From Blattabacterium cuenoti (GTDB taxonomy: Bacteria; Bacteroidota; Bacteroidia; Flavobacteriales; Blattabacteriaceae), in assembly GCF_014251735.1 (NCBI RefSeq), contig NZ_CP059197.1, forward strand, positions 1 to 64,000: DNA of 64,000 nt, in the 5' to 3' direction. The notes beneath the pieces are model-generated. The model did no database searches, had not been told where the DNA came from, and was given only the letters and a program-made list of their open reading frames with translations. Shown here one piece after another: positions 1 to 64,000 of the stretch (position 1 is its first letter; each line of letters opens with the position of its first letter). The position numbers and the translations under genes are program-made.

Positions 1-1251
1 ATGGATAATGAAGCTTTAATAGATTCTTTTTCAGTTTTTAAAGATGAAAAAAACATAGATAGAGTAAGTCTAATGGCTATTTTAGAAGAATCCATACGAT
101 GTGTGTTAAGAAAGAAATACGATTCTTCTAAAAATTATGATATTATTGTAAATCCAGATCAAGGAGATTTAGAAATATGGAGAAATCGTATAGTGGTTCA
201 AGATGGCACGGTAAAAGATGTTAATAAGGAAATAGAATTATCTACAGCACGTCAAATAGAAATAGATTTTGAGATCGGAGAAGAAGTAACAGAAAAAGTA
301 GAACTTCAATCCCTTGGAAGAAGAGCTATTTTATCTCTGAGACAGAACTTGCTTTCAAAAATAAATGAATACGATAATACCAATACATATAAAAAATTCA
401 AGAACAAAATTGGGGAAATTATTAATGTAGAAGTATATCACATTTTACCTAAGCAAATTATTATGAGAGATGAAGAACAAAATGAAATGGTTTTGCCTAA
501 ACAAGAACAAATTCCAAACGATTTTTTTCGCAAAGGAGATCCTGTTAGAGCATTAGTAAAAAGAGTGGATTGGAAAGACAATAAACCTTTAGCAATTCTT
601 ACTAGAAAAGATGATTCTTTTCTTGAAGAACTTTTTAAATTAGAGATACCAGAAGTATCTGAAGGTTTAATTACAGTAAAAAAAGTAGCACGCATTCCGG
701 GAGAAAAAGCTAAAGTTTCCGTGGAATCCTATGATGATCGGATAGATCCAGTTGGTGCTTGCGTAGGAATGAAAGGGTCTAGGATTCATCCTATTGTGAG
801 AGAATTAAAAAACGAAAATATAGACGTGATTAATTACACAACTAATATACAATTATATATAACCAGGGCGCTAAGTCCTGCTAAAGTTTCTATGATGGAA
901 GTGAATGAAGAACACAAATATGTAAATGTATATGTAAAATTGGAAGAAATATCTAAAGCAATTGGAAGGGGTGGACAAAACATTCGATTAGCTAGCCAAT
1001 TAACTGGATATAAAATACACATATTTAGAGATTTTCCTTATGAAGATGACGTAGAATTAACAGAGTTTTCTGATGAAATAGAACCGGAAGTTATTGAAAG
1101 ATTTCACAAAGTTGGTTTAAATACCGCAAAATCTGTTTTAAATTACAGAAATAACGATCTAAGTAAACGTACGAATCTTGAAGAAAAAGTTATAAATAAA
1201 GTGGTTTCAATTTTAAAAAAAGAATTTGAGGAGGAGATATATAATAATTAA
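1..1251 (+). CDS. nusA: Transcription termination/antitermination factor NusA
   Basis: NusA binds RNA polymerase and nascent RNA and modulates pausing, termination and antitermination. The 416-residue protein has the family layout: N-terminal RNAP-binding domain (about 1-130), S1 domain (about 135-200), then two KH domains. KH-type glycine loops are visible near residue 251 (VGACVGMKGSRI) and residue 320 (AIGRGGQNIRLA). The short acidic C-terminus without extra repeats is usual for Bacteroidetes NusA. The ATG is the first base of the window, so the promoter and any further upstream start cannot be judged, but the N-terminus looks complete. infB follows 37 bp downstream, the classic nusA-infB arrangement. 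Confidence 0.96.
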   Translation: MDNEALIDSFSVFKDEKNIDRVSLMAILEESIRCVLRKKYDSSKNYDIIVNPDQGDLEIWRNRIVVQDGTVKDVNKEIELSTARQIEIDFEIGEEVTEKVELQSLGRRAILSLRQNLLSKINEYDNTNTYKKFKNKIGEIINVEVYHILPKQIIMRDEEQNEMVLPKQEQIPNDFFRKGDPVRALVKRVDWKDNKPLAILTRKDDSFLEELFKLEIPEVSEGLITVKKVARIPGEKAKVSVESYDDRIDPVGACVGMKGSRIHPIVRELKNENIDVINYTTNIQLYITRALSPAKVSMMEVNEEHKYVNVYVKLEEISKAIGRGGQNIRLASQLTGYKIHIFRDFPYEDDVELTEFSDEIEPEVIERFHKVGLNTAKSVLNYRNNDLSKRTNLEEKVINKVVSILKKEFEEEIYNN

Positions 1252-1288
1252 ATGATTTTTTTTTACCTAAATTTTTATTTTTGTTCTT

Positions 1289-3961
1289 ATGACTGATAAA
1301 ATCAGATTAAAAACAGTACTAACTAAATTCAATATTTCTTTGCAAAGAGTCGTCAATTTTTTACAAAAAAAAGGAATTGAAATAGAAAATAATCCTAATG
1401 CAAAAATAGAAGAACAAGTATACAGATTTTTAGTTCGAGAATTTCAAACCTATAAAGAAATACGAGATGCTTCAGAAAAAGCTTTTTTGCAAAAAAGAAT
1501 AGAAAAAGAAAAAATAAAAGAAGAATTATTAAAATCAAAACATCCTCCTCAAATTATTCGTGCAAAATCAGAAAATTTAATTGGATTTAAAAAAATAGGA
1601 AAAATAGATATTGATACATTAGAAAATACATATGGAACAAAAGGATATGCTAAAGAAAAAAAAAAGGATAAAGAAAGAAAACCTTTTATAAAATCGATAA
1701 AAGAAAAGAACATCAAATATTTTGTAGATAAAAAAACAGAAAAATCCATTCAACATAAAGATAAACCTGAACACATAGATACTATTTACCAAAAACTAGA
1801 TGGAGTAATGTTAACAGGAGATAGGATTGATTTATCTCAATTTGAAAAAAAAAGAACAAAACAAGAAAATAACATTAAAAAAAAACGCAAAAGAATTAAA
1901 AAAGAAATTATTGTCGAGGATATTAAGAATACTTCTATGAGAAAAAAACAGGATAAAGATAGAAGAATTTCTTTTAAACATTCTTTCTATCCTGAGAATA
2001 ATAAAGTGGAAAAATCTAAAACTAAGAAAAATTTACAAAAATCAGGAATAACAGATGAACAAATTGAAAAACAAATTAAAGAAACTTTAGAAAAACTTTC
2101 CTCAAAAGGAATAAAATCAAAAGCTTCAAAAATTAGAAAAGAAAAACGTCAATCTAAAAAAGAAAAAAGGATTCTACAAAGTGAAATAGAAAATAAAAAA
2201 CAAGATAAGGTTCTTAAAGTAGCTGAATTTACCACCGTCAATGAATTAGCATCGATGATGAATGTCAATGCAACGGATGTGATTGTCTCCTGTATGTCTT
2301 TAGGCATTATGGTAACCATGAATCAACGATTGGATGCAGAGATACTAACATTAGTTGCAGATGAATTTGGATATAATGTAGAATTTGTTGGTTTAGACTT
2401 AGAAGAAGCAGTGCAAGATGATGATGATTTAGAAGAAAACCTAAAACCAAGACCTCCTATTATTACTGTAATGGGACATGTAGATCATGGAAAAACTTCT
2501 TTATTAGATTATATTAGAAATACTAATGTAATTGCTGGAGAAGCTGGTGGAATTACTCAACATATTGCCGCTTATAGTGTAGAATGTCCTAATCATCAAA
2601 GTATCACTTTTTTAGACACTCCAGGTCATGAAGCTTTTACAGCAATGCGTGCAAGAGGTGCACAGATCACAGACATAGCTATCATAGTCATTGCCGCTGA
2701 TGATCAAGTTATGCCTCAAACAAAAGAAGCTATTAGTCATGCTCAAGCAGCAAATGTTCCTATAATATTTGTCCTTAATAAAATAGATAAGATAAATTCA
2801 CAACCTGAAAAAATTCGAGAACAATTGGCTAATTTAAATTTTTTAGTTGAAGAATGGGGAGGAAAATATCCTTCCCAAGAAATATCCGCAAAATTAGGAA
2901 CAGGAGTGGATAAATTATTAGAAAAAGTTCTTTTAGTGGCTGAATTACTAGATTTAAAAGCAAATCCAAATAAACCTGCTGTAGGTACAGTAATAGAAGC
3001 TTCTTTAGATAAAGGAAGAGGTTATGTCACAACTATGCTTTTACAAGGTGGAACATTAAAATTGGGAGATTATGTATTAGCAGGAAGCCATCATGGAAAA
3101 GTAAAAAGTATTTTAGACGAACGGGGAAAATCCATTTCATTAGCAGGACCTTCTAAACCTATTACCATACTTGGATTAAATGGAGCTCCTACCGCTGGAG
3201 ATAAATTCAAAGTTTTTAAAGATGAAAAAGAAGCTAAACAAATTGCTTCCAGAAGAGAACAATTACAAAGAGAACAAAACATACGAGCTCAAAAGCATTT
3301 GACTTTAGATGAAATAGGTAGACGTATCGCATTAGGGGATTTTAAAGAACTAAAAATAATTCTTAAGGGTGATGTAGATGGATCCGTTGAAGCTCTAGCT
3401 GATGCACTTCAAAAATTGTCTATAAATACCATTATGGTAAATATTATATATAAAGGAGTTGGTCAAATAACAGAGTCTGATGTTTTATTAGCTAGTGCTT
3501 CTGATGCAATTATTATAGGATTTAATGTTCGTCCTAATCATGGAGCTAAAAATATAGCCAAAAAAGAGGATATAGAAATACGTACTTATTCAATTATATA
3601 TGATGTGATCAATGATATAAAAGAAGCAATGGATGGAATGCTATCTCCTGAGATAAGAGAAAAGATATTAGGAAATGCAGAAATAAGAGAAATATTTAAA
3701 ATTCCAAAAACTGGAACTATAGCTGGATGTATGGTAGTAGAAGGCAAATTATTACGTCAAGCAAAAGTAAGATTAATTAGGGAAGGGATTGTCATTCATA
3801 ATGGAGAGTTTACTTCTTTAAAACGTTTTAAAGAAGATGTGAAAGAAGTGTCTAAAGGATATGAATGTGGATTGGGAATCAAAGATTACCATAATCTTAG
3901 ACCTGGAGATCTTGTAGAAGCTTATGAAGAATTATTTACTAAAAATCATAAAAATAGTTGA
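1289..3961 (+). CDS. infB: Translation initiation factor IF-2
   Basis: IF-2 is the GTPase that places fMet-tRNA on the 30S subunit and promotes subunit joining. The 890 residues comprise an N-terminal IF2_N helix-turn module, a long Lys/Glu-rich linker (about residues 60-310), a second IF2_N-like segment (about 310-360), then the G domain. G1 (GHVDHGKT) lies near residue 395, followed by DTPGHEAF and NKID. Domains II to IV follow, ending with the initiator-tRNA binding beta-barrel. The highly charged linker contains many A runs typical of AT-rich symbionts but the frame stays open. It follows nusA and its stop codon is one base before the aspS start, so the three genes probably form one operon. 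Confidence 0.97.
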   Translation: MTDKIRLKTVLTKFNISLQRVVNFLQKKGIEIENNPNAKIEEQVYRFLVREFQTYKEIRDASEKAFLQKRIEKEKIKEELLKSKHPPQIIRAKSENLIGFKKIGKIDIDTLENTYGTKGYAKEKKKDKERKPFIKSIKEKNIKYFVDKKTEKSIQHKDKPEHIDTIYQKLDGVMLTGDRIDLSQFEKKRTKQENNIKKKRKRIKKEIIVEDIKNTSMRKKQDKDRRISFKHSFYPENNKVEKSKTKKNLQKSGITDEQIEKQIKETLEKLSSKGIKSKASKIRKEKRQSKKEKRILQSEIENKKQDKVLKVAEFTTVNELASMMNVNATDVIVSCMSLGIMVTMNQRLDAEILTLVADEFGYNVEFVGLDLEEAVQDDDDLEENLKPRPPIITVMGHVDHGKTSLLDYIRNTNVIAGEAGGITQHIAAYSVECPNHQSITFLDTPGHEAFTAMRARGAQITDIAIIVIAADDQVMPQTKEAISHAQAANVPIIFVLNKIDKINSQPEKIREQLANLNFLVEEWGGKYPSQEISAKLGTGVDKLLEKVLLVAELLDLKANPNKPAVGTVIEASLDKGRGYVTTMLLQGGTLKLGDYVLAGSHHGKVKSILDERGKSISLAGPSKPITILGLNGAPTAGDKFKVFKDEKEAKQIASRREQLQREQNIRAQKHLTLDEIGRRIALGDFKELKIILKGDVDGSVEALADALQKLSINTIMVNIIYKGVGQITESDVLLASASDAIIIGFNVRPNHGAKNIAKKEDIEIRTYSIIYDVINDIKEAMDGMLSPEIREKILGNAEIREIFKIPKTGTIAGCMVVEGKLLRQAKVRLIREGIVIHNGEFTSLKRFKEDVKEVSKGYECGLGIKDYHNLRPGDLVEAYEELFTKNHKNS

Positions 3962-3962
3962 T

Positions 3963-5687
3963 ATGCACTGTTATAGAACACATAATTGTGGAGAATTGTG
4001 TACAAATGATATTGGGAAAGAAGTAATTTTATCTGGATGGATTCAAAAAATAAGAAATTTAGGTTCTTTAATTTTTATAGATCTTAGAGATTTTTTTGGA
4101 ATTATACAACTTATTTTTTCAAAAAATAAAATCAATAAAATAGAATTAAAAAAAGAATTCGTCATTAAAGTTAGTGGAAAAGTAGTAAAAAGACAATCTA
4201 TAAATCAAAAGATCCCTACAGGAGAAATAGAAGTTTTAGTTTCTAGACTAGAAATATTAAATTCTTCTATTTCTCTTCCTTTTCTTATAGAAGATCAAAC
4301 AGATGGAGATGAAGAATGTCGGATGACATATAGATATCTTGATATTCGAAGAAATCCTATAAAAAATAATTTGATCCTTCGTCATGATATTTCTCTAGAA
4401 ATACGAAATTTTCTTTCTAAAAACGGATTTTTAGAAATAGAAACTCCTATATTGATAAATCAAACTCCGGAAGGAGCTAGAAGTTTTGTGGTTCCGTCTA
4501 GGATACATTCCGGAATGTTTTATGCATTACCTCAATCTCCTCAATTATTCAAACAATTATTGATGATAGGAGGAATAGATAAATATTTTCAAATAGCAAA
4601 ATGTTTTCGAGATGAAGATGCTCGTTCAGATCGTCAAATAGAATTTACGCAAATAGATTGTGAGATGGCTTTTGTAGATGTTCATGACATTTTGATTTTT
4701 TTTGAAAATTTTATCAAACATATATTTAAAAAAATAAAAAATATTGAATTAGAATCTTTTACATGCATTTCTCATTCCGATTCCATGAATCTGTACGGAA
4801 CAGATTCTCCTGATTTACGTTTCGGAATGGAATTTGTGAAACTCAATGATTGGGTACACAAAAAAGGAATTGAATTTTTCAAAAAAAAGGAATTAACAAT
4901 AGGAATAAACGTTCCAAAATGTAGTCATTATACATGTGATCAAATTCATTCAATTATAGAAGGTGTAAAAGAACCAAAAATAAACCATGAAGAAATATTT
5001 TGGATAAAATTCTTTACGGATAAGACAATACTTTCTTCAAAAAAATTATTAAGTCATGAAAATTTAATGAAACTTATAAAACATTTTAAAGCAAGACCTG
5101 GTGATTTACTGTTCATAATTTGTGGAATAGAAAGAAATACCAGAGCAAAATTAAGTAAATTGCGTATAGAAATGGCTCATCATTTAAATTTAAAAAATCC
5201 TAAAGTATTTAAACCTGTATGGATTATAAATTTACCGCTTTTGGAATGGGATGAAGAATCCAAACGATATAAATCTTTTCATCATCCTTTTACTAGTCCA
5301 ATAAAAGAGGATATTCATTTATTGGATAATAAAAATCCAGGATATATTCGCTCAAAATCCTACGAATTGATCATTAATGGAATGGAAATTGGAGGTGGTT
5401 CTATACGTATTCATAATAAAAACATACAGAATTCAATATTTAAACATTTGGGGTTTTCTATAAAAGACATAGAATCAGAATTTGGTTTTTTCACCAAAGC
5501 TTTTGAATATGGGACTCCTCCTCATGGAGGAATTGCCTTTGGATTAGATAGATTAATAGCTATTTTAGAAGGAAAAGAAAATATTAAAGATTTTATTGCA
5601 TTTCCAAAAAATAATTCTGGAAAAGATACAATGGTCAACACTCCTTATTTTTTAAAAAAGGAAAAATTAAAAGAATTACATTTATAA
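3963..5687 (+). CDS. aspS: Aspartyl-tRNA synthetase
   Basis: Class IIb synthetase that charges tRNA-Asp. The ATG at 3963 (MHCYRTHNCGEL) is chosen because it begins the OB-fold anticodon-binding domain and follows the infB stop by one base; a longer in-frame reading from 3924 overlaps infB and adds 13 non-conserved residues. The protein is 574 residues. Motif 2 (FRDEDARSDRQIEF) is near residue 214 and motif 3 (GIAFGLDRL) near residue 522, with the bacterial GAD insertion domain between. All class II catalytic arginines are present. It converges on ppa with only 3 bp between the stop codons. Whether it is discriminating or charges Asn too cannot be told from this window. Confidence 0.96.
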   Translation: MHCYRTHNCGELCTNDIGKEVILSGWIQKIRNLGSLIFIDLRDFFGIIQLIFSKNKINKIELKKEFVIKVSGKVVKRQSINQKIPTGEIEVLVSRLEILNSSISLPFLIEDQTDGDEECRMTYRYLDIRRNPIKNNLILRHDISLEIRNFLSKNGFLEIETPILINQTPEGARSFVVPSRIHSGMFYALPQSPQLFKQLLMIGGIDKYFQIAKCFRDEDARSDRQIEFTQIDCEMAFVDVHDILIFFENFIKHIFKKIKNIELESFTCISHSDSMNLYGTDSPDLRFGMEFVKLNDWVHKKGIEFFKKKELTIGINVPKCSHYTCDQIHSIIEGVKEPKINHEEIFWIKFFTDKTILSSKKLLSHENLMKLIKHFKARPGDLLFIICGIERNTRAKLSKLRIEMAHHLNLKNPKVFKPVWIINLPLLEWDEESKRYKSFHHPFTSPIKEDIHLLDNKNPGYIRSKSYELIINGMEIGGGSIRIHNKNIQNSIFKHLGFSIKDIESEFGFFTKAFEYGTPPHGGIAFGLDRLIAILEGKENIKDFIAFPKNNSGKDTMVNTPYFLKKEKLKELHL

Positions 5688-5690
5688 AAT

Positions 5691-6188
5691 TTATCCTTTC
5701 GTAGAAAAATTTTTATATCTCAAATAAGATTCTTTATAAACAGAAATAGCTTCCTCTTGATTCTTCCAATCTCCAATTTTTACTTTTTTATTTTCTAGAT
5801 CTTTATACACGAGAAAAAAATGTTCAATTTCTTTTTTAACATGAAATGATATTTCATCGATATTGTTAATTGTATTATAGTTTGGATCAGCAATAGGAAC
5901 ACCGATAATTTTCTCATCTTCACATTTTTCATCAGTCATAAAAAAAACTCCAATGGGTTTTACTGTAATTAAACAACCTGGTATTGTAGGTTCTGTTAAG
6001 AACACTAAGACATCTAATGGATCTCCATCTTTTGATAGAGTATTTGGAATAAAACCATAGTCTGTTGGATAACTCATAGGAGAATATAAGACTCTATCTA
6101 AACGAATTAGATTATTTTTCTTATCAAATTCATATTTATTTCTACTTCCTTTAGGAATTTCTATTAATACATCAAAACTTACTTTCAT
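5691..6188 (-). CDS. ppa: Inorganic pyrophosphatase (family I)
   Basis: Soluble family I pyrophosphatase that hydrolyses PPi to drive biosynthetic reactions. The signature DGDPLDVLV carries the metal-binding aspartates, and the conserved IPKGSRNKYE segment is near the N-terminus. From the ATG at 6188 the protein is 165 residues, near the usual 170-180. This start is preferred over a TTG six codons upstream because it forms a 4-base ATGA overlap with the stop of the upstream acyltransferase gene, indicating co-transcription and translational coupling. It converges on aspS. Confidence 0.94.
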   Translation of the reverse strand: MKVSFDVLIEIPKGSRNKYEFDKKNNLIRLDRVLYSPMSYPTDYGFIPNTLSKDGDPLDVLVFLTEPTIPGCLITVKPIGVFFMTDEKCEDEKIIGVPIADPNYNTINNIDEISFHVKKEIEHFFLVYKDLENKKVKIGDWKNQEEAISVYKESYLRYKNFSTKG

Positions 6189-7387
6189 ATTATTTTTGTA
6201 TAACAATTAAATTTTTCTAAATATAATGCTACTTTTTTAGCAAAACCTCCTCCCAAAACTCCATCGATTACTCTATGATCATAAGAATGAGATAAATAAA
6301 TTTTATGTCTTATCCCAATAAAATCTCCCTCTGGAGTTTCTATTATCGATAATTTTTTTTGGATTAAACCTATTGCCATAATAGCCACTTGTGGTTGATG
6401 TATAATAGGAGTTCCAAATAAATTTCCAAAACTTCCAATATTACTGATGGTATAAGTTCCTCCTTGAGTTTCTTCAGGTTTTAATTGATTAGACCTAGCT
6501 CTTTTGATTAAATCATTAATAATTTTTATTAATCCTCCTAAACTATATGAATCTGCATGTTTAATCACAGGAACAATTAAATTACCATCAGGTAATGCTG
6601 TAGCTAATCCTATATGAATATTTCTCTTTTTTATAATATTAGTTCCATTAACAGAAATATTGATCATTGGAAGATCTTTTATAGCTTTAACTACACATTC
6701 TACAAAAACGGACATTAAGGTTAATTTTTCTCCTGTATTTTTTTGGAAAGAATCTTTTATTTTATCTCTCCATTTGACAATATTTGTCACATCAGCTTCC
6801 ACAAATGAAGTTACATGTGCAGATATATTTTTGCTTTCAATCATATGAGAAGCCGTAATCTTACGCATTCTATCCATTTCTACGATTTCCTCATGATTAT
6901 GACTGTTATAGGAGGTTAATAATGCATAATTAGGATATATTATTCTAGTTTTTTTCTTCAAATGAATATATTTCAGAATGTCCTTTTTGGTTACACGATT
7001 TTTATATCCGGTCCCTTCTATAGTATCCAATTCAGATGAACTAATTCCTTCCCTATGAGCAATCGTACGTACAAGAGGAGAATAGAAACGTTTACATGGA
7101 GATTTTTCTGCATAAACATCCTCTTCAGGAAATATTTTGAATGTTTCTTCTGTTTCCAGAATAGCTATAGAGCTTCCTACCTTAGCCACTTCATTTGCAG
7201 CAAACAATTTTTTTTTCAATATTCCATTTACAGGAGAAGAAATTTCAGAATCTACCTTATCCGTAGCAATTTCCACTAAAATATCTTCTTTCTTTATAGA
7301 ATCTCCTTCGTTTTTTAACCAACGAATGATGGTAGCCTCAGCTATACTTTCCCCCATTGCTGGAAGGGTCAAATTATACTCGGCCAT
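6185..7387 (-). CDS. 2-oxoacid dehydrogenase E2 component, branched-chain type
   Basis: Dihydrolipoyl acyltransferase core of a 2-oxoacid dehydrogenase complex. One N-terminal lipoyl domain carries the lipoylated lysine at residue 44 (ATDKVDSE). A peripheral-subunit-binding domain follows (about 105-145), then the catalytic acyltransferase domain with SYDHRVIDG near the C-terminus. The start LTLPAMGESIAEATI resembles flavobacterial branched-chain (Bkd) E2 proteins more than pyruvate or oxoglutarate E2s, and a separate sucB lies at 57.5 kb beside sucA. Specificity for branched-chain 2-oxoacids or pyruvate is therefore inference. It is co-transcribed with ppa (ATGA overlap) and divergent from nnr; no E1 is nearby. 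Confidence 0.85.
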   Translation of the reverse strand: MAEYNLTLPAMGESIAEATIIRWLKNEGDSIKKEDILVEIATDKVDSEISSPVNGILKKKLFAANEVAKVGSSIAILETEETFKIFPEEDVYAEKSPCKRFYSPLVRTIAHREGISSSELDTIEGTGYKNRVTKKDILKYIHLKKKTRIIYPNYALLTSYNSHNHEEIVEMDRMRKITASHMIESKNISAHVTSFVEADVTNIVKWRDKIKDSFQKNTGEKLTLMSVFVECVVKAIKDLPMINISVNGTNIIKKRNIHIGLATALPDGNLIVPVIKHADSYSLGGLIKIINDLIKRARSNQLKPEETQGGTYTISNIGSFGNLFGTPIIHQPQVAIMAIGLIQKKLSIIETPEGDFIGIRHKIYLSHSYDHRVIDGVLGGGFAKKVALYLEKFNCYTKII

Positions 7388-7399
7388 CTAAATTTATAT

Positions 7400-7407
7400 T
7401 ATTTTTG
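7400..7407 (+). promoter_or_regulatory. Putative -7 box (TATTTTTG) for nnr
   Basis: The octamer fits the Bacteroidetes TAnnTTTG -7 consensus and lies 50 bp before the nnr ATG. No clear -33 TTTG is seen, and such an octamer can occur by chance in AT-rich DNA. Confidence 0.28.
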
Positions 7408-7421
7408 TTTAATCAAACAAA
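7404..7421. repeat. Inverted repeat in the divergent E2/nnr promoter region
   Basis: TTTGTTT, a 4-base spacer AATC, then AAACAAA form perfect 7-bp arms. The repeat overlaps the putative nnr -7 box and lies between two divergent genes, so it could be an operator or a small hairpin in the nnr leader. AT richness makes chance occurrence possible. Confidence 0.4.
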
Positions 7422-7456
7422 TAACAAAATCAAAAATAATAAATTCATTTTAAAAA

Positions 7457-8980
7457 ATGAAAATTCTTTCATTAAATCAAATTAAAAAAATAGATCAATA
7501 TTGTATTGATAACGAAGATATTTCTTCTATAGAATTAATGGAAAGAGCAGCAAAAAGTTGTTTTTATTGGATAATGAATCACTTCCAGACGCTTCATAAA
7601 GTGATAGTTTTAGCAGGAAATGGAAAAAATGGAGGAGATGGTCTGGCTTTGACTAGAATGTTATCTCAACATGGAGTTGAGATTACTGTATATATCCTTT
7701 ATATTTCTAATCATTTATCTCCAGAATTTATCATAAATAAAAATAAAATATTCAAATATGGAATAGAATTGAAAAAAATTAATGAAGGAGACCCTTTTCC
7801 ATTTTTCAATAGAAATAGTATACTTATTGATGCTATTTTTGGAATAGGATTGAACCGTTCTATAAATAAATATTGGAAATCATTTTTTCATTTTATCAAT
7901 GATAAAAAATTTACATCTGTTATTTCTATAGACGTTCCTTCTGGAATTTTTATGGAAAAAAATAGAGAAGATGAAGATTTGGAAGTTATTATTAAAGCTG
8001 ATCATACATTAACTTTCCAAGTTCCAAAATTACCTTTTTTTTTTCCAGACTATGCGGATTATGTTGGAAAATGGAATTTATTGAATATTGGATGGAAAGA
8101 TCAATATATAAATAATTTTCCTGTAAAAAACTTTTATCTAGATAAAAAATGTATCCGTTCTATATATAAAAAAAGAAAAAAATTTTCTCATAAAGGAAAT
8201 TATGGTCATGGACTTCTTATTGGAGGGCATTATGGAATGATTGGATCTATGGTACTTTCTGCAAAAGGGAGTTTTCGAATTGGAATAGGAAAATTAAGTG
8301 TATATGTTCCACGTTGTGGATATTCAATCATACAAAACATTATTCCGGAAGCAATAGTCAATACAGATTTAAGAGATAATTTTATAAGTCATATTCCTAA
8401 CGATTTTCCTGTTAATGCTATAGGAATAGGAATGGGAATGGGAAAAAATCCTATAACCGCATATGCTTTAGAATCTTTCTTTCTTAATAATAACAAAAAG
8501 GAAATTCCTATAGTCATAGATGCCGATGCTATAAATATCCTATCCGATAAATTAAACATATTAAATTTGATTCCTAAAAATACTATTCTTACTCCACATC
8601 CCAAGGAATTTCATAGATTAAATGGTCCATGGAAAAATGATTATCAAAAATTGGATAATTTAAAAAAATTAGCCCATAAACATACTTTTTACATTGTATT
8701 AAAAGGAGCACATACAGTCATTGCTACTCCAAATGGAGACCTATATTTTAATAGTACCGGAAATCCAGGAATGTCCACCGCAGGTAGTGGAGATGTTCTT
8801 ACCGGAATGATTACAGGTTTATTGGCTCAAGGATACTCTCCAAAAGAATCTTGTCTTATGGGTGTCTATTTACATGGATTATCCGGAGATTTAGCTTCTA
8901 TAGAATTAAATGAAGAATCTATAATAGCTGGAGACATTCTAAATTATATAGGAAAATCTTATCAAGAGATAAAAAAGTAA
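7457..8980 (+). CDS. nnr: Bifunctional NAD(P)HX epimerase / dehydratase
   Basis: Repairs hydrated, damaged NADH and NADPH. The N-terminal YjeF_N domain (about 1-215) epimerises R/S-NAD(P)HX and shows the glycine-rich AGNGKNGGDGLAL loop near residue 53 and the DVPSGI segment. The C-terminal ribokinase-like NnrD domain (about 230-507) is the ADP/ATP-dependent dehydratase, with NPGMSTAGSGDVLTG holding the catalytic aspartate, and TPHPKEF before it. Length 507 equals the usual fused form. Both halves look intact, so metabolite repair has been kept despite genome reduction. It converges on lnt with 3 bp between stop codons. Confidence 0.94.
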   Translation: MKILSLNQIKKIDQYCIDNEDISSIELMERAAKSCFYWIMNHFQTLHKVIVLAGNGKNGGDGLALTRMLSQHGVEITVYILYISNHLSPEFIINKNKIFKYGIELKKINEGDPFPFFNRNSILIDAIFGIGLNRSINKYWKSFFHFINDKKFTSVISIDVPSGIFMEKNREDEDLEVIIKADHTLTFQVPKLPFFFPDYADYVGKWNLLNIGWKDQYINNFPVKNFYLDKKCIRSIYKKRKKFSHKGNYGHGLLIGGHYGMIGSMVLSAKGSFRIGIGKLSVYVPRCGYSIIQNIIPEAIVNTDLRDNFISHIPNDFPVNAIGIGMGMGKNPITAYALESFFLNNNKKEIPIVIDADAINILSDKLNILNLIPKNTILTPHPKEFHRLNGPWKNDYQKLDNLKKLAHKHTFYIVLKGAHTVIATPNGDLYFNSTGNPGMSTAGSGDVLTGMITGLLAQGYSPKESCLMGVYLHGLSGDLASIELNEESIIAGDILNYIGKSYQEIKK

Positions 8981-8983
8981 TAT

Positions 8984-10672
8984 TTACGTTATTTTACGAT
9001 ATATTATTGTATATATAAAAATTATTATAGAAGTAATAATACTAATTTTAGCAAGATAATCTCCATATTTTATATAAAAAGTTTTTTTTCTATTCAGACG
9101 AATTTTTGAGGATAATACACCTTCCATTCCATAAGGAATGGAAGAAAGGATTTGTCCTTTTTCATCAATGATACAAGACACTCCTGTATTGGCAGACCTA
9201 GCGATATATTTTCTATTTTCAATTGCTCTAAGACGTGCATAATACAGGTGTTGCTTATAACCTTGTGAAACCCCCCACCAACCATCATTAGTAATGATGA
9301 TCATAAATTCTGCATTTTTTTTGAAAAATTCAGAAACATATTCTCCAAATATAGATTCATAGCAAATAATAGGAGCAACCTTGATTCCTAAATCAGGATG
9401 CATAAACACAATAGGATCCTTCTGTTTCCCATGTTCCATTACAGAACCTCCAAAATTAAGCAAGATATTTCCTAATATGGGAAAAAGAATTTTTTTGTAA
9501 GGAAAAGTTTCTACAGCTGGAACCAATTTAGATTTGTGATGAATCTCAATATTTTCATTAGATATTCCGATTTGTATTACAGAATTGAATATATCCAACC
9601 ATTGGATCATTTTTTCCTTTTCCATAAAAATTGGAGTAGATGTTTTACTAATATTTTCCTTATTATAGTATAAAGTATATAATTCTATACCTGTAATAAA
9701 TACAGTTTTTGGATATTTTTTTTTTAGATGATTTCTAAATGTAGAAATTAAGCTATCTTTAGTTAGATGATCCATGTAAATTTTATGACCATATCCGGGC
9801 AATACCGTTTCAGGGGCTATAATAAAAGTTTTCTTCCCAGAAAGAATTTTCTTGTCGATCAATTTTTTCAATTTTATGATCAATTTGTCCGTTGAAATTT
9901 TATATTTTTGGTGATATGGATCAATATTTGGTTGTAAAATAAAAACATCTGCAGTTTCCTCTTTTCCTTTCCATTCCTCACATTTTAAATATAAATAGTT
10001 TGAAATCAAAATAAGTAAAAATATTTTTCCTATATTAATAAAGATATTTTTATATAAAGTGAGTTTATTATTATCTTTTTGATATTTAGTAATGGATTTT
10101 ATGAATCCTATATTGACACACCATATCCATAGAGTCCCTCCTAAAATTCCCGTATATTCATACCATTGAATCCATTCTGGATGATTAGAAAAACCATTTC
10201 CTAGATTTAACCAAGGCCAAGAAAGCTCCCATTCTAAATGCATTTTTTCAAACGAAATCCATATACAAACTAAAAATAGATATCCTATATTTGGATCTTC
10301 TACATTTTTTTTTATATACGAATAAATGGCAAATGCCATAGACATAAAAAAAGCATTAAGTATAACAGGAGTCAAATAGGCCTCTATTATTGCAAAATCT
10401 CCATTAGGTCTTTTAGCATAAGATAACCACCATGTGGACAGAGCGTTCCACGTAAAAAAAGTGATAAATGACCATAAAAAAATTTTTTTGGAAGAATAAG
10501 GACTTAAGTATTCTTCTATATATAATAAAGGAACAAAAGCGATGAATAAACACAAAGGATTTCCATAAGTAGGCCATCCTAATCCTAATAAAATTCCTGA
10601 AAGAATACTACAGAAAAAAAATTGTATTTTTTTGTTGTTTGTGAAAGAAACAGAACTCACAATACAATTCAA
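8984..10672 (-). CDS. lnt: Apolipoprotein N-acyltransferase
   Basis: Inner-membrane enzyme adding the third acyl chain to lipoproteins. The N-terminal half has several hydrophobic membrane segments; the C-terminal half is a nitrilase-like domain. The Glu-Lys-Cys triad is recognisable: APETVLPG near residue 283, KSKLVPAVE near 380, and ICYESIFGE near 434. Length 562 is normal for Bacteroidetes. No ATG fits: the frame opens with TTG at 10672 and a GTG four codons on, after an in-frame stop. The start lies 30 bp downstream of the tmRNA 3' end on the same strand, so the two may share a transcript. Retention suggests triacylated lipoproteins are still made. Confidence 0.93.
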   Translation of the reverse strand: MNCIVSSVSFTNNKKIQFFFCSILSGILLGLGWPTYGNPLCLFIAFVPLLYIEEYLSPYSSKKIFLWSFITFFTWNALSTWWLSYAKRPNGDFAIIEAYLTPVILNAFFMSMAFAIYSYIKKNVEDPNIGYLFLVCIWISFEKMHLEWELSWPWLNLGNGFSNHPEWIQWYEYTGILGGTLWIWCVNIGFIKSITKYQKDNNKLTLYKNIFINIGKIFLLILISNYLYLKCEEWKGKEETADVFILQPNIDPYHQKYKISTDKLIIKLKKLIDKKILSGKKTFIIAPETVLPGYGHKIYMDHLTKDSLISTFRNHLKKKYPKTVFITGIELYTLYYNKENISKTSTPIFMEKEKMIQWLDIFNSVIQIGISNENIEIHHKSKLVPAVETFPYKKILFPILGNILLNFGGSVMEHGKQKDPIVFMHPDLGIKVAPIICYESIFGEYVSEFFKKNAEFMIIITNDGWWGVSQGYKQHLYYARLRAIENRKYIARSANTGVSCIIDEKGQILSSIPYGMEGVLSSKIRLNRKKTFYIKYGDYLAKISIITSIIIFIYTIIYRKIT

Positions 10673-10702
10673 AAATTAATCATGTTTTTTTTTGATGAAA
10701 AG

Positions 10703-11099
10703 TGGAGCTGGCGGGATTCGAACCCGCGTCCAAACAAGTACGAAAAAGGGGTTCTACATATTTATCCAAAGTCTATTTTTTTCAGATTAGAATCGTCCTT
10801 TGGAATACTCATCTAATCATAGATTCAAAATTTAATTGGAAAACTTAAGAATCATCCGTTTTCTTATCCTTATATTTTGAGTATCTCTATATCAGAAACT
10901 ATAAGGATGATTTCTGAGAGATATTTTGCTTCTGTTTCACAGATTAAGCGATAATGATATGATCTCATTAAGCAGCAAAAGCGTATTGTTTTTCGCCATT
11001 TATATATGTTTGTAACGCAGTATTTACGTGTAACACCTTACGTAACACGATATGCTTTCCTTTGTCAGTAATCTTGCTGTCTATTCCGAAATCAGCCCC
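10703..11099 (-). ncRNA. ssrA: Transfer-messenger RNA (tmRNA)
   Basis: tmRNA rescues stalled ribosomes and tags the unfinished protein. The 5' end GGGGCTG pairs with CAGCTCC at the 3' end to form the tRNA-like acceptor stem (one G-U pair). The T-arm with GGTTCGAATCC is visible, followed by discriminator A at 10703; CCA is not encoded. The tag frame, 10971-11000 on the minus strand with stop at 10968-10970, reads NGEKQYAFAA and ends in the degradation-type hydrophobic tail. The exact resume codon, possibly one codon earlier, cannot be fixed by eye. About 397 nt, one-piece form. It fills the gap between rodA and lnt. Confidence 0.95.
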
Positions 11100-11141
11100 T
11101 ATAATAATTTACTAATATAAACAAATTTTATTAAAAATAAT

Positions 11142-11163
11142 ATCATGAATACTTTCTCATGAT
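11142..11163 (-). terminator. Probable terminator of the mre-rod operon
   Basis: ATCATGA and TCATGAT form a perfect 7-bp stem with an 8-nt loop. On the minus strand it is followed by ATTATTTTT. It lies 16 bp after the rodA stop and before tmRNA. Confidence 0.5.
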
Positions 11164-11179
11164 TAAATGCTAATGCCAT

Positions 11180-12421
11180 TTATAACAAACTAGTTTGATT
11201 TGAAACGTCTAATCGAATAAAAATAAATAATAAAACGGTAAAAGACCAAAGAGAAGATCCACCGTAACTGAAAAAAGGTAAAACAATCCCTATTGTTGGA
11301 AATAACCCCATCACCATACCTAAATTGATAAGAATATGTATGAAAAGAATATTTCCTACTGAATATCCAAAAATTCTTCCAAAAGGATCTTTTTGTCTTT
11401 CAGATAAAAAGTATATACGACTAATAAATAATAAATAAATTATAATTAAGATTACACTTCCTATAAAACCCCATTCTTCTCCTACCGTGCAAAAAATATA
11501 ATCTGTATGTTGTTCAGGCACAAATTTGCCTTTTGTAATGGTTCCTTTTTGATATCCTTTTCCAAAAAGTTTTCCAGAACCAATTGCTGTTTTGGAATAA
11601 AGAAGATTATATCCTACGTTTTCTCTATATTTTCTATCAAATTCATTTTGAAATAGGATATTAATTCTATCCTTATGATGTTTTTTCAAAAATTTTTGAT
11701 AAAAAAGTGGAGAAATAAAAACAAAAGTAGAAAAACTGATAAAAAACAAAAGGTAAAAAAATAAATCATTTATGGATCTTTTTTTTTTTATAATAAAAAT
11801 TGATAATAAAATTAAAAATAAGAAAGAAGTCAGGATACAAGGTGATATATTCAGTGAAAGAATGAACAAAAAAATTAAGATAAATACATAAAGTATAAAA
11901 AAAATAGACAATCCTTCTCTATACAAAGTAAGAACAAAAGAGGAAAAAACTATAGATGAACCTGGATCTGGTTGAATAAGAATTAAAACAGCAGGTAATA
12001 TTAATATTATAAATATATATAATAATATTTTTTTATTTTTTTGAAAATCTTCTTGATTCATAAGATGAGCTATCATCAAAGATGTCGATATCTTGGATAA
12101 TTCAGAAGGTTGAAAACTAATGGGGCCAAAAACATACCAAGATTTTGATCCATTTACATTTTTTCCGAAAAAGAATACTCCAATTAAAAGAATTAACGTA
12201 AATAAGAAAAAATAAGGAGAAAAATATTTATAATGTATAGGTTTAAATAAAAAAACTATAAATATGCAAATAAAACTTAATATAATCCATATTAACTGTT
12301 TTTCTGCTTTTTCAGAAGAAACAGAATAAAGGTTCATACATCCAAAAAAAGTCATGAAAACATAAAGAAGAACAATATACCAGTCTATATTTCTTAGTAA
12401 TGTTTTATTTCTTTTTATCAA
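11180..12421 (-). CDS. rodA: Rod-shape SEDS peptidoglycan polymerase RodA
   Basis: SEDS-family glycosyltransferase working with PBP2 in lateral wall synthesis. The 413 residues are strongly hydrophobic with about ten membrane segments. Conserved pieces include FQPSELSK, and PEQHTDYIF with GEEWGFIGS, followed by the C-terminal GIVLPFFSYGGSS typical of FtsW/RodA/SpoVE. The frame begins with TTG at 12421, 14 bp after the mrdA stop; no suitable ATG precedes the first membrane segment. RodA rather than FtsW is inferred from the mreBCD-mrdA context. It is the last gene of the cell-shape operon. Confidence 0.94.
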   Translation of the reverse strand: MIKRNKTLLRNIDWYIVLLYVFMTFFGCMNLYSVSSEKAEKQLIWIILSFICIFIVFLFKPIHYKYFSPYFFLFTLILLIGVFFFGKNVNGSKSWYVFGPISFQPSELSKISTSLMIAHLMNQEDFQKNKKILLYIFIILILPAVLILIQPDPGSSIVFSSFVLTLYREGLSIFFILYVFILIFLFILSLNISPCILTSFLFLILLSIFIIKKKRSINDLFFYLLFFISFSTFVFISPLFYQKFLKKHHKDRINILFQNEFDRKYRENVGYNLLYSKTAIGSGKLFGKGYQKGTITKGKFVPEQHTDYIFCTVGEEWGFIGSVILIIIYLLFISRIYFLSERQKDPFGRIFGYSVGNILFIHILINLGMVMGLFPTIGIVLPFFSYGGSSLWSFTVLLFIFIRLDVSNQTSLL

Positions 12422-12435
12422 TATAGTTTTTTGTA

Positions 12436-14322
12436 TTATTTATTTATATTAGTAGTAGTATACCCTTTCATTTTTGCTATGAAATCGTATACTTTTTGTA
12501 GCCCTGAAGTCATTATTATTTTCTCAAGACTTTTCCTTTGTACTTGATTTTTAATATATTTTTCTGCAATAAGACTAGCTATAGGTCCAGCCCAACGAGA
12601 TCCAAATCCTCCATTTTCTATGATAACTGAAATAGCTATTTTAGGGTCTTCTACAGGAGCAAATAAAATGAAAATAGAATGATCAGGTAGAGAAACCATC
12701 TTTTGATTAACTTTAAGAAAATTTTGTGCAGTTCCCGTTTTTCCAGCCATTCTAATATCCGAAGATCTAAAACTTTTTCCAGTTCCAATTATAAAAACTT
12801 TTTCCATTCCACTAATAATTAAATTGAAATACTTACTTTTTACTTTAGTATGTTTAGCAACAGTATAATTAGGATTATAAATCGGTTGATGATTAATAGA
12901 CTTTACAATATGTGGAGTATAAAAAAAACCTTTATTTGCTATAGCACAAACCATATTAGCTAATTGAATAGGAGTAACATTTATTTCCCCTTGACCAATA
13001 CTATTTGAAATAATGGTAAGAGCATTCCATTTGGTATATCCATATTTTTTATTATAATAATCGCCAGATGGAATCACCCCTTTTTCTCCCGTAGCTAAAT
13101 CATTATAGAAATAATTTCCAAATCCAAAACTTTTAATAATGTCACTCCATTCATTTACCCCTTTTGTTAAATTTTTTGGATATTTTTCAATTACACGTTT
13201 ATAAACTTGTGCAAAATAATTATTACAAGATACAGCTACAGCCGTTTCTACTCCTATAGGTAATCCATGAATTCCAGAATGACAATGAATTCTTTTTTTT
13301 CCGTATCTAAATCCCTTATAGCATACAAAAGTAGTGTTTTTATCTACTACTCCCATTTGAAGACCAGCCAATTCCGTCAATAATTTAAATGGAGAAGCTG
13401 GAGGATAACGAGCTTGTGTCGTTCTATCTAATAATGGATAATCTATTGTATTTTTAATTAATTTTATAAATTCTTTAGAACGATGAATTCCTACAAATAA
13501 ATTAGGATTATTAATAGGACTAGAAACTAAAGATAAAATTTCTCCATTTTTAGGATTAATAGCAACTATTCCTCCTTTTTTTTGATACATAAGTTTTTCT
13601 GCATAATCTTGTAATTTCCAATCAATAGTTAAAGAAATATCATTCCCACTAATGGCTTTTACATTATTTTTTTTGTTGTTATAACTTCCTATAATGCATC
13701 CATTTCTATCTATAATCCAATATTTAACTCCTTTTTTTCCTCTTAAAATCTTTTCATAAGATTTTTCTACTCCAGCCCAACCTATAAAATCTCCCATTTG
13801 ATAATAATTGGATTCCTTCTTAATATCTTTTTGGGTCACTTCTCCTATATATCCTAAAATATTGGCGGAACTTTCTACTTTGTAATCTCTAAGAGAACGT
13901 TTTGTCCAATCAAATCCCTTATACTTGTAAAGTTTTTCTTGTATAGTAGCAAATTTTTCTTTTGAAATAAAAGGAAGAAAAACAGATGGTAAATATTTGG
14001 AATAAGCTTTTGCTTTTTCTAAATTTTTGTAAAAAGTATCTTTTTCTATTCCTAGAAGATTACAAAATTCTATGATATTAAAATGTTCATCTATAAGCAT
14101 AGGAACCACTATTAACTCATAAATAGATTTATTGAACACTAATAGATTATTATTTCTATCAAAAATAGATCCTCTTTCAGGGATAATAATTTCTTGTTTT
14201 ATAGAAGTATTAAATGCATTTAAAATATACTTTTCAGTATATATCTGTATATAAAATAACCTGATTATAAAAATTAAACCTATAGAACTTAGGAGAATAT
14301 AAAATATGTATAATTTTTTCAA
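12436..14322 (-). CDS. mrdA: Penicillin-binding protein 2
   Basis: Class B transpeptidase cross-linking peptidoglycan in the elongasome with RodA. One N-terminal transmembrane anchor (about residues 5-25) is followed by the PBP dimerisation domain (ERGSIFDRN near residue 49) and the transpeptidase domain. The active-site motifs are all present: SPFK (SxxK, in PPASPFK), SCN (SxN) and KTG (in GKTGTAQN). Length 628 is typical. The start codon is TTG at 14322 and overlaps the mreD stop by 4 bases (TTGA), implying translational coupling. The motif PPASPFK differs slightly from the common PPGSTFK but keeps the catalytic serine and lysine. Confidence 0.95.
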   Translation of the reverse strand: MKKLYIFYILLSSIGLIFIIRLFYIQIYTEKYILNAFNTSIKQEIIIPERGSIFDRNNNLLVFNKSIYELIVVPMLIDEHFNIIEFCNLLGIEKDTFYKNLEKAKAYSKYLPSVFLPFISKEKFATIQEKLYKYKGFDWTKRSLRDYKVESSANILGYIGEVTQKDIKKESNYYQMGDFIGWAGVEKSYEKILRGKKGVKYWIIDRNGCIIGSYNNKKNNVKAISGNDISLTIDWKLQDYAEKLMYQKKGGIVAINPKNGEILSLVSSPINNPNLFVGIHRSKEFIKLIKNTIDYPLLDRTTQARYPPASPFKLLTELAGLQMGVVDKNTTFVCYKGFRYGKKRIHCHSGIHGLPIGVETAVAVSCNNYFAQVYKRVIEKYPKNLTKGVNEWSDIIKSFGFGNYFYNDLATGEKGVIPSGDYYNKKYGYTKWNALTIISNSIGQGEINVTPIQLANMVCAIANKGFFYTPHIVKSINHQPIYNPNYTVAKHTKVKSKYFNLIISGMEKVFIIGTGKSFRSSDIRMAGKTGTAQNFLKVNQKMVSLPDHSIFILFAPVEDPKIAISVIIENGGFGSRWAGPIASLIAEKYIKNQVQRKSLEKIIMTSGLQKVYDFIAKMKGYTTTNINK

Positions 14323-14828
14323 TGTTTAATTTTTATAAAGAAAAAATATATAATACATAAAATAGTTGTAAAAATACTGCTAAATATAGTTCTCAATAAA
14401 ATAATTTTATTAAAATGAGCGACTTTAAATATTTCTAATATAAACAAAGAAAAATGATGTATTATAACTAATGAAAATATGTAAAGCATTTTTCTAATAA
14501 ATGGCAATTCATAAATAGAAAAATCACTTTTATTAATGTAATTTTTTCCGTCAAAAAATTGTAAAAATCTTAATCTAAAAAAAGCAGAAAGTGTCGTGGA
14601 AAAAGCATGATCCCCTCCTGTATTCATGCAATTATCTATAATACAACCTATTATAAAAGACAACAATAAAAATAAAAATCTATTCCCATGATATGAATAA
14701 ATAAATATAAAAAGTATATATATATAAGTATACCATCCAAAAAATATAGGATTTAATATAGATATTTGAATTAAGCAAAGAATAAAAATGTAAAAAACGT
14801 GTACAAGGAAACTTTTGATAGAATTCAT
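14319..14828 (-). CDS. mreD: Rod shape-determining membrane protein MreD
   Basis: Small integral membrane protein of the MreBCD elongasome. The 169 residues are almost entirely hydrophobic, with about five membrane segments and a central GCIIDNCMNTGGDHAFSTT loop, the most conserved part of the family. Its sequence is otherwise poorly conserved, and the assignment rests equally on its place between mreC (1-base overlap) and mrdA (4-base overlap). Confidence 0.88.
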   Translation of the reverse strand: MNSIKSFLVHVFYIFILCLIQISILNPIFFGWYTYIYILFIFIYSYHGNRFLFLLLSFIIGCIIDNCMNTGGDHAFSTTLSAFFRLRFLQFFDGKNYINKSDFSIYELPFIRKMLYIFSLVIIHHFSLFILEIFKVAHFNKIILLRTIFSSIFTTILCIIYFFFIKIKH

Positions 14829-15655
14829 TATTTATGTTCAACTTTATAAAGTTGAATATTATTCCATTCTTTCTTAAATAAATTTTTTACTACATAAGCA
14901 TTTTCTATGGTTGAAAAATTGGAAAAAAGTTTAACTGTTATAACATAATTGGCGTGTTCTTCATCAAATCTATAAGAAGAAACTTTTCCTATAGGGATTC
15001 CCTCAGGAAAAGTAGCTGATTTTCCATCTGTTTCTACAATATCTCCCTTAGAAAAAACGGAATGTCTAGGAATATCATATAAAACAACATGTTCATGGTC
15101 CAATCCATCCCAACTAACCGTTCCAAAATATTTGTTTTTCCTCAACCTCGCATTCACTTTAATTTTTGGATTCAAAAGAGAAATAGCAATACTAAAATGT
15201 GGAGATGTTTTTATAATAATTCCTGCAATTCCATCAGATAAAATTATCCCCATATCTATTTTTATCCCATCTAAACTTCCTTTATTAATAGTTATATAAT
15301 TTTCCTGTTCATGAATGCTATTATTGATAATTTTTACAGGAGTATAAATATACTGTTGTAAATATTCTACATTTTCTTCTTTAAAATCTTTAGTTGTTTT
15401 TTTTATTTTAGAATAAATAGACGCATGACGCAATCTGATATTTTCTTTTATAAGTTTTTGATTTTCAATTTCTAATAAAAAATAACTACGTAATCGATAA
15501 ATAGTTTCATAAATCTTTCCAAGAAGAAAGCTAGAAGATCCTGTATAGATTGGAAAATTATTTTTTGAAAAAGAAAGAAAAAGAGCTGAGGATTCTAAAA
15601 AAATGAAAAAAATAAAAAAACGCCATTTTAAAAAAAAATTCAAAAGTTCACGCAT
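14828..15655 (-). CDS. mreC: Rod shape-determining protein MreC
   Basis: Bitopic periplasmic scaffold linking MreB to the wall-synthesis enzymes. One N-terminal membrane segment (about residues 10-28) is followed by a coiled-coil stretch (about 50-90) and the two beta-barrel domains, with NKGSLDGIKIDMGIILSDGI near the middle and GDIVETDGKSATFPEGIPIG later, both typical of MreC. Length 275 is normal for Bacteroidetes. It lies 19 bp after mreB and overlaps mreD by one base. Confidence 0.94.
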   Translation of the reverse strand: MRELLNFFLKWRFFIFFIFLESSALFLSFSKNNFPIYTGSSSFLLGKIYETIYRLRSYFLLEIENQKLIKENIRLRHASIYSKIKKTTKDFKEENVEYLQQYIYTPVKIINNSIHEQENYITINKGSLDGIKIDMGIILSDGIAGIIIKTSPHFSIAISLLNPKIKVNARLRKNKYFGTVSWDGLDHEHVVLYDIPRHSVFSKGDIVETDGKSATFPEGIPIGKVSSYRFDEEHANYVITVKLFSNFSTIENAYVVKNLFKKEWNNIQLYKVEHK

Positions 15656-15674
15656 AATATAAACCCCCCTTATT

Positions 15675-16712
15675 CTATTTCATTAAAAATGTAAATTTAT
15701 CAATATTTTTTAAAGCGACACCCGTTCCTTTCACTACAGCTCTCAAAGGATCCTCTACTAAAGAAACAGAAAGACCCGTTTTTTTAGAAATTCTTTTATC
15801 TAAACCTCTTAAAAGAGAACCTCCACCTGCCATATATATACCTGTTTTGTAAATATCTGCAGCAAGTTCTGGAGGTGTTCGAGAAAGCGTTTCCATAACT
15901 GCATCTTCAATGCGTAAAATAGATTTATCCAGTGCAGGAATAGTTTCTTTATAAGAAATATTCATTTCTTTAGGTTTTCCTGTAGGAAGATCTCTTCCTT
16001 GTATATGAATATCTTCCGGAGGGTTTTCAATAGTTTCTATAGCTGAACCTATATCTATTTTAATTTTTTCTGCAGTTCTTTCTCCTATGTATAAATTATA
16101 TTTAGTACGAAGAAAATAAGCTATATCATTAGTAAAAACATCTCCAGCTATTTTAATAGATTTTTGACAAACAATTCCACCTAAAGCTATCACTCCACAT
16201 TCTGTAGTTCCCCCACCAATATCAATAATCATATTTCCTTCAGCTTTAGTTACCGAAATTCCAGAACCAATAGCTGCTGCCATAGGTTCTTCAATTAAAT
16301 ATACTTCTTTTGCATTAAGATGTTGTGCTGAATCTTTTACGGCTCTTTTTTCTACTTCCGTAATCCCGGATGGAATACAAATGACCATAGTTAGAGATGG
16401 GGTAAACAATTTTTTATTGATACCTGGAACTTTTTGAATAAATTCTCTTATCATCAACTCTGCAACTTGGTAATCTGCAATAACCCCATCTTTTAACGGC
16501 TTATAAATCTTAATATTATCATGCGTTTTCCCTTGCATTTGTTTGGCTTCTTCTCCTACTGCTAACACTTTTTTAGTTCTTACATCTATGGCAATTATAG
16601 AAGGTAAATCTACAATCACCTTATTGTTATGCATGATAAGAGTATTCGCCGTACCTAAATCTATGGCTATTTCTTGAGTAAATAGATTCTTCATAAAGTC
16701 AACTAAACCCAT
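15675..16712 (-). CDS. mreB: Rod shape-determining actin homologue MreB
   Basis: Bacterial actin that positions wall synthesis along the cell side. The 345 residues contain the phosphate-1 loop AIDLGTANTLI (near residue 17), DIGGGTTECGV (phosphate-2) and AGGGSLLRGLD (adenosine loop). Length and all actin-fold nucleotide motifs match the family. First gene of the mreBCD-mrdA-rodA operon; a divergent promoter region of 58 bp separates it from folK. Together with the complete downstream cluster it indicates a rod-shaped cell with peptidoglycan. Confidence 0.97.
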   Translation of the reverse strand: MGLVDFMKNLFTQEIAIDLGTANTLIMHNNKVIVDLPSIIAIDVRTKKVLAVGEEAKQMQGKTHDNIKIYKPLKDGVIADYQVAELMIREFIQKVPGINKKLFTPSLTMVICIPSGITEVEKRAVKDSAQHLNAKEVYLIEEPMAAAIGSGISVTKAEGNMIIDIGGGTTECGVIALGGIVCQKSIKIAGDVFTNDIAYFLRTKYNLYIGERTAEKIKIDIGSAIETIENPPEDIHIQGRDLPTGKPKEMNISYKETIPALDKSILRIEDAVMETLSRTPPELAADIYKTGIYMAGGGSLLRGLDKRISKKTGLSVSLVEDPLRAVVKGTGVALKNIDKFTFLMK

Positions 16713-16770
16713 TGATATTTTTTTATAAAAATATTCGCTTAATTTAAATAAAAAAATAACTTCATTAAAA

Positions 16771-17334
16771 ATGCAGTTTTTCAGTATATTACTAAAAAAC
16801 GAATTTTATTTGTTGAAAGAACATGATATTTTCTTGTTGCAAGGAAGCAATAAGGATAATAAAAAAAAGTATTTAGAAGATTCCTTGGTATTAATTTCTA
16901 AAGAAATAGGAAAAGTAATTAAAAAATCCTCTTATTTTGAAAGTGAAGCTTGGAATATGAGTAAAAATACATCCACTTTTTATAATAGAGCTTTACATAT
17001 AAAAACTTTGTATTCTCCCATGGAAATTTTAGAAAAAATATATCATATTGAATTGATATTCGGAAGAAAATATAAATCTATTACGGATCAAAATGATTTT
17101 GATGAAAAAAAAAAGTATAAGGATAGAGAAATAGATATAGATATTTTGTTTTACGATCATCTTATAATGCACAGTTCGGTTTTAACTATTCCACATCCTT
17201 TATTACATTTTCGTAGATTCGCTCTAGAACCTATGTGTGAAATATCACCAAGAAAATATCATCCCGTATTTCATATTACTCTATTAGAGATATTAGGTTT
17301 GTGTGCGGATAAATTTAAAACAAGAAGGATATAA
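16771..17334 (+). CDS. folK: HPPK, hydroxymethyldihydropterin pyrophosphokinase
   Basis: Transfers pyrophosphate from ATP to 6-hydroxymethyl-7,8-dihydropterin in folate synthesis. The N-terminal LLQGSNKDNKKKYL is the HPPK LxLGSN segment, and REIDIDILFYDHLIM carries the RxxDIDxLxY signature with the two metal-binding aspartates; IPHPLLHFRRFALEPM completes it. Length 187 includes about 20 extra N-terminal residues before the core. Other folate genes are not in this window. It is divergent from mreB and followed by lptD after 72 bp. Confidence 0.92.
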   Translation: MQFFSILLKNEFYLLKEHDIFLLQGSNKDNKKKYLEDSLVLISKEIGKVIKKSSYFESEAWNMSKNTSTFYNRALHIKTLYSPMEILEKIYHIELIFGRKYKSITDQNDFDEKKKYKDREIDIDILFYDHLIMHSSVLTIPHPLLHFRRFALEPMCEISPRKYHPVFHITLLEILGLCADKFKTRRI

Positions 17335-17406
17335 AGAATATAATTGAAAAGGGAAAAGAAAAAAGGCTTTTTATGATATAGTTATTATTTAAGAAATTTA
17401 ATTCAG

Positions 17407-19656
17407 TTGCCTAGGACTATAATATTTTTATTTTTTTTATTCCCTATTTTTAGTTATGCAAAAGAGGAAAATAAGAATTCTATATCCTTTTCTGAATCAA
17501 AAATAGAGAAGTTTGATAAGGATAAGTATTTAAATATAGTCAAATATCATTCTGATATTCAAGAACATAATATAGAACAAGGAAAATCTTATTTAAATGG
17601 AAATGCTTTGATAGAATATATTGATACAAAAATTGAAGCAGATAGGATAGAGTTTAATTGGAAAAAGGGATATATATACGCTACAGGAAAAAAAAACCAT
17701 CCAATTTATCTCCAAAAAGGAGATAGAAAGTATTCTGTTTACAGATTTTTTCATCTAGATTTAGGTGAAAAAAAATGGAATGCTAAGGAAATATATATCC
17801 AAGAAAAAGATCACGTAATTATAGCCAATAGTATAAAGGAAGAAAATAATTACAGTTTAATGGAAAAAGTAATATATACCGCAGATCCACTATTTATAGA
17901 AAAAAAGGATATAAATCCAGACTTTTATTTGAAAACCAATTATTTGAAATATTTTCATAAAAAAAAGTCTATTCTAACTGGACCTGTCTTTTTTTATTTA
18001 TATCAAGTTCCAATTCCTATAGTATTTCCATTTTTATATATCCATGATGGGATATCTTCTTCTTATGGAATTCATTTTCCTCGGTTTGGAATTAAGAACA
18101 AGAAAATTTACATAGAAAACATAGGAATTTTTTTTCCTATTTCCAATTATTTCAATTGTATAATTAACGGTTCTATGTATGGAATTGACAAATGGAAATT
18201 AAAGACAGAAGTGGAATATAAATTAAAATCTGGAGATAATGGATCCATTTTTTTTGATTATCAATCCGTATCCAAAAAAGATTTTGATTATCAATTAAAA
18301 TGGAAACATGATCAAGATATTAAATCCAATTCTAAAATAAAATTTAATGCAGATATAAATTATCATAATAAATTTACTACAAAAACAAATTCATTCATAA
18401 ATCATGAAGTAAATATTTCTAATCTTAGCGTAAGAAAAAAATTTCAAGAATCTTTTTTAAGTATGGAGGCTTATATGATTCAAAATATCCATAAAGGGGA
18501 GATGCATTTAAAAGTTCCAAAAATTAATCTTTCCATTCGAAAAAGACCTTTTATTATAAATAAAAATCCGTTTTTACGTCAATTCATGATGGATTATCAA
18601 GTTTTGGCATATAATTCTATCTATCCAAATAAAATAGAAAAAAAAATAGATATTCAAACTGAAATCAATAATACGATAAACTTATCTACCTATTTCCCTG
18701 TTCATTATTATCCTTATTTAAAAATTTCTCCAAAAATTCATTATAAAGGATCTTATACATGGTATTTTTTTTCTTGTAAATCTTTATTTCAAACAATAGA
18801 TCTATCCATGGATATATTATTTCCTTCTATGGAAAGGATACTTATAATGAAGAAAAAGTATTTCTTATTGAGATATAAAATGGAACCGATCTTGTCTTTC
18901 AATTTTGGATCAAATTTCCCTATTTTTATTCATCATGAGAATAAAAACCCTATTAAAAAAAGAATACATCTAACCATAGATAATAATTTGGAATTAAAAA
19001 TCAAAAATAATAGAGAATATGAAAAAATAAAAATACTTGAATCATTTCAAATGAGATCATCCTATATCTTTGAGGAAGAATTATTGAAATGGGAAAACTT
19101 ATATTTTACGGGATATACCGATTTTACGAAATATTTAGGAATAAAATATGAAGGAAGAATAGATTTCTATGAAAAAGAAAATTGCAAATCAATTTTTTTG
19201 GATAAAAAAAAATTCAAATTCGATTTGTCACTTCGTTATCACTTGATAAAAAATCAAATGAAATTATTGGATGAAAAAAAAGGAATTAATCTTTATGAAT
19301 GCTTTTTTTTCGATAAGGATCATTATGCAAAATATCCAATTCCATTGGATTTAAGAATTGATTTTAATTCAAATTATGAAAACAATAATAATAAACCTTA
19401 TTCATTGAATAATACTTATTTAAGTATAAATGGATCTATAGGTTTAACCAAATATTGGGATATAGAGATTCACGCAGATTATGATCTTTTAAAAAAAAGA
19501 ATAACTTTTGCTAACATAATATTTTACAGAGATTTAAGAAGTTTTAAAATGAATTTTAACTGGTCTCCCATTGGAAAAACTACTTTTTGGTCTTTTTTTA
19601 TTGGAATAAAAGATTCAAATTTAAGCCATATTATACAGTATAAGGAAACTAATTAA
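17407..19656 (+). CDS. lptD: LptD-like LPS-assembly outer-membrane protein
   Basis: Outer-membrane beta-barrel that inserts LPS in the outer leaflet. A clear signal peptide (about residues 1-18, ending FSYA) precedes an OstA-type N-terminal region (GKSYLNGNALIEY; YATGKKNHPIYLQ) and a long barrel rich in alternating aromatic and polar residues. The IPIVFPFLYIHDG and SSYGIHFPRFGIKN segments match the start of the LptD barrel. Length 749 is shorter than many free-living Bacteroidetes homologues (often about 900). The start is TTG at 17407; no ATG is available before residue 150, and the signal peptide supports the TTG. ridA follows after 7 bp. Confidence 0.85.
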   Translation: MPRTIIFLFFLFPIFSYAKEENKNSISFSESKIEKFDKDKYLNIVKYHSDIQEHNIEQGKSYLNGNALIEYIDTKIEADRIEFNWKKGYIYATGKKNHPIYLQKGDRKYSVYRFFHLDLGEKKWNAKEIYIQEKDHVIIANSIKEENNYSLMEKVIYTADPLFIEKKDINPDFYLKTNYLKYFHKKKSILTGPVFFYLYQVPIPIVFPFLYIHDGISSSYGIHFPRFGIKNKKIYIENIGIFFPISNYFNCIINGSMYGIDKWKLKTEVEYKLKSGDNGSIFFDYQSVSKKDFDYQLKWKHDQDIKSNSKIKFNADINYHNKFTTKTNSFINHEVNISNLSVRKKFQESFLSMEAYMIQNIHKGEMHLKVPKINLSIRKRPFIINKNPFLRQFMMDYQVLAYNSIYPNKIEKKIDIQTEINNTINLSTYFPVHYYPYLKISPKIHYKGSYTWYFFSCKSLFQTIDLSMDILFPSMERILIMKKKYFLLRYKMEPILSFNFGSNFPIFIHHENKNPIKKRIHLTIDNNLELKIKNNREYEKIKILESFQMRSSYIFEEELLKWENLYFTGYTDFTKYLGIKYEGRIDFYEKENCKSIFLDKKKFKFDLSLRYHLIKNQMKLLDEKKGINLYECFFFDKDHYAKYPIPLDLRIDFNSNYENNNNKPYSLNNTYLSINGSIGLTKYWDIEIHADYDLLKKRITFANIIFYRDLRSFKMNFNWSPIGKTTFWSFFIGIKDSNLSHIIQYKETN

Positions 19657-19663
19657 TAATAAC

Positions 19664-20050
19664 ATGAAGCCAAAAACATTTTCCATAAAAAAAATATCTT
19701 CTTTTGGACCATACAGTACATGCGTCCTAATAGAAAATTTTCTGTTTATTTCTGGACAAATAGCCGTTGATCCAGATACTGGAAAATTAGTTGATGAAAC
19801 TATAGAAATGGAAACGGAAAGAGTTATGAAAAACTTACAAATTATTCTTTCCGAAATTGGAATCGATTTTCAACACGTTATAAAATCTTCCATTTTTGTA
19901 AAAAAAATGGAAGATTTCCCAAAAATAAATTATTCATATTCAAAATTTTTTCCAATAGGATATTATCCTGCTAGAGAAACTATCCAAGTTTCTGGGTTGC
20001 CAAAAGATGCGAACATAGAAATATCCTTAATAGCATATAAAAAAAATTAA
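19664..20050 (+). CDS. ridA: RidA-family enamine/imine deaminase
   Basis: Hydrolyses reactive enamine and imine intermediates formed by PLP enzymes. The 128-residue protein has the family core ISGQIAVDPDTGKL, and the YPARETIQVSGLPKDA segment with the conserved substrate-binding arginine. Length is standard. It sits 7 bp after lptD and 43 bp before the OstA-like gene, so it is probably co-transcribed with envelope genes. A class III PLP aminotransferase lies two genes downstream. Confidence 0.93.
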   Translation: MKPKTFSIKKISSFGPYSTCVLIENFLFISGQIAVDPDTGKLVDETIEMETERVMKNLQIILSEIGIDFQHVIKSSIFVKKMEDFPKINYSYSKFFPIGYYPARETIQVSGLPKDANIEISLIAYKKN

Positions 20051-20093
20051 ACATGGAGATTCTATTTTATTTTTGAATTGAAATGAAGAAGAG

Positions 20094-21785
20094 ATGAATT
20101 CAAAATGTTGTTTTTTTTTATTAGGATTCATTCTCCTTTTTTTCTATCAAGGGATCTCTAAGGAAAAAAAAAAAATACAAATAAAACTAATTCATGCCGA
20201 TTTTATACAAAAGAATGAAAAAAATGCTTTTTTACTCATAGGACATGTTCATTTTCAACATAATGGATATAAACTTTTTTGTGATAGAGCTATCTATTAC
20301 AAAAATAGTAATCTATTTTCCGGATATGGAAATGTTCAATTAAAATCAGATAAAAACAAAATATTTTCTCAGGAAATAGAATATCATGGAAATAGTAAGA
20401 ACCTGAAGGTTTCAGGGAAGGTAGTTTTATTTCAAGAAAATATAAAATTAACAGCAAATGCAATTAATTATAATTTTCGGAAAAAAATTTTTCATGCTAT
20501 CAAAAACGTTGTTTTACTCTTCCATGAATTCAAATTATCTACCAATATTTTAGAATACAATCTGCATCTTAAAAAGATTTCTTATAAAAAAGGTGGTTTT
20601 GTTTTTTATAAAGATTCAGCTCTATATAGTAAAGAAGGGAATTTTTTTCCTGTAGAAAAAAAGGCAAAACTAAAATTGGAAGTAAAATTAATACTTAGCA
20701 AAAAATATACAGTATATTCCAATGCTATGGAATATCTATTCCAAAAAAATAAAATAAATTTCCCTAGTCCTACTATTATAATAGAAAGGAATAATACAGA
20801 TAATTTTATCTATACAAAGGAAGGATCTTTTTTTTCCAAAGAAGAAATTTTTTTATCCAAAAAATATTGTAGGATTCATTACAATGGAAAAATTGTAGCA
20901 GGAGATTATTTATTTTTCGATCACAAGAAAAAATATGGATTTATCAAAAATGTATTTTTAGAAGATACAAAAAAAAAATCCTATATAATAGGAGGTAATG
21001 GTTATTACGATTTGGTTTCGGGATTAATTTCTTTAAAAAACCATCCCGTATCTGTAATAAAAATATCTGCAGATGATTCTATCTTTCTTTATTCAGATGC
21101 TATAAAAATATACTTCAAAAATGATTCTGCATACTTAATTCAAGTTTTTTCTGTTAAAGGTCTTTTTATGAATGAAAATATTCAAGGAAAAAGTGATTAC
21201 TTGATATACAAAAAATTAAATCATTCCATTGATTTTTATGGAAATCCTATTTTTTGGATAAATAATCAACAATTTTCTGGAGATTTTATATCTATTCATC
21301 TTAAAAGAGATTTTTTATTAGATTATTTAAAAATTTTCAAAAATGCCTTATACATAAAAAAAACAAATTCAAATGAATTTAATCAAATACAAGGAGAAAT
21401 TATGATAGGTTTTTTTCATCCAAAAAATATTTTATCAAAAATTTTGATTAAAGGAAATGTGAAAAGTGTTATTTCCCATTATTTATTTCATAATAAGGAA
21501 AATATAAAGAAAATAATTAATAAATCTTCTTGTGGAATGATCTACATGGATTTAGAGGAAGGAAAAAAAATAAAAAAAATTTCCTGTATAAATAATGCTA
21601 ATTCAGAACTCTTATTTTTGCATAATCCCAGTTTGAATGAGCCTATTTTTATTCCTAACTTTTCCTGGAGAGAAAAAGAAAAACCTAAAAATGAAAAATA
21701 TTTTATCTATAAAAAAATGGAAAAATATCGAAAAGAAAGTTTATTGGAAAAAAAAGAAATCAAACAAATAATAAAATACAATTAA
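20094..21785 (+). CDS. OstA-like (LptA-type) periplasmic LPS-transport protein
   Basis: Probably a periplasmic bridge or binding protein of LPS export. An N-terminal signal or anchor segment (about residues 5-20) is followed by a repetitive beta-jellyroll region with the OstA pattern: ADFIQKNEKNAFLLIGHVHF, then CDRAIYYKNSNLFSGYGNV and ILEYN/AINYN-type repeats. At 563 residues it matches the large OstA-like proteins of Bacteroidetes rather than the about 185-residue proteobacterial LptA. lptD lies upstream and lptB downstream, consistent with one transport route. The neighbouring aminotransferase starts 7 bp after the stop. Confidence 0.83.
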   Translation: MNSKCCFFLLGFILLFFYQGISKEKKKIQIKLIHADFIQKNEKNAFLLIGHVHFQHNGYKLFCDRAIYYKNSNLFSGYGNVQLKSDKNKIFSQEIEYHGNSKNLKVSGKVVLFQENIKLTANAINYNFRKKIFHAIKNVVLLFHEFKLSTNILEYNLHLKKISYKKGGFVFYKDSALYSKEGNFFPVEKKAKLKLEVKLILSKKYTVYSNAMEYLFQKNKINFPSPTIIIERNNTDNFIYTKEGSFFSKEEIFLSKKYCRIHYNGKIVAGDYLFFDHKKKYGFIKNVFLEDTKKKSYIIGGNGYYDLVSGLISLKNHPVSVIKISADDSIFLYSDAIKIYFKNDSAYLIQVFSVKGLFMNENIQGKSDYLIYKKLNHSIDFYGNPIFWINNQQFSGDFISIHLKRDFLLDYLKIFKNALYIKKTNSNEFNQIQGEIMIGFFHPKNILSKILIKGNVKSVISHYLFHNKENIKKIINKSSCGMIYMDLEEGKKIKKISCINNANSELLFLHNPSLNEPIFIPNFSWREKEKPKNEKYFIYKKMEKYRKESLLEKKEIKQIIKYN

Positions 21786-21791
21786 ATTCTT

Positions 21792-22985
21792 ATGAAAGGA
21801 TTAGAAAATGATTTTATGCAATATCAGACTCAAGTGCTCACTAATCCTATGAAAATTAGGGTAGATTATGCAGATGGTCATTATATTTACGGAAAAGATG
21901 GTAAAAAATATTTAGATTTTGTGGCAGGTGTTTCTGTCAATACCTTCGGATATGGAAATAAAAAAATCAAAGATGCTATAAAAAAACAAGTAGAAAAATA
22001 TTTGCATACCATGGTCTATGGTGAATTCATACAGGAACCTTGTGTACAACTTTGTAAAAAGTTAGCAGAAAATACTCCATATCCGTTAAAGAAAACTTAT
22101 TTACTAACGTCTGGAACGGAAGCTGTAGAAGGTGCATTGAAATTAGCTAAGGGTTATACTGGAAGAGAAGAAATCATATCTTGTAAATGGGCTTATCATG
22201 GGAGTACTCATGGATCTATGAGTATTATGGGGAATGAAAACTACAAAAGGTCTTTCAGACCTCTACTTCCCCTCATTAAATTTATTACATTTAATAAAAT
22301 CGAAGAATTAACTTCTTCGATTACAGAAAAAACAGCTTGTGTTATTTTAGAAACGATACAATGTTCTTCTGGGGTGACATTGCCTAAAAATTCTTTTCTC
22401 AAAGAAGTAAAGAAAAAATGTGAAGAAAAAAATGCTTTAATGATATTGGATGAAATACAAACAGGATTTGGAAGAACAGGGAAACTTTTTGCCTTTGAAC
22501 ATTATGGAATAGTTCCGGATATTCTAATAATGGGAAAAGGAATGGGAGGAGGAATGCCTATAAGTGGATTTATGTCATCTGATGAAATCATGAAATTTTT
22601 TTCTGATCGTGTTTCTTTGGGTCATCTAAGCACTTTTGGGGGGAATCCTGTATCAGCTGCAGCTTCTTTAACTACACTAAATCAACTTATTGATTCTAAT
22701 ATTATGGAAGATATTTCTTTAAAAGAAAAATGGATAAGAAAATATTTAGTTCATGATCAAATTAAAAATATTCATGGAAAAGGACTTCTTTTATCTTTGG
22801 AATTGGAAAATAAAAATTATGCTCAAAAAGTATTAGAATCTTGTTTAAAAAAAGGATTAATTCTATTTCGTTTTTTATTTCATAGTAGTTCTTTACGTAT
22901 TTCTCCTCCGTTAACTATTACAGAAAAAGAAATTCAAGAAGGATGTTCTATGATTAGAGAATCTTTGAACGATCTTAGAAAGTAA
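21792..22985 (+). CDS. Class III aminotransferase (acetylornithine-type)
   Basis: PLP-dependent fold-type I aminotransferase. LTSGTEAVEGALKLA (PLP phosphate loop), MILDEIQTGFGRTGKLFA (cofactor aspartate) and ILIMGKGMGGGMPISGF with the Schiff-base lysine are all present. At 397 residues it resembles acetylornithine/succinyl-diaminopimelate aminotransferases (ArgD/DapC), and such a role would fit an amino-acid-providing symbiont. However, free-living Flavobacteria carry a similar gene of uncertain substrate directly after the OstA-like gene, so argD is not assigned. No arginine or lysine synthesis genes are adjacent. Confidence 0.85.
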   Translation: MKGLENDFMQYQTQVLTNPMKIRVDYADGHYIYGKDGKKYLDFVAGVSVNTFGYGNKKIKDAIKKQVEKYLHTMVYGEFIQEPCVQLCKKLAENTPYPLKKTYLLTSGTEAVEGALKLAKGYTGREEIISCKWAYHGSTHGSMSIMGNENYKRSFRPLLPLIKFITFNKIEELTSSITEKTACVILETIQCSSGVTLPKNSFLKEVKKKCEEKNALMILDEIQTGFGRTGKLFAFEHYGIVPDILIMGKGMGGGMPISGFMSSDEIMKFFSDRVSLGHLSTFGGNPVSAAASLTTLNQLIDSNIMEDISLKEKWIRKYLVHDQIKNIHGKGLLLSLELENKNYAQKVLESCLKKGLILFRFLFHSSSLRISPPLTITEKEIQEGCSMIRESLNDLRK

Positions 22986-23019
22986 AATGTTTTTTCTTTT
23001 TTTTTAAAAAAAAATGTAA

Positions 23020-23763
23020 TTGAGATTTTTTATTGAATTATCGTATAATGGGAAACCCTATCATGGATGGCAAATTCAGAATAAAGTAAATTCTGTAGAA
23101 GGACAATTAGAATATTGTTTATCTAAATTATTAAATACTTCTATAAATATAGTAGGAGCAGGGAGAACAGACAGAGGAGTTCATGCCAAACAAATGTTTG
23201 CACATTTTGATTTCGAAGAAAAGATAAGTAGTAATTTTGTTAATAGATTAAATCTTTTTTTGCCTAAATCTATTTATGTATCCAATATTTTCCCAGTTAA
23301 AAAACATATTCATGCCAGATTTCATGCATTAAGCCGGACTTATAAATACTATTTGACAAGTGAAAAAAATCCATTTTTTCAAGATTTTTCTTGGCATTGT
23401 TTCTATCCATTAGATATTCAAAGAATGAATCAAGCTTCTCAAATTTTAATGAAATATAAAGATTTTAGTTCTTTTTGTAAAAAGAACAAGAATAAAAAAA
23501 ATAATATATGTGATATATATCATGCTGATTGGTCAATAAATAAGATTCATTTTTGTTTTACTATTGAAGCTAATCGTTTTTTAAGAAATATGGTTAGATC
23601 CATAATTGGTACATTGATTGATGTAGGAAGAGTAAAAATTAGCATAAATAAATTTATAAAAATTATAGAGTTAAAAGATCCTACCTCTTGTAGTAGTCCT
23701 TCCGTTCCTGCATGTGGTTTGTTTCTTACTAAAATTATTTATCCAGAAGACATTTTTCTATGA
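23020..23763 (+). CDS. truA: tRNA pseudouridine(38-40) synthase TruA
   Basis: Converts uridines 38-40 of tRNA anticodon arms to pseudouridine. The catalytic motif VGAGRTDRGVHAKQMFAHF contains the essential aspartate near residue 52. SRTYKYYL and FLRNMVRSIIGTLIDVGRV are further family blocks. Length 247 is typical. The start is TTG at 23020, immediately before RFFIELSYNGKPYHGWQ; the only nearby ATG (23014) is followed at once by a stop. The stop codon overlaps the next gene's start by 4 bases (ATGA). Confidence 0.95.
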   Translation: MRFFIELSYNGKPYHGWQIQNKVNSVEGQLEYCLSKLLNTSINIVGAGRTDRGVHAKQMFAHFDFEEKISSNFVNRLNLFLPKSIYVSNIFPVKKHIHARFHALSRTYKYYLTSEKNPFFQDFSWHCFYPLDIQRMNQASQILMKYKDFSSFCKKNKNKKNNICDIYHADWSINKIHFCFTIEANRFLRNMVRSIIGTLIDVGRVKISINKFIKIIELKDPTSCSSPSVPACGLFLTKIIYPEDIFL

Positions 23764-25493
23764 AAAAAAATTTAAAAAAAGAAAAATCTTCCTTAAAACA
23801 ACTTTTAAAAATTAGTTTAAATTACAAACTTATATTAATAGTTACAGTAGGCATTTCTATATTAATATCTTTTATATCTGCTTATCGTCCTAAATTGATA
23901 CAAAAGGCTATAGACGTTCATATAGTTTATAAGGATTTTTTTGGTCTGAAAAACATTTTAATATGGATTATTTTACTCCTTTTCTTAGAAAGTATATTTC
24001 ATTTTATTTTATTATATCTATCTAATATACTAGCCCAAAATGTTATAAAAAAAATAAGAATTCAATTGTTTGAAAAATTACTACATTTCAATAATTCTTT
24101 TTTTAGTAAAACCCCAATTGGAAAACTAGTTTCTTATTCCGTTTCAGACATAGAAACTATTACTGTCATATTTAATGATGGAATACTACTTGTATCTGGA
24201 GATGTTTTAAGAATCATGATGATTATTATTATGATGTATACGGTACATAAAGAGTTATCCTTTATAGTTTTTTTAACAATCCCCTTTATGTACTTTATTA
24301 CTCGTTTTTTTCAAAAAACATTAAAAAAAACTTTTCATGAAGAACGTGTCCAAACTTCACGTTTAAATAGTTTTTTACAAGAAAATATCATAGGAATGTC
24401 TATTATACAACTTTTTCATAAAGAAAAAGAAGAATATTTAAAATTTAAATCTATCAATCATAGATTGATGAATGCACATTTTAAAACTATTTTTTATTTT
24501 TCTATTTTTTTTCCGATAGTGGAACTTGTATCTGCAGCTACAATAAGTATTGTAATATTTTATGGAGGTTTTCATGCTATGGGAAGTGAAAATGTAAAAC
24601 CTGGACAAATTATTGCTTTTATTTTTTTTATTTATCTTCTTTTTCGCCCTATGCGGCAAATAGCAGATAGATTTAACATTATACAAAGAGGAATAGCTGG
24701 CATAGAACGTATATTTTCTATATTAAACTCGGAGGAGATGATTGTTAATAAGGGAAAGATACGAATAAAAAAATTAAAAGGACATATTGTATTTAATAAT
24801 GTTTATTTTTCCTATGTTGATGGAGAAACAGTATTGAAAGGAATTTCTTTTGAAATAAAACCTGGAGAAAAAATAGCCATAGTAGGGTCTACAGGTTCTG
24901 GAAAATCTACTATAACACATTTAATTTCTAGATTATACGATATAAAAAAAGGAAAAATTCTAATTGATGGACATTGTATTCAAGATATTGAGCTAAAAAA
25001 TCTAAGATCTCATATAAGAGTAGTCACACAGGATACCTTTTTATTTAATGATTCGATTATCAATAATATTACCTTAGGCGATCCTTCAATTAGTGTAGAA
25101 AAAATAGAAAAAATGGCAAAAAAAATAGGAATACATAGTTTTATTACATCTTTACCTCACGAATATAAATACATTGTAAAAGAAAGAGGAGGAATATTAT
25201 CACTTGGAGAAAAACAATTGATTGCTTTTTTAAGAGTCCAAATGCATCCTTATTCTATACTGATCTTAGATGAAGCGACCGCATCTTTAAATAAAGAATT
25301 AGAAAAACTGATCTATCATGCTACAGATAGTTTAACTAAAAATAAAACTTCAATTATTATCACTCATCGTCTTTCTACGTTAGAAAACGCTGATAAAATT
25401 TTAGTGATAAACAAAGGTCATCTTGTAGAAAAAGGAAGTCATAAGGAATTAATTCAATTAAATGGATACTATGCAGGTTTATTCAATAAGTAA
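23760..25493 (+). CDS. ABC exporter, fused membrane and ATPase domains (MsbA/MdlB-like)
   Basis: Half-size ABC exporter that probably works as a homodimer. The N-terminal type-I exporter membrane domain (about residues 20-310, six hydrophobic segments) is followed by the nucleotide-binding domain with Walker A GSTGSGKST, a Q-loop in RVVTQDTFLFNDSI, signature LSLGEKQ, Walker B ILILDEATAS and switch ITHRLS. The signature departs from LSGGQ in the way seen in many Bacteroidetes homologues. Substrate unknown: lipid A/LPS precursor flipping is suggested by nearby LPS genes but not shown. Overlaps truA by 4 bases and converges on the SurA-like gene with 2 bp between. Confidence 0.88.
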   Translation: MKKNLKKEKSSLKQLLKISLNYKLILIVTVGISILISFISAYRPKLIQKAIDVHIVYKDFFGLKNILIWIILLLFLESIFHFILLYLSNILAQNVIKKIRIQLFEKLLHFNNSFFSKTPIGKLVSYSVSDIETITVIFNDGILLVSGDVLRIMMIIIMMYTVHKELSFIVFLTIPFMYFITRFFQKTLKKTFHEERVQTSRLNSFLQENIIGMSIIQLFHKEKEEYLKFKSINHRLMNAHFKTIFYFSIFFPIVELVSAATISIVIFYGGFHAMGSENVKPGQIIAFIFFIYLLFRPMRQIADRFNIIQRGIAGIERIFSILNSEEMIVNKGKIRIKKLKGHIVFNNVYFSYVDGETVLKGISFEIKPGEKIAIVGSTGSGKSTITHLISRLYDIKKGKILIDGHCIQDIELKNLRSHIRVVTQDTFLFNDSIINNITLGDPSISVEKIEKMAKKIGIHSFITSLPHEYKYIVKERGGILSLGEKQLIAFLRVQMHPYSILILDEATASLNKELEKLIYHATDSLTKNKTSIIITHRLSTLENADKILVINKGHLVEKGSHKELIQLNGYYAGLFNK

Positions 25494-25495
25494 TC

Positions 25496-26749
25496 TTATT
25501 TACCTGGACAAGGATACTCTATTCTTAGATAAGTTTTTTTTAACTGATTTTTTATCCAATTTTGTATTTTTTCTTCTTGCTTTATATTCATGACTAAATT
25601 TTTTAATTCAGTATAATTTTCTTTAAAAGAAATAGGATGAGAAGGTTTACGTTTTAATAATTGGACTATGAAAAAAATTTCTTTTCCATTTACAATTTCT
25701 TTATAAGGTTCAGTAATTTCTCCATCTTTTAAATTTTGTAATGCTATTTTCAAATTTTTTGATATTTGATTTTCTTCAAACCAAACTTGTTTCCATACAG
25801 AATGATTCACTATTTCATTATACAATAAAGGTTTTTCATTTGAAATGGTTTCGAAAGAAATTTCATGATTTGTAAGACGATTTTTAATTTCATTTGCAAA
25901 TGATTTAGCTCTTCGTAATTCTTCTTCCGTATATTTAGGTTTGATTAAAATGTGTCTTATGTCTATTTCTTCTCCTCTTTTTTTTTCTAATTTAACTAAA
26001 TGAAAACCTAAATCTGTTTCAAAAGGTTCAGATATTTGTTTTTCTTCTAAAGAAAAAACTATTCGTTCGAATTCTTTTGATATATTTTTCTTATTAATTC
26101 CATTAATAATACCTCCTTTGAATGCAGAAGAATAATCTTCTGATAATAAAATAGCTTTCATGGAAAAATCATTATCAGAATGAATTTCATTTTTTATTTT
26201 TTTCAAAAAATTCATAATTTTTTCTCGATGTTCTTTACTGAATTTTGGAGATAAAATCATATAAGAAACACAAATTTTTTTAGGAATCATAGGAAGTTTT
26301 TCTTTTTCTTTATTGAAAAAATATTTTACTTCTTCAGGAGATATATCAATATCTTCCTTCATTTTTTGATAAAACTTTTCTATATACTGATTATTTTTAA
26401 TTGTTTCAGTTAATTCTTCCAAAGATAAATTTTTGTAAAAATCACTATTAACTCCCTTTAAAAATTCTTCTTTTTTTGATTGTATTTCTTGATTGTCTAT
26501 TTGTATACTTGTATCTTTTTTTGCATGATAAAGTATTAATTTATGAATGATCAAATTTTCTAATCCTTTACAAGGGGGAATTTTATTATTAGAATCTAAA
26601 TAATGTTTTACTTCGGAATCTAAGATAATCTCATCTCCTATGAAAGCTGTAATTCCCCCGATCTTTTCCAAAGCGTATGAAGGACAAAACATTATCAACA
26701 TCAATAAAACAAAAAAATATTCTTGCTTTAACTTAAAGAAAATATTCAT
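25496..26749 (-). CDS. SurA-like periplasmic peptidyl-prolyl isomerase
   Basis: Parvulin-type chaperone for outer-membrane protein folding. An N-terminal signal peptide (about 1-26, ending PSYA) leads into a SurA_N-like region (GGITAFIGDEIILDSEV), then two rotamase-like domains. The second begins IDIRHILIKPKY, and the first has FKGGIINGINKKNISKEFE and ISEPFETDLGFHLVKLE. Length 417 is close to SurA. It is divergent from lptB, which together with lptD, tamB and lnt makes a group of envelope-assembly functions. Confidence 0.86.
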   Translation of the reverse strand: MNIFFKLKQEYFFVLLMLIMFCPSYALEKIGGITAFIGDEIILDSEVKHYLDSNNKIPPCKGLENLIIHKLILYHAKKDTSIQIDNQEIQSKKEEFLKGVNSDFYKNLSLEELTETIKNNQYIEKFYQKMKEDIDISPEEVKYFFNKEKEKLPMIPKKICVSYMILSPKFSKEHREKIMNFLKKIKNEIHSDNDFSMKAILLSEDYSSAFKGGIINGINKKNISKEFERIVFSLEEKQISEPFETDLGFHLVKLEKKRGEEIDIRHILIKPKYTEEELRRAKSFANEIKNRLTNHEISFETISNEKPLLYNEIVNHSVWKQVWFEENQISKNLKIALQNLKDGEITEPYKEIVNGKEIFFIVQLLKRKPSHPISFKENYTELKNLVMNIKQEEKIQNWIKNQLKKTYLRIEYPCPGK

Positions 26750-26764
26750 TCTTTATATCATAAA

Positions 26765-26772
26765 TAAATTTG
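26765..26772 (+). promoter_or_regulatory. Putative -7 box (TAAATTTG) for lptB
   Basis: Exact match to TAnnTTTG, 43 bp before the lptB ATG, in the 66-bp divergent region with the SurA-like gene. No -33 TTTG found at the expected distance. Confidence 0.32.
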
Positions 26773-26815
26773 CAATTTAATAATCAAACTGATTAAAAAA
26801 AAACAATTATCAATT

Positions 26816-27559
26816 ATGACTTTGATAACTAAAAATCTATACAAAAAATATAAAAAAAAAAACGTGGTAATAGATGTCTCTATTCGTTTAAATCGTGGAG
26901 AAATAGTGGGAATAATAGGTCCAAACGGGGCTGGAAAAACTACTTATTTCTATATGATTGTAGGAATGATTCAACCGGATAAAGGAGAAATATTTCTTAA
27001 TGGAGAGAATATTACTGGATATCCCATGTATCAACGTTCTAGAAAAGGAATTGGATATTTAGCACAAGAACCATCTATTTTTAGAAAATTATCTGTGGAA
27101 GATAATATTTTATGCATATTAGAAATGCAAAAAAATTCCTATAATGAAATAAAGATAAGAACAGAAGAACTTCTTGAAGAATTTGGGTTACAGCATATAC
27201 GAAAATTACAGGGAGGTATTATCTCTGGTGGAGAACGTAGACGTACTGAAATTGCTAGATGTTTAGCTATCAATCCTACGTTTATTCTTTTAGATGAACC
27301 TTTTTCTGGAATAGATCCTATAGCAATAGAAGAATTACAAAAAATTATTCTTTCTTTAAAAAAAAAAAATATTGGGATATTAATTACTGATCATAATGTT
27401 CAAGAAACTTTTCTGATAGCAGATCGCCTTTATCTCATGTTTGAAGGTAAAATTTTAAAAGATGGACCTCCTAAAAAATTAATACAAGACCCTATGGTAA
27501 AAAAAGTTTATTTGGGAAATTATTTTGTAAAAACCCATAAACATAAAAAAGATAAATGA
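26816..27559 (+). CDS. lptB: LPS export ABC transporter ATP-binding protein
   Basis: Cytoplasmic ATPase powering LPS extraction with LptF/LptG. The 247 residues show Walker A GPNGAGKTT near residue 36, Q-loop LAQEPSIFRKLSVEDN, signature SGGERRRTEIARCL, Walker B FILLDEPFSGIDPIA and the switch histidine in ITDHNVQE. The SGGERRR signature and the GIDPIA context are characteristic of LptB. Its stop overlaps the next gene's start (ATGA at 27556). LptF/G are not in the window. Confidence 0.94.
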   Translation: MTLITKNLYKKYKKKNVVIDVSIRLNRGEIVGIIGPNGAGKTTYFYMIVGMIQPDKGEIFLNGENITGYPMYQRSRKGIGYLAQEPSIFRKLSVEDNILCILEMQKNSYNEIKIRTEELLEEFGLQHIRKLQGGIISGGERRRTEIARCLAINPTFILLDEPFSGIDPIAIEELQKIILSLKKKNIGILITDHNVQETFLIADRLYLMFEGKILKDGPPKKLIQDPMVKKVYLGNYFVKTHKHKKDK

Positions 27560-28185
27560 ATCATCGTTTTACAGGTCCAGAAGTAGAATTATTTCTTAAT
27601 GGAGAACCACCTAATATTTGCTGCAAAAAAAATTTCTTTTATAAAAAAAAAATATTTGCGGTTGATGGAGCTTTTTACTATTTAGAAAAAATGGGAATAC
27701 AAGTAGATTATCTTAGTGGAGATTTCGATTCTATTTTAAGAAAAGATATTCCATTAGGAATGGATTTTTTTGAAACAAATGATCAAAATTATACTGATTT
27801 TGATAAAGCTTTACAAATAATACATGATCAAGGTTTTTTTAATGTGAATGTTTGGGGAGCTAGTGGAAAAGAACAAGATCATTTTTTGGGAAATTTATCT
27901 ACAGCTTTGAAATATAAAAGAAAGTTATCTTTAATTTTTCATGATGATTATCATTCTTATTTTTTTTCTGATAAAAAACATGTTTTTTATCAGAAAAAAA
28001 ATAAGAAAATATCTCTTTTTCCATTTCCAAAAGTAGAGGGACTCCTTACTCATGGTCTAAAATATCCTATAAGTAAGGAATTATTAAAAATAGGTCAACG
28101 TATAGGAATTAGAAATGAAGCGATAGAAAACCCAATAAAAATAAGTTATCAAAAGGGAGAATTATTAATTTTCATAGAAAAATAA
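27556..28185 (+). CDS. Thiamine pyrophosphokinase
   Basis: Transfers pyrophosphate from ATP to thiamine to give thiamine diphosphate, the cofactor of SucA and the other 2-oxoacid dehydrogenase E1 subunits. The motifs AVDGAFYYL, YLSGDFDSI (metal and substrate aspartates near residue 57), NYTDFDKAL and WGASGKEQDHFLGN match the ThiN/TPK family in order. The 209-residue length is normal. Start fixed by the ATGA overlap with lptB. Retaining a salvage kinase suggests that thiamine is taken up rather than made, but the rest of that pathway is not visible here. Confidence 0.9.
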   Translation: MNHRFTGPEVELFLNGEPPNICCKKNFFYKKKIFAVDGAFYYLEKMGIQVDYLSGDFDSILRKDIPLGMDFFETNDQNYTDFDKALQIIHDQGFFNVNVWGASGKEQDHFLGNLSTALKYKRKLSLIFHDDYHSYFFSDKKHVFYQKKNKKISLFPFPKVEGLLTHGLKYPISKELLKIGQRIGIRNEAIENPIKISYQKGELLIFIEK

Positions 28186-28238
28186 AAATAAGTGATTGAT
28201 TTCATATAATCATTGATTATAGATAGTATTGTATGTTT

Positions 28239-28510
28239 TTATAAGTTCGAATAAAATGAATTATAATTACCCTTGATATTCTTGAATCCGTTTATTGAAA
28301 AGTGGACATATCCATGATAAACCACCATATGACAAACACATGCTGTTTGTTGTATAGGTATCAAAAATTCATCTATAGTAAAATTATTCCTGTATCCTGC
28401 ATGATTTTTGTAAAAACTTGATCTTTCCATTCTTTTAAAAAAGACTGTATAAACTTCTTATCATATTATGATGAAGATTCTGTACTATAAACAAAACCTG
28501 ATTTTTCATA
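28239..28510 (-). pseudogene. Possible eroded gene in the 338-bp gap between thiamine kinase and mdh
   Basis: The gap 28186-28523 has no intact gene. On the minus strand one frame is open from 28510 to 28376 except for a TAA at 28466-28468, with codons reading as YDKKFIQSFLKEW. The next frame is open from 28457 to 28239 and includes TIDEFLIPIQQTACVCHMV. Joined by one frameshift, the two would give about 85 residues. I do not recognise the protein. The 5' end overlaps the mdh terminator hairpin. It could be a decaying gene fragment, or random open frame. No RNase P RNA, 4.5S RNA or 6S RNA signature was seen in the gap. Confidence 0.28.
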
Positions 28511-28522
28511 ATTGAAAAATCA
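28499..28522 (-). terminator. Terminator of mdh
   Basis: TGATTTTTC, loop ATAATT, then GAAAAATCA: a perfect 9-bp stem starting one base after the mdh stop. On the minus strand it is followed by GGTTTTGTTT, U-rich. Confidence 0.6.
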
Positions 28523-28523
28523 A

Positions 28524-29462
28524 TTAAAAATGAAAATCATCCAATTTTTTTATCATATTTTTTATATGATTAGCGGATTTTTTTAAAAGATTTCTTTCTT
28601 CTTGGTTCAGTTTTAATTCTATAATTTTTTCTATTCCTGTTTTCCCCAACATAACTGGAACTCCTAAATAAACATCTTTCAAATCATACTCTCCTTTTAA
28701 AAAAACAGAACATGATAAAATTCGTTTAGAATCCTTTATAATAGCTTCTACCATTTGCACCACGGATGCACTAGGAGCCATCCAAGCTGAAGTCCCCAAT
28801 AGATTTACAATTTGTTCCCCACCTTTTTTGGTTTTTTCAATAATTACTTGATTTTTTTCTCTTGATATAAACTCCATGATAGGAATTCCTGATATCGATG
28901 TATACCTGTATAAAGGGACCATCGTATCTCCATGTCCACCTAATAATAAAGTTTGTATATCATGAGGAGAACAATTCAATTCTTTAGACAAAAAATAGCG
29001 ATATCTAGCTGAATCTAAAATTCCAGCCATTCCAATCACGCGAGAATAATCCACTCTTGCTGTAAGATAAGCTACATAAGACATGACATCCAATGGATTA
29101 GAAACGATGATAAATTTTGCTTCTGGAGAAAAATAAATAGATTCTTTAGTTACAGAATGAATGATTTTTGCATTTGTATTTACTAAATCATCACGACTCA
29201 TTCCAGGTTTTCTAGGTATCCCACAAGTAATAATGATGACTTCAGAATTTTTTGATTTAGAATAATCATTGGTAAAGCCAATGATATGAGTGTGAGTGTT
29301 TGAACTAATAATAGGTAACATTTGAGCTATATCTAAGCTCTTGCCTTCGGCAATTTTATCTCTTATATCTAATAAAACGATTTCATTCACGATATTTTTT
29401 TCAGCTAAAAGACTAGCACATGATGCTCCTACATTTCCCGCTCCAATAATAGTAACTTTCAT
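28524..29462 (-). CDS. mdh: Malate dehydrogenase
   Basis: NAD-dependent oxidation of malate to oxaloacetate in the TCA cycle. The Rossmann loop IGAGNVGASCASLL is near residue 6, the acidic NAD-selecting residue is in VLLDIRD, IPRKPGMSRDDL is the substrate arginine loop, and the catalytic histidine lies in LGGHGDTMVPL. Length 312 fits the LDH-like MDH group of Bacteroidetes. The gene is divergent from gcvP and works alongside SucA/B/C in this window. Confidence 0.96.
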   Translation of the reverse strand: MKVTIIGAGNVGASCASLLAEKNIVNEIVLLDIRDKIAEGKSLDIAQMLPIISSNTHTHIIGFTNDYSKSKNSEVIIITCGIPRKPGMSRDDLVNTNAKIIHSVTKESIYFSPEAKFIIVSNPLDVMSYVAYLTARVDYSRVIGMAGILDSARYRYFLSKELNCSPHDIQTLLLGGHGDTMVPLYRYTSISGIPIMEFISREKNQVIIEKTKKGGEQIVNLLGTSAWMAPSASVVQMVEAIIKDSKRILSCSVFLKGEYDLKDVYLGVPVMLGKTGIEKIIELKLNQEERNLLKKSANHIKNMIKKLDDFHF

Positions 29463-29486
29463 TTTTTAAACGATTAAATATTTATC

Positions 29487-29494
29487 TAACTTTG
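29487..29494 (+). promoter_or_regulatory. Putative -7 box (TAACTTTG) for gcvP
   Basis: Exact TAnnTTTG match 35 bp before the gcvP ATG, in the 67-bp divergent region with mdh. No -33 TTG is visible at the usual distance. Confidence 0.38.
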
Positions 29495-29529
29495 TAATGT
29501 TATAAATATAAACACAATTTCTATTTTTT

Positions 29530-32427
29530 ATGAATGAGGATTTCATTAGAAAAAAATTCTATTTCAGACATATAGGTCCGTCTTGTGAAGACATTCACAA
29601 AATGTTGAAAATATTAAGATGTAGATCAATCAAAGAGTTAATCAATAAAACAATTCCAAAAGAAATACGTTTAAAAAAAAACTTAATTCTTCCGAATTCT
29701 ATTTCGGAATACAAATATTTAAATCATATTTTCAGAATTAGCAAAAGAAATAAAGTTTTTCGTTCTTATATAGGATTGGGGTATAAAAATACTATTACGC
29801 CAGCTGTAATTCAAAGAAATATTTTAGAAAATCCAAATTGGTATACTCCTTATACTCCCTATCAATCGGAAATATCTCAAGGGCGTTTAGAAGCATTAAT
29901 CAATTTTCAAACTATGATTTCAGATCTTACTTCCATGAAAATTAGTAACGCTTCTATGTTAGATGAAGGAACAGCAACAGCTGATGCCATGTTTATGATT
30001 TATAAAGAAAGTTTAAGAAGAAGACGTATAAAAAATGATCCTTATTTTTTCGTTTCAGATGAAATTTTACCACAATCATTCGCAATACTCAAGACTAGAT
30101 GTTTTGGTTTAGGAATAAAATTGATTCAAGATTCTCATGGAGAATTAAAAAGATATCAAAAAAAAGATATATTCGGTTTGTTACTTCCATATCCTTCCTC
30201 TTTAGGAGAAATATATGACTATAGTGAAACAGTCAAATATGCAAAGAATAAAGATATATCGGTAGTAGTATCTGCAGATATTTTATCTCTAACCTTATTA
30301 ACGCCTCCTGGAGAATGGAATGCGGATGTAGTGGTAGGTTCCACTCAATCTTTTGGGATTCCTATGGGGTATGGAGGACCTCATGCTGCTTTTTTTTCTA
30401 CTCGTGAAAAGTATAAACGTTTTATTCCAGGAAGAATTATTGGAGAATCTTTGGATATAAAGAATAAAAAAGCATTTCGTATGGCTTTGCAAACAAGAGA
30501 ACAACATATCAAAAGAGAAAGAGCAACTTCCAATATCTGTACATCACAAGTATTGCCTGCTATAATGGCTTCTATGTATGCTTTATATCATGGTCCAAAA
30601 GGATTAAAAATAATAGCAGAAAATATTCATAAATGTACCAAAAAGTTGGAACATGGATTGATTCATACTATTGATGGAATAGAGCAAATTAACTCATTTT
30701 ATTTTGACACTCTCAGAATTAGAATAGACAAACCAGAAATTTTTTCTTTAGAAAAACTAAAAAAAATAGCTGAACGCAGAAGAACTAATTTCCGATATGT
30801 AGATTCTCATCAGATGACAATCACTTTAGACGAAACATCCTGTGAAGAGGATATCCATCATATTATTTCTATATTCCATGAAGTTAATAATCATAAAACG
30901 GAAAGAAATATCTATAATTTTTTTTTAAAAAAAAATCAAAAGGAAAAATATAAAATTCCTAATTCTTTAGAAAGAAAATCTAATTTTTTAACCCATTCAA
31001 TTTTTCATAAGTTTCATTCAGAAAATGAACTTATGCGTTATATTAAAAGACTAGAAAGAAAAGATCTTTCTTTAACTCATTCTATGATTCCATTAGGATC
31101 ATGCACCATGAAACTAAATGCATCTGCAGAATTATTTTCTCTTAGCCAATATGAATGGAGAAATATTCATCCTTTTGTTCCTAAGGATCAAACAAAAGGA
31201 TATCAGTTTATTATTCATAATTTAGAAAAATACCTAAAAGAAATAACTGGATTTTCTGGAATATCTTTACAACCTAATTCAGGAGCTCAAGGAGAATATG
31301 CTGGACTCATGGTTATCAAAGCTTATCATCAATATTTACAAGAATATAAAAGAAATGTGGCTCTAATTCCTACTTCTTCACATGGAACTAATCCTGCATC
31401 GGCAATGATGGCTGGAATGAAAGTTATCTTAATTCATACCAAAAAAAACGGATCCATCGATAAAAATGATTTGTTGAAAAAAGTAAAAGATAATAAAGAT
31501 TTTTTATCCGTATTAATGATTACATATCCATCAACTCATGGTGTTTACGAATCTCATATCAAGGAAATTATAGAAATTATTCACGATCATGGAGGGCAAG
31601 TTTATATGGATGGAGCAAATATGAATGCACAAATCGGATTGATGAAACCAGCAAAAATAGGTGTAGATGTATGTCATCTAAATTTACATAAAACTTTTGC
31701 CATTCCTCATGGAGGAGGAGGTCCAGGAATGGGACCTATTTGTGTGGCTTCCCATTTACAACCTTTTCTTCCGGATCATCCATTTGTTCAAAAAGACAAA
31801 AATAAAAAAATATTGACCGTTTCTTCTTCTCCATATGGATCTCCTCTAATCTTAACAATTTCTTATGCTTATATTCGTCTTTTAGGTCCATATGGACTTA
31901 GAAAATGCACGGAGATATCTATATTGAATGCTAATTACATAAAGGAAAAATTAAAAAATGATTATAAAATATTATATGTTGGAAAAAATGATACAGTAGC
32001 ACATGAACTGATTATAGACTGTCGAATTTTCAAATCAATTGGGATAGAAGTTATAGATATAGCTAAAAGAATGATGGATTATGGGTATCATGCTCCTACT
32101 ATATCTTTTCCTGTAGAAGGATGTATGATGATAGAACCTACGGAAAGTGAATCTAAAGAAGAATTAGATCGTTTTATTGAAACCCTTATAAACATACGTA
32201 AAGAAATTAAGGAAATTGAAAAAGGTCAATTTTCTGAAAAAGAAAATGTCTTAAAAAATGCTCCACATAGTTTAGATTTATTAACAGAAAACAACTGGAT
32301 TTATCCTTATACTAGAGAAAAAGCCGCTTATCCATTGAATTGGGTAAAAGAGAGAAAGTTTTGGCCATCCATTAGTAGAATCGATGATGGATACGGAGAT
32401 AGAAATCTAATTTGTACATGCACTTAG
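29530..32427 (+). CDS. gcvP: Glycine dehydrogenase (decarboxylating), P protein
   Basis: PLP enzyme decarboxylating glycine and passing the aminomethyl group to the H protein, supplying one-carbon units. It is the single-chain form: an N-terminal half (about 1-440) and a C-terminal PLP half. The PLP lysine is in HLNLHKTFAIPHGGGGPG near residue 718, and SHGTNPASAMMAGM lies upstream. Length 965 is normal for the fused alpha-beta type. The partner genes gcvT and gcvH are not in the window. It converges on tsaD with one base between stop codons. Confidence 0.97.
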   Translation: MNEDFIRKKFYFRHIGPSCEDIHKMLKILRCRSIKELINKTIPKEIRLKKNLILPNSISEYKYLNHIFRISKRNKVFRSYIGLGYKNTITPAVIQRNILENPNWYTPYTPYQSEISQGRLEALINFQTMISDLTSMKISNASMLDEGTATADAMFMIYKESLRRRRIKNDPYFFVSDEILPQSFAILKTRCFGLGIKLIQDSHGELKRYQKKDIFGLLLPYPSSLGEIYDYSETVKYAKNKDISVVVSADILSLTLLTPPGEWNADVVVGSTQSFGIPMGYGGPHAAFFSTREKYKRFIPGRIIGESLDIKNKKAFRMALQTREQHIKRERATSNICTSQVLPAIMASMYALYHGPKGLKIIAENIHKCTKKLEHGLIHTIDGIEQINSFYFDTLRIRIDKPEIFSLEKLKKIAERRRTNFRYVDSHQMTITLDETSCEEDIHHIISIFHEVNNHKTERNIYNFFLKKNQKEKYKIPNSLERKSNFLTHSIFHKFHSENELMRYIKRLERKDLSLTHSMIPLGSCTMKLNASAELFSLSQYEWRNIHPFVPKDQTKGYQFIIHNLEKYLKEITGFSGISLQPNSGAQGEYAGLMVIKAYHQYLQEYKRNVALIPTSSHGTNPASAMMAGMKVILIHTKKNGSIDKNDLLKKVKDNKDFLSVLMITYPSTHGVYESHIKEIIEIIHDHGGQVYMDGANMNAQIGLMKPAKIGVDVCHLNLHKTFAIPHGGGGPGMGPICVASHLQPFLPDHPFVQKDKNKKILTVSSSPYGSPLILTISYAYIRLLGPYGLRKCTEISILNANYIKEKLKNDYKILYVGKNDTVAHELIIDCRIFKSIGIEVIDIAKRMMDYGYHAPTISFPVEGCMMIEPTESESKEELDRFIETLINIRKEIKEIEKGQFSEKENVLKNAPHSLDLLTENNWIYPYTREKAAYPLNWVKERKFWPSISRIDDGYGDRNLICTCT

Positions 32428-32428
32428 T

Positions 32429-33460
32429 CTAGAATGTTTTTAATTTAGAATATGGAGTGACATTCATGGAATCGAATATTTTTTTCTCATATTTCAGTAG
32501 TCCGGTAATGGCTATCATAGCTCCATTATCTGTAGCATATTCCTTTTTTGGAAGAAAAACTTCCCATTTTTTGTTTTTTCTTGCAAAAAGAATAAAATGT
32601 CGTCTTATTTCATTATTAGCAGAAACACCTCCTGCTAAAGCAACTCTAAAAATTCCTGTTTGTAGGGTTGCTTTTAACACTTTTTCCAAAAGCATTTCTG
32701 CTATAATATTCTGCACAGAAGCACACAAATCGGATAAATTTTTTTTCACAAAAAAGGAATCTTTTTGTAATTTATTGTTTACAAACTGTAACACATGGCT
32801 TTTCAAGCCACTAAAACTAAAATTTAAGCCTTTTACTGATGGTTTAGAAAAACTAAATCTTTTGGAAGATCCATTTATAGAAAAATGATCTAATAAAGGA
32901 CCTCCAGGATAAGAAAGTCCTAACATTCTAGCTATTTTATCAAAAGCGTCTCCTACGGAATCATCTAAGGTAGATCCTAGTATTTCCATTTGAAAAAAAT
33001 CATTAACTCTTACTATTAAAGTGTGTCCTCCACTGATCATCAAACATAAAAAAGGAAATTCTGGATAAGTATTATTCATATTGGCTTTTTGTATAAAATG
33101 CGCAAGTATATGTGCTTGTACGTGATTTACAGTTAATAAAGGAATTTTTAATCCCATTGAAAGAGATTTTGCAAAAGAAGCACCTACTAATAAAGGACCT
33201 ATTAGTCCTGGACCTAGCGTAAAAGATACAGCATCAATTTGATTTTTATTTATACTTGCATACAAGATAGCTTTGTTTACAGCTATCATGAGATATTTTT
33301 CATGCAATCTTGAAGCTATTTCTGGTACTACACCTCCATATTGTTTATGAATTCTTTGACGAATGATAACATTAGATAATACACATCTATTCTTTATAAT
33401 AGAAACGGCGGTATCATCACATGAGGACTCTATCCCAATGACAATAAGTTTTTTTTTCAT
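32429..33460 (-). CDS. tsaD: tRNA N6-adenosine threonylcarbamoyltransferase TsaD
   Basis: Transfers the threonylcarbamoyl group to A37 of ANN-decoding tRNAs. The Kae1/ASKHA fold shows IGIESSCDDTAVSI at the N-terminus, the metal-binding HVQAHILAHF, LMISGGHT, and ALAGGVSANNEIR near the end. The ATG at 33460 (MKKKLIVIG) is preferred over a TTG five codons upstream. Length 343 is standard. Only 26 bp separate it from the divergent tamB, leaving very little room for two promoters. Confidence 0.95.
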   Translation of the reverse strand: MKKKLIVIGIESSCDDTAVSIIKNRCVLSNVIIRQRIHKQYGGVVPEIASRLHEKYLMIAVNKAILYASINKNQIDAVSFTLGPGLIGPLLVGASFAKSLSMGLKIPLLTVNHVQAHILAHFIQKANMNNTYPEFPFLCLMISGGHTLIVRVNDFFQMEILGSTLDDSVGDAFDKIARMLGLSYPGGPLLDHFSINGSSKRFSFSKPSVKGLNFSFSGLKSHVLQFVNNKLQKDSFFVKKNLSDLCASVQNIIAEMLLEKVLKATLQTGIFRVALAGGVSANNEIRRHFILFARKNKKWEVFLPKKEYATDNGAMIAITGLLKYEKKIFDSMNVTPYSKLKTF

Positions 33461-33486
33461 AAAAAAAAATAACAATATCTTTAGAA

Positions 33487-36400
33487 ATGAATCATGAATT
33501 TTTAAAAAAATTCTTTTTTCGAAAAAAAAATATCTATATCCTTTGTATAGTTATTTTATTATTAGGAGTAATTAGCACTACTTTTCATTATCGAAAAGAA
33601 ATACAAGAAAAAATAACGGAATTTTTTGTGAAAAAAATGAATACCCATCTTGGTCAAAGAATTCGTGTGAAAAATGTGGCTATAAATCTTTTTAAAAAAG
33701 AATTTCATCTTTACGATGTTAGTATCATGGATCATCATAATTTTTATTTGATTCATTTATCTCAATGTAAAATCTCTGTAAAAAACTTTTTTCAATATTT
33801 TTTTATAAGTTCTAAACATCTAAATATAAGAAATTTAATACTTGAAAATCCTAAGATTTTTGTCAAAAAATATTTAAATGAAAAAGAAAACAATTTATTT
33901 ACTATTTTCAAAGAATTTATCCTAAAAAGAGATTTAAATAAAAAAAACTCTACCCAAACTATTAGTTGTTCTAATTTTAAAATAAAAAATGCTCATTTAG
34001 TATATGAGGATTTCAACTCTAAAAAAAGTTACAAAAATAATTTTTCTACATCCATAAAAAATATAAAAATAGATGAAAATAAAAAAATAGAAGCCACTAT
34101 TTTTTTTCTCAAATCAAATGGATATATAAAAAGAAAGAACTATCGCATAGAAAATTTTTTTTGTCATTTGACTTATTTTACTTCGAAGTTAAAAATCCAC
34201 AATTTTTTTCTAAGAACATCTAATAGCCATTTGAAAGGAAAAGTAATATTTTTTTATGATGCTACTAAAAATGTGGACGATCTTTTTTTGGATAAAAATA
34301 ATATGAGCATAAAAGGAGAAATTTTTGAAGGATCCAAATTTGGTTCTGATTTAATCAATATATTTTTTTCAAATTTTTTTAATAAAGAGAGTTTTCCACT
34401 TATGTTTTCCGTTCAAGGATTTATAAATGGAAAATTAAATGAAAAAATTTCTTTTTCAAAAATTTGTATAAAAAACATTCCTTTCAATAAAATATTTGCA
34501 GAAAAAATTAATATTTTTTATAATCTAAAAAAAGAATGTAAAGAGGTTCAATTTTTAAAAACTATTTTTCAAACTTCAGTTCATGAAATAAAAAAAATAT
34601 TTCCATCTTATTATCATTCGAAATTAAATCTTTTGAATTCTTTTAACCATATTCTCTCCTATAGAGGAGATTTAATTTTTCAAAAAAAATGGATGAAAAT
34701 AAATGGGGACATACAGTACAAAACTTTTAAAACTCACATATACACTTGTATTAGTCGTACTAATAATAATCGAGATATTCAATATATAGGAAAATTTTTC
34801 ACAACTAGAAAAGACAGTATTAGTAGTATTAATTCTTTAATCCCATTAAGGATCCCATTTTTTAGTCTTCCATCAGGTTTATGGATTTGCAATTTTAAAG
34901 GAATCTATAAGAATTTTTCTTTTAAAAAGAATATTCAAAATAGTTTGAATCACTTTTTTATTACTCTTTTTTTCCCTTCTTCAGGAATAGAAATAAATTG
35001 TAATGGAAAAATACACAATAATTTTCAAAAATTTTTTTTAAGTATTCATACAAAAAATGAAAATAAATTTTTCAAAAATATGATTACCGGTTATATTCAT
35101 GGAGATTTTATATGGAAAGATTTCTTAGAATCTATAAAAAAGGAAATTTTTTCTTTAAGAAAGAATCTTCATTTAAAAAATAACTCTATAATAAAAAAAC
35201 AATATGTATTTTTTTATTTATCAATTAAAAAAGGCTTTTGGAGATTTCTGAATTTTCAAAAAAAAATAAAAATATTATCAGATATTCAATTCTCAGGAAT
35301 ATCCAAAAATAATGGAGTAAAAATGAGTTTTTTTACAAAAAAAATTCAACTCAAGGAAATATTCATTGATCATTTTCATCTTAAAGTAAACTCTTTTATA
35401 AAGAATAAAATACAATTATATATAAACCAAATATCTTTTAACAATTTTCTATCTCAAAAAATAGATCTTTCCATTTTTGATAAAAAAAACTTTTTCCTAA
35501 TCAATTTCAATTTTTTTTGCAAATTCAAAAAAAAAGAATTTCAAAAACAAACACTGAATTTTATTTTAAAAAAAATTAATTATAATAATAATTTTTTGAT
35601 TTTTTTTATACTTCCTTCAAAATTGAATATCAATGGATATAATTGGTTTATTGTCAATCATATGGATAGAAATATAGGTAAAATAAAAATAGACTTAGTA
35701 AATAAAAAATATATCATTGATAATATGATATTATCATCAATTAATGATCATGAAAAAATTTTCATAAAATTTTATTTTCATCAAATAAATAATATGAAAT
35801 TTCAAATATTACTGGAAAATATGCAATTAAAAAAAATACTTCCAAAAAAAGACTTAATGATCAATGGTTATGCAAATGGCATTTTTATTTTCAAAATGGG
35901 TCCAAACAAAATTGAACCCAATAATATAAATATCAATATTAAAAATATTTCAATTGGAAAAAAGGTTCTTGGAAATTTTTATATTCATTCTAAAAATAAT
36001 TCTAAAATTCATGGCATCTTGAAGAATAAAGACTCTTCTGAAATTTTTTCATTATCTGGAAATATTAATAATGAATTACAAAAAAAATATAAACTCAATT
36101 GGAACGTAAGTATTAAAAATTTAAACATAAGTGATTTTCCTTTCTTCTGGAAAGAAATGGATAGTGAAGCTAGAGGTTTTATTTCCGGAAAAATACGAAT
36201 TTTTGGGAATTTATATGATCCGCATTATTTTGGGAAATTAGAACTTAAAAAATTTGGAATAAAAATAAATTCTATAAATACAGATTATGAAATGACGAGT
36301 CCAGCTTACATAAATCTTGTTTATAAATCCTGCATTTTAAACACATTTTCTTTTCGAGACATAAAATATAATACAGAAGGATACATCAATGGAGTTTTTT

Positions 36401-37761
36401 TACATAAAAATTTTTTGAAATGGAATGGATATTTATCTATAAATAGCCAAAAACTACTTGTTTTAGATACAAATAAGAAACCAAATACCTCTTTTTTTGG
36501 AAAGATTTTTTCTAAAGGAAAAATTCAAATAATAAAAAAAAAGAATTATGTCAACATTTGCATGGAGAAAGGAAATATTTTAAGTTCTTCTCATTTATAT
36601 ATTAATCCAAATGGATCTTCCAAATATCAAAAAAAAGATTTTGTTGAATTAATGGATCCTAATATTCATCAAATTCAAAAACATAATAATCATAAAAAAA
36701 ATGAAAATAAAGAGGACTTTCTATCTTTAAATATAAAAACAGATATAGATGAGAAAACAAAAGTATCCATATTATTAGACGATAATTTAGAAAATTTTCT
36801 TGAATTAAGAGGAAATGGTTTTCTTTTTTTAGAAAAAAAGCCAAAAAAAGAAGTACAAATAAGTGGAAAATATTTCGTTACAGATGGATTATATCATTTT
36901 TCCAATCAAGAAAGAATTCCAATTATTAAATTAGAAAAAAGATTTAGAATAAAGCCAGGAGGTTTAATTACTTGGACCAATAATTTTAGTCATTCTAATA
37001 TTAATGTAATAGCCTATTATACTAAATATGTATCTAACATAATAGAATATATAGACTTGTCCAAATATTATCCGAACAATATAATAATATTAACAGAATT
37101 ACGAATGAATCTTCATGGACAAATACAGAAACCTAATATAAGCCTGGATATTATTTTTCCGAATAGCAATGAAGAAATTAAAAAAAAATTATTAAATAAA
37201 TTAAATTCTAATGAGGAAAAAACTATTCAATTTTTATCTATTTTAACCATAGGAAGATTTTTTTTAAAAAATTCTATAAAAAAAGATTTTTTCCATTCAT
37301 ATGCTTACAATATAATTTTGAAACAGTTAGGAAATTTTTTATCAGAAATTAATCAATCATTCAATATCAATTTCGAGTTTTTCAAGGATAATAAAAATAG
37401 ATCTAATAGTTTCCTTTCTTCAATATATTATGAAATCAATGACCGTTTTTCTATAAAAAGTAATTTGGGCATTATTTTCAAAAAAATGAAACAAGAAAAA
37501 ATAGGGATACGAGGTAGAGGAGATATTCAATTGGATTTAGATATCCACCGTGCTAAAAATAGTAATTTAAAACTTATTCTTTTCTCTCGTCCAGAGAACT
37601 TTATTGTTTCCAAAACAAGTGCTATTTCTCAAATTTATGGAAGTGGGATTATTTATACCATCTCTTCGGAAGATTTATTGAAAATCATCAGAGGAATATT
37701 TTCCTATATAGAAAATTTTTTCCATAAAAAATCTATTGAAAAAGAAGGAAATACATCTTAA
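33487..37761 (+). CDS. tamB: TamB-like translocation/assembly module protein
   Basis: Large inner-membrane-anchored AsmA/TamB-type protein implicated in outer-membrane assembly and phospholipid transport. One N-terminal transmembrane segment (about residues 17-35) precedes about 1,390 residues of repetitive beta-strand sequence very rich in Lys, Asn, Ile and Phe. The C-terminal DUF490-like part has ISGKYFVTDGLYHF, then GSGIIYTISSEDLLK. The frame stays open over 1,424 codons despite many poly-A and poly-T runs, arguing for selection. A TamA partner is not seen here. Assignment rests on architecture and C-terminal motifs, since the family diverges strongly. Confidence 0.85.
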   Translation: MNHEFLKKFFFRKKNIYILCIVILLLGVISTTFHYRKEIQEKITEFFVKKMNTHLGQRIRVKNVAINLFKKEFHLYDVSIMDHHNFYLIHLSQCKISVKNFFQYFFISSKHLNIRNLILENPKIFVKKYLNEKENNLFTIFKEFILKRDLNKKNSTQTISCSNFKIKNAHLVYEDFNSKKSYKNNFSTSIKNIKIDENKKIEATIFFLKSNGYIKRKNYRIENFFCHLTYFTSKLKIHNFFLRTSNSHLKGKVIFFYDATKNVDDLFLDKNNMSIKGEIFEGSKFGSDLINIFFSNFFNKESFPLMFSVQGFINGKLNEKISFSKICIKNIPFNKIFAEKINIFYNLKKECKEVQFLKTIFQTSVHEIKKIFPSYYHSKLNLLNSFNHILSYRGDLIFQKKWMKINGDIQYKTFKTHIYTCISRTNNNRDIQYIGKFFTTRKDSISSINSLIPLRIPFFSLPSGLWICNFKGIYKNFSFKKNIQNSLNHFFITLFFPSSGIEINCNGKIHNNFQKFFLSIHTKNENKFFKNMITGYIHGDFIWKDFLESIKKEIFSLRKNLHLKNNSIIKKQYVFFYLSIKKGFWRFLNFQKKIKILSDIQFSGISKNNGVKMSFFTKKIQLKEIFIDHFHLKVNSFIKNKIQLYINQISFNNFLSQKIDLSIFDKKNFFLINFNFFCKFKKKEFQKQTLNFILKKINYNNNFLIFFILPSKLNINGYNWFIVNHMDRNIGKIKIDLVNKKYIIDNMILSSINDHEKIFIKFYFHQINNMKFQILLENMQLKKILPKKDLMINGYANGIFIFKMGPNKIEPNNININIKNISIGKKVLGNFYIHSKNNSKIHGILKNKDSSEIFSLSGNINNELQKKYKLNWNVSIKNLNISDFPFFWKEMDSEARGFISGKIRIFGNLYDPHYFGKLELKKFGIKINSINTDYEMTSPAYINLVYKSCILNTFSFRDIKYNTEGYINGVFLHKNFLKWNGYLSINSQKLLVLDTNKKPNTSFFGKIFSKGKIQIIKKKNYVNICMEKGNILSSSHLYINPNGSSKYQKKDFVELMDPNIHQIQKHNNHKKNENKEDFLSLNIKTDIDEKTKVSILLDDNLENFLELRGNGFLFLEKKPKKEVQISGKYFVTDGLYHFSNQERIPIIKLEKRFRIKPGGLITWTNNFSHSNINVIAYYTKYVSNIIEYIDLSKYYPNNIIILTELRMNLHGQIQKPNISLDIIFPNSNEEIKKKLLNKLNSNEEKTIQFLSILTIGRFFLKNSIKKDFFHSYAYNIILKQLGNFLSEINQSFNINFEFFKDNKNRSNSFLSSIYYEINDRFSIKSNLGIIFKKMKQEKIGIRGRGDIQLDLDIHRAKNSNLKLILFSRPENFIVSKTSAISQIYGSGIIYTISSEDLLKIIRGIFSYIENFFHKKSIEKEGNTS

Positions 37762-37770
37762 AAAGAAAGT

Positions 37771-37803
37771 TTTGTATCTTGGTATTTTTAATTAATACCT
37801 TTA
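37771..37803 (+). promoter_or_regulatory. Putative promoter of the Lrp-type regulator
   Basis: TTTG at 37771-37774 and TACCTTTA at 37796-37803 are separated by 21 bp; the second box matches TAnnTTTG except for the last base. The ATG is 26 bp downstream. Confidence 0.4.
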
Positions 37804-37828
37804 TCAAAAAAGAAAAAAATATATAACA

Positions 37829-38350
37829 ATGATTCTAAGATATAATACAGACGAAATAGACAATACCATTGTCAGAAAACTGAATATAAATGCTAGAACG
37901 CCGTATACTGAAATCAGTAAACAAATAAGCGAAGAAATTAAACCATTATCCGTTGGAACTGTTCATGTAAGAGTCAAAAAATTGGAAGAGGCTGGAATCA
38001 TAAAAGGAAGCACTTTGATAATAGGCTATGAATCATTAGGATTTCATCTAATTGCTTTTGTGGGAATATTATCCGATTCTCGCGAATCGAAATTAGTCAA
38101 AGAAGAACTAAAAAAAATTCCGAATATTGTACAATTATATATTACTTCCGGTAAATATAATCTTTTTTGTAGAATTATAGCTAGAGATCCTTCAGATGCT
38201 AGAGATGTTATTTCGAAAATTGGAGAAATAAAAGGAGTACTTCGAACAGAATCGACTATTTGTTTAGAAGAAAGCATTAATGATGAGAATAGATTACTTT
38301 CTAATATCTTACAAAAACATAAATCCTCTTATAAGAAAAAAAAAACATAA
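37829..38350 (+). CDS. Lrp/AsnC-family transcriptional regulator
   Basis: Probable amino-acid-responsive DNA-binding regulator. An N-terminal winged helix-turn-helix (about 8-65: DNTIVRKLNINARTPYTEIS, then GTVHVRVKKLEEAGIIKG) is followed by the RAM/AsnC ligand-binding domain (about 75-150), with VQLYITSGKYNLFCRIIA at its core. At 173 residues it is slightly long because of a Lys-rich tail. It is the only recognisable DNA-binding regulator in the window. A 17-bp palindrome begins in its stop codon. Target genes and ligand cannot be told from sequence. Confidence 0.9.
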   Translation: MILRYNTDEIDNTIVRKLNINARTPYTEISKQISEEIKPLSVGTVHVRVKKLEEAGIIKGSTLIIGYESLGFHLIAFVGILSDSRESKLVKEELKKIPNIVQLYITSGKYNLFCRIIARDPSDARDVISKIGEIKGVLRTESTICLEESINDENRLLSNILQKHKSSYKKKKT

Positions 38351-38365
38351 TCGTATCATACGATT
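38349..38365. repeat. 17-bp palindrome at the 3' end of the Lrp-type gene
   Basis: AATCGTAT, a central C, then ATACGATT form a perfect palindrome overlapping the stop codon. No T run follows, so it is a poor terminator; an operator or mRNA 3' hairpin (6-bp stem, 5-nt loop) are alternatives. Confidence 0.5.
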
Positions 38366-38466
38366 AATAATTAATTTGAAAATCTTTCTTTGTCATGTTT
38401 TAGTATTATTATGATATTTTTTCATCCTTCCAAAAAATTGCATAGCTTCAATTTTTTATTAAGGAA

Positions 38467-40482
38467 ATGGCTAAATTCTTAAGATTTTATACATATAAAA
38501 ATATCGCAGATAAGATTTTTATTACTCTTATTGCAATTTTATTATTAACATTTTTTTTCCCAAAAAAAGAAATTTTTAAATATGAATTTTCCAAGGGAAA
38601 AATTTGGAATCACGAAGACTTATTTTCTCCATTTCATTTTATCGTTCCAAAAAATAGCCTAGACATTTCTTTGGAAATAAAAAAATTAGAAGAGAATCAG
38701 AATCATTATTGTGAAAAAAAACCACATGTAATCAGAAACATAAAAAAAAAATTAAAGAAAATTTCCTTCATAAAAAAAAACAAATTTTTATATAAAAAAT
38801 CTCGTGATATTATAAATACCGTATACCGATATGGATATTTATATTCCAATTCCAGATTTCTTCCTAAGAAAAATCTTTTTATTTTTTATAAAAAAAACAA
38901 ATATGGCATTCCCGTATCGTATAAAAATATTTACACCTATCAAAAAGTAAATAATCTTCTTGACAAGAAAATAAAAAATAACTATCGTTTAAAAAAAACA
39001 TTAAAAAAAATGATAGTTCCAAATCTTTATTATAAAAAAGACTATACGGAAAAGATTTTTCATGAAAAAATGAAATCCATTATTCGAATAAAACGAACTA
39101 TTGCAAAAGGAGAAAAAATTATTAGAAAAAATGATGTTATCGATGGAGACAAGTTTCAAGTTTTATCCTTATTTAGAAAGGAATATGAGACTAAAGTATG
39201 GAATAAAAAAAAGGATTATGGTTTAATTTTAGGATATTTTTTAATAATCAGTACGATATTTTCAATACTGCTTTTATATCTTTTTTATTTTCAAAATAAA
39301 ATATTTCAAAATAACAGAGAAATAAACTTTTTGATAATTAATATATTATTAATATCGTCAATAACAATTATAACCTTAAAATATCATTCTAAAATATTAT
39401 ATTTAATTCCTTTTTGTATTCTTCCCATAAGCATTCGTGCATTTTTTAATTTAAACTTGAGTATTATTATCCATTTGACAACAATTTTGCTATTATCCTT
39501 AATCACGCCAAATAGTTTTGAATTTATATTTCTTCAAGTTATTACAGGTTTTTTAGTCCTGTTAACAAAAAAAAATATTTATAAAATGGCTAATCTATTT
39601 ATTGCCGTAGGCAAAATAACTATGACTTATATAATAACTTTTTGTTCTTTAACGTTAATACGGAAAGGATCTTTAGAAAGTATTTCATTGTATCCATTTT
39701 CCTTATTTTTCTTTAGTGGAGTATTGACTTTATTTGTTCATCCATTGATATTTCTTTTCGAAAAATTATTTAATCTTACTTCAGATATTTCATTATTAGA
39801 ACTTTCCGATACGAACACCCCTATTTTAAGATTGCTCTCTCAAAAAGCTCCAGGAACGCTGCAACATGTTTTAACAGTAGCGAATATAGCAGAAGAAGCA
39901 GCGGTTTCTATTGGAGCTAATTCTTTATTAACAAGAATAGGAGCCATTTATCATGATATAGGAAAAATAAAAAATTCTATTTTCTTTACCGAAAATCAAC
40001 ATAACCTATTACTAAATCCTCATGAAAAACTAAGTCCAAAAGAAAGCGCAAAAATTATTTTGGAACATGTTACAATTGGAATAGAATTAGCCAAAAAATA
40101 TCATTTACCTGATCCAATTACGGATTTTATACGTACACACCACGGAAATAGTATTATTCATTATTTTTATGAAAAGCAAAAAGAAAAATGTCCAAATATG
40201 ATAGTAGATGAAAAACAATTTCAATATTCTGGACCTAAACCATTTTCTAAAGAAACAGCTATCGTGATGATATGTGATTCTATAGAAGCGGCTTCTAAAA
40301 GCATAAAAAATCCATCTAGCAAAGATCTAGAAAATTTAGTAGAAAATATTATTAATAAACAAAAAAAAGAAAATCAATTTTCCAATGCAGATATAACTTT
40401 GAAAGAAATAGAAAAAATAAAACAAGTTCTTCAAAAGAAATTGATAAATATTTATCATACTAGAATAGAATATCCTAACTAA
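38467..40482 (+). CDS. 7TM-HD (PgpH-like) membrane phosphohydrolase
   Basis: Likely cyclic-di-AMP phosphodiesterase. An N-terminal membrane segment (about 15-32) precedes an extracytoplasmic 7TMR-HDED domain (about 35-250). About seven hydrophobic segments follow (about 255-430), then a cytoplasmic HD domain. Metal ligands are visible: LQHVLT, YHDIGK, EHVTIG, RTHHGNS and the late MICDSIEAAS. Length 671 matches Bacteroidetes members of the family. It lies upstream of a hairpin and the tRNA cluster. Substrate specificity is inferred from characterised PgpH homologues. Confidence 0.87.
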   Translation: MAKFLRFYTYKNIADKIFITLIAILLLTFFFPKKEIFKYEFSKGKIWNHEDLFSPFHFIVPKNSLDISLEIKKLEENQNHYCEKKPHVIRNIKKKLKKISFIKKNKFLYKKSRDIINTVYRYGYLYSNSRFLPKKNLFIFYKKNKYGIPVSYKNIYTYQKVNNLLDKKIKNNYRLKKTLKKMIVPNLYYKKDYTEKIFHEKMKSIIRIKRTIAKGEKIIRKNDVIDGDKFQVLSLFRKEYETKVWNKKKDYGLILGYFLIISTIFSILLLYLFYFQNKIFQNNREINFLIINILLISSITIITLKYHSKILYLIPFCILPISIRAFFNLNLSIIIHLTTILLLSLITPNSFEFIFLQVITGFLVLLTKKNIYKMANLFIAVGKITMTYIITFCSLTLIRKGSLESISLYPFSLFFFSGVLTLFVHPLIFLFEKLFNLTSDISLLELSDTNTPILRLLSQKAPGTLQHVLTVANIAEEAAVSIGANSLLTRIGAIYHDIGKIKNSIFFTENQHNLLLNPHEKLSPKESAKIILEHVTIGIELAKKYHLPDPITDFIRTHHGNSIIHYFYEKQKEKCPNMIVDEKQFQYSGPKPFSKETAIVMICDSIEAASKSIKNPSSKDLENLVENIINKQKKENQFSNADITLKEIEKIKQVLQKKLINIYHTRIEYPN

Positions 40483-40491
40483 ATAATCAGT

Positions 40492-40512
40492 AAATCTATC
40501 TGATATAGATTT
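40492..40512 (+). terminator. Probable terminator of the 7TM-HD gene
   Basis: AAATCTAT, loop CTGAT, then ATAGATTT: a perfect 8-bp stem 9 bp after the stop codon, followed by GTTTATT. Its 3' arm overlaps the -33 box of the tRNA promoter. Confidence 0.5.
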
Positions 40513-40541
40513 GTTTATTAAATGGATCTATTTTAGATTTG
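40510..40541 (+). promoter_or_regulatory. Promoter of the tRNA-Ser/Pro/Arg cluster
   Basis: TTTG (40510-40513) and TAGATTTG (40534-40541) are 20 bp apart, matching the Bacteroidetes -33/-7 consensus TTTG / TAnnTTTG. The tRNA-Ser 5' end is 22 bp downstream. A second TAGATTTG copy lies at 40506-40513. Confidence 0.6.
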
Positions 40542-40563
40542 TAGAAGTACTTCAGAATAAATT

Positions 40564-40649
40564 GGAGAGTTGCCGGAGTGGTTAACGGAACAGTTTGCTA
40601 AACTGTCGGTATGAAAAATACTGCGTGGGTTCGAATCCCACATTCTCCG
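40564..40649 (+). tRNA. tRNA-Ser (anticodon GCU)
   Basis: Acceptor arms GGAGAGT and ATTCTCC pair (one G-U). The anticodon stem ACAGT/ACTGT encloses loop TTGCTAA, giving anticodon GCT for AGC/AGU serine codons. A long variable arm, typical of class II tRNA, is present, then GGGTTCGAATCCC as the T arm. CCA is not encoded. About 86 nt. Confidence 0.96.
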
Positions 40650-40666
40650 CATAATATAATAAAAAA

Positions 40667-40741
40667 CGGGGTATAGCGTAGTTTGGTTATCGCGCCTGGT
40701 TTGGGACCAGGAGATCGTAGGTTCAAATCCTGCTACCCCGA
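40667..40741 (+). tRNA. tRNA-Pro (anticodon UGG)
   Basis: Acceptor arms CGGGGTA and TACCCCG pair perfectly. Anticodon stem CCTGG/CCAGG encloses loop TTTGGGA, anticodon TGG. T arm with GGTTCAAATCC; discriminator A; CCA not encoded. 75 nt, 17 bp after tRNA-Ser. Confidence 0.96.
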
Positions 40742-40773
40742 TATTCGATATTTCCTACACTATAATAGATCAC

Positions 40774-40847
40774 GATCACGTAGCTCAAATGGATAGAGCA
40801 ACTGCCTTCTAAGCAGTAGGTCACAGGTTCGAATCCTGTCGTGATCA
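40774..40847 (+). tRNA. tRNA-Arg (anticodon UCU)
   Basis: Acceptor arms GATCACG and CGTGATC pair perfectly. Anticodon stem ACTGC/GCAGT encloses loop CTTCTAA, anticodon TCT for AGA/AGG codons, the main arginine codons in this AT-rich genome. T arm with GGTTCGAATCC. Its last three bases (40845-40847) are also the stop codon of clpP on the other strand. Confidence 0.96.
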
Positions 40848-41549
40848 TTTTTTCGGTTTTTCAGATATTTTTTTAGATCCTTTTTCTTTTAAAACTTCAT
40901 CTATCATTCCGTACTTTTTAGCCTCTTCAGAAGTCATCCAGTAATCTCTATCAGAATCTTTTTCTATTTTTTCTATAGGTGATCCCGAATGAATGGCTAT
41001 AATTTCATAAAGTTCCCTCTTTAATTTTAAAATTTCACGAACTGTAATTTCAATATCTGAAGCTTGCCCATGTGTTCCACCCATAGGCTGATGAATCATA
41101 ACTCTAGAATGTTTCAATCCAGATCTTTTATTTTTGACTCCAGCACAAAGCAAAACAGCTGCCATGGAAGCAGCCATTCCTGTACAGATAGTCGCCACAT
41201 CTGGTTCCACAATTTGCATTGTGTCATATATTCCTAATCCCGCATGGACGTCTCCTCCTGGGGAATTAATATAAATTTGTATGTCCTTTAAAGAATCTAC
41301 AGATTGCAAAAACAACAATTGTGCTTGTACAATATTGGCTACTTGATCCTCTATAGGAGTTCCTAAGAAAATAACACGATCCATCATTAAACGAGAAAAA
41401 ACATCCATTTGAGCTACATTTAATTTACGTTCTTCAACAATATAAGGGGTCATCAGTTTAATATATTGATCAATAATCAAACTATTGATTCTTTGATGTT
41501 TGATTGCGTATTTTTTAAATTCTTCTGAATGTTTTTTATGATAGTCCAT
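40845..41549 (-). CDS. clpP: ATP-dependent Clp protease proteolytic subunit
   Basis: Serine peptidase forming the double heptameric proteolytic chamber used with ClpC or ClpX. The catalytic serine is in CTGMAASMAAVLL near residue 117, and the histidine in SRVMIHQPMGG near 142. FLGTPIEDQVANIV and YINSPGGDVHAGLGIYD are standard. Length 234 includes a short Lys-rich tail. The TGA stop is supplied by the 3' end of the convergent tRNA-Arg gene. An N-terminal stretch of about 30 residues before the core could include a propeptide. Its likely ATPase partner clpC begins at 63.5 kb. Confidence 0.95.
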   Translation of the reverse strand: MDYHKKHSEEFKKYAIKHQRINSLIIDQYIKLMTPYIVEERKLNVAQMDVFSRLMMDRVIFLGTPIEDQVANIVQAQLLFLQSVDSLKDIQIYINSPGGDVHAGLGIYDTMQIVEPDVATICTGMAASMAAVLLCAGVKNKRSGLKHSRVMIHQPMGGTHGQASDIEITVREILKLKRELYEIIAIHSGSPIEKIEKDSDRDYWMTSEEAKKYGMIDEVLKEKGSKKISEKPKK

Positions 41550-41574
41550 ATCTTTTATATAGATAGTATTCTAT

Positions 41575-41582
41575 CAAATTTA
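41575..41582 (-). promoter_or_regulatory. Putative -7 box (TAAATTTG) for clpP
   Basis: Exact TAnnTTTG match on the minus strand, 25 bp upstream of the clpP ATG. No clear -33 TTTG precedes it. Confidence 0.4.
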
Positions 41583-41657
41583 CTCATAATTACTTACTAT
41601 ATCTTCATCTCCTATATAAAAAAATTTATAAATAAAAAACTGGACAAAAAAAAGCAG

Positions 41658-41675
41658 AAATTAGGAACCTAATTT
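41658..41675. repeat. Palindrome at the flippase start
   Basis: AAATTAGG, spacer AA, then CCTAATTT form perfect 8-bp arms ending on the first base of the TTG start codon. It may be an operator or block initiation as an mRNA hairpin; chance is possible. Confidence 0.45.
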
Positions 41676-43138
41676 TGATAAAAAAATTGAATTTGTACAA
41701 GAAATTAGTTATTCAAACTATAATCTATTTTATAGGATCCATTTTTCCCAAGATTATTAATTATGCTTTTTTAAAATTTTTTACAAAATCTTTAAGAAGA
41801 GAAGAATTTTCTCTTTATACAGATATGTATGCTCTATCTTTTATAGTCATAGGATTTCTTTCTTTTGGATTAGAAAATACCTATTTCAGATTTATATCTA
41901 AAAAAAACTATAACAATGAAGTCGTTTTTTCAACAGGGTTTATTGTCCAATTTTTGATAACTTCTTTCTTTTTAATACTTTCAGTTAATTCGATAAAATA
42001 TTTAGTTTCTATTGCTGGATATAACAATCATCCAGAATATTTTTTCATGTTTTTTTTAATTATATTTTTTGACACTATTTGCATTCTTCCTATGGCTTGG
42101 CTTCGTGCTAATGAAATGGCTTTAAAATACACGATGATAAATGTTATAAATATATTATTGCAATCCTCTATGATAATATATATGTTTTATTTTTACACTC
42201 CAAAAAAAACTTATTTTTCTTCTATTTTTGAGTTAGTTAACTCTTTTACAGATAAAACAGGATACATATTTTTTGCAAATATGATTTCATCTTTAAGTAA
42301 TTTTCTTTTAATTGCACCTATCATTTTTAAAAAAGTCACCATAAAAAAATTTAATAAAATTATTGCCAAAGAAATGTTAAATTATGGAATTCCAATTATG
42401 CTCGGAACTATGGCTTTTTCTATTAATGAAAATCTTGATAAAATTCTGATTAAAAGATGGCTTTCTGATGAAATAAACGGTGCATATTCTGCTTGTTACA
42501 AAATAGCGGCTTTTATGAGTTTATATATTCGTGCATTTCGATTAGGGATCGAACCTTTTTTTTTTAAAAAATCTGAAGATGCTGATGCAAAATATTTTTA
42601 CGAAAAAATTACCTATTTTTTTATCATCTTTGGTTTAATATTTTACGTATTAATATGTGGAAATCTTTCTATTATTATAGAATTTCTCATTGATAAAAAA
42701 TATCATCTCGCCATCTCTATTATTCCAATAGTAATGATGGGAAACCTATTTATAGGGATATATACAAATTTATCTATTTTCTACAAAATTATAGATAAAC
42801 CTATTATTGGAACTTATATCTCTTTAGTAGGAGTGTTAATCACCATTTTATTTAATATAGTGTTTATCATGATTCCTCATAGCAGTTTTATGATTCCTGC
42901 TTGGGGAACACTTGCTTCTTATGGAAGTATGGTTTTAGTTCTATATTTTTGGGGGAAAAAAAATTTTCTTAAATTTTGCAAAAAAACTTGGGAGATTGTC
43001 CTTCACTTATTATTTGCCCTTTTTTTAGTAGTATATATGGTTAATCATGAAAATAGAATAGAGATTAGCATTTTTTTACAGTTTTTGTATGTTATTATTG
43101 TCTTCTTATTCGAAAAAAATAATTTAAAAAATAAATAG
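41675..43138 (+). CDS. Polysaccharide flippase (Wzx/MATE-like membrane protein)
   Basis: Multispanning membrane protein of the polysaccharide-exporter superfamily that flips lipid-linked sugars. The 487 residues hold about 12-14 hydrophobic segments; GSIFPKIINYAFLKFFTKSL at the N-terminus and MLNYGIPIMLGTMAFSINEN in the middle are typical of Bacteroidetes lipopolysaccharide-biosynthesis flippases. The start is TTG at 41675; no ATG occurs before the first membrane segment. In free-living Flavobacteria the same gene precedes dut and a sugar-phosphate nucleotidyltransferase, and that order is kept here. Substrate unknown. Confidence 0.83.
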   Translation: MIKKLNLYKKLVIQTIIYFIGSIFPKIINYAFLKFFTKSLRREEFSLYTDMYALSFIVIGFLSFGLENTYFRFISKKNYNNEVVFSTGFIVQFLITSFFLILSVNSIKYLVSIAGYNNHPEYFFMFFLIIFFDTICILPMAWLRANEMALKYTMINVINILLQSSMIIYMFYFYTPKKTYFSSIFELVNSFTDKTGYIFFANMISSLSNFLLIAPIIFKKVTIKKFNKIIAKEMLNYGIPIMLGTMAFSINENLDKILIKRWLSDEINGAYSACYKIAAFMSLYIRAFRLGIEPFFFKKSEDADAKYFYEKITYFFIIFGLIFYVLICGNLSIIIEFLIDKKYHLAISIIPIVMMGNLFIGIYTNLSIFYKIIDKPIIGTYISLVGVLITILFNIVFIMIPHSSFMIPAWGTLASYGSMVLVLYFWGKKNFLKFCKKTWEIVLHLLFALFLVVYMVNHENRIEISIFLQFLYVIIVFLFEKNNLKNK

Positions 43139-43149
43139 AAAAATAAATT

Positions 43150-43551
43150 TTGCACAAAAAAAATAATCAATACTCATCCGTATTAGAAGCGAATGTTGAG
43201 AAATCCATATACATAAATTACTTAGAAAGAAAATTAATCCCAACGGGCCTTTATATTGAATTTTATAAACTTAAAAGAAAAAATTTTTTTATAAAAAAAA
43301 AATTAATAAATACTGGAACTATTTGTTTGATTCATTTTTCGGAAAAAAAAAAAAATCCGTCAAAAATGAATCTATATATAGAAATACAAATAGTTATAAT
43401 AAATATTTCTTTAAAATATATTCTCATTAAACCTTATCAAAAAATAGTGATAATGGAAATTTATCAAGAAAATGAAATAAAATGGAAAAAATGTTCCATT
43501 CTTAATGAAAGTATAAGAGGAGAGAATAGTTTTGGAAGTACCGGAATATAA
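43150..43551 (+). CDS. dut: Degenerate dUTPase-like protein, catalytic motifs lost
   Basis: An open 133-codon frame collinear with flavobacterial dUTPase. LERKLIPTGLYIEF corresponds to the LERxxVxTGLFIELP strand, YIEIQIVIINIS to YRGEIxVILINLS, PYQKIVIMEIYQ to the GERIAQMVI block, and RGENSFGSTGI to motif V. Motif I (AGxDL), motif II (RSGLA), the catalytic aspartate and tyrosine of motif III (GTID-DYRGE) and the GxRxAQ motif are altered or lost, so dUTP hydrolysis is unlikely. The frame opens with TTG; the first ATG is at residue 73. A run of 13 A lies at 43343-43355. Context (flippase upstream, nucleotidyltransferase downstream) supports dut ancestry. It may be a decaying gene or a non-enzymatic remnant. 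Confidence 0.7.
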   Translation: MHKKNNQYSSVLEANVEKSIYINYLERKLIPTGLYIEFYKLKRKNFFIKKKLINTGTICLIHFSEKKKNPSKMNLYIEIQIVIINISLKYILIKPYQKIVIMEIYQENEIKWKKCSILNESIRGENSFGSTGI

Positions 43552-43577
43552 ACTCACTTAACTTATTTCATTTGATT

Positions 43578-44591
43578 ATGAAAATCATAATTCCTATGGC
43601 CGGAGAAGGAACCCGTCTTCGTCCACATACTTTAAATACTCCTAAACCATTGATTCCTATTGTAGGAAAACCTATCTTGAAAAGATTAATAGAAAGTTTT
43701 TCTAGATTTATTGAAATTTGTTCGATAAAAGAAATAGTTTTCATTATAGGAAATATCGGAAAAAAAATAGAAAAACAATTAATAAAAATTTCTAATGATA
43801 TCGGACTCCCTGGAATCATATATTACCAGGAAAAACCACTAGGAACTGCCGACGCATTACTCAAGGCAAAAAAGTCTTTAAATGGACCTATCATTATTGC
43901 TTTTTCTGATACTTTATTTCACCATGAAAAATTTCGAATCGATACGGAAATAGATAATATCATTTGGACAAAAAGAGTTAAAAATCCTCACTTATTTGGA
44001 ATTGTCAAATGTGATTCTTCAGGTTTAATTACTCATTTTATGGAAAAACCAAAAAATAATGTATCTAATTTAGCTATTATAGGTATATATTATTTTAAAA
44101 ACAGTTCTCTTTTAGAACAAGAATTACAATATCTACTAGATCATAATATAAAAAATGAAAAAGAATACCAGTTGACATCTGCCCTAGAAAATATGAGAAA
44201 GAAAGGAAATACATTTGCTAGTAAAGAAGTTCAGGAATGGATGGATTTTGGAAATCCAAAAAAAATTATTTCTTCCAATTCTAAAATATTATCTATTGAA
44301 TCCAAAAAAGAAGAATTAATTCACAAAAAAGCAATTATAAAAAATAGTGTAATAATCAAACCTTGTTTTATCGGAGAGAATACTACTATTGAAAATAGTG
44401 TCATTGGTCCTTATGTATCAATAGGAAAATTTACAAAAATAAAAAATAGTAATATTGAAAAGTCAATTATTCAAGATCATACAAAAATTACATATGCAAA
44501 TATTTATAATTCTATGATTGGAAATCACACCTATTATATAGGAAAAACAAAAGAAGTTAATTTAGGAGATTATTCTATTTTAAATTTTTAG
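43578..44591 (+). CDS. Sugar-1-phosphate nucleotidyltransferase
   Basis: NDP-sugar pyrophosphorylase of the RmlA/ManC-like type. The N-terminal IIPMAGEGTRLRPHTLNTPKP carries the nucleotide-binding GxGTRLRP loop and catalytic lysine. The transferase domain spans about 1-235 and a left-handed beta-helix (hexapeptide-like) region about 245-337, with VIIKPCFIGENTTIENSVIG. Activity (glucose-1-P thymidylyl or mannose-1-P guanylyl transfer) cannot be separated by eye. ATG at 43578 is preferred over a TTG two codons earlier. It follows the flippase and dut-like gene. Confidence 0.88.
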   Translation: MKIIIPMAGEGTRLRPHTLNTPKPLIPIVGKPILKRLIESFSRFIEICSIKEIVFIIGNIGKKIEKQLIKISNDIGLPGIIYYQEKPLGTADALLKAKKSLNGPIIIAFSDTLFHHEKFRIDTEIDNIIWTKRVKNPHLFGIVKCDSSGLITHFMEKPKNNVSNLAIIGIYYFKNSSLLEQELQYLLDHNIKNEKEYQLTSALENMRKKGNTFASKEVQEWMDFGNPKKIISSNSKILSIESKKEELIHKKAIIKNSVIIKPCFIGENTTIENSVIGPYVSIGKFTKIKNSNIEKSIIQDHTKITYANIYNSMIGNHTYYIGKTKEVNLGDYSILNF

Positions 44592-44623
44592 TTCAAAAAT
44601 TACAGGTAAAATTTATGTATAAA

Positions 44624-44651
44624 TTGGATTAAAATAATTTTTTTATATTTG
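44624..44651 (+). promoter_or_regulatory. Putative promoter upstream of tatA
   Basis: TTG (44624-44626), 17 bp, then TATATTTG (44644-44651), an exact TAnnTTTG. The tatA ATG is 25 bp downstream, giving a very short leader. Confidence 0.48.
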
Positions 44652-44675
44652 GGATAAAATTTCCATATCATATCA

Positions 44676-44858
44676 ATGGGTTTTTTTGTTATTTTTTATA
44701 TGCTACTTGGAACATTTGGGACTACAGAAATTGTGGTCATTGTTATTCTTGCACTTTTACTTTTCGGTGGTAAAAAAATACCAGAATTAATGAAAGGATT
44801 AGGTACAGGATTGAAAGAGTTCAGAAAGGCTTCTGAAAACGAAAATTTAGAAGAATAG
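44676..44858 (+). CDS. tatA: Sec-independent translocase protein TatA
   Basis: Pore-forming subunit of the twin-arginine translocase. The 60-residue protein has the family form: one N-terminal membrane helix ([12 protein letters not shown]), the [23 protein letters not shown] hinge and amphipathic helix (here interrupted only by length limits of the family), and a short acidic tail. The FG hinge and KKIPEL are intact. Translation could start at 44676 or at an internal ATG at 44700 that gives the more usual [11 protein letters not shown] start. TatC is not in this window. Confidence 0.9.
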
Positions 44859-44913
44859 AACTTTCTTTCATTTTCTGTTTGTTTATTTATTAGCACTTTT
44901 TTTCCAACTAATA

Positions 44914-46002
44914 ATGACAACAATAAGAAATATTATGTTTTTTATGCTCATCTTAAAAAGCCTGATTATACAATCAGCCTCAAAACCATTGGTGGAACAA
45001 AAAAGTGTAATGAATTATAAAAATACCCCTATTCAAAAATTAGATTTAAATCACATTTATATAGAAAATTTATGGAAAAAAATTTTTGGTGGTAAAAAAA
45101 AATTTTTATATGGAAGAAAAATTTCACCCAAAAAAAATATCATTATTACTAATATAGATGCAGAGGAGTTAAGATCCAGAATCAACAATCTTAATCAGAA
45201 ATCTCAAATAAAAATACTCAAATATAACACCATTATACATGCTTCTGTAGAGAGTTATCTTCGAATGGGAAGATATATCGGAAAAATTATTTCATTATCT
45301 GATTATTATTTCCCTATGTTCGAAGAAAAACTTGAAAACTATCATATTCCTAAGGAATTAAAATATATTGCCATTATAGAATCTAATCTAAATTCCACTA
45401 TTACATCTAAAGCTGGAGCTCAAGGTATTTGGCAATTTATGCCTGAAACAGGAAGAATTTATCATTTAGATATCAATCATATTTATGATGAAAGAAATGA
45501 CCCTATTAAATCTACAGAAGCAGCTTGTCGATATTTGAAACACTTGTATAATAAAATGGGAAACTGGGAATTAGTTTTAGCAGCTTATAATGCCGGACCA
45601 GGGACGATCGAGAAGATTATACAACGTCATAAAGAAAAAAAAGACTTTTGGAGTTTATGGGAGTTTCTTCCAAAAGAAACAAAAAATTATATTCCCAAAT
45701 TTATCGCTATTAATTATGTGATGAATTATTACAGAGAACATAACATTCCCTCTTATCCACATTTTCATCTTAAGTATAAAGAGACAGGATTAGTCTCTAT
45801 GAAAGAAAAAGTCTCTTTAAAATTTTTAGCTTATGCATTAAATATTTCCTATCAAGATTTGAAATTTCTCAATCCACAATATCTTGTAGACATTATTCCT
45901 ACTGGAGAAAAATTTTTTCTAAGATTACCAAGAATAAAAATTTCTCTTTTTAAAGAGAGAGAAAGAGAAGGTTTTTTTTCAAAAAAAAACAATAAAAATT
46001 AA
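44914..46002 (+). CDS. Membrane-bound lytic transglycosylase, MltD-like
   Basis: Cleaves peptidoglycan glycan strands. An N-terminal signal or anchor segment (about 1-22) leads to an SLT domain with the catalytic glutamate in IAIIESNLNSTI near residue 154, GAQGIWQFMPETG, and LAAYNAGPGTIEK. A C-terminal segment (about 290-345) with LKFLAYALNISYQDLKFLNP resembles a LysM-like module. Length 362. The gene balances the wall-synthesis operon at 11-17 kb. It follows tatA by 55 bp. Confidence 0.9.
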   Translation: MTTIRNIMFFMLILKSLIIQSASKPLVEQKSVMNYKNTPIQKLDLNHIYIENLWKKIFGGKKKFLYGRKISPKKNIIITNIDAEELRSRINNLNQKSQIKILKYNTIIHASVESYLRMGRYIGKIISLSDYYFPMFEEKLENYHIPKELKYIAIIESNLNSTITSKAGAQGIWQFMPETGRIYHLDINHIYDERNDPIKSTEAACRYLKHLYNKMGNWELVLAAYNAGPGTIEKIIQRHKEKKDFWSLWEFLPKETKNYIPKFIAINYVMNYYREHNIPSYPHFHLKYKETGLVSMKEKVSLKFLAYALNISYQDLKFLNPQYLVDIIPTGEKFFLRLPRIKISLFKEREREGFFSKKNNKN

Positions 46003-46017
46003 TTTTTGATCAAAATG

Positions 46018-46041
46018 CGGAATTAGGTATGTATAATTCCG
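46018..46041. repeat. Inverted repeat upstream of recA
   Basis: CGGAATTA, 8-nt spacer, then TAATTCCG are perfect 8-bp arms ending 15 bp before the recA ATG. No T run follows, so it is more like an operator or leader hairpin than a terminator; unlike an E. coli LexA box. Confidence 0.55.
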
Positions 46042-46056
46042 TAATATTAAAAAATT

Positions 46057-47058
46057 ATGAACGAAAAAAAAGAAAAATTTGAGCAAAAAAAAAGGGCCTT
46101 GAAACTTGTCTTAGATAAAATGGATAAGATTTATGGAAAAGGAACAGTAATGCGCATGGGGGATTCTCATAGAGAAAACTTAGAAATTATCTCTTCTGGA
46201 TCTATTGGATTGGATATGGCATTAGGTATAAAAGGATTTCCAAAGGGACGTATTATAGAAATATTTGGACCAGAATCTTCCGGAAAAACTACTTTAGCTT
46301 TACATGCTATTACCCAATCTCAGAAAATAGGTGGATTTGCAGGATTTATTGATGCAGAACACGCTTTTGATTGTGTTTATGCACAAAAAATAGGAGTAAA
46401 TATTAAAGAATTAATTATTTCTCAACCAGATAATGGAGAACAAGCACTTGAAATAGTAGATAATTTAATAAGATCTGGCTTGATTGATATGATCGTCGTG
46501 GATTCCGTAGCTGCTTTAACACCTAAAAGTGAAATTGAAGGAGAAATGGGAGATTCCAAAATTGGATTACAAGCAAGATTGATGTCTCAAGCTTTGAGGA
46601 AATTGACTTCTAGTATAGGAAAATCTAAAAGTATTCTCATATTTATTAATCAATTACGAGAAAAAATTGGAGTATATGGAAATCCAGAAGTCACTACCGG
46701 TGGGAATGCTTTAAAATTTTATTCTTCTATACGATTGGATATCCGAAAAGGAAATCAAATTAAAAATGGAGAAAAAATTTTAGGAAATAGAACAAGAGTA
46801 AAAGTAGTAAAAAACAAACTTTCTCCTCCTTTTAAAACTGCAGAATTCGATCTTCTGTACGGAGAAGGAATCTCTAAAATAGGAGAGATTCTAGATCTAG
46901 GGGTAGATTTAGGTATTATTAAAAAAAACGGATCGTGGTTCAGTTATGGAGATCTTCAATTAGGTCAAGGACGGGATTCCGTTAAAGAATTCTTAAAGGA
47001 GAAAAAAAATATTCTCAATGAGATACAAAAAAATATAATAAATCAGTATCTTCAATAG
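46057..47058 (+). CDS. recA: Recombinase RecA
   Basis: ATP-dependent strand-exchange protein for recombinational repair. Walker A GPESSGKT is at about residues 71-78, [10 protein letters not shown] is Walker B, and the DNA-binding loops follow ([38 protein letters not shown]). Length 333 is slightly shorter than E. coli RecA because the acidic C-terminal tail is nearly absent. Retention means homologous recombination is still possible in this reduced genome. Confidence 0.98.
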
Positions 47059-47074
47059 AATCTTCTAAAAAAAT

Positions 47075-47842
47075 ATGAAAATTACTTTTTTAGGCACTGG
47101 AACTTCACAAGGTGTTCCTATTATTGGTTCTACACATCCAGTATGTCTTTCTAAAAATCCAAAAGATAAAAGACTTCGAAGTTCTGTTCTTATCGAAAAA
47201 GGGGAAAAAGTTTTTTTGATAGATTGTAGTCCAGATTTTCGTTATCAAATGTTAAGAAGTAATCATAAAAAATTGGACGCCATTTTTATTACACATGAAC
47301 ATCAAGATCACATAGGTGGATTAGATGAGATAAGACCTATTAATAGGGAAAAACCTATTCCAGTTTATGGATTGCGTCGTGTTTTAGAAAGTTTGAAAAA
47401 ACGATTTTCTTATATTTTTTCGGAAAATAAAAAATTAAATACTACCAAAGTATCCATTCACGAATTGGATAATAATACGGATTTTTTCGTTGTAGAATAT
47501 TCTAAAGTTTTTCCTTTGTTTATATGGCATGGGACTCTTCCTATTTTGGGTTTTCGCATAGAAAATTTTGCATATATTACAGATGCAAGCCGGATTCCTT
47601 TTCATACTATACAACAATTAAAAGGATTAGATATTTTGGTTTTGAATGTATTAAGGAAAGTTCCGAAACATCCATCTCATTTCACTTTATCCGATTCATT
47701 GAAAATGATTCAAGAAATTAATCCTAAAAGGACTTATCTAACTCATATCAGTCATTTACTCGGATTTCATGAGGAAGTACAGACCCAATTACCTAAAAAT
47801 GTTTATTTAGCTTATGATGGGTTAATTATTACTAAAATATAA
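47075..47842 (+). CDS. Metallo-beta-lactamase-fold hydrolase (PhnP-like)
   Basis: Metal-dependent phosphodiesterase-like hydrolase. The N-terminal FLGTGTSQGVPIIGS and the zinc motif ITHEHQDHIGGLDEI (HxHxDH, near residue 73) are intact. A late YITDAS supplies the bridging aspartate, and LTHISHLLG a further histidine. The 255 residues match the Bacteroidetes MBL-fold family related to PhnP and lipoate/octanoyl-associated hydrolases. True substrate unknown. It lies 16 bp after recA. Confidence 0.86.
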   Translation: MKITFLGTGTSQGVPIIGSTHPVCLSKNPKDKRLRSSVLIEKGEKVFLIDCSPDFRYQMLRSNHKKLDAIFITHEHQDHIGGLDEIRPINREKPIPVYGLRRVLESLKKRFSYIFSENKKLNTTKVSIHELDNNTDFFVVEYSKVFPLFIWHGTLPILGFRIENFAYITDASRIPFHTIQQLKGLDILVLNVLRKVPKHPSHFTLSDSLKMIQEINPKRTYLTHISHLLGFHEEVQTQLPKNVYLAYDGLIITKI

Positions 47843-47876
47843 ATAGTTACTACCCCCTATCTATTATCTATTCTGG

Positions 47877-47898
47877 ACATCCCATCCATGGATGTTTT
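47877..47898 (+). terminator. Weak hairpin downstream of the MBL hydrolase gene
   Basis: ACATCC, loop CATCCAT, then GGATGT form a 6-bp stem followed by TTT. The 12-bp palindrome CATCCATGGATG (47883-47894) lies inside it, so an alternative fold or operator is possible. Confidence 0.35.
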
Positions 47899-47948
47899 CC
47901 AATCTAATTGCTAAAATTTTTTTATGTTTTTATGAAAAAAATAATAAT

Positions 47949-50900
47949 ATGCAAACGTTAAAAAATATTCTTTTTTCCACAAGAATCACTTCTATTCTGT
48001 TTCTATTATTAGCTTTATCTATGGCTATAGCAACTTTTGTAGAACAAAAATATTCTACAGATATAGCAAAGATATTCGTTTATGAATCTGTATGGTTTGA
48101 AAGTATTCTGTTATTATTTGTAATAAATTTAATGGGAAATATATGGAAATATAAACTATGGAAAAAGAACAAATTTCCTTTATTCATTTTTCATTTATCA
48201 TTTGTATTTATTTTTATTGGAGGGATTATTTCTAGATACTATAGTTTTGAAGGAATGATGTCGATAAGAGAAGGAGAAACAAAGGGTCAAATTATTTCTA
48301 GAAAAAATTACATCAAATTACAAGTGCATAGTGGAAATCATATCAGGTTTTATCAAGAACCTTATATTTTTTCTTCTTTTCATCATGGATATAAAAGGAA
48401 ATTTTTTTTTCATGGGAACATTTTAAAAATAAAAATTATAAACTATATTCCTTGTGCTAAAGTCATTCTTTCAAAAAAAATTCCAGAAGAAAAAATTCTA
48501 AAAATTGTTTCAACAAATGAAAAAGAAAGGACGGAAAATTTTCTTAAAAATGGAGAAACAGTAAAAATTAATGGAATCGTATTTTCTCTTAATAAGGAAA
48601 TTCCTTTTGGAATTCAAATCTTTGAAAAAAATAATCAACTTTATGTAAAATCTTCTTTTTCTGGTCAAAGTATGAATATGAAAAATAAAAAGATTTCCTT
48701 TTTATTAAAAAATATTTATACTCCTTTAAGGATAAAACATTTATATCAAATCAGTAATAGTAAAAAAAACGGAAGACTACATTGGGTCATTCCTGAAGGA
48801 ATTATAAAAGGAAAATTAGAATATGTAAAATCATGTGATGATAATAATCATGAAGATTCTAATTTGTTAGATGCTATTACGGCCAAAATATCGTTTCAAA
48901 ACAAATCGAAATTAGTAACTTTCTTAGGAGGAAAAAATATCACGGACATGAGTGATCCTATCTGGTTTAATAATCATAAAATTTCTATAGGATATGGATC
49001 TGTTTTATTTAATCTTCCTTTTTTTTTACGCTTAAATAAGTTTCAGGTAGAAAATTATCCAGGTTCTGAATTACCATCTTTTTTTATTAGCCATGTAACG
49101 TTAATGGACAGGGAAAAAAAGAAAAATTTTTTTGTTTATATGAATCATGTTTTGAATTACAAAGGATACAGATTTTTTCAGTCTGGATATGACCCAGATG
49201 GAAAAGGAACGTTATTTTCTGTAAATAAAGATTATTTAGGTACTAAACTATCATATATAGGTTATTTTTTCATGAGTATAGGAATGTTTCTTACTTTATT
49301 TTGGAAAGGAACTCGATTTAGTTATCTTAAAAAAAGATTGAAAATATTATCTAAAATTTCTGCTATATTTTTTTTATTCCTGTGGATTAGTAACAATTTT
49401 ATTTTTGCTCATGAAGAATTTAAAAAAATTCCTTTAGAAAGCATATCTGATAACATCCACATCCCTAAAAAACATGGAGAAAACTTTGGACGTTTACTTG
49501 TACAAGATAACAGGGGGAGAATAAAACCAATTAACACTCTTGCATTAGAGCTACTCAGAAAGATACATAAAAAAAGTTCTATAGAAAATTTAGATGCTAA
49601 TCAATGGTTGATCTCTATACATCAAGATAATATTTTTTGGACAAAAATACCTTTTATTAAAGTAGATAAAAAAGGTGGACCTAAGTTTTTGACTAAAGTA
49701 AAAGCCAATAAAGATAATTATGTGTCTATGATGGATCTATATGTGATAGATTCCAATACCTCAAAATTAAAGTTTCTTTTACAAGAAGATTATGAAAAAG
49801 CTTTCTCTAAAAATCCCATTCAAAGAAATGGATATGACAAAGCGGTTATTAATCTTAGTGAACGTATAGGTATCATTCATGGTATTTTTCAGGGAAGATA
49901 TCTTCGTATTTTTCCTATTCCAAATGATATGAATCATACATGGTCTAGTTGGGTAATGTTGGATTCCAACAATTTAAATCCTACTGGATTTTCCATGTTT
50001 AACCATTATCTTAGATCTTTGTTTCATGCACAGAACGAAAAAAATTGGAACATAGCAGATAATGAGATAAAAAAAATACGATTATATCAGCTTCGGCATG
50101 CTAAACATATTTTACCTTCAGAAAAAAAAATATCCATAGAAATTCTTTATAATCGATTGAATATATTTTATTTATTACCTTTTTTTTATGCATCAGTTGG
50201 AATAATTATCCTTACAATTTCTTTTATAAGAATTTTTTATCAAAGACAATACCTATATTGGATTTCCATAATTTTCACTTGTCTTTTATTTATTCTATTT
50301 TTTTTTGAATTTTTAGGTTTGATTTCTAGATGGTACATTTCTGGACATGCCCCATGGAGCAATGGATATGAATCGTCCATTTTCATTAGTTGGTGTTTAG
50401 TATGGATAGGTTTTTTATTTTATCGGAATCAATTTGTATCAGGAGTAACAGCATTAATTGCATCTATTTTGTTAATCATAGCACATGGAGATACGATGGA
50501 TCCAGAAATCACCAATCTTGTTCCTGTTTTAAAATCTCACTGGTTGATTATTCATGTAGCTGTAATAACAGCAAGCTATGGTTTTTTCTTTACAGGATCA
50601 TTCCTAGGTTTTTTAGTTCTAATTTTATATATCCTAAAAGGTGTCCATCCTAGTAGAATGACGTATAATAAAAAAATTCAAATTCATATTGATAAATTAA
50701 CTATTATTAATGAAATGAGCTTGACTATAGGACTTTTTTTGTTAACTATAGGAACTTTTTTAGGAGCTGTTTGGGCTAATAATAGCTGGGGACGTTATTG
50801 GAGTTGGGATCCAAAAGAAACTTGGTCTCTCATTAGTATTATGGTATACGCATTTGTATTACATATGCGTTTAGTTCCAAGTCTTATAGGCGTATTTACT

Positions 50901-51119
50901 TTCAATTTTTCCAGTATTTTAGCAATAAGTTCCATTATCATGACTTATTTTGGAGTAAATTATTATCTATCTGGATTACATTCTTACGCTAGAGGAGAAC
51001 CTGTTTCTATTCCTTCTTGGATTTATTATAGTTTACTAATTGTAGCAATTATTACAATTATTTCGTATTATTCAAATAAATTTCGTAATACGAATACGAA
51101 AAAAATAGAAAAGTTATGA
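47949..51119 (+). CDS. ccsBA: Fused cytochrome c biogenesis protein CcsBA (System II)
   Basis: Exports haem and attaches it to apocytochrome c. The N-terminal half is ResB/CcsB-like, with membrane segments near residues 13-32, 46-62 and 75-95, then a long periplasmic domain. The C-terminal half is CcsA-like with about eight membrane segments and the haem-handling WWD region NNSWGRYWSWDPKETWSLIS. The fused form is standard in Bacteroidetes. ATG at 47949 (MQTLKN) is chosen; an in-frame ATG at 47892 would add 19 residues. Length 1,056. Its presence implies at least one c-type cytochrome. Confidence 0.92.
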   Translation: MQTLKNILFSTRITSILFLLLALSMAIATFVEQKYSTDIAKIFVYESVWFESILLLFVINLMGNIWKYKLWKKNKFPLFIFHLSFVFIFIGGIISRYYSFEGMMSIREGETKGQIISRKNYIKLQVHSGNHIRFYQEPYIFSSFHHGYKRKFFFHGNILKIKIINYIPCAKVILSKKIPEEKILKIVSTNEKERTENFLKNGETVKINGIVFSLNKEIPFGIQIFEKNNQLYVKSSFSGQSMNMKNKKISFLLKNIYTPLRIKHLYQISNSKKNGRLHWVIPEGIIKGKLEYVKSCDDNNHEDSNLLDAITAKISFQNKSKLVTFLGGKNITDMSDPIWFNNHKISIGYGSVLFNLPFFLRLNKFQVENYPGSELPSFFISHVTLMDREKKKNFFVYMNHVLNYKGYRFFQSGYDPDGKGTLFSVNKDYLGTKLSYIGYFFMSIGMFLTLFWKGTRFSYLKKRLKILSKISAIFFLFLWISNNFIFAHEEFKKIPLESISDNIHIPKKHGENFGRLLVQDNRGRIKPINTLALELLRKIHKKSSIENLDANQWLISIHQDNIFWTKIPFIKVDKKGGPKFLTKVKANKDNYVSMMDLYVIDSNTSKLKFLLQEDYEKAFSKNPIQRNGYDKAVINLSERIGIIHGIFQGRYLRIFPIPNDMNHTWSSWVMLDSNNLNPTGFSMFNHYLRSLFHAQNEKNWNIADNEIKKIRLYQLRHAKHILPSEKKISIEILYNRLNIFYLLPFFYASVGIIILTISFIRIFYQRQYLYWISIIFTCLLFILFFFEFLGLISRWYISGHAPWSNGYESSIFISWCLVWIGFLFYRNQFVSGVTALIASILLIIAHGDTMDPEITNLVPVLKSHWLIIHVAVITASYGFFFTGSFLGFLVLILYILKGVHPSRMTYNKKIQIHIDKLTIINEMSLTIGLFLLTIGTFLGAVWANNSWGRYWSWDPKETWSLISIMVYAFVLHMRLVPSLIGVFTFNFSSILAISSIIMTYFGVNYYLSGLHSYARGEPVSIPSWIYYSLLIVAIITIISYYSNKFRNTNTKKIEKL

Positions 51120-51158
51120 ATATCCTTTCATGTTAAAAGTAAAAAAAAAAGAAAACAT

Positions 51159-51935
51159 TTGAAAAAAAAGGGAAGTACTCTATTCAGAGATGCGTTTGGA
51201 AATTTACATTTCATAAAACGTTTTTTAATTTTCACTTTTGGTTGTATGTCTTATAACCGTTATAATGGATTTAATCAATTACAATTAAAGGGGACAGAAT
51301 ACATTAAAGATCTTCCTGATAAAAGAGTTCTTTTTGTTTCTAATCATCAAACCTATTTTGCAGATGTTTTTGCCATGTTTCATGTATTTTGCAGTGTCAA
51401 AAATGGATTTATAAATACAATAAAAAATCCTATTTATCTTTTAAATCCAAAAGTTAATCTATACTACGTTGCGGCTAAAGAAACCATGAATAAGGGGTTT
51501 CTTACAAAATTGTTTACTTATTCAGGGGGCATCACTGTAAAGAGAACATGGAGAGAGGGAAATAAAAAAATAAATAGGTCAGTAGATATATCTGAAATAA
51601 CTCGTATGGGAAGGGCTTTAGATGATGGATGGTTAATTACTTTTCCTCAAGGAACTACTAAAGCTTTTGCACCTGGACGTAGAGGAATTGTTCATGTTAT
51701 AAGAAAATTTACCCCTATAGTGGTTCCTATTGTTTTAGATGGATTTCAGAAAGCTTATGATAAAAAAGGAATTAAAATCAAAAAAAAGGGAGTCTTACAG
51801 AAAATGATTTTTAAAGCTCCCATAAAATGGGATTTAAAAAATGATACTACTGATATGATTATGGAAAAAATTATGGATGCTATAGAACAATCTCCAAAAT
51901 ATCGAAATAAAACCCAATCAATCACAATCAGATAA
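51159..51935 (+). CDS. plsC: 1-acyl-glycerol-3-phosphate acyltransferase-like protein
   Basis: Membrane-associated acyltransferase of the PlsC family, making phosphatidate or acylating related lipids. VSNHQTYFADVF contains the NHx4D catalytic motif near residue 61, and ITFPQGTTKAFAPGRRGIVH is the substrate-binding FPQGT block. Length 258. The start is TTG at 51159; an ATG at 51130 is out of frame and soon stops. alaS begins 3 bp after its stop. Substrate is inferred from family; other PlsC-like paralogues cannot be excluded. Confidence 0.86.
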   Translation: MKKKGSTLFRDAFGNLHFIKRFLIFTFGCMSYNRYNGFNQLQLKGTEYIKDLPDKRVLFVSNHQTYFADVFAMFHVFCSVKNGFINTIKNPIYLLNPKVNLYYVAAKETMNKGFLTKLFTYSGGITVKRTWREGNKKINRSVDISEITRMGRALDDGWLITFPQGTTKAFAPGRRGIVHVIRKFTPIVVPIVLDGFQKAYDKKGIKIKKKGVLQKMIFKAPIKWDLKNDTTDMIMEKIMDAIEQSPKYRNKTQSITIR

Positions 51936-51938
51936 ACC

Positions 51939-54596
51939 ATGAAATACGAATATATAAGAGATACTTTCCTGGATTTTTTTCAAAAAAAGAAACACAAAAT
52001 TATTCCTTCTTTTCCTATTTATTTAAAAGACGATCCTACACTTTTCTTTATTAATGCAGGGATGAATCCTTTCAAGGAATATTTTTTAGGACATCAAAAG
52101 CCGGAATATACACGAATTGTAAATGTTCAAAAATGTCTTAGAGTTTCTGGAAAACACAATGATTTAGAAAATGTAGGGCATGATAACTATCATCATACTA
52201 TGTTTGAAATGTTAGGAAATTGGTCTTTTGGAGATTATTCGAGAAAAGAAACCATAGAATGGGCTTGGGAACTTTTAACAAAAGTATATAATATTCCAGA
52301 GAATAACCTTTATATATCCATTTTTATTGGAGATGAAAAAGAAGGTTTATCTATGGATCAAGAAACTTTCCAACATTGGAAAGCTTTTATAAATAAAGAA
52401 AATATTGTTTTTTTTGGAAAAGAAGAAAATTTTTGGGAAATGGGATCTATAGGTCCTTGTGGTCCTTGTTCTGAGATTCATATAGATCTTCGAAATAAAG
52501 AAGAAAAAGAAAAAATACCTGGAAAATATCTGATTAACAAAAAAAACCCTAAGGTTATAGAAATTTGGAACCTTGTTTTTATAGAATTCTATCGAAAGTC
52601 AGATGGAACATTAGAAAAACTTTCTACAAAACATGTAGATACGGGAATGGGTTTGGAAAGACTCTGTATGGTCTTACAAGGAAAATTTTCTAGTTATGAT
52701 ACAGATATATTTTTTCCAATAATTAGAGACATAAAAGAATCTTTAGGAGGTATTTATCAAGAAAAATTTAATCAGAATGTATCTATACGTATTGTTGCAG
52801 ATCATTTAAGAGCCCTTGTTTTTTCTATTTATGATGGACAATTACCATCGAATAATGGAGCTGGCTATGTAATAAGAAGATTATTAAGAAGAGCAGTTAT
52901 CCATGTTACTCGTTTTTTATGTCAAAAAGAACCTTTTATTTATAAATTTGTGGATTCTTTGGTTATGAGAATGAAAAGTTCTTTTCCTGAATTGGAAAAG
53001 AAAAAAGATTACATACAAAATGTTATAAAAGAAGAAGAATCTTCTTTTTTTCAAGTTATTGAAAAAGGTTATGAGAGAATTAAACATATAATCCTAAAAG
53101 CCAAAGAAAAAAATCAAAAAATTCTTGATGGAAATAGCATATTTCAATTATATGATACTTATGGATTTCCATTAAAATTATCTAAAATTTTTGCAGAAAA
53201 AAATAATTTATCTATCGATGAAAAATCATTTGAAAAAAGATTATTAAAACAAAAAGAAAAATCTCACAAACAAAAGGATATCATCATAAAAAATGACTGG
53301 ATAAAAATTCATAGCAATCAGTTTTTTAGTGAAAAAAATAATTTTATAGGATATGATTTTCTAGAATGTCATATTCTTATTATTCAATATAGAAAAATAG
53401 AGGATAAACTTAATGGAAATCATTATTACGAATTAGTTTTTTCAAAAACACCTTTTTATCCTGAAGGAGGAGGGCAGTTAGGAGATACTGGTTTTATAAA
53501 AAATAATCTTGAAAAAATTTTTATTGAACAGACTAAAAAAGAAAATTCTATTATAATACATATTGTTCGAAAACTTCCTGTAGATATTTATTCGCGTTTT
53601 CAAGCAGTAGTAAATAAAAATAGAAGAAAAAAAATTGAAAAAAATCATACCGCTACTCATTTATTACATTTTTCTCTGAAAAAAGTTTTAGGAAAACATA
53701 TTCAACAAAAAGGATCTTATGTAGGAGAGGATTACCTTCGTTTTGACTTTTTACATCCTAATAAAATAACTGTAGAAGAATTATTTCAAATAGAAGAAAT
53801 GGTTCAAAAATTAATTTTTGAAAATATTCCTCTAGAAGAAAGACGATCTTTTTCTTTGCAAAAAGCAATAGAAAAAGGATATAGTGGAATATTTTACGAA
53901 AAATATGAAAAAGAAGTACGTGGTATTACTTTTGGTGATTCTTCTGAATTATGTATTGGAACACATGTCAAGAATACTGGATGTATTCAAGTTTTTTCCA
54001 TTGTCTCTGAGTTATCTATATCATATGGAATACGAAGAATAAAGGCTTTCACTTACGAAAAAGCTATTCAATATTTGAAGTCTATTCATTTTCAAGATAA
54101 ATCTTTAAGAAAAATTCTGAATAATCCAGAATCTACAATAAAAAGCATCTTGAGTTTACAAAACAAAAACAAAAAATTAAAAAAAGAACTGGACAAATTC
54201 CAATTTCAACAAATAAAAATTTTCAAAAAAGAATATTTGATGAAAGCTATTCAATTGCATTCTATTACATATATATGTGATATTTCTTTTGAAGAAAAGG
54301 ATTTTGATCTTAATATTTTTAAGAAAATTATTTTAGATTTACGAAACGTAATATCTAATTTATTTATGGTAGTGGGATTTATGAAAGATAAAAAACCAAT
54401 AGTTTTTATATCTATTTCTGATTATGTTATCAAAAATAAAAACATTCATGCTAACCAAATTATACGTAAAATGTCGGATTTTATTCGTGGAAAATATTGG
54501 GGAAAATCTTTTTTTGCGACGGCTATAGGTAGTAATAAAAATGGATTAAGTTTAGTTTTAAAGGAAACCAAAGAATATCTAAAATATTTTAGATAA
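51939..54596 (+). CDS. alaS: Alanyl-tRNA synthetase
   Basis: Charges tRNA-Ala and edits mischarged Ser/Gly. The class II core is at the N-terminus (FLDFFQKKKHKIIPSFP; FINAGMNPFKEYFLG; VQKCLRVSGKHNDLENVG). The editing domain has HTATHLLHFSLKKVLG near residue 566 and the later LCIGTHV with Cys and His metal ligands. A C-terminal C-Ala/DHHA1 domain completes the 885 residues. CIGTH replaces the usual CGGTH but keeps the ligands. Tightly packed behind plsC. Confidence 0.97.
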   Translation: MKYEYIRDTFLDFFQKKKHKIIPSFPIYLKDDPTLFFINAGMNPFKEYFLGHQKPEYTRIVNVQKCLRVSGKHNDLENVGHDNYHHTMFEMLGNWSFGDYSRKETIEWAWELLTKVYNIPENNLYISIFIGDEKEGLSMDQETFQHWKAFINKENIVFFGKEENFWEMGSIGPCGPCSEIHIDLRNKEEKEKIPGKYLINKKNPKVIEIWNLVFIEFYRKSDGTLEKLSTKHVDTGMGLERLCMVLQGKFSSYDTDIFFPIIRDIKESLGGIYQEKFNQNVSIRIVADHLRALVFSIYDGQLPSNNGAGYVIRRLLRRAVIHVTRFLCQKEPFIYKFVDSLVMRMKSSFPELEKKKDYIQNVIKEEESSFFQVIEKGYERIKHIILKAKEKNQKILDGNSIFQLYDTYGFPLKLSKIFAEKNNLSIDEKSFEKRLLKQKEKSHKQKDIIIKNDWIKIHSNQFFSEKNNFIGYDFLECHILIIQYRKIEDKLNGNHYYELVFSKTPFYPEGGGQLGDTGFIKNNLEKIFIEQTKKENSIIIHIVRKLPVDIYSRFQAVVNKNRRKKIEKNHTATHLLHFSLKKVLGKHIQQKGSYVGEDYLRFDFLHPNKITVEELFQIEEMVQKLIFENIPLEERRSFSLQKAIEKGYSGIFYEKYEKEVRGITFGDSSELCIGTHVKNTGCIQVFSIVSELSISYGIRRIKAFTYEKAIQYLKSIHFQDKSLRKILNNPESTIKSILSLQNKNKKLKKELDKFQFQQIKIFKKEYLMKAIQLHSITYICDISFEEKDFDLNIFKKIILDLRNVISNLFMVVGFMKDKKPIVFISISDYVIKNKNIHANQIIRKMSDFIRGKYWGKSFFATAIGSNKNGLSLVLKETKEYLKYFR

Positions 54597-54601
54597 CTTT
54601 G
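54594..54601 (+). promoter_or_regulatory. Putative -7 box (TAACTTTG) upstream of sucA
   Basis: Exact TAnnTTTG overlapping the alaS stop codon, 46 bp before the sucA ATG; no -33 box seen. Confidence 0.27.
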
Positions 54602-54647
54602 ATAGATTGTTAAATTGTTTATTAAATTAGCGAAAAATTGTGTATGT

Positions 54648-57437
54648 ATGAGTGATAAATATTCGTTTTTAAATGCCATCCATTTTAAAGATATAGAATC
54701 TCTCTATAAAAAATATAAAGAAGATCCTAATTCAGTAGAACCTAGCTGGTGTGCTTTTTTTTATGGATTTGATTTTAACGAAGAAAATTATCAGAATATT
54801 CATGAAAAAAAAAACACTTTCAATGCGACTACTATTCCGAGAGAAAAAAACAAAAATAATGTCCTCCAACAGCCATCCATACATACAGAATTTTTAGTTT
54901 ATAATTTGATTCAAGCTTATAAGAATAGAGGTCATTTTTTTACTAAAACAAATCCCATACGAGAAAGAAGAAAACATTATCCTTCTTTAGATTTAAAAAA
55001 TTTTGGATTATCTGAAAAAGAGCTTGATCTTCATTTCGAAGCTGGAAAAATAATTGGTATCGGAAAAAATTCCTTAAGGAATATAATTAATCATTTAAAA
55101 AATATTTATTGCAATTCAATAGGAATAGAATACATGTACATTTCGGATCCTAAAAAAATTGAATGGATTGAAGAATGGTTTCAAAAAGAAAAATTTGAAT
55201 TTCCTGCGGAAAAGAAAAAATTTTTTCTGAGAAAATTAAATAAAGCAGTGGCATTTGAAAATTTTGTTCACACTAAATTTGTGGGTCAAAAAAGATTTTC
55301 TATTGAAGGAAATGAATCTATATTACCTGCATTGGAAGAAATGATGGAATATACTTCCAATAAATATTTCACCGAAGATTTTGTAATAGGAATGTCCCAT
55401 AGAGGACGTTTAAACCTTCTTTCTAACTTTTTTCAAAAAAACTATTCTCACATATTCAGCGAGTTTCAGGGAAAAGAATATAAAGAAAAAAGCTTTTCTG
55501 GTGATGTTAAGTATCATTTAGGTTTTACAAAAGTTAGAAAAACTCGTCAAGGACGATATATCAAAATGAGTCTAGTTCCAAATCCATCCCATCTAGAATC
55601 TGTAGATGCTATTGTAGAAGGAATTACTCGTTCAAAAATAGACATTAACTACAATCAGAATAGTAATTCCGAAAAAATCATCCCAATTCTTATTCATGGA
55701 GATGCAGCTTTATCAGGTCAAGGGATTGTTTATGAAGTCATCCAATTATCTAGATTAAAAGGTTATAAAACTGGAGGAACTATTCATATTGTAATTAATA
55801 ATCAAATTGGTTTCACGACCGATTATACAGAAGGTCGTTCTAGCATCTATTGTACAGATATAGCAAAAATCGTCCTATCTCCCGTTTTGCATGTTAATGC
55901 AGATGATATAGAATCTGTTATTCATGCCATTCATTTTGCAATAGATTTTAGAATGCATTATCATGAAGATGTTTTTATAGATTTATTAGGATATAGAAAA
56001 TATGGACATAATGAAGGTGACGAACCTCGTTTTACTCAACCCAGTTTATATAAAGCTATTTCCAAACATCCGAATTCATATAATTTATATAAAGAAAAAT
56101 TAGAAAAAGAAGGATTGATTAGTACGGAAGACATCAACAAGATGGAAAAAGAATATGAAGAAATTCTCAATGGAGGATATAATGAAGCAAAAAATATCAA
56201 ATGGAATATTTTAAACTCTTTTTTAGAAGAAGAATGGAAAAATTTTCCTATTGTATCTAACACAGATGAAATTTTTCAAAAAGTCAATACTCAATTTCCA
56301 ATTGAAAAGCTTATAAAAATTTCTGAGAATATTTTTACTCTTCCTAAGAATAAAAGATTTTTTAGAAAGACGGAACATCTTTTTAAACAAAGATTAGAAA
56401 TGATAAAGAAAAATTTGGTAGATTGGAGTATTTCGGAGTTAATAGCTTATGGAACATTATTGTATGAAGGATTTCATATTCGTTTATCAGGAGAAGATGT
56501 AGGAAGAGGGACTTTTTCTCAACGTCATGCTATTATAAAAACAGAAGAAGAAGAAGAAATAATTTTGTTGAATCATATTCGTATGGGACAAGGAAAAATG
56601 CAAGTGTATAATTCTCCACTTTCCGAATATGGAGTTTTAGGATTTGATTATGGATATGCTATGTATTCCCCTTATACTTTAACTTTATGGGAAGCTCAAT
56701 TTGGTGATTTTGGAAATGGAGGACAAATTATTATAGATCAATATATCTCCTCTGGAGAAAATAAGTGGAAAATTAGAAATGGAATAGTCATGTTACTTCC
56801 TCATGGATATGAAGGACAAGGGCCAGAACATTCCTCTGCACGTGTAGAACGTTATCTACAACTTTGTGCTAATAATAATTTGTTTGTGGTGAATTGTACA
56901 ACTCCTGCTAATTTTTATCATCTTTTGAGACGACAAATGAAGTCAAATTTTAGAAAACCACTTATAGTTTTTACACCTAAAAGCTTGCTTCGTCATCCGA
57001 AATGTATATCAAAAATAGAAGAACTATCTGAAGGAGAATTTCAAGAAATTTTGGATGATCCTTCGGATATGGGAATGGAGGATATTGAAAAAATTACCAA
57101 ATTGATTTTTTGCTCTGGAAAAATATATTATGATCTTATAAAGAAAAAAGAATTTCTCAAAGATGAAAAAACTGCTATAATTCGTATAGAACAAATATAC
57201 CCTTTAAAAGAGGATAAAATTCAAGAGTTATTTAATAAATATAAAAACAAGAAAAGCATTTTTTGGGTACAAGAAGAACCAGAAAATATGGGATTATGGA
57301 GTTTTATTTTCAGGAAAATAGGAAAAAATATTCCTTTTAAATTAATTGCTCCATCTGAAAGCTCTAGTCCATCTACAGGATCTTATTCCGATTTTTTGAA
57401 AATTCAAAATAACCTATTGGAAAAGGCTTTTTTATAG
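54648..57437 (+). CDS. sucA: 2-oxoglutarate dehydrogenase E1 component
   Basis: Thiamine-diphosphate enzyme decarboxylating 2-oxoglutarate in the TCA cycle. ATG at 54648 (MSDKYSFLNAIHFKDIESLY) starts the E2-docking segment; a TTG 11 codons upstream is less likely. FVIGMSHRGRLN, GDAALSGQGIVYEVIQLS and the FTTDYTEGRSS-type blocks form the ThDP site; GEDVGRGTFSQRHA and PHGYEGQGPEHSSARVERYL are in the C-terminal half. Length 929 is normal. Immediately followed by sucB; sucC lies 3 kb further on. Confidence 0.97.
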   Translation: MSDKYSFLNAIHFKDIESLYKKYKEDPNSVEPSWCAFFYGFDFNEENYQNIHEKKNTFNATTIPREKNKNNVLQQPSIHTEFLVYNLIQAYKNRGHFFTKTNPIRERRKHYPSLDLKNFGLSEKELDLHFEAGKIIGIGKNSLRNIINHLKNIYCNSIGIEYMYISDPKKIEWIEEWFQKEKFEFPAEKKKFFLRKLNKAVAFENFVHTKFVGQKRFSIEGNESILPALEEMMEYTSNKYFTEDFVIGMSHRGRLNLLSNFFQKNYSHIFSEFQGKEYKEKSFSGDVKYHLGFTKVRKTRQGRYIKMSLVPNPSHLESVDAIVEGITRSKIDINYNQNSNSEKIIPILIHGDAALSGQGIVYEVIQLSRLKGYKTGGTIHIVINNQIGFTTDYTEGRSSIYCTDIAKIVLSPVLHVNADDIESVIHAIHFAIDFRMHYHEDVFIDLLGYRKYGHNEGDEPRFTQPSLYKAISKHPNSYNLYKEKLEKEGLISTEDINKMEKEYEEILNGGYNEAKNIKWNILNSFLEEEWKNFPIVSNTDEIFQKVNTQFPIEKLIKISENIFTLPKNKRFFRKTEHLFKQRLEMIKKNLVDWSISELIAYGTLLYEGFHIRLSGEDVGRGTFSQRHAIIKTEEEEEIILLNHIRMGQGKMQVYNSPLSEYGVLGFDYGYAMYSPYTLTLWEAQFGDFGNGGQIIIDQYISSGENKWKIRNGIVMLLPHGYEGQGPEHSSARVERYLQLCANNNLFVVNCTTPANFYHLLRRQMKSNFRKPLIVFTPKSLLRHPKCISKIEELSEGEFQEILDDPSDMGMEDIEKITKLIFCSGKIYYDLIKKKEFLKDEKTAIIRIEQIYPLKEDKIQELFNKYKNKKSIFWVQEEPENMGLWSFIFRKIGKNIPFKLIAPSESSSPSTGSYSDFLKIQNNLLEKAFL

Positions 57438-57470
57438 TTGAAAAATTCAAAACAAAAATTTAAATTATCT

Positions 57471-58670
57471 ATGATAATCAAAGTAAAGGTCCCATCTCCA
57501 GGAGAATCTATTACAGAGGTAGAAGTGGCATCATGGCTTGTCAAAGATGGAGATTACGTATCTAGAAATCAGGTGATAGCTGAAATAGATTCAGATAAGG
57601 CCACTTTAGAAATTTCTGCGGAAGAAAATGGGGTTATTTCCTTAATGGCAGAAAAAGGAAAAAGAATACAAGTTGGGGATATTATATGTATCATAGACAC
57701 TTCTAAAAAAAAACCCATTTATAACAATAAAAATTCTAAAGAGTTAGATTTTCATGAAAAAAAAATCCCAAAAGAACAGGATATCATAAAAAAAATTCCT
57801 TCTCCAGCATCCAAAAAAATATTATCAGAAAAAAATATTTCCATAGAATCTATTCACGGAACTGGTAAACAGGGAAGAATTACAAAAAAAGATTGTCTTC
57901 TTGCTGAAGAATGGATAAATCCCAAAACTTCCATGTCTCGTGCAAAAAAAGTTACTCCTCTTTCTTCATTAAGAAGAAAACTATCTGAAAGATTAGTATC
58001 TGTAAAAAATCAAACAGCCATGCTGACTACTTTTAATGAAGTGAATATCCAGGAAATTTTTCTTATAAGGAAAAAATATAAAGATATGTTTAAGGATAAA
58101 CATGGAGTGAATTTAGGTTTTATGTCTTTTTTTACTCTCTCTTGTGTAAGAGCATTAAAATTATATCCAGATGTCAATGCTATGATTAGTGGATCAGAAA
58201 AGATTAATTTTGAATATTATGATATTAGTATTGCTATATCTGGACCTAAAGGACTAATGGTTCCTGTTGTTAGAAACGCTGAAAATCTATCATTTCGTGG
58301 AATAGAACAGGAAATTCATAGATTATCTACACGTGTTCGTGACGGTAAAATTACTATAGATGAAATGACAGGTGGAACTTTTACCATTACTAATGGCGGA
58401 GTATTTGGATCTATGCTTTCTACTCCAATAATAAATCCACCACAAAGTGCTATTTTAGGAATTCATAAAATAGTGGAAAGACCTGTAGTTATTAATGGAT
58501 CAATAGAAATACGTCCTATAATGTATCTAGCTTTATCTTATGATCACAGAATCATTGATGGAAGAGAATCTGTTGGATTTTTAGTTTCTGTAAAAGAAAC
58601 AATAGAAAATCCAATAAAATTTTTAATGGAAGGAAGTGAAAATAACATTCGTAAAATATTAGAATTATAA
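57471..58670 (+). CDS. sucB: 2-oxoglutarate dehydrogenase E2, succinyltransferase
   Basis: Dihydrolipoyl succinyltransferase core of the oxoglutarate dehydrogenase complex. One lipoyl domain carries the lysine at residue 43 (IDSDKATLEI). The subunit-binding domain (about 100-135: SPASKKILSEKNISIESIHG) precedes the catalytic domain, which ends with LSYDHRIIDGRESVGFLV. The N-terminal VKVPSPGESITEVEVASWL is typical of SucB. ATG at 57471 is preferred over a TTG directly after the sucA stop. Length 399. It differs clearly from the E2 paralogue at 6.2 kb. Confidence 0.96.
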   Translation: MIIKVKVPSPGESITEVEVASWLVKDGDYVSRNQVIAEIDSDKATLEISAEENGVISLMAEKGKRIQVGDIICIIDTSKKKPIYNNKNSKELDFHEKKIPKEQDIIKKIPSPASKKILSEKNISIESIHGTGKQGRITKKDCLLAEEWINPKTSMSRAKKVTPLSSLRRKLSERLVSVKNQTAMLTTFNEVNIQEIFLIRKKYKDMFKDKHGVNLGFMSFFTLSCVRALKLYPDVNAMISGSEKINFEYYDISIAISGPKGLMVPVVRNAENLSFRGIEQEIHRLSTRVRDGKITIDEMTGGTFTITNGGVFGSMLSTPIINPPQSAILGIHKIVERPVVINGSIEIRPIMYLALSYDHRIIDGRESVGFLVSVKETIENPIKFLMEGSENNIRKILEL

Positions 58671-58714
58671 AAAAGAATAAAGAAAATAGGAATAATGTTT
58701 TCCTTATTCTTTTT
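58670..58714. terminator. Bidirectional terminator between sucB and the TPR gene
   Basis: AAAAGAATAA pairs with TTATTCTTTT (10 bp), then an A-C mismatch, then GAAAA with TTTTC, closed by an 11-nt loop. Runs of A before and T after make it work in both directions between these convergent genes. Confidence 0.72.
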
Positions 58715-58735
58715 TTTATTATTTTCATGAAAATT

Positions 58736-59290
58736 TCAAAAATTTTTTCTGAGAAAAGGGTTCTGTCTATTCCCTAGATTCATTTTTTTCATTTGTATTT
58801 TTATGATCTGAATCTGTTCATGTAATAAACCATGAACATCCGTCTTTTTTACCTCTAATAATAATAATTCAGCTTTTTTTTTATTTCCTTTTGATAAAGA
58901 AGCTATAGCTATATTTAATTTAGCTATGGCTATATTTTGTTTAAATTTTAATCCTAGATCTAGAGCTTTTTGCATGTAGTTTTCTGATTGATGTATATTG
59001 GATTCTGAATATAGGATTCCATGAAGAAAATAGTAATAAGCTAGTTGATTTTTAACTAATTGTAACTTTGGATCTCTTATATATCCCAAATACTTTTTTA
59101 AACCTTTCATATCTTTTTTTTTTATTTTAAAAAAGGCTAATAACAAAAATTCATTCATGAAAAGAAAAAAAACAGGAATAAAACTTAATAATAACAGAAT
59201 TATTCCATAGAAATAATTTTTATGCAAAAAAAAATAAATACTGCCTATCATCATCATCAAGAATAAAACTATTTTTGTATATTTTTTCAT
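58736..59290 (-). CDS. TPR-containing membrane protein, conserved in Flavobacteria
   Basis: Unknown function. Two hydrophobic membrane segments fill residues 8-24 and 28-55, followed by a helical TPR-like domain (about 75-170), with ALDLGLKFKQNIAIAKLNIA and LLLLEVKKTDVHGLLHEQ. The pattern and length (184 residues) resemble a family of flavobacterial membrane TPR proteins found beside ABC ATPase genes. It starts 4 bp after the esterase stop, so it belongs to the lolD-esterase operon. A role in envelope scaffolding is only a guess. Confidence 0.7.
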   Translation of the reverse strand: MKKYTKIVLFLMMMIGSIYFFLHKNYFYGIILLLLSFIPVFFLFMNEFLLLAFFKIKKKDMKGLKKYLGYIRDPKLQLVKNQLAYYYFLHGILYSESNIHQSENYMQKALDLGLKFKQNIAIAKLNIAIASLSKGNKKKAELLLLEVKKTDVHGLLHEQIQIIKIQMKKMNLGNRQNPFLRKNF

Positions 59291-59294
59291 GAGT

Positions 59295-59960
59295 TTAATG
59301 TGTTTTAATCCAGTTAATTAAATCCTGATAATTAGAATTGCATAAAACATGTCCAGAATCATATTCTTTATAGTCTAAAGAAAGTATTTGACGATTCTTA
59401 AGAAAAGACAAACCTTTTTTTACCCATTGGATAGGAATAATAGTATCATATTTTCCATGAGAAATAAAAAATTTTAAATCTGCATAAGAATCTTTGCAGA
59501 TTTTTTCTTGATCTATTGATAAAAGATTTTCATCGAAATAGCCACTTAAAGCTATAACCCTTTTTACTTGACTAGGTTTTTTTAAAGCAATAGCATAACT
59601 CAAAATAGCTCCTTGACTAAATCCACATAACCATACATTATTTTTGTTTAATTTATATTCTTTAATGGATTCATCTATAAAAACAGATATTTTTTCAATT
59701 GTCTCTTTCGCCTGTGAGATATTTATAAATTTTTTTTGATCTTGAAAATCAATATCATACCATGAATATTTTTCTTTGTTCATGGCATATATTCCTTGAA
59801 TACTAATTATAAAAAATTTTTCTGGAATATCCTTATGCAAGGAAAAAAGATCCTTTTCATTACTTCCATATCCGTGAATCATTAAAAAAAGAGGAGGATA
59901 ATTTTTTTTATTTCTTGGTTTTTTTATAATATGTTTAATAGAAAATTTATTTAAGAGCAT
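59295..59960 (-). CDS. Carboxylesterase/phospholipase-like alpha/beta hydrolase
   Basis: Serine hydrolase of the carboxylesterase (EstB/YpfH-like) family. LMIHGYGSNEKDLFSL carries the oxyanion-hole loop; LCGFSQGAILSYAIAL has the nucleophile serine in GFSQG near residue 118; SHGKYDTIIPIQW gives the acid and DSGHVL the histidine. All three triad members are present. Length 221. It lies 12 bp after lolD and 4 bp before the TPR gene. Substrate unknown. Confidence 0.85.
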   Translation of the reverse strand: MLLNKFSIKHIIKKPRNKKNYPPLFLMIHGYGSNEKDLFSLHKDIPEKFFIISIQGIYAMNKEKYSWYDIDFQDQKKFINISQAKETIEKISVFIDESIKEYKLNKNNVWLCGFSQGAILSYAIALKKPSQVKRVIALSGYFDENLLSIDQEKICKDSYADLKFFISHGKYDTIIPIQWVKKGLSFLKNRQILSLDYKEYDSGHVLCNSNYQDLINWIKTH

Positions 59961-59972
59961 TTTTTTTTATTT

Positions 59973-60646
59973 TTATTGAATCTTATTTACTTTTCCATTT
60001 TTTATTTTTAGTTTTTCATCTGCCATATCAGCTAATTGAAGATTATGTGTGACAATTAAAAATGTTTGTTTTAATTCTTCTCTTAGAGAGAAGAATAGAT
60101 CATGTAGATATTTAGCATTTTTAAAATCTAGATTTCCGGAAGGCTCGTCCGCAAAAATAACTTTAGGATCATTAATTAATGCTCTGGCTACTGCTAATCT
60201 TTGTTTTTGACCTCCAGACAATTCATCAGGTTTTGAATTTTCGTATGGAGAAAGATGCAATTTTTTTAATAATATTTTCGCTTTTTTTTTACATGATCTC
60301 TATCTTTGATTTTTATAAATCTTGGCAAACAAACATTTTCTAATGCGGTGAATTCAGGAAGAAGTTGAGGAGATTGAAAAACAAAACCTATTTTTTCATT
60401 TCTAATAATGGAAAGTTTTTGTTCCGATAGGGAAAGGACATTTTCTCCATCTATTTTTAAAACAGTCTTTTCCTTTTTTTTAAAAGTAGGTTTTTCCAAA
60501 GTTCCCAATATATGCAATAATGTACTTTTTCCAGATCCAGATTCTCCTAATATGCATACGATATTTCCTTTTTTTACTCTAAGATTGACTCCTATCAAAA
60601 TTTCTTTTTTTCCAAAAGATTTGTAAATGTTTTCAGCTTGAACCAT
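59973..60646 (-). pseudogene. lolD: LolD-like ABC ATPase, frameshifted in a poly-A run
   Basis: ATPase of the lipoprotein-release ABC transporter (LolCDE) or a close MacB-type relative. The first frame (60646-60266) has Walker A GESGSGKST near residue 34 and FQSPQLLPEFTALENV with the Q-loop. It ends early after the nine-T run at 60282-60290 (poly-A in the gene). One added A restores the frame into the second part (to 59973), which has LSGGQKQRLAVARAL, Walker B VIFADEPSGNLD and the switch VTHN. Restored length is about 222, normal for LolD. All motifs are kept, so ribosomal or transcriptional slippage, very recent loss, or a sequencing error are all possible. First gene of the operon with the esterase and TPR protein. 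Confidence 0.87.
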
Positions 60647-60683
60647 AAAGTTTTATATAAATTTAAAAAATATTCTCATCAAG

Positions 60684-60724
60684 AAACTAAAAAAAACGTT
60701 TCAAAAATAAACGAATTTTAGTTT
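60684..60724. repeat. Nested inverted repeats between lolD and sucC
   Basis: Outer arms AAACTAAAA (60684-60692) and TTTTAGTTT (60716-60724) enclose inner arms CGTTT (60697-60701) and AAACG (60709-60713) around a 7-nt loop. It lies in the 104-bp divergent region, 26 bp before the sucC ATG, and could be an operator or a leader hairpin. Confidence 0.55.
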
Positions 60725-60750
60725 AAATTTACTTGTAAAAACTGTTTTGA

Positions 60751-61980
60751 ATGAATTTACATGAATTCCAAGGTAGGGAAATATTAAGATCTTTTTCTGT
60801 TAATATTCCTGATGGAGTTGTCGTTACTACTCCAGAAGAAGCAGTTGAAGCTGCAAAAGTCATCTTCAAAAAAACAAATAAAACTTCTTTAGTCATTAAA
60901 GCACAAATACATGCAGGTGGTCGCGGAAAAGGAGGAGGAATACAAATAGCCAAATCTTTGGAAGAAGTATATGAAAAATCAAAAAATCTTTTAGGAAAGT
61001 ATTTGATTACTCCACAAACTTCAAAAAAAGGGAAATTCGTTCGCAAAATTCTCATTTCTGAAGATATCTATTCTAATTCTAGTAAGATGAGGATAACAAT
61101 GAAAAATTGTTTTTTTTCTCCCAAAGAATACTATTTATCGATATTAATGAACCGTGATATAGAAAAAAATGTAATTCTATATTCTAAAGAAGGAGGAATG
61201 GAGATAGAAGATATATCTAAAAAACATCCAGATAAAATCTTTATAGAAGAAATAGATCCATTTTTTGGTTTACAATTATTTCAAGTTAGAAAAATTGGAT
61301 ATAATCTAGGATTCAATGAGGAAGTTATAAAATATTTCAAACATTTTTTAATTTCTTTATACAAAGCTTATTTGTCTTGTGATGCATTATTATTGGAGAT
61401 TAATCCTTTAATTAAAACTTTTGATCATCAAATTGTAGCAGTAGACATAAAGATGGTTTTGGATGATAATGCTTTATTTCGTCAGAAAAAATATGCGAGT
61501 TTTCGTGATCAACAAGAAGAAGATCCTGTTGAAATAGAAGCTTTTGAAGCAAAATTAAATTTTTTAAAATTAGAAGGAAATGTAGGATGTATGGTAAATG
61601 GAGCTGGATTAGCTATGGCTACCATGGATATGATTAAATCTTGTGGAGGAAATCCAGCTAATTTTTTAGACATAGGGGGATCTGCTGATAAAGATCGTGT
61701 TGAAAAAGCTTTTCGAATTATATTGAAAGATCCATCTGTACAGGCGATATTAATAAATATTTTTGGAGGAATTGTCCGTTGTGATACGGTCGCAGAGGGA
61801 ATTATTAATTCATATCATAACATTGATCATAAAATCAAAATTCCGGTGATTGTTCGTTTACAAGGAACTAATGAGTTGGTTGCAAAAAAAAGACTTGAAA
61901 ATAGTCAATTACCTATTTATTTCACATCCACTTTAAAAGAGGCAGCTGATAGAATAAAAAAAATTTTAATGATTAGATAA
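60751..61980 (+). CDS. sucC: Succinyl-CoA synthetase beta subunit
   Basis: Substrate-level phosphorylation step of the TCA cycle, with SucD. The N-terminal MNLHEFQGREILRSF and ATP-grasp domain (KAQIHAGGRGKGGGIQIA near residue 50) are followed by the CoA-ligase domain with GCMVNGAGLAMATMDMI, and GGNPANFLDIGGSADKDRV, and INIFGGIVRCD. Length 409 is normal, and all blocks are intact. The alpha subunit gene sucD is not adjacent, as usual in Bacteroidetes. It works with SucAB (54.6-58.7 kb) and Mdh. Confidence 0.97.
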   Translation: MNLHEFQGREILRSFSVNIPDGVVVTTPEEAVEAAKVIFKKTNKTSLVIKAQIHAGGRGKGGGIQIAKSLEEVYEKSKNLLGKYLITPQTSKKGKFVRKILISEDIYSNSSKMRITMKNCFFSPKEYYLSILMNRDIEKNVILYSKEGGMEIEDISKKHPDKIFIEEIDPFFGLQLFQVRKIGYNLGFNEEVIKYFKHFLISLYKAYLSCDALLLEINPLIKTFDHQIVAVDIKMVLDDNALFRQKKYASFRDQQEEDPVEIEAFEAKLNFLKLEGNVGCMVNGAGLAMATMDMIKSCGGNPANFLDIGGSADKDRVEKAFRIILKDPSVQAILINIFGGIVRCDTVAEGIINSYHNIDHKIKIPVIVRLQGTNELVAKKRLENSQLPIYFTSTLKEAADRIKKILMIR

Positions 61981-61986
61981 TATTAT

Positions 61987-63438
61987 ATGGATAAATTTTT
62001 TTCATACATTGTATGGAGTATAAAATATAGGCCTGTCAAATGGAATGAAGTTATTGGACAAATGGATATTACAACCATTTTAAAAAATTCCATAGAAAAA
62101 AATCGTTTGTCTCAAATTTTATTATTTTTGGGACCTAGAGGAGTAGGAAAAAACACCTGTGCACGAATTTTGGCTAATGAATTAAATTCTTTTTCAAATA
62201 TTTTTGAAATAAGTGGATTTTTGAATCATTCAGTGGAATCTATATGTAAAACAATCCATAAAATTCGTTCATATCCAAAAAACGGAAAATATAATATTCT
62301 TATTATAAATGATTTTCACTTCATCCCTCAAGATTCTTTTAATATAATTTTGAAAATTATAGAAAAACCTCCTTCACATGTATTATTGATTTTCTGTACA
62401 ACAGAAAAAAATAAAATTTTTTCTATTATTTCACGTTGTCAAGTCTATGAATTTAGACATATTTCTTTAAGAGATATTTTTTTTTACTTAAAAAAAATAG
62501 CGAAAAAAGAACGTATAGAAATAGATAATGAGGCTTTGTTTATTATTTCAAAAAATGGGAATGGTTCACTTAGTGAAGCGCTTAATACTTTCGAGAAACT
62601 TACATTTTATGACCAAAAAAAAATTTCTAGAGAATTAGTTATGGAAAAATTAGGAATTCTGGATACTGGTTACTATTTTAAAATAATTGATTATTTATTG
62701 AATCAAAAAATATCTCATGTCTTAATTTTATTAGATAAAATTTTTCAATCCGGAGTAAGTTCTATTAATTTCATAGGTGGATTAACTAAACATTTTAGAG
62801 ATCTATTGTTATCGAAAAATACTGAAACTTTATTCCTTTTAAAATTAAAAAAGAAAACTATACAATTTTATATACAACAGTCCAGAAAAATATGTTCTTC
62901 TTTTTTAATTAATGCTTTGAAAATTTGTCGTCAGATGGAAAAAGAATCTATAATATATAATAATTCTAGATTAACAATAGAAATATATCTGATACAATTA
63001 GCCAATTGTCTATGTACTTATCCTAAAGATTCTGATGAGAATCATGAAAAAAAAGTTCAATATTTACAAGAAAACTGGATAAATTTCATCCAAAAATTTT
63101 CTGAAAAAATTCATCCTACTTATTTAAATTCACTCAAACATGAAATACAATTTCATATTGATAAAAATCAAATACTTCTAGTCATTCCATCCCAATTAGA
63201 AACTCGTAATTTTTCTTTTATACAAACACATTTTATAAAATATTTCAGAAATAAATTTCCACATTTAGAATTAAAAATTCTAGTAAAAGAAAAAGATTTG
63301 GAAAATTTTCCAATAGAACAATACAATTCTTTATCCAGAAAGAATAAGTGTGTAGATAAATTAATAGAAAGATTAAATTTGAAAATTTTATCTTCTATTC
63401 CAACTAAATTTTACGATAAAAAAATATCCTTATCGTAA
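61987..63438 (+). CDS. dnaX: DNA polymerase III gamma/tau subunit with altered ATPase motifs
   Basis: Clamp-loader subunit. KYRPVKWNEVIGQ near residue 13 and the domain III sequence LDTGYYFKIIDYLL, then FIGGLTKHFRDLLLSKN, identify a Bacteroidetes DnaX. The ATPase motifs are altered: Walker A reads GPRGVGKN (49-56), with Asn replacing the Mg-binding Thr/Ser; Walker B reads IIND (106-109) instead of IIDE; the sensor-2 region reads GSLSEAL instead of GAMRDAL. The arginine finger in SRCQ (Arg150) and sensor-1 TTE are kept. Length 483 is short for the tau form. The Cys4 zinc module is absent. It may be ATPase-weak or inactive. clpC begins 92 bp downstream. Confidence 0.92.
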   Translation: MDKFFSYIVWSIKYRPVKWNEVIGQMDITTILKNSIEKNRLSQILLFLGPRGVGKNTCARILANELNSFSNIFEISGFLNHSVESICKTIHKIRSYPKNGKYNILIINDFHFIPQDSFNIILKIIEKPPSHVLLIFCTTEKNKIFSIISRCQVYEFRHISLRDIFFYLKKIAKKERIEIDNEALFIISKNGNGSLSEALNTFEKLTFYDQKKISRELVMEKLGILDTGYYFKIIDYLLNQKISHVLILLDKIFQSGVSSINFIGGLTKHFRDLLLSKNTETLFLLKLKKKTIQFYIQQSRKICSSFLINALKICRQMEKESIIYNNSRLTIEIYLIQLANCLCTYPKDSDENHEKKVQYLQENWINFIQKFSEKIHPTYLNSLKHEIQFHIDKNQILLVIPSQLETRNFSFIQTHFIKYFRNKFPHLELKILVKEKDLENFPIEQYNSLSRKNKCVDKLIERLNLKILSSIPTKFYDKKISLS

Positions 63439-63468
63439 GTAAACATTGGAGGAATTATCCGTTTATTT

Positions 63469-63480
63469 ATTTGTACAAAT
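63469..63480. repeat. 12-bp palindrome upstream of clpC
   Basis: ATTTGTACAAAT is its own reverse complement. It sits between dnaX and the dnaX terminator hairpin, 50 bp before the clpC ATG; a regulator site is possible. Confidence 0.4.
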
Positions 63481-63491
63481 GAAAGAGATCA

Positions 63492-63515
63492 TTTATCTTC
63501 TTAGATAAACATTTT
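63492..63515 (+). terminator. Terminator of dnaX, or attenuator before clpC
   Basis: TTTATCT, loop TCTT, then AGATAAA form a perfect 7-bp stem followed by CATTTTT. It ends 15 bp before the clpC ATG. Confidence 0.5.
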
Positions 63516-63530
63516 TAATGATTTTAATTT

Positions 63531-64000
63531 ATGATTCATAATTGGTTATCCTTTTTTACAAATGAAAAAAAATATTTCTTTTTCTTAAAAAGAAGAATTT
63601 TTTTTTCTTCTGCTTATTCAGATGAAGATATTGAAAATGATAGTTCCACATCTTATGGATCTGGTGGAAGTGGAGCGGGATCTAGTTATTATGGAGGTGC
63701 TTCAATAAGAAGTAAAACACCAGTATTAGATAATTTTGGAAGAGATCTAAATGCCATAGCTATTCAAGGAAAATTAGATCCTGTAGTGGGTAGAGACAAA
63801 GAAGTAGAAAGGGTATCTCAAATACTGAGTAGAAGAAAAAAAAATAATCCCCTTCTCATAGGAGAACCAGGAGTTGGAAAGTCTGCTATAGCTGAAGGAT
63901 TAGCATTACGTATTGTACAAAGGAAAGTATCTAGAGTTTTATATAATAAAAGAGTAGTTGTTTTAGATTTGGCTAGTCTAGTAGCCGGAACTAAATATAG
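63531..64000 (+). CDS. clpC: ClpC-type ATPase, 5' part, lacking the Clp N-domain (runs off window)
   Basis: AAA+ unfoldase that feeds ClpP. The visible 156 codons contain the flavobacterial ClpC linker (acidic [10 protein letters not shown], then a Gly/Ser/Tyr stretch), [30 protein letters not shown] and Walker [10 protein letters not shown] near residue 111. The normal N-terminal double Clp_N domain (about 145 residues) is absent: the ATG at 63531 follows an in-frame TAA (63525-63527), and only 92 bp separate it from dnaX. Residues 1-29 ([20 protein letters not shown] and on) do not resemble any known domain. The 3' end is beyond the window. Confidence 0.9.

Follow-up and report, generated by a model that had tools for sequence, protein, structure and literature searches.

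Trimeric dUTPases (Dut; PF00692, PRK00601) are homotrimers in which three subunits build each active site and the C-terminal arm is swapped, motif III being contributed by one subunit, motifs I, II and IV by the next and motif V usually by the third (PMC12524310). Removal of the arm reduces kcat approximately 720-fold (PMC4827122). In covalent hybrid trimers engineered from the human enzyme (WWN, WNN and WWS), one of which has an arm missing, the sites act independently, and trimers retaining one or two working sites, or lacking one arm, display proportional activity (PMC4827122); asymmetric trimers of this kind are paralleled by the three-domain dUTPase of Drosophila virilis. The monomeric dUTPase of herpesviruses arose by duplication followed by complementary motif loss, leaving a single active site (PMC12524310, PMC9927489), while bovine immunodeficiency virus still requires a dUTPase-related protein that has lost catalytic competence (PMC4261571).

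The current study concerns a reduced dut in the endosymbiont Blattabacterium cuenoti, located in a window comprising the whole stretch of 64,000 nucleotides that was analysed (positions 1 to 64,000 of NZ_CP059197.1). The 133-codon frame (43150..43551, plus strand, TTG start) is a putative motif V, or 'arm', subunit; it begins 11 nt after the stop of a polysaccharide flippase gene (41675..43138, plus strand) and ends 20 nt before the start of an RmlA-like sugar nucleotidyltransferase gene (43572..44591, plus strand). Free-living Flavobacteriales carry a full-length dut at the matching site in the order flippase-dut-RmlA-like: across 20 outgroup loci tested, the flippase gene adjoins dut in all 20 and the RmlA-like gene lies 3' of it in 15. 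Since the free-living relatives have a full-length gene at this place, 43150..43551 corresponds to the original dut of the lineage, and each of the 49 Blattabacterium genomes has the reduced gene at this position. The window protein matches NCBIfam PRK00601 (dut) with an E-value of 4e-10, yet under the curated cut-off of that family, and phmmer aligns residues 14–133 to the Rickettsia prowazekii dUTPase 7n56 (E 5e-7). The profile search against PF00692 that the earlier note had proposed did return a match, in the C-terminal half, but one that falls below the cut-off of 22 (13.2 bits, E 0.077). Judged from these alignments the dUTPase homology claimed in that note is genuine, and synteny confirms the orthology; no alternative frame at this locus holds all of the motifs intact.

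Alignment with plasmid-borne and flavobacterial dUTPases revealed that the catalytic residues of motifs I–IV, which had been described as altered, are indeed lost from the window copy (all positions plus strand). Former motif I (43174..43194; canonically A-G-x-D-L-x-A) now reads S-S-V-L-E-A-N, with the Asp replaced by Val11, and former motif II (43291..43305; P-R-S-G-L) reads I-K-K-K-L, Lys49-Lys50-Lys51 standing in place of Arg-Ser-Gly. Motif III is lost as such: in the corresponding region (43354..43383; G-T-I-D-x-D-Y-R-G-E) the catalytic Asp and Tyr are gone and the final Glu alone remains. Former motif IV (43435..43452; G-[DE]-R-I-A-Q) has become Y-Q-K-I-V-I, in which Tyr96, Val100 and Ile101 replace Gly, Ala and Gln. 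The frame ends in RGENSFGSTGI. Motif V (43516..43545; R-G-E-N-S-F-G-S-T-G), a P-loop-like element with phosphate-binding and Phe-lid residues, had been correctly recognised as retained; it is fully rather than 'almost' intact. The same division is observed throughout the genus. The motif V Arg, Phe, Gly, Ser and last Gly are present in 49/49 chromosomal copies, as is Thr or Ser at its position, and the first Gly in 45/49, while the motif I Asp, the motif II Ser and Gly, the motif III Gly and the motif IV Gln are each found in 0/49 and the motif IV Gly in one. The few matches in the motif III columns (Asp in 2/49, Tyr in 4/49) probably reflect noise in the alignment, which is gapped there.

The remainder of the protein may still adopt the family fold. 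When dUTPases were included in the alignment, the modelled structure attained a pLDDT of 79 and a pTM of 0.64, values that lean on those dUTPases, and every one of its top matches in the PDB was a dUTPase (Z as high as 9.0, rmsd 3.8 across 102 residues), with the same dependence; a model built from three Blattabacterium sequences alone reached a pLDDT of 34. Conserved non-catalytic positions (ERKLIxTG, an EIxxxxIN strand and KIKW) fit a retained scaffold.

A PF00692 search of the genus identified 12 genomes that possess a second dut, nine times on separate plasmids of 3–4 kb and three times on the chromosome (G016, G017 and G002), at approximately 139 kb and with the same neighbours as on the plasmid. 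By its gene content the copy at ~139 kb is an integrated plasmid; this gene set sits at about the same chromosomal place in all three genomes, and its dut is still arm-less. PLSDB holds 13 Blattabacterium plasmids with a gene annotated 'dut: dUTP diphosphatase'. The plasmid protein matches PF00692 with E-values down to 7e-29 and retains 15/15 scored motif I–IV positions in 12/12 copies; motif V is present in 0/12, and none of the frames beyond the 3' end of the plasmid gene encodes one. The chain stops 1–13 residues past a conserved K[VI][KE]W strand, at which point the chromosomal copy goes on into the arm; the BPLAN plasmid gene (protein WP_012821747.1), for example, encodes 130 residues and overlaps at its 3' end with a convergent DUF1599 gene. 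When a full-length dUTPase served as the query, 11 Blattabacterium plasmids among the matches listed end at query residue 122–127 of 144, whereas all other plasmids among those matches reach 142–144, and as a control the best non-Blattabacterium dUTPase matches of the order extend to profile position 128–129. Previous reports mention dut and nrdB as genes of the plasmid but do not remark on the truncation (PMC6039017, PMC7453276). A dCTP deaminase or DCD-DUT, which naturally lacks motif V, was considered as the identity of the plasmid protein and rejected (best E 3.5e-10 for PF22769 versus 7e-29 for PF00692); no other DCD was found among the 49 Blattabacterium genomes. The chromosomal dut copies form long branches in the phylogeny, which for this reason gave no decision between a duplication within Blattabacterium and an import as the origin of the plasmid copy. 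The plasmid recorded for the Blaberus giganteus strain (G044, NC_017925; dut at 763-1152) shares 96–97% DNA identity with Cryptocercus plasmids, and its Dut protein is identical to theirs, while the chromosomal dut and RmlA-like genes of G044 are of the other type; this likeness reflects either transfer between the symbionts of the two hosts or a mix-up of records.

The losses in the two genes are complementary: the 49 chromosomal copies keep motif V without the motif I–IV residues, and the 12 plasmid copies keep motifs I–IV without motif V. Because a trimeric dUTPase site draws motif III, motifs I/II/IV and motif V from three subunits, the two genes are exact complements. Taking these sequence comparisons together, we consider that the chromosomal frame probably encodes a subunit dedicated to supplying the arm of a hetero-oligomeric dUTPase, composed of two plasmid-encoded cores and one chromosomal arm donor. 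The data show the complementary loss, the synteny, the presence throughout the genus and purifying selection; co-assembly, the 2:1 stoichiometry and activity are what we infer from them. A duplicate or copy of the ancestral trimeric dUTPase gene would have reached the Blattabacterium plasmid, where it retained the catalytic body (motifs I–IV) and lost the C-terminal arm, while the chromosomal copy, relieved of catalysis, would have lost motifs I–IV and retained a dUTPase-like scaffold together with motif V. In the proposed trimer the pocket would lie at the core-core interface, with motif III from one core and motifs I, II and IV from the other, and would be closed by the chromosomal arm to give exactly one complete site per 2:1 trimer; a trimer of cores would have no arm and one of arm subunits no pocket. 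With reasonable, though not strong, confidence we extend this to the genus, whose dUTPase would be obligately hetero-oligomeric through duplication, degeneration and complementation over two replicons, with neither gene competent alone and with plasmid and chromosome tied together by each holding part of one active site. An arm-less core by itself could have residual activity.

The last point leads to the alternative that survives best, although we regard it as unlikely, namely that the plasmid core alone acts as a slow, arm-less dUTPase sufficient for a slowly dividing symbiont, and that the chromosomal protein serves a separate use, as a nucleotide-sensing regulator or scaffold whose P-loop-like tail binds phosphates. 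Arm loss lowers catalysis (the ~720-fold effect above, PMC4827122) without abolishing it, the bovine immunodeficiency virus protein (PMC4261571) is a precedent for a requirement for an inactive relative, and the chromosomal subunit evolves faster (omega 0.2–0.35) than the plasmid core (0.087). This alternative leaves unexplained, however, why the plasmid gene lost precisely the motif that the chromosome kept, and why none of the 12 cores bears an arm that is otherwise kept in the order. A considerably more doubtful suggestion is that the chromosomal protein inhibits or titrates the plasmid dUTPase instead of completing it. It would engage the same partners through the same interfaces as the arm subunit that we favour, and a dead paralog within the trimer would remove functional sites; a pure inhibitor, though, would have no need of an invariant catalytic Arg, Phe and Gly-rich arm, and the core would remain arm-less.

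A decaying pseudogene, with motif V surviving by chance, is a highly improbable reading of the chromosomal frame. The loss of motifs I–IV might be read in this way, as might the breaks in the frame in 4/49 genomes (G001, G020, G032 and G045), all in or near poly-A tracts and upstream of the C-terminal block. Against this, the frame is uninterrupted in 45/49 of these AT-rich genomes and the C-terminal block stays open in all 49. The codon model yielded an omega of 0.21 for the whole gene (lnL -9231 versus -9551 at omega = 1, a gap of ~320 log-likelihood units relative to a null in which kappa was also fixed), while values by segment were 0.24 and 0.35. For the arm (15 codons) omega was 0.20 and for motif V ~0.18, both from an MG model with kappa fixed, which is simpler than the GY codon model that did not converge on so short a segment. 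Mean identity across the 49 genomes is 98% at the canonical motif V positions versus 63% over the rest of the frame, and the conservation of motif V, as measured in this alignment, is above chance. The chromosomal dut thus shows a substitution pattern that is not one of free decay, and pseudogene decay was rejected on dN/dS and genus-wide conservation. Of the two possibilities raised in the earlier note, a dead gene early in decay is contradicted by the C-terminal block open in every genome and by a dN/dS of about 0.2, whereas a remnant with another use pointed in the right direction.

The N-terminal half is separated in the four frameshifted genomes, and assembly there would need slippage or the C-terminal fragment. 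The window frame contains an A13 homopolymer (43343..43355, plus strand), which is a possible site of polymerase slippage; in the close relatives G020 and G045 the break lies in or near the matching tract. Least credible of all is that the 3' end is kept as DNA, as a promoter or ribosome-binding site of the RmlA-like gene 20 nt downstream, since the codons of the invariant residues, which are exactly those of the outgroup motif V, vary synonymously (GGA/GGT/GGG/GGC, AGT/AGC, ACT/ACC/ACA, TTT/TTC), which places the constraint on the protein; a DNA-level explanation was rejected on this ground.

With regard to other means of dUTP handling, no further dUTPase or DCD was found on the chromosome of the window's genome, and no second complete dUTPase or separate DCD across the Blattabacterium genomes. 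The genome does encode a uracil-DNA glycosylase (506885-507373, minus strand) and a MazG-domain protein, so that the genome-wide search suggested previously was positive for a MazG-like protein and for ung and negative for a second chromosomal dUTPase. To our knowledge MazG proteins are not specific dUTPases, and for this reason the MazG-domain protein was rejected as a substitute. The suggestion that dUTP is left unhandled and that uracil enters the DNA is not borne out: because the genus possesses a plasmid dut with motifs I–IV and the window's genome a uracil-DNA glycosylase, unchecked uracil incorporation is not required by the data. The ung gene is found in 37/49 genomes and is split by frameshifts in several.

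The assembly of the window's strain consists of a single chromosome, from which the plasmid is absent. Chromosome-only assemblies of Blattabacterium are often without the plasmid. The Bge genome, for instance, was first published without its plasmid (PMC2768785), which is now on record as NC_015679, and for the Diploptera strain the plasmid sequence was excised from the contig (PMC7453276). The gene for the ribonucleotide reductase beta subunit, nrdB, which is the second enzyme gene of the plasmid, occurs only in assemblies with the plasmid or its integrated form, and the close relatives from Blatta orientalis (G045) and Periplaneta americana possess the plasmid. Given the frequent omission of the plasmid from such assemblies, the tracking of the plasmid by nrdB and its presence in close relatives, a plasmid is expected in the window's strain, and the pairing proposed for this strain is drawn from those relatives. 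The partner gene nrdA is chromosomal in 41/49 genomes, a count in which the window's genome reads N over a 5000-base stretch at that place; with nrdA on the chromosome and nrdB on the plasmid, ribonucleotide reductase is a second enzyme with subunits on two replicons. In G003 (positions 760-4503 of locus L168) a perfect 2001-bp tandem duplication includes nrdA, and in G028 and G037, near 353-357 kb, nrdA matches are spaced by the same 2001 bp; that three genomes agree in this length suggests an artefact in the stored sequences.

Should the split dUTPase be real, it would be a clear example from nature of how a homotrimer turns into a hetero-oligomer by complementary loss, with its parts on different replicons of a strongly reduced genome, and it would explain the persistence, or chromosomal absorption, of a 3–4 kb nrdB and dut plasmid across the genus. 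The annotation of the plasmid gene, currently called a complete dUTP diphosphatase, would need correction, and 'dead' genes of endosymbionts might prove to be essential partial subunits. The evolution of heteromers would become testable through the co-expression of two short proteins.

No report of a dUTPase with its motifs divided over two genes on two replicons was found in the open-access papers searched, and the described systems each share part of the proposed arrangement. As in the homotrimeric dUTPases, the ancestral gene occupies the same syntenic place, and according to the model that draws on dUTPases in its alignment the window protein may take the same jelly-roll fold; each subunit of those enzymes, however, has the full set of five motifs, whereas in Blattabacterium motifs I–IV and motif V belong to two genes on two replicons. 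The bovine immunodeficiency virus protein resembles the chromosomal subunit as a relative that would be needed despite its catalytic incompetence, but it is a short protein of a virus, for which no partner is known and which is not paired with an arm-less core. The asymmetric trimers of D. virilis and of the human hybrids are single-chain or engineered proteins, unlike a natural pair of separately encoded, incomplete subunits. The herpesvirus enzyme shares with the proposed Blattabacterium dUTPase the sequence of duplication, complementary motif loss and one remaining site, but there the two copies form a single fused chain and divide motif III from motifs I, II, IV and V, while in Blattabacterium separate genes on a chromosome and a plasmid divide motifs I–IV from motif V.
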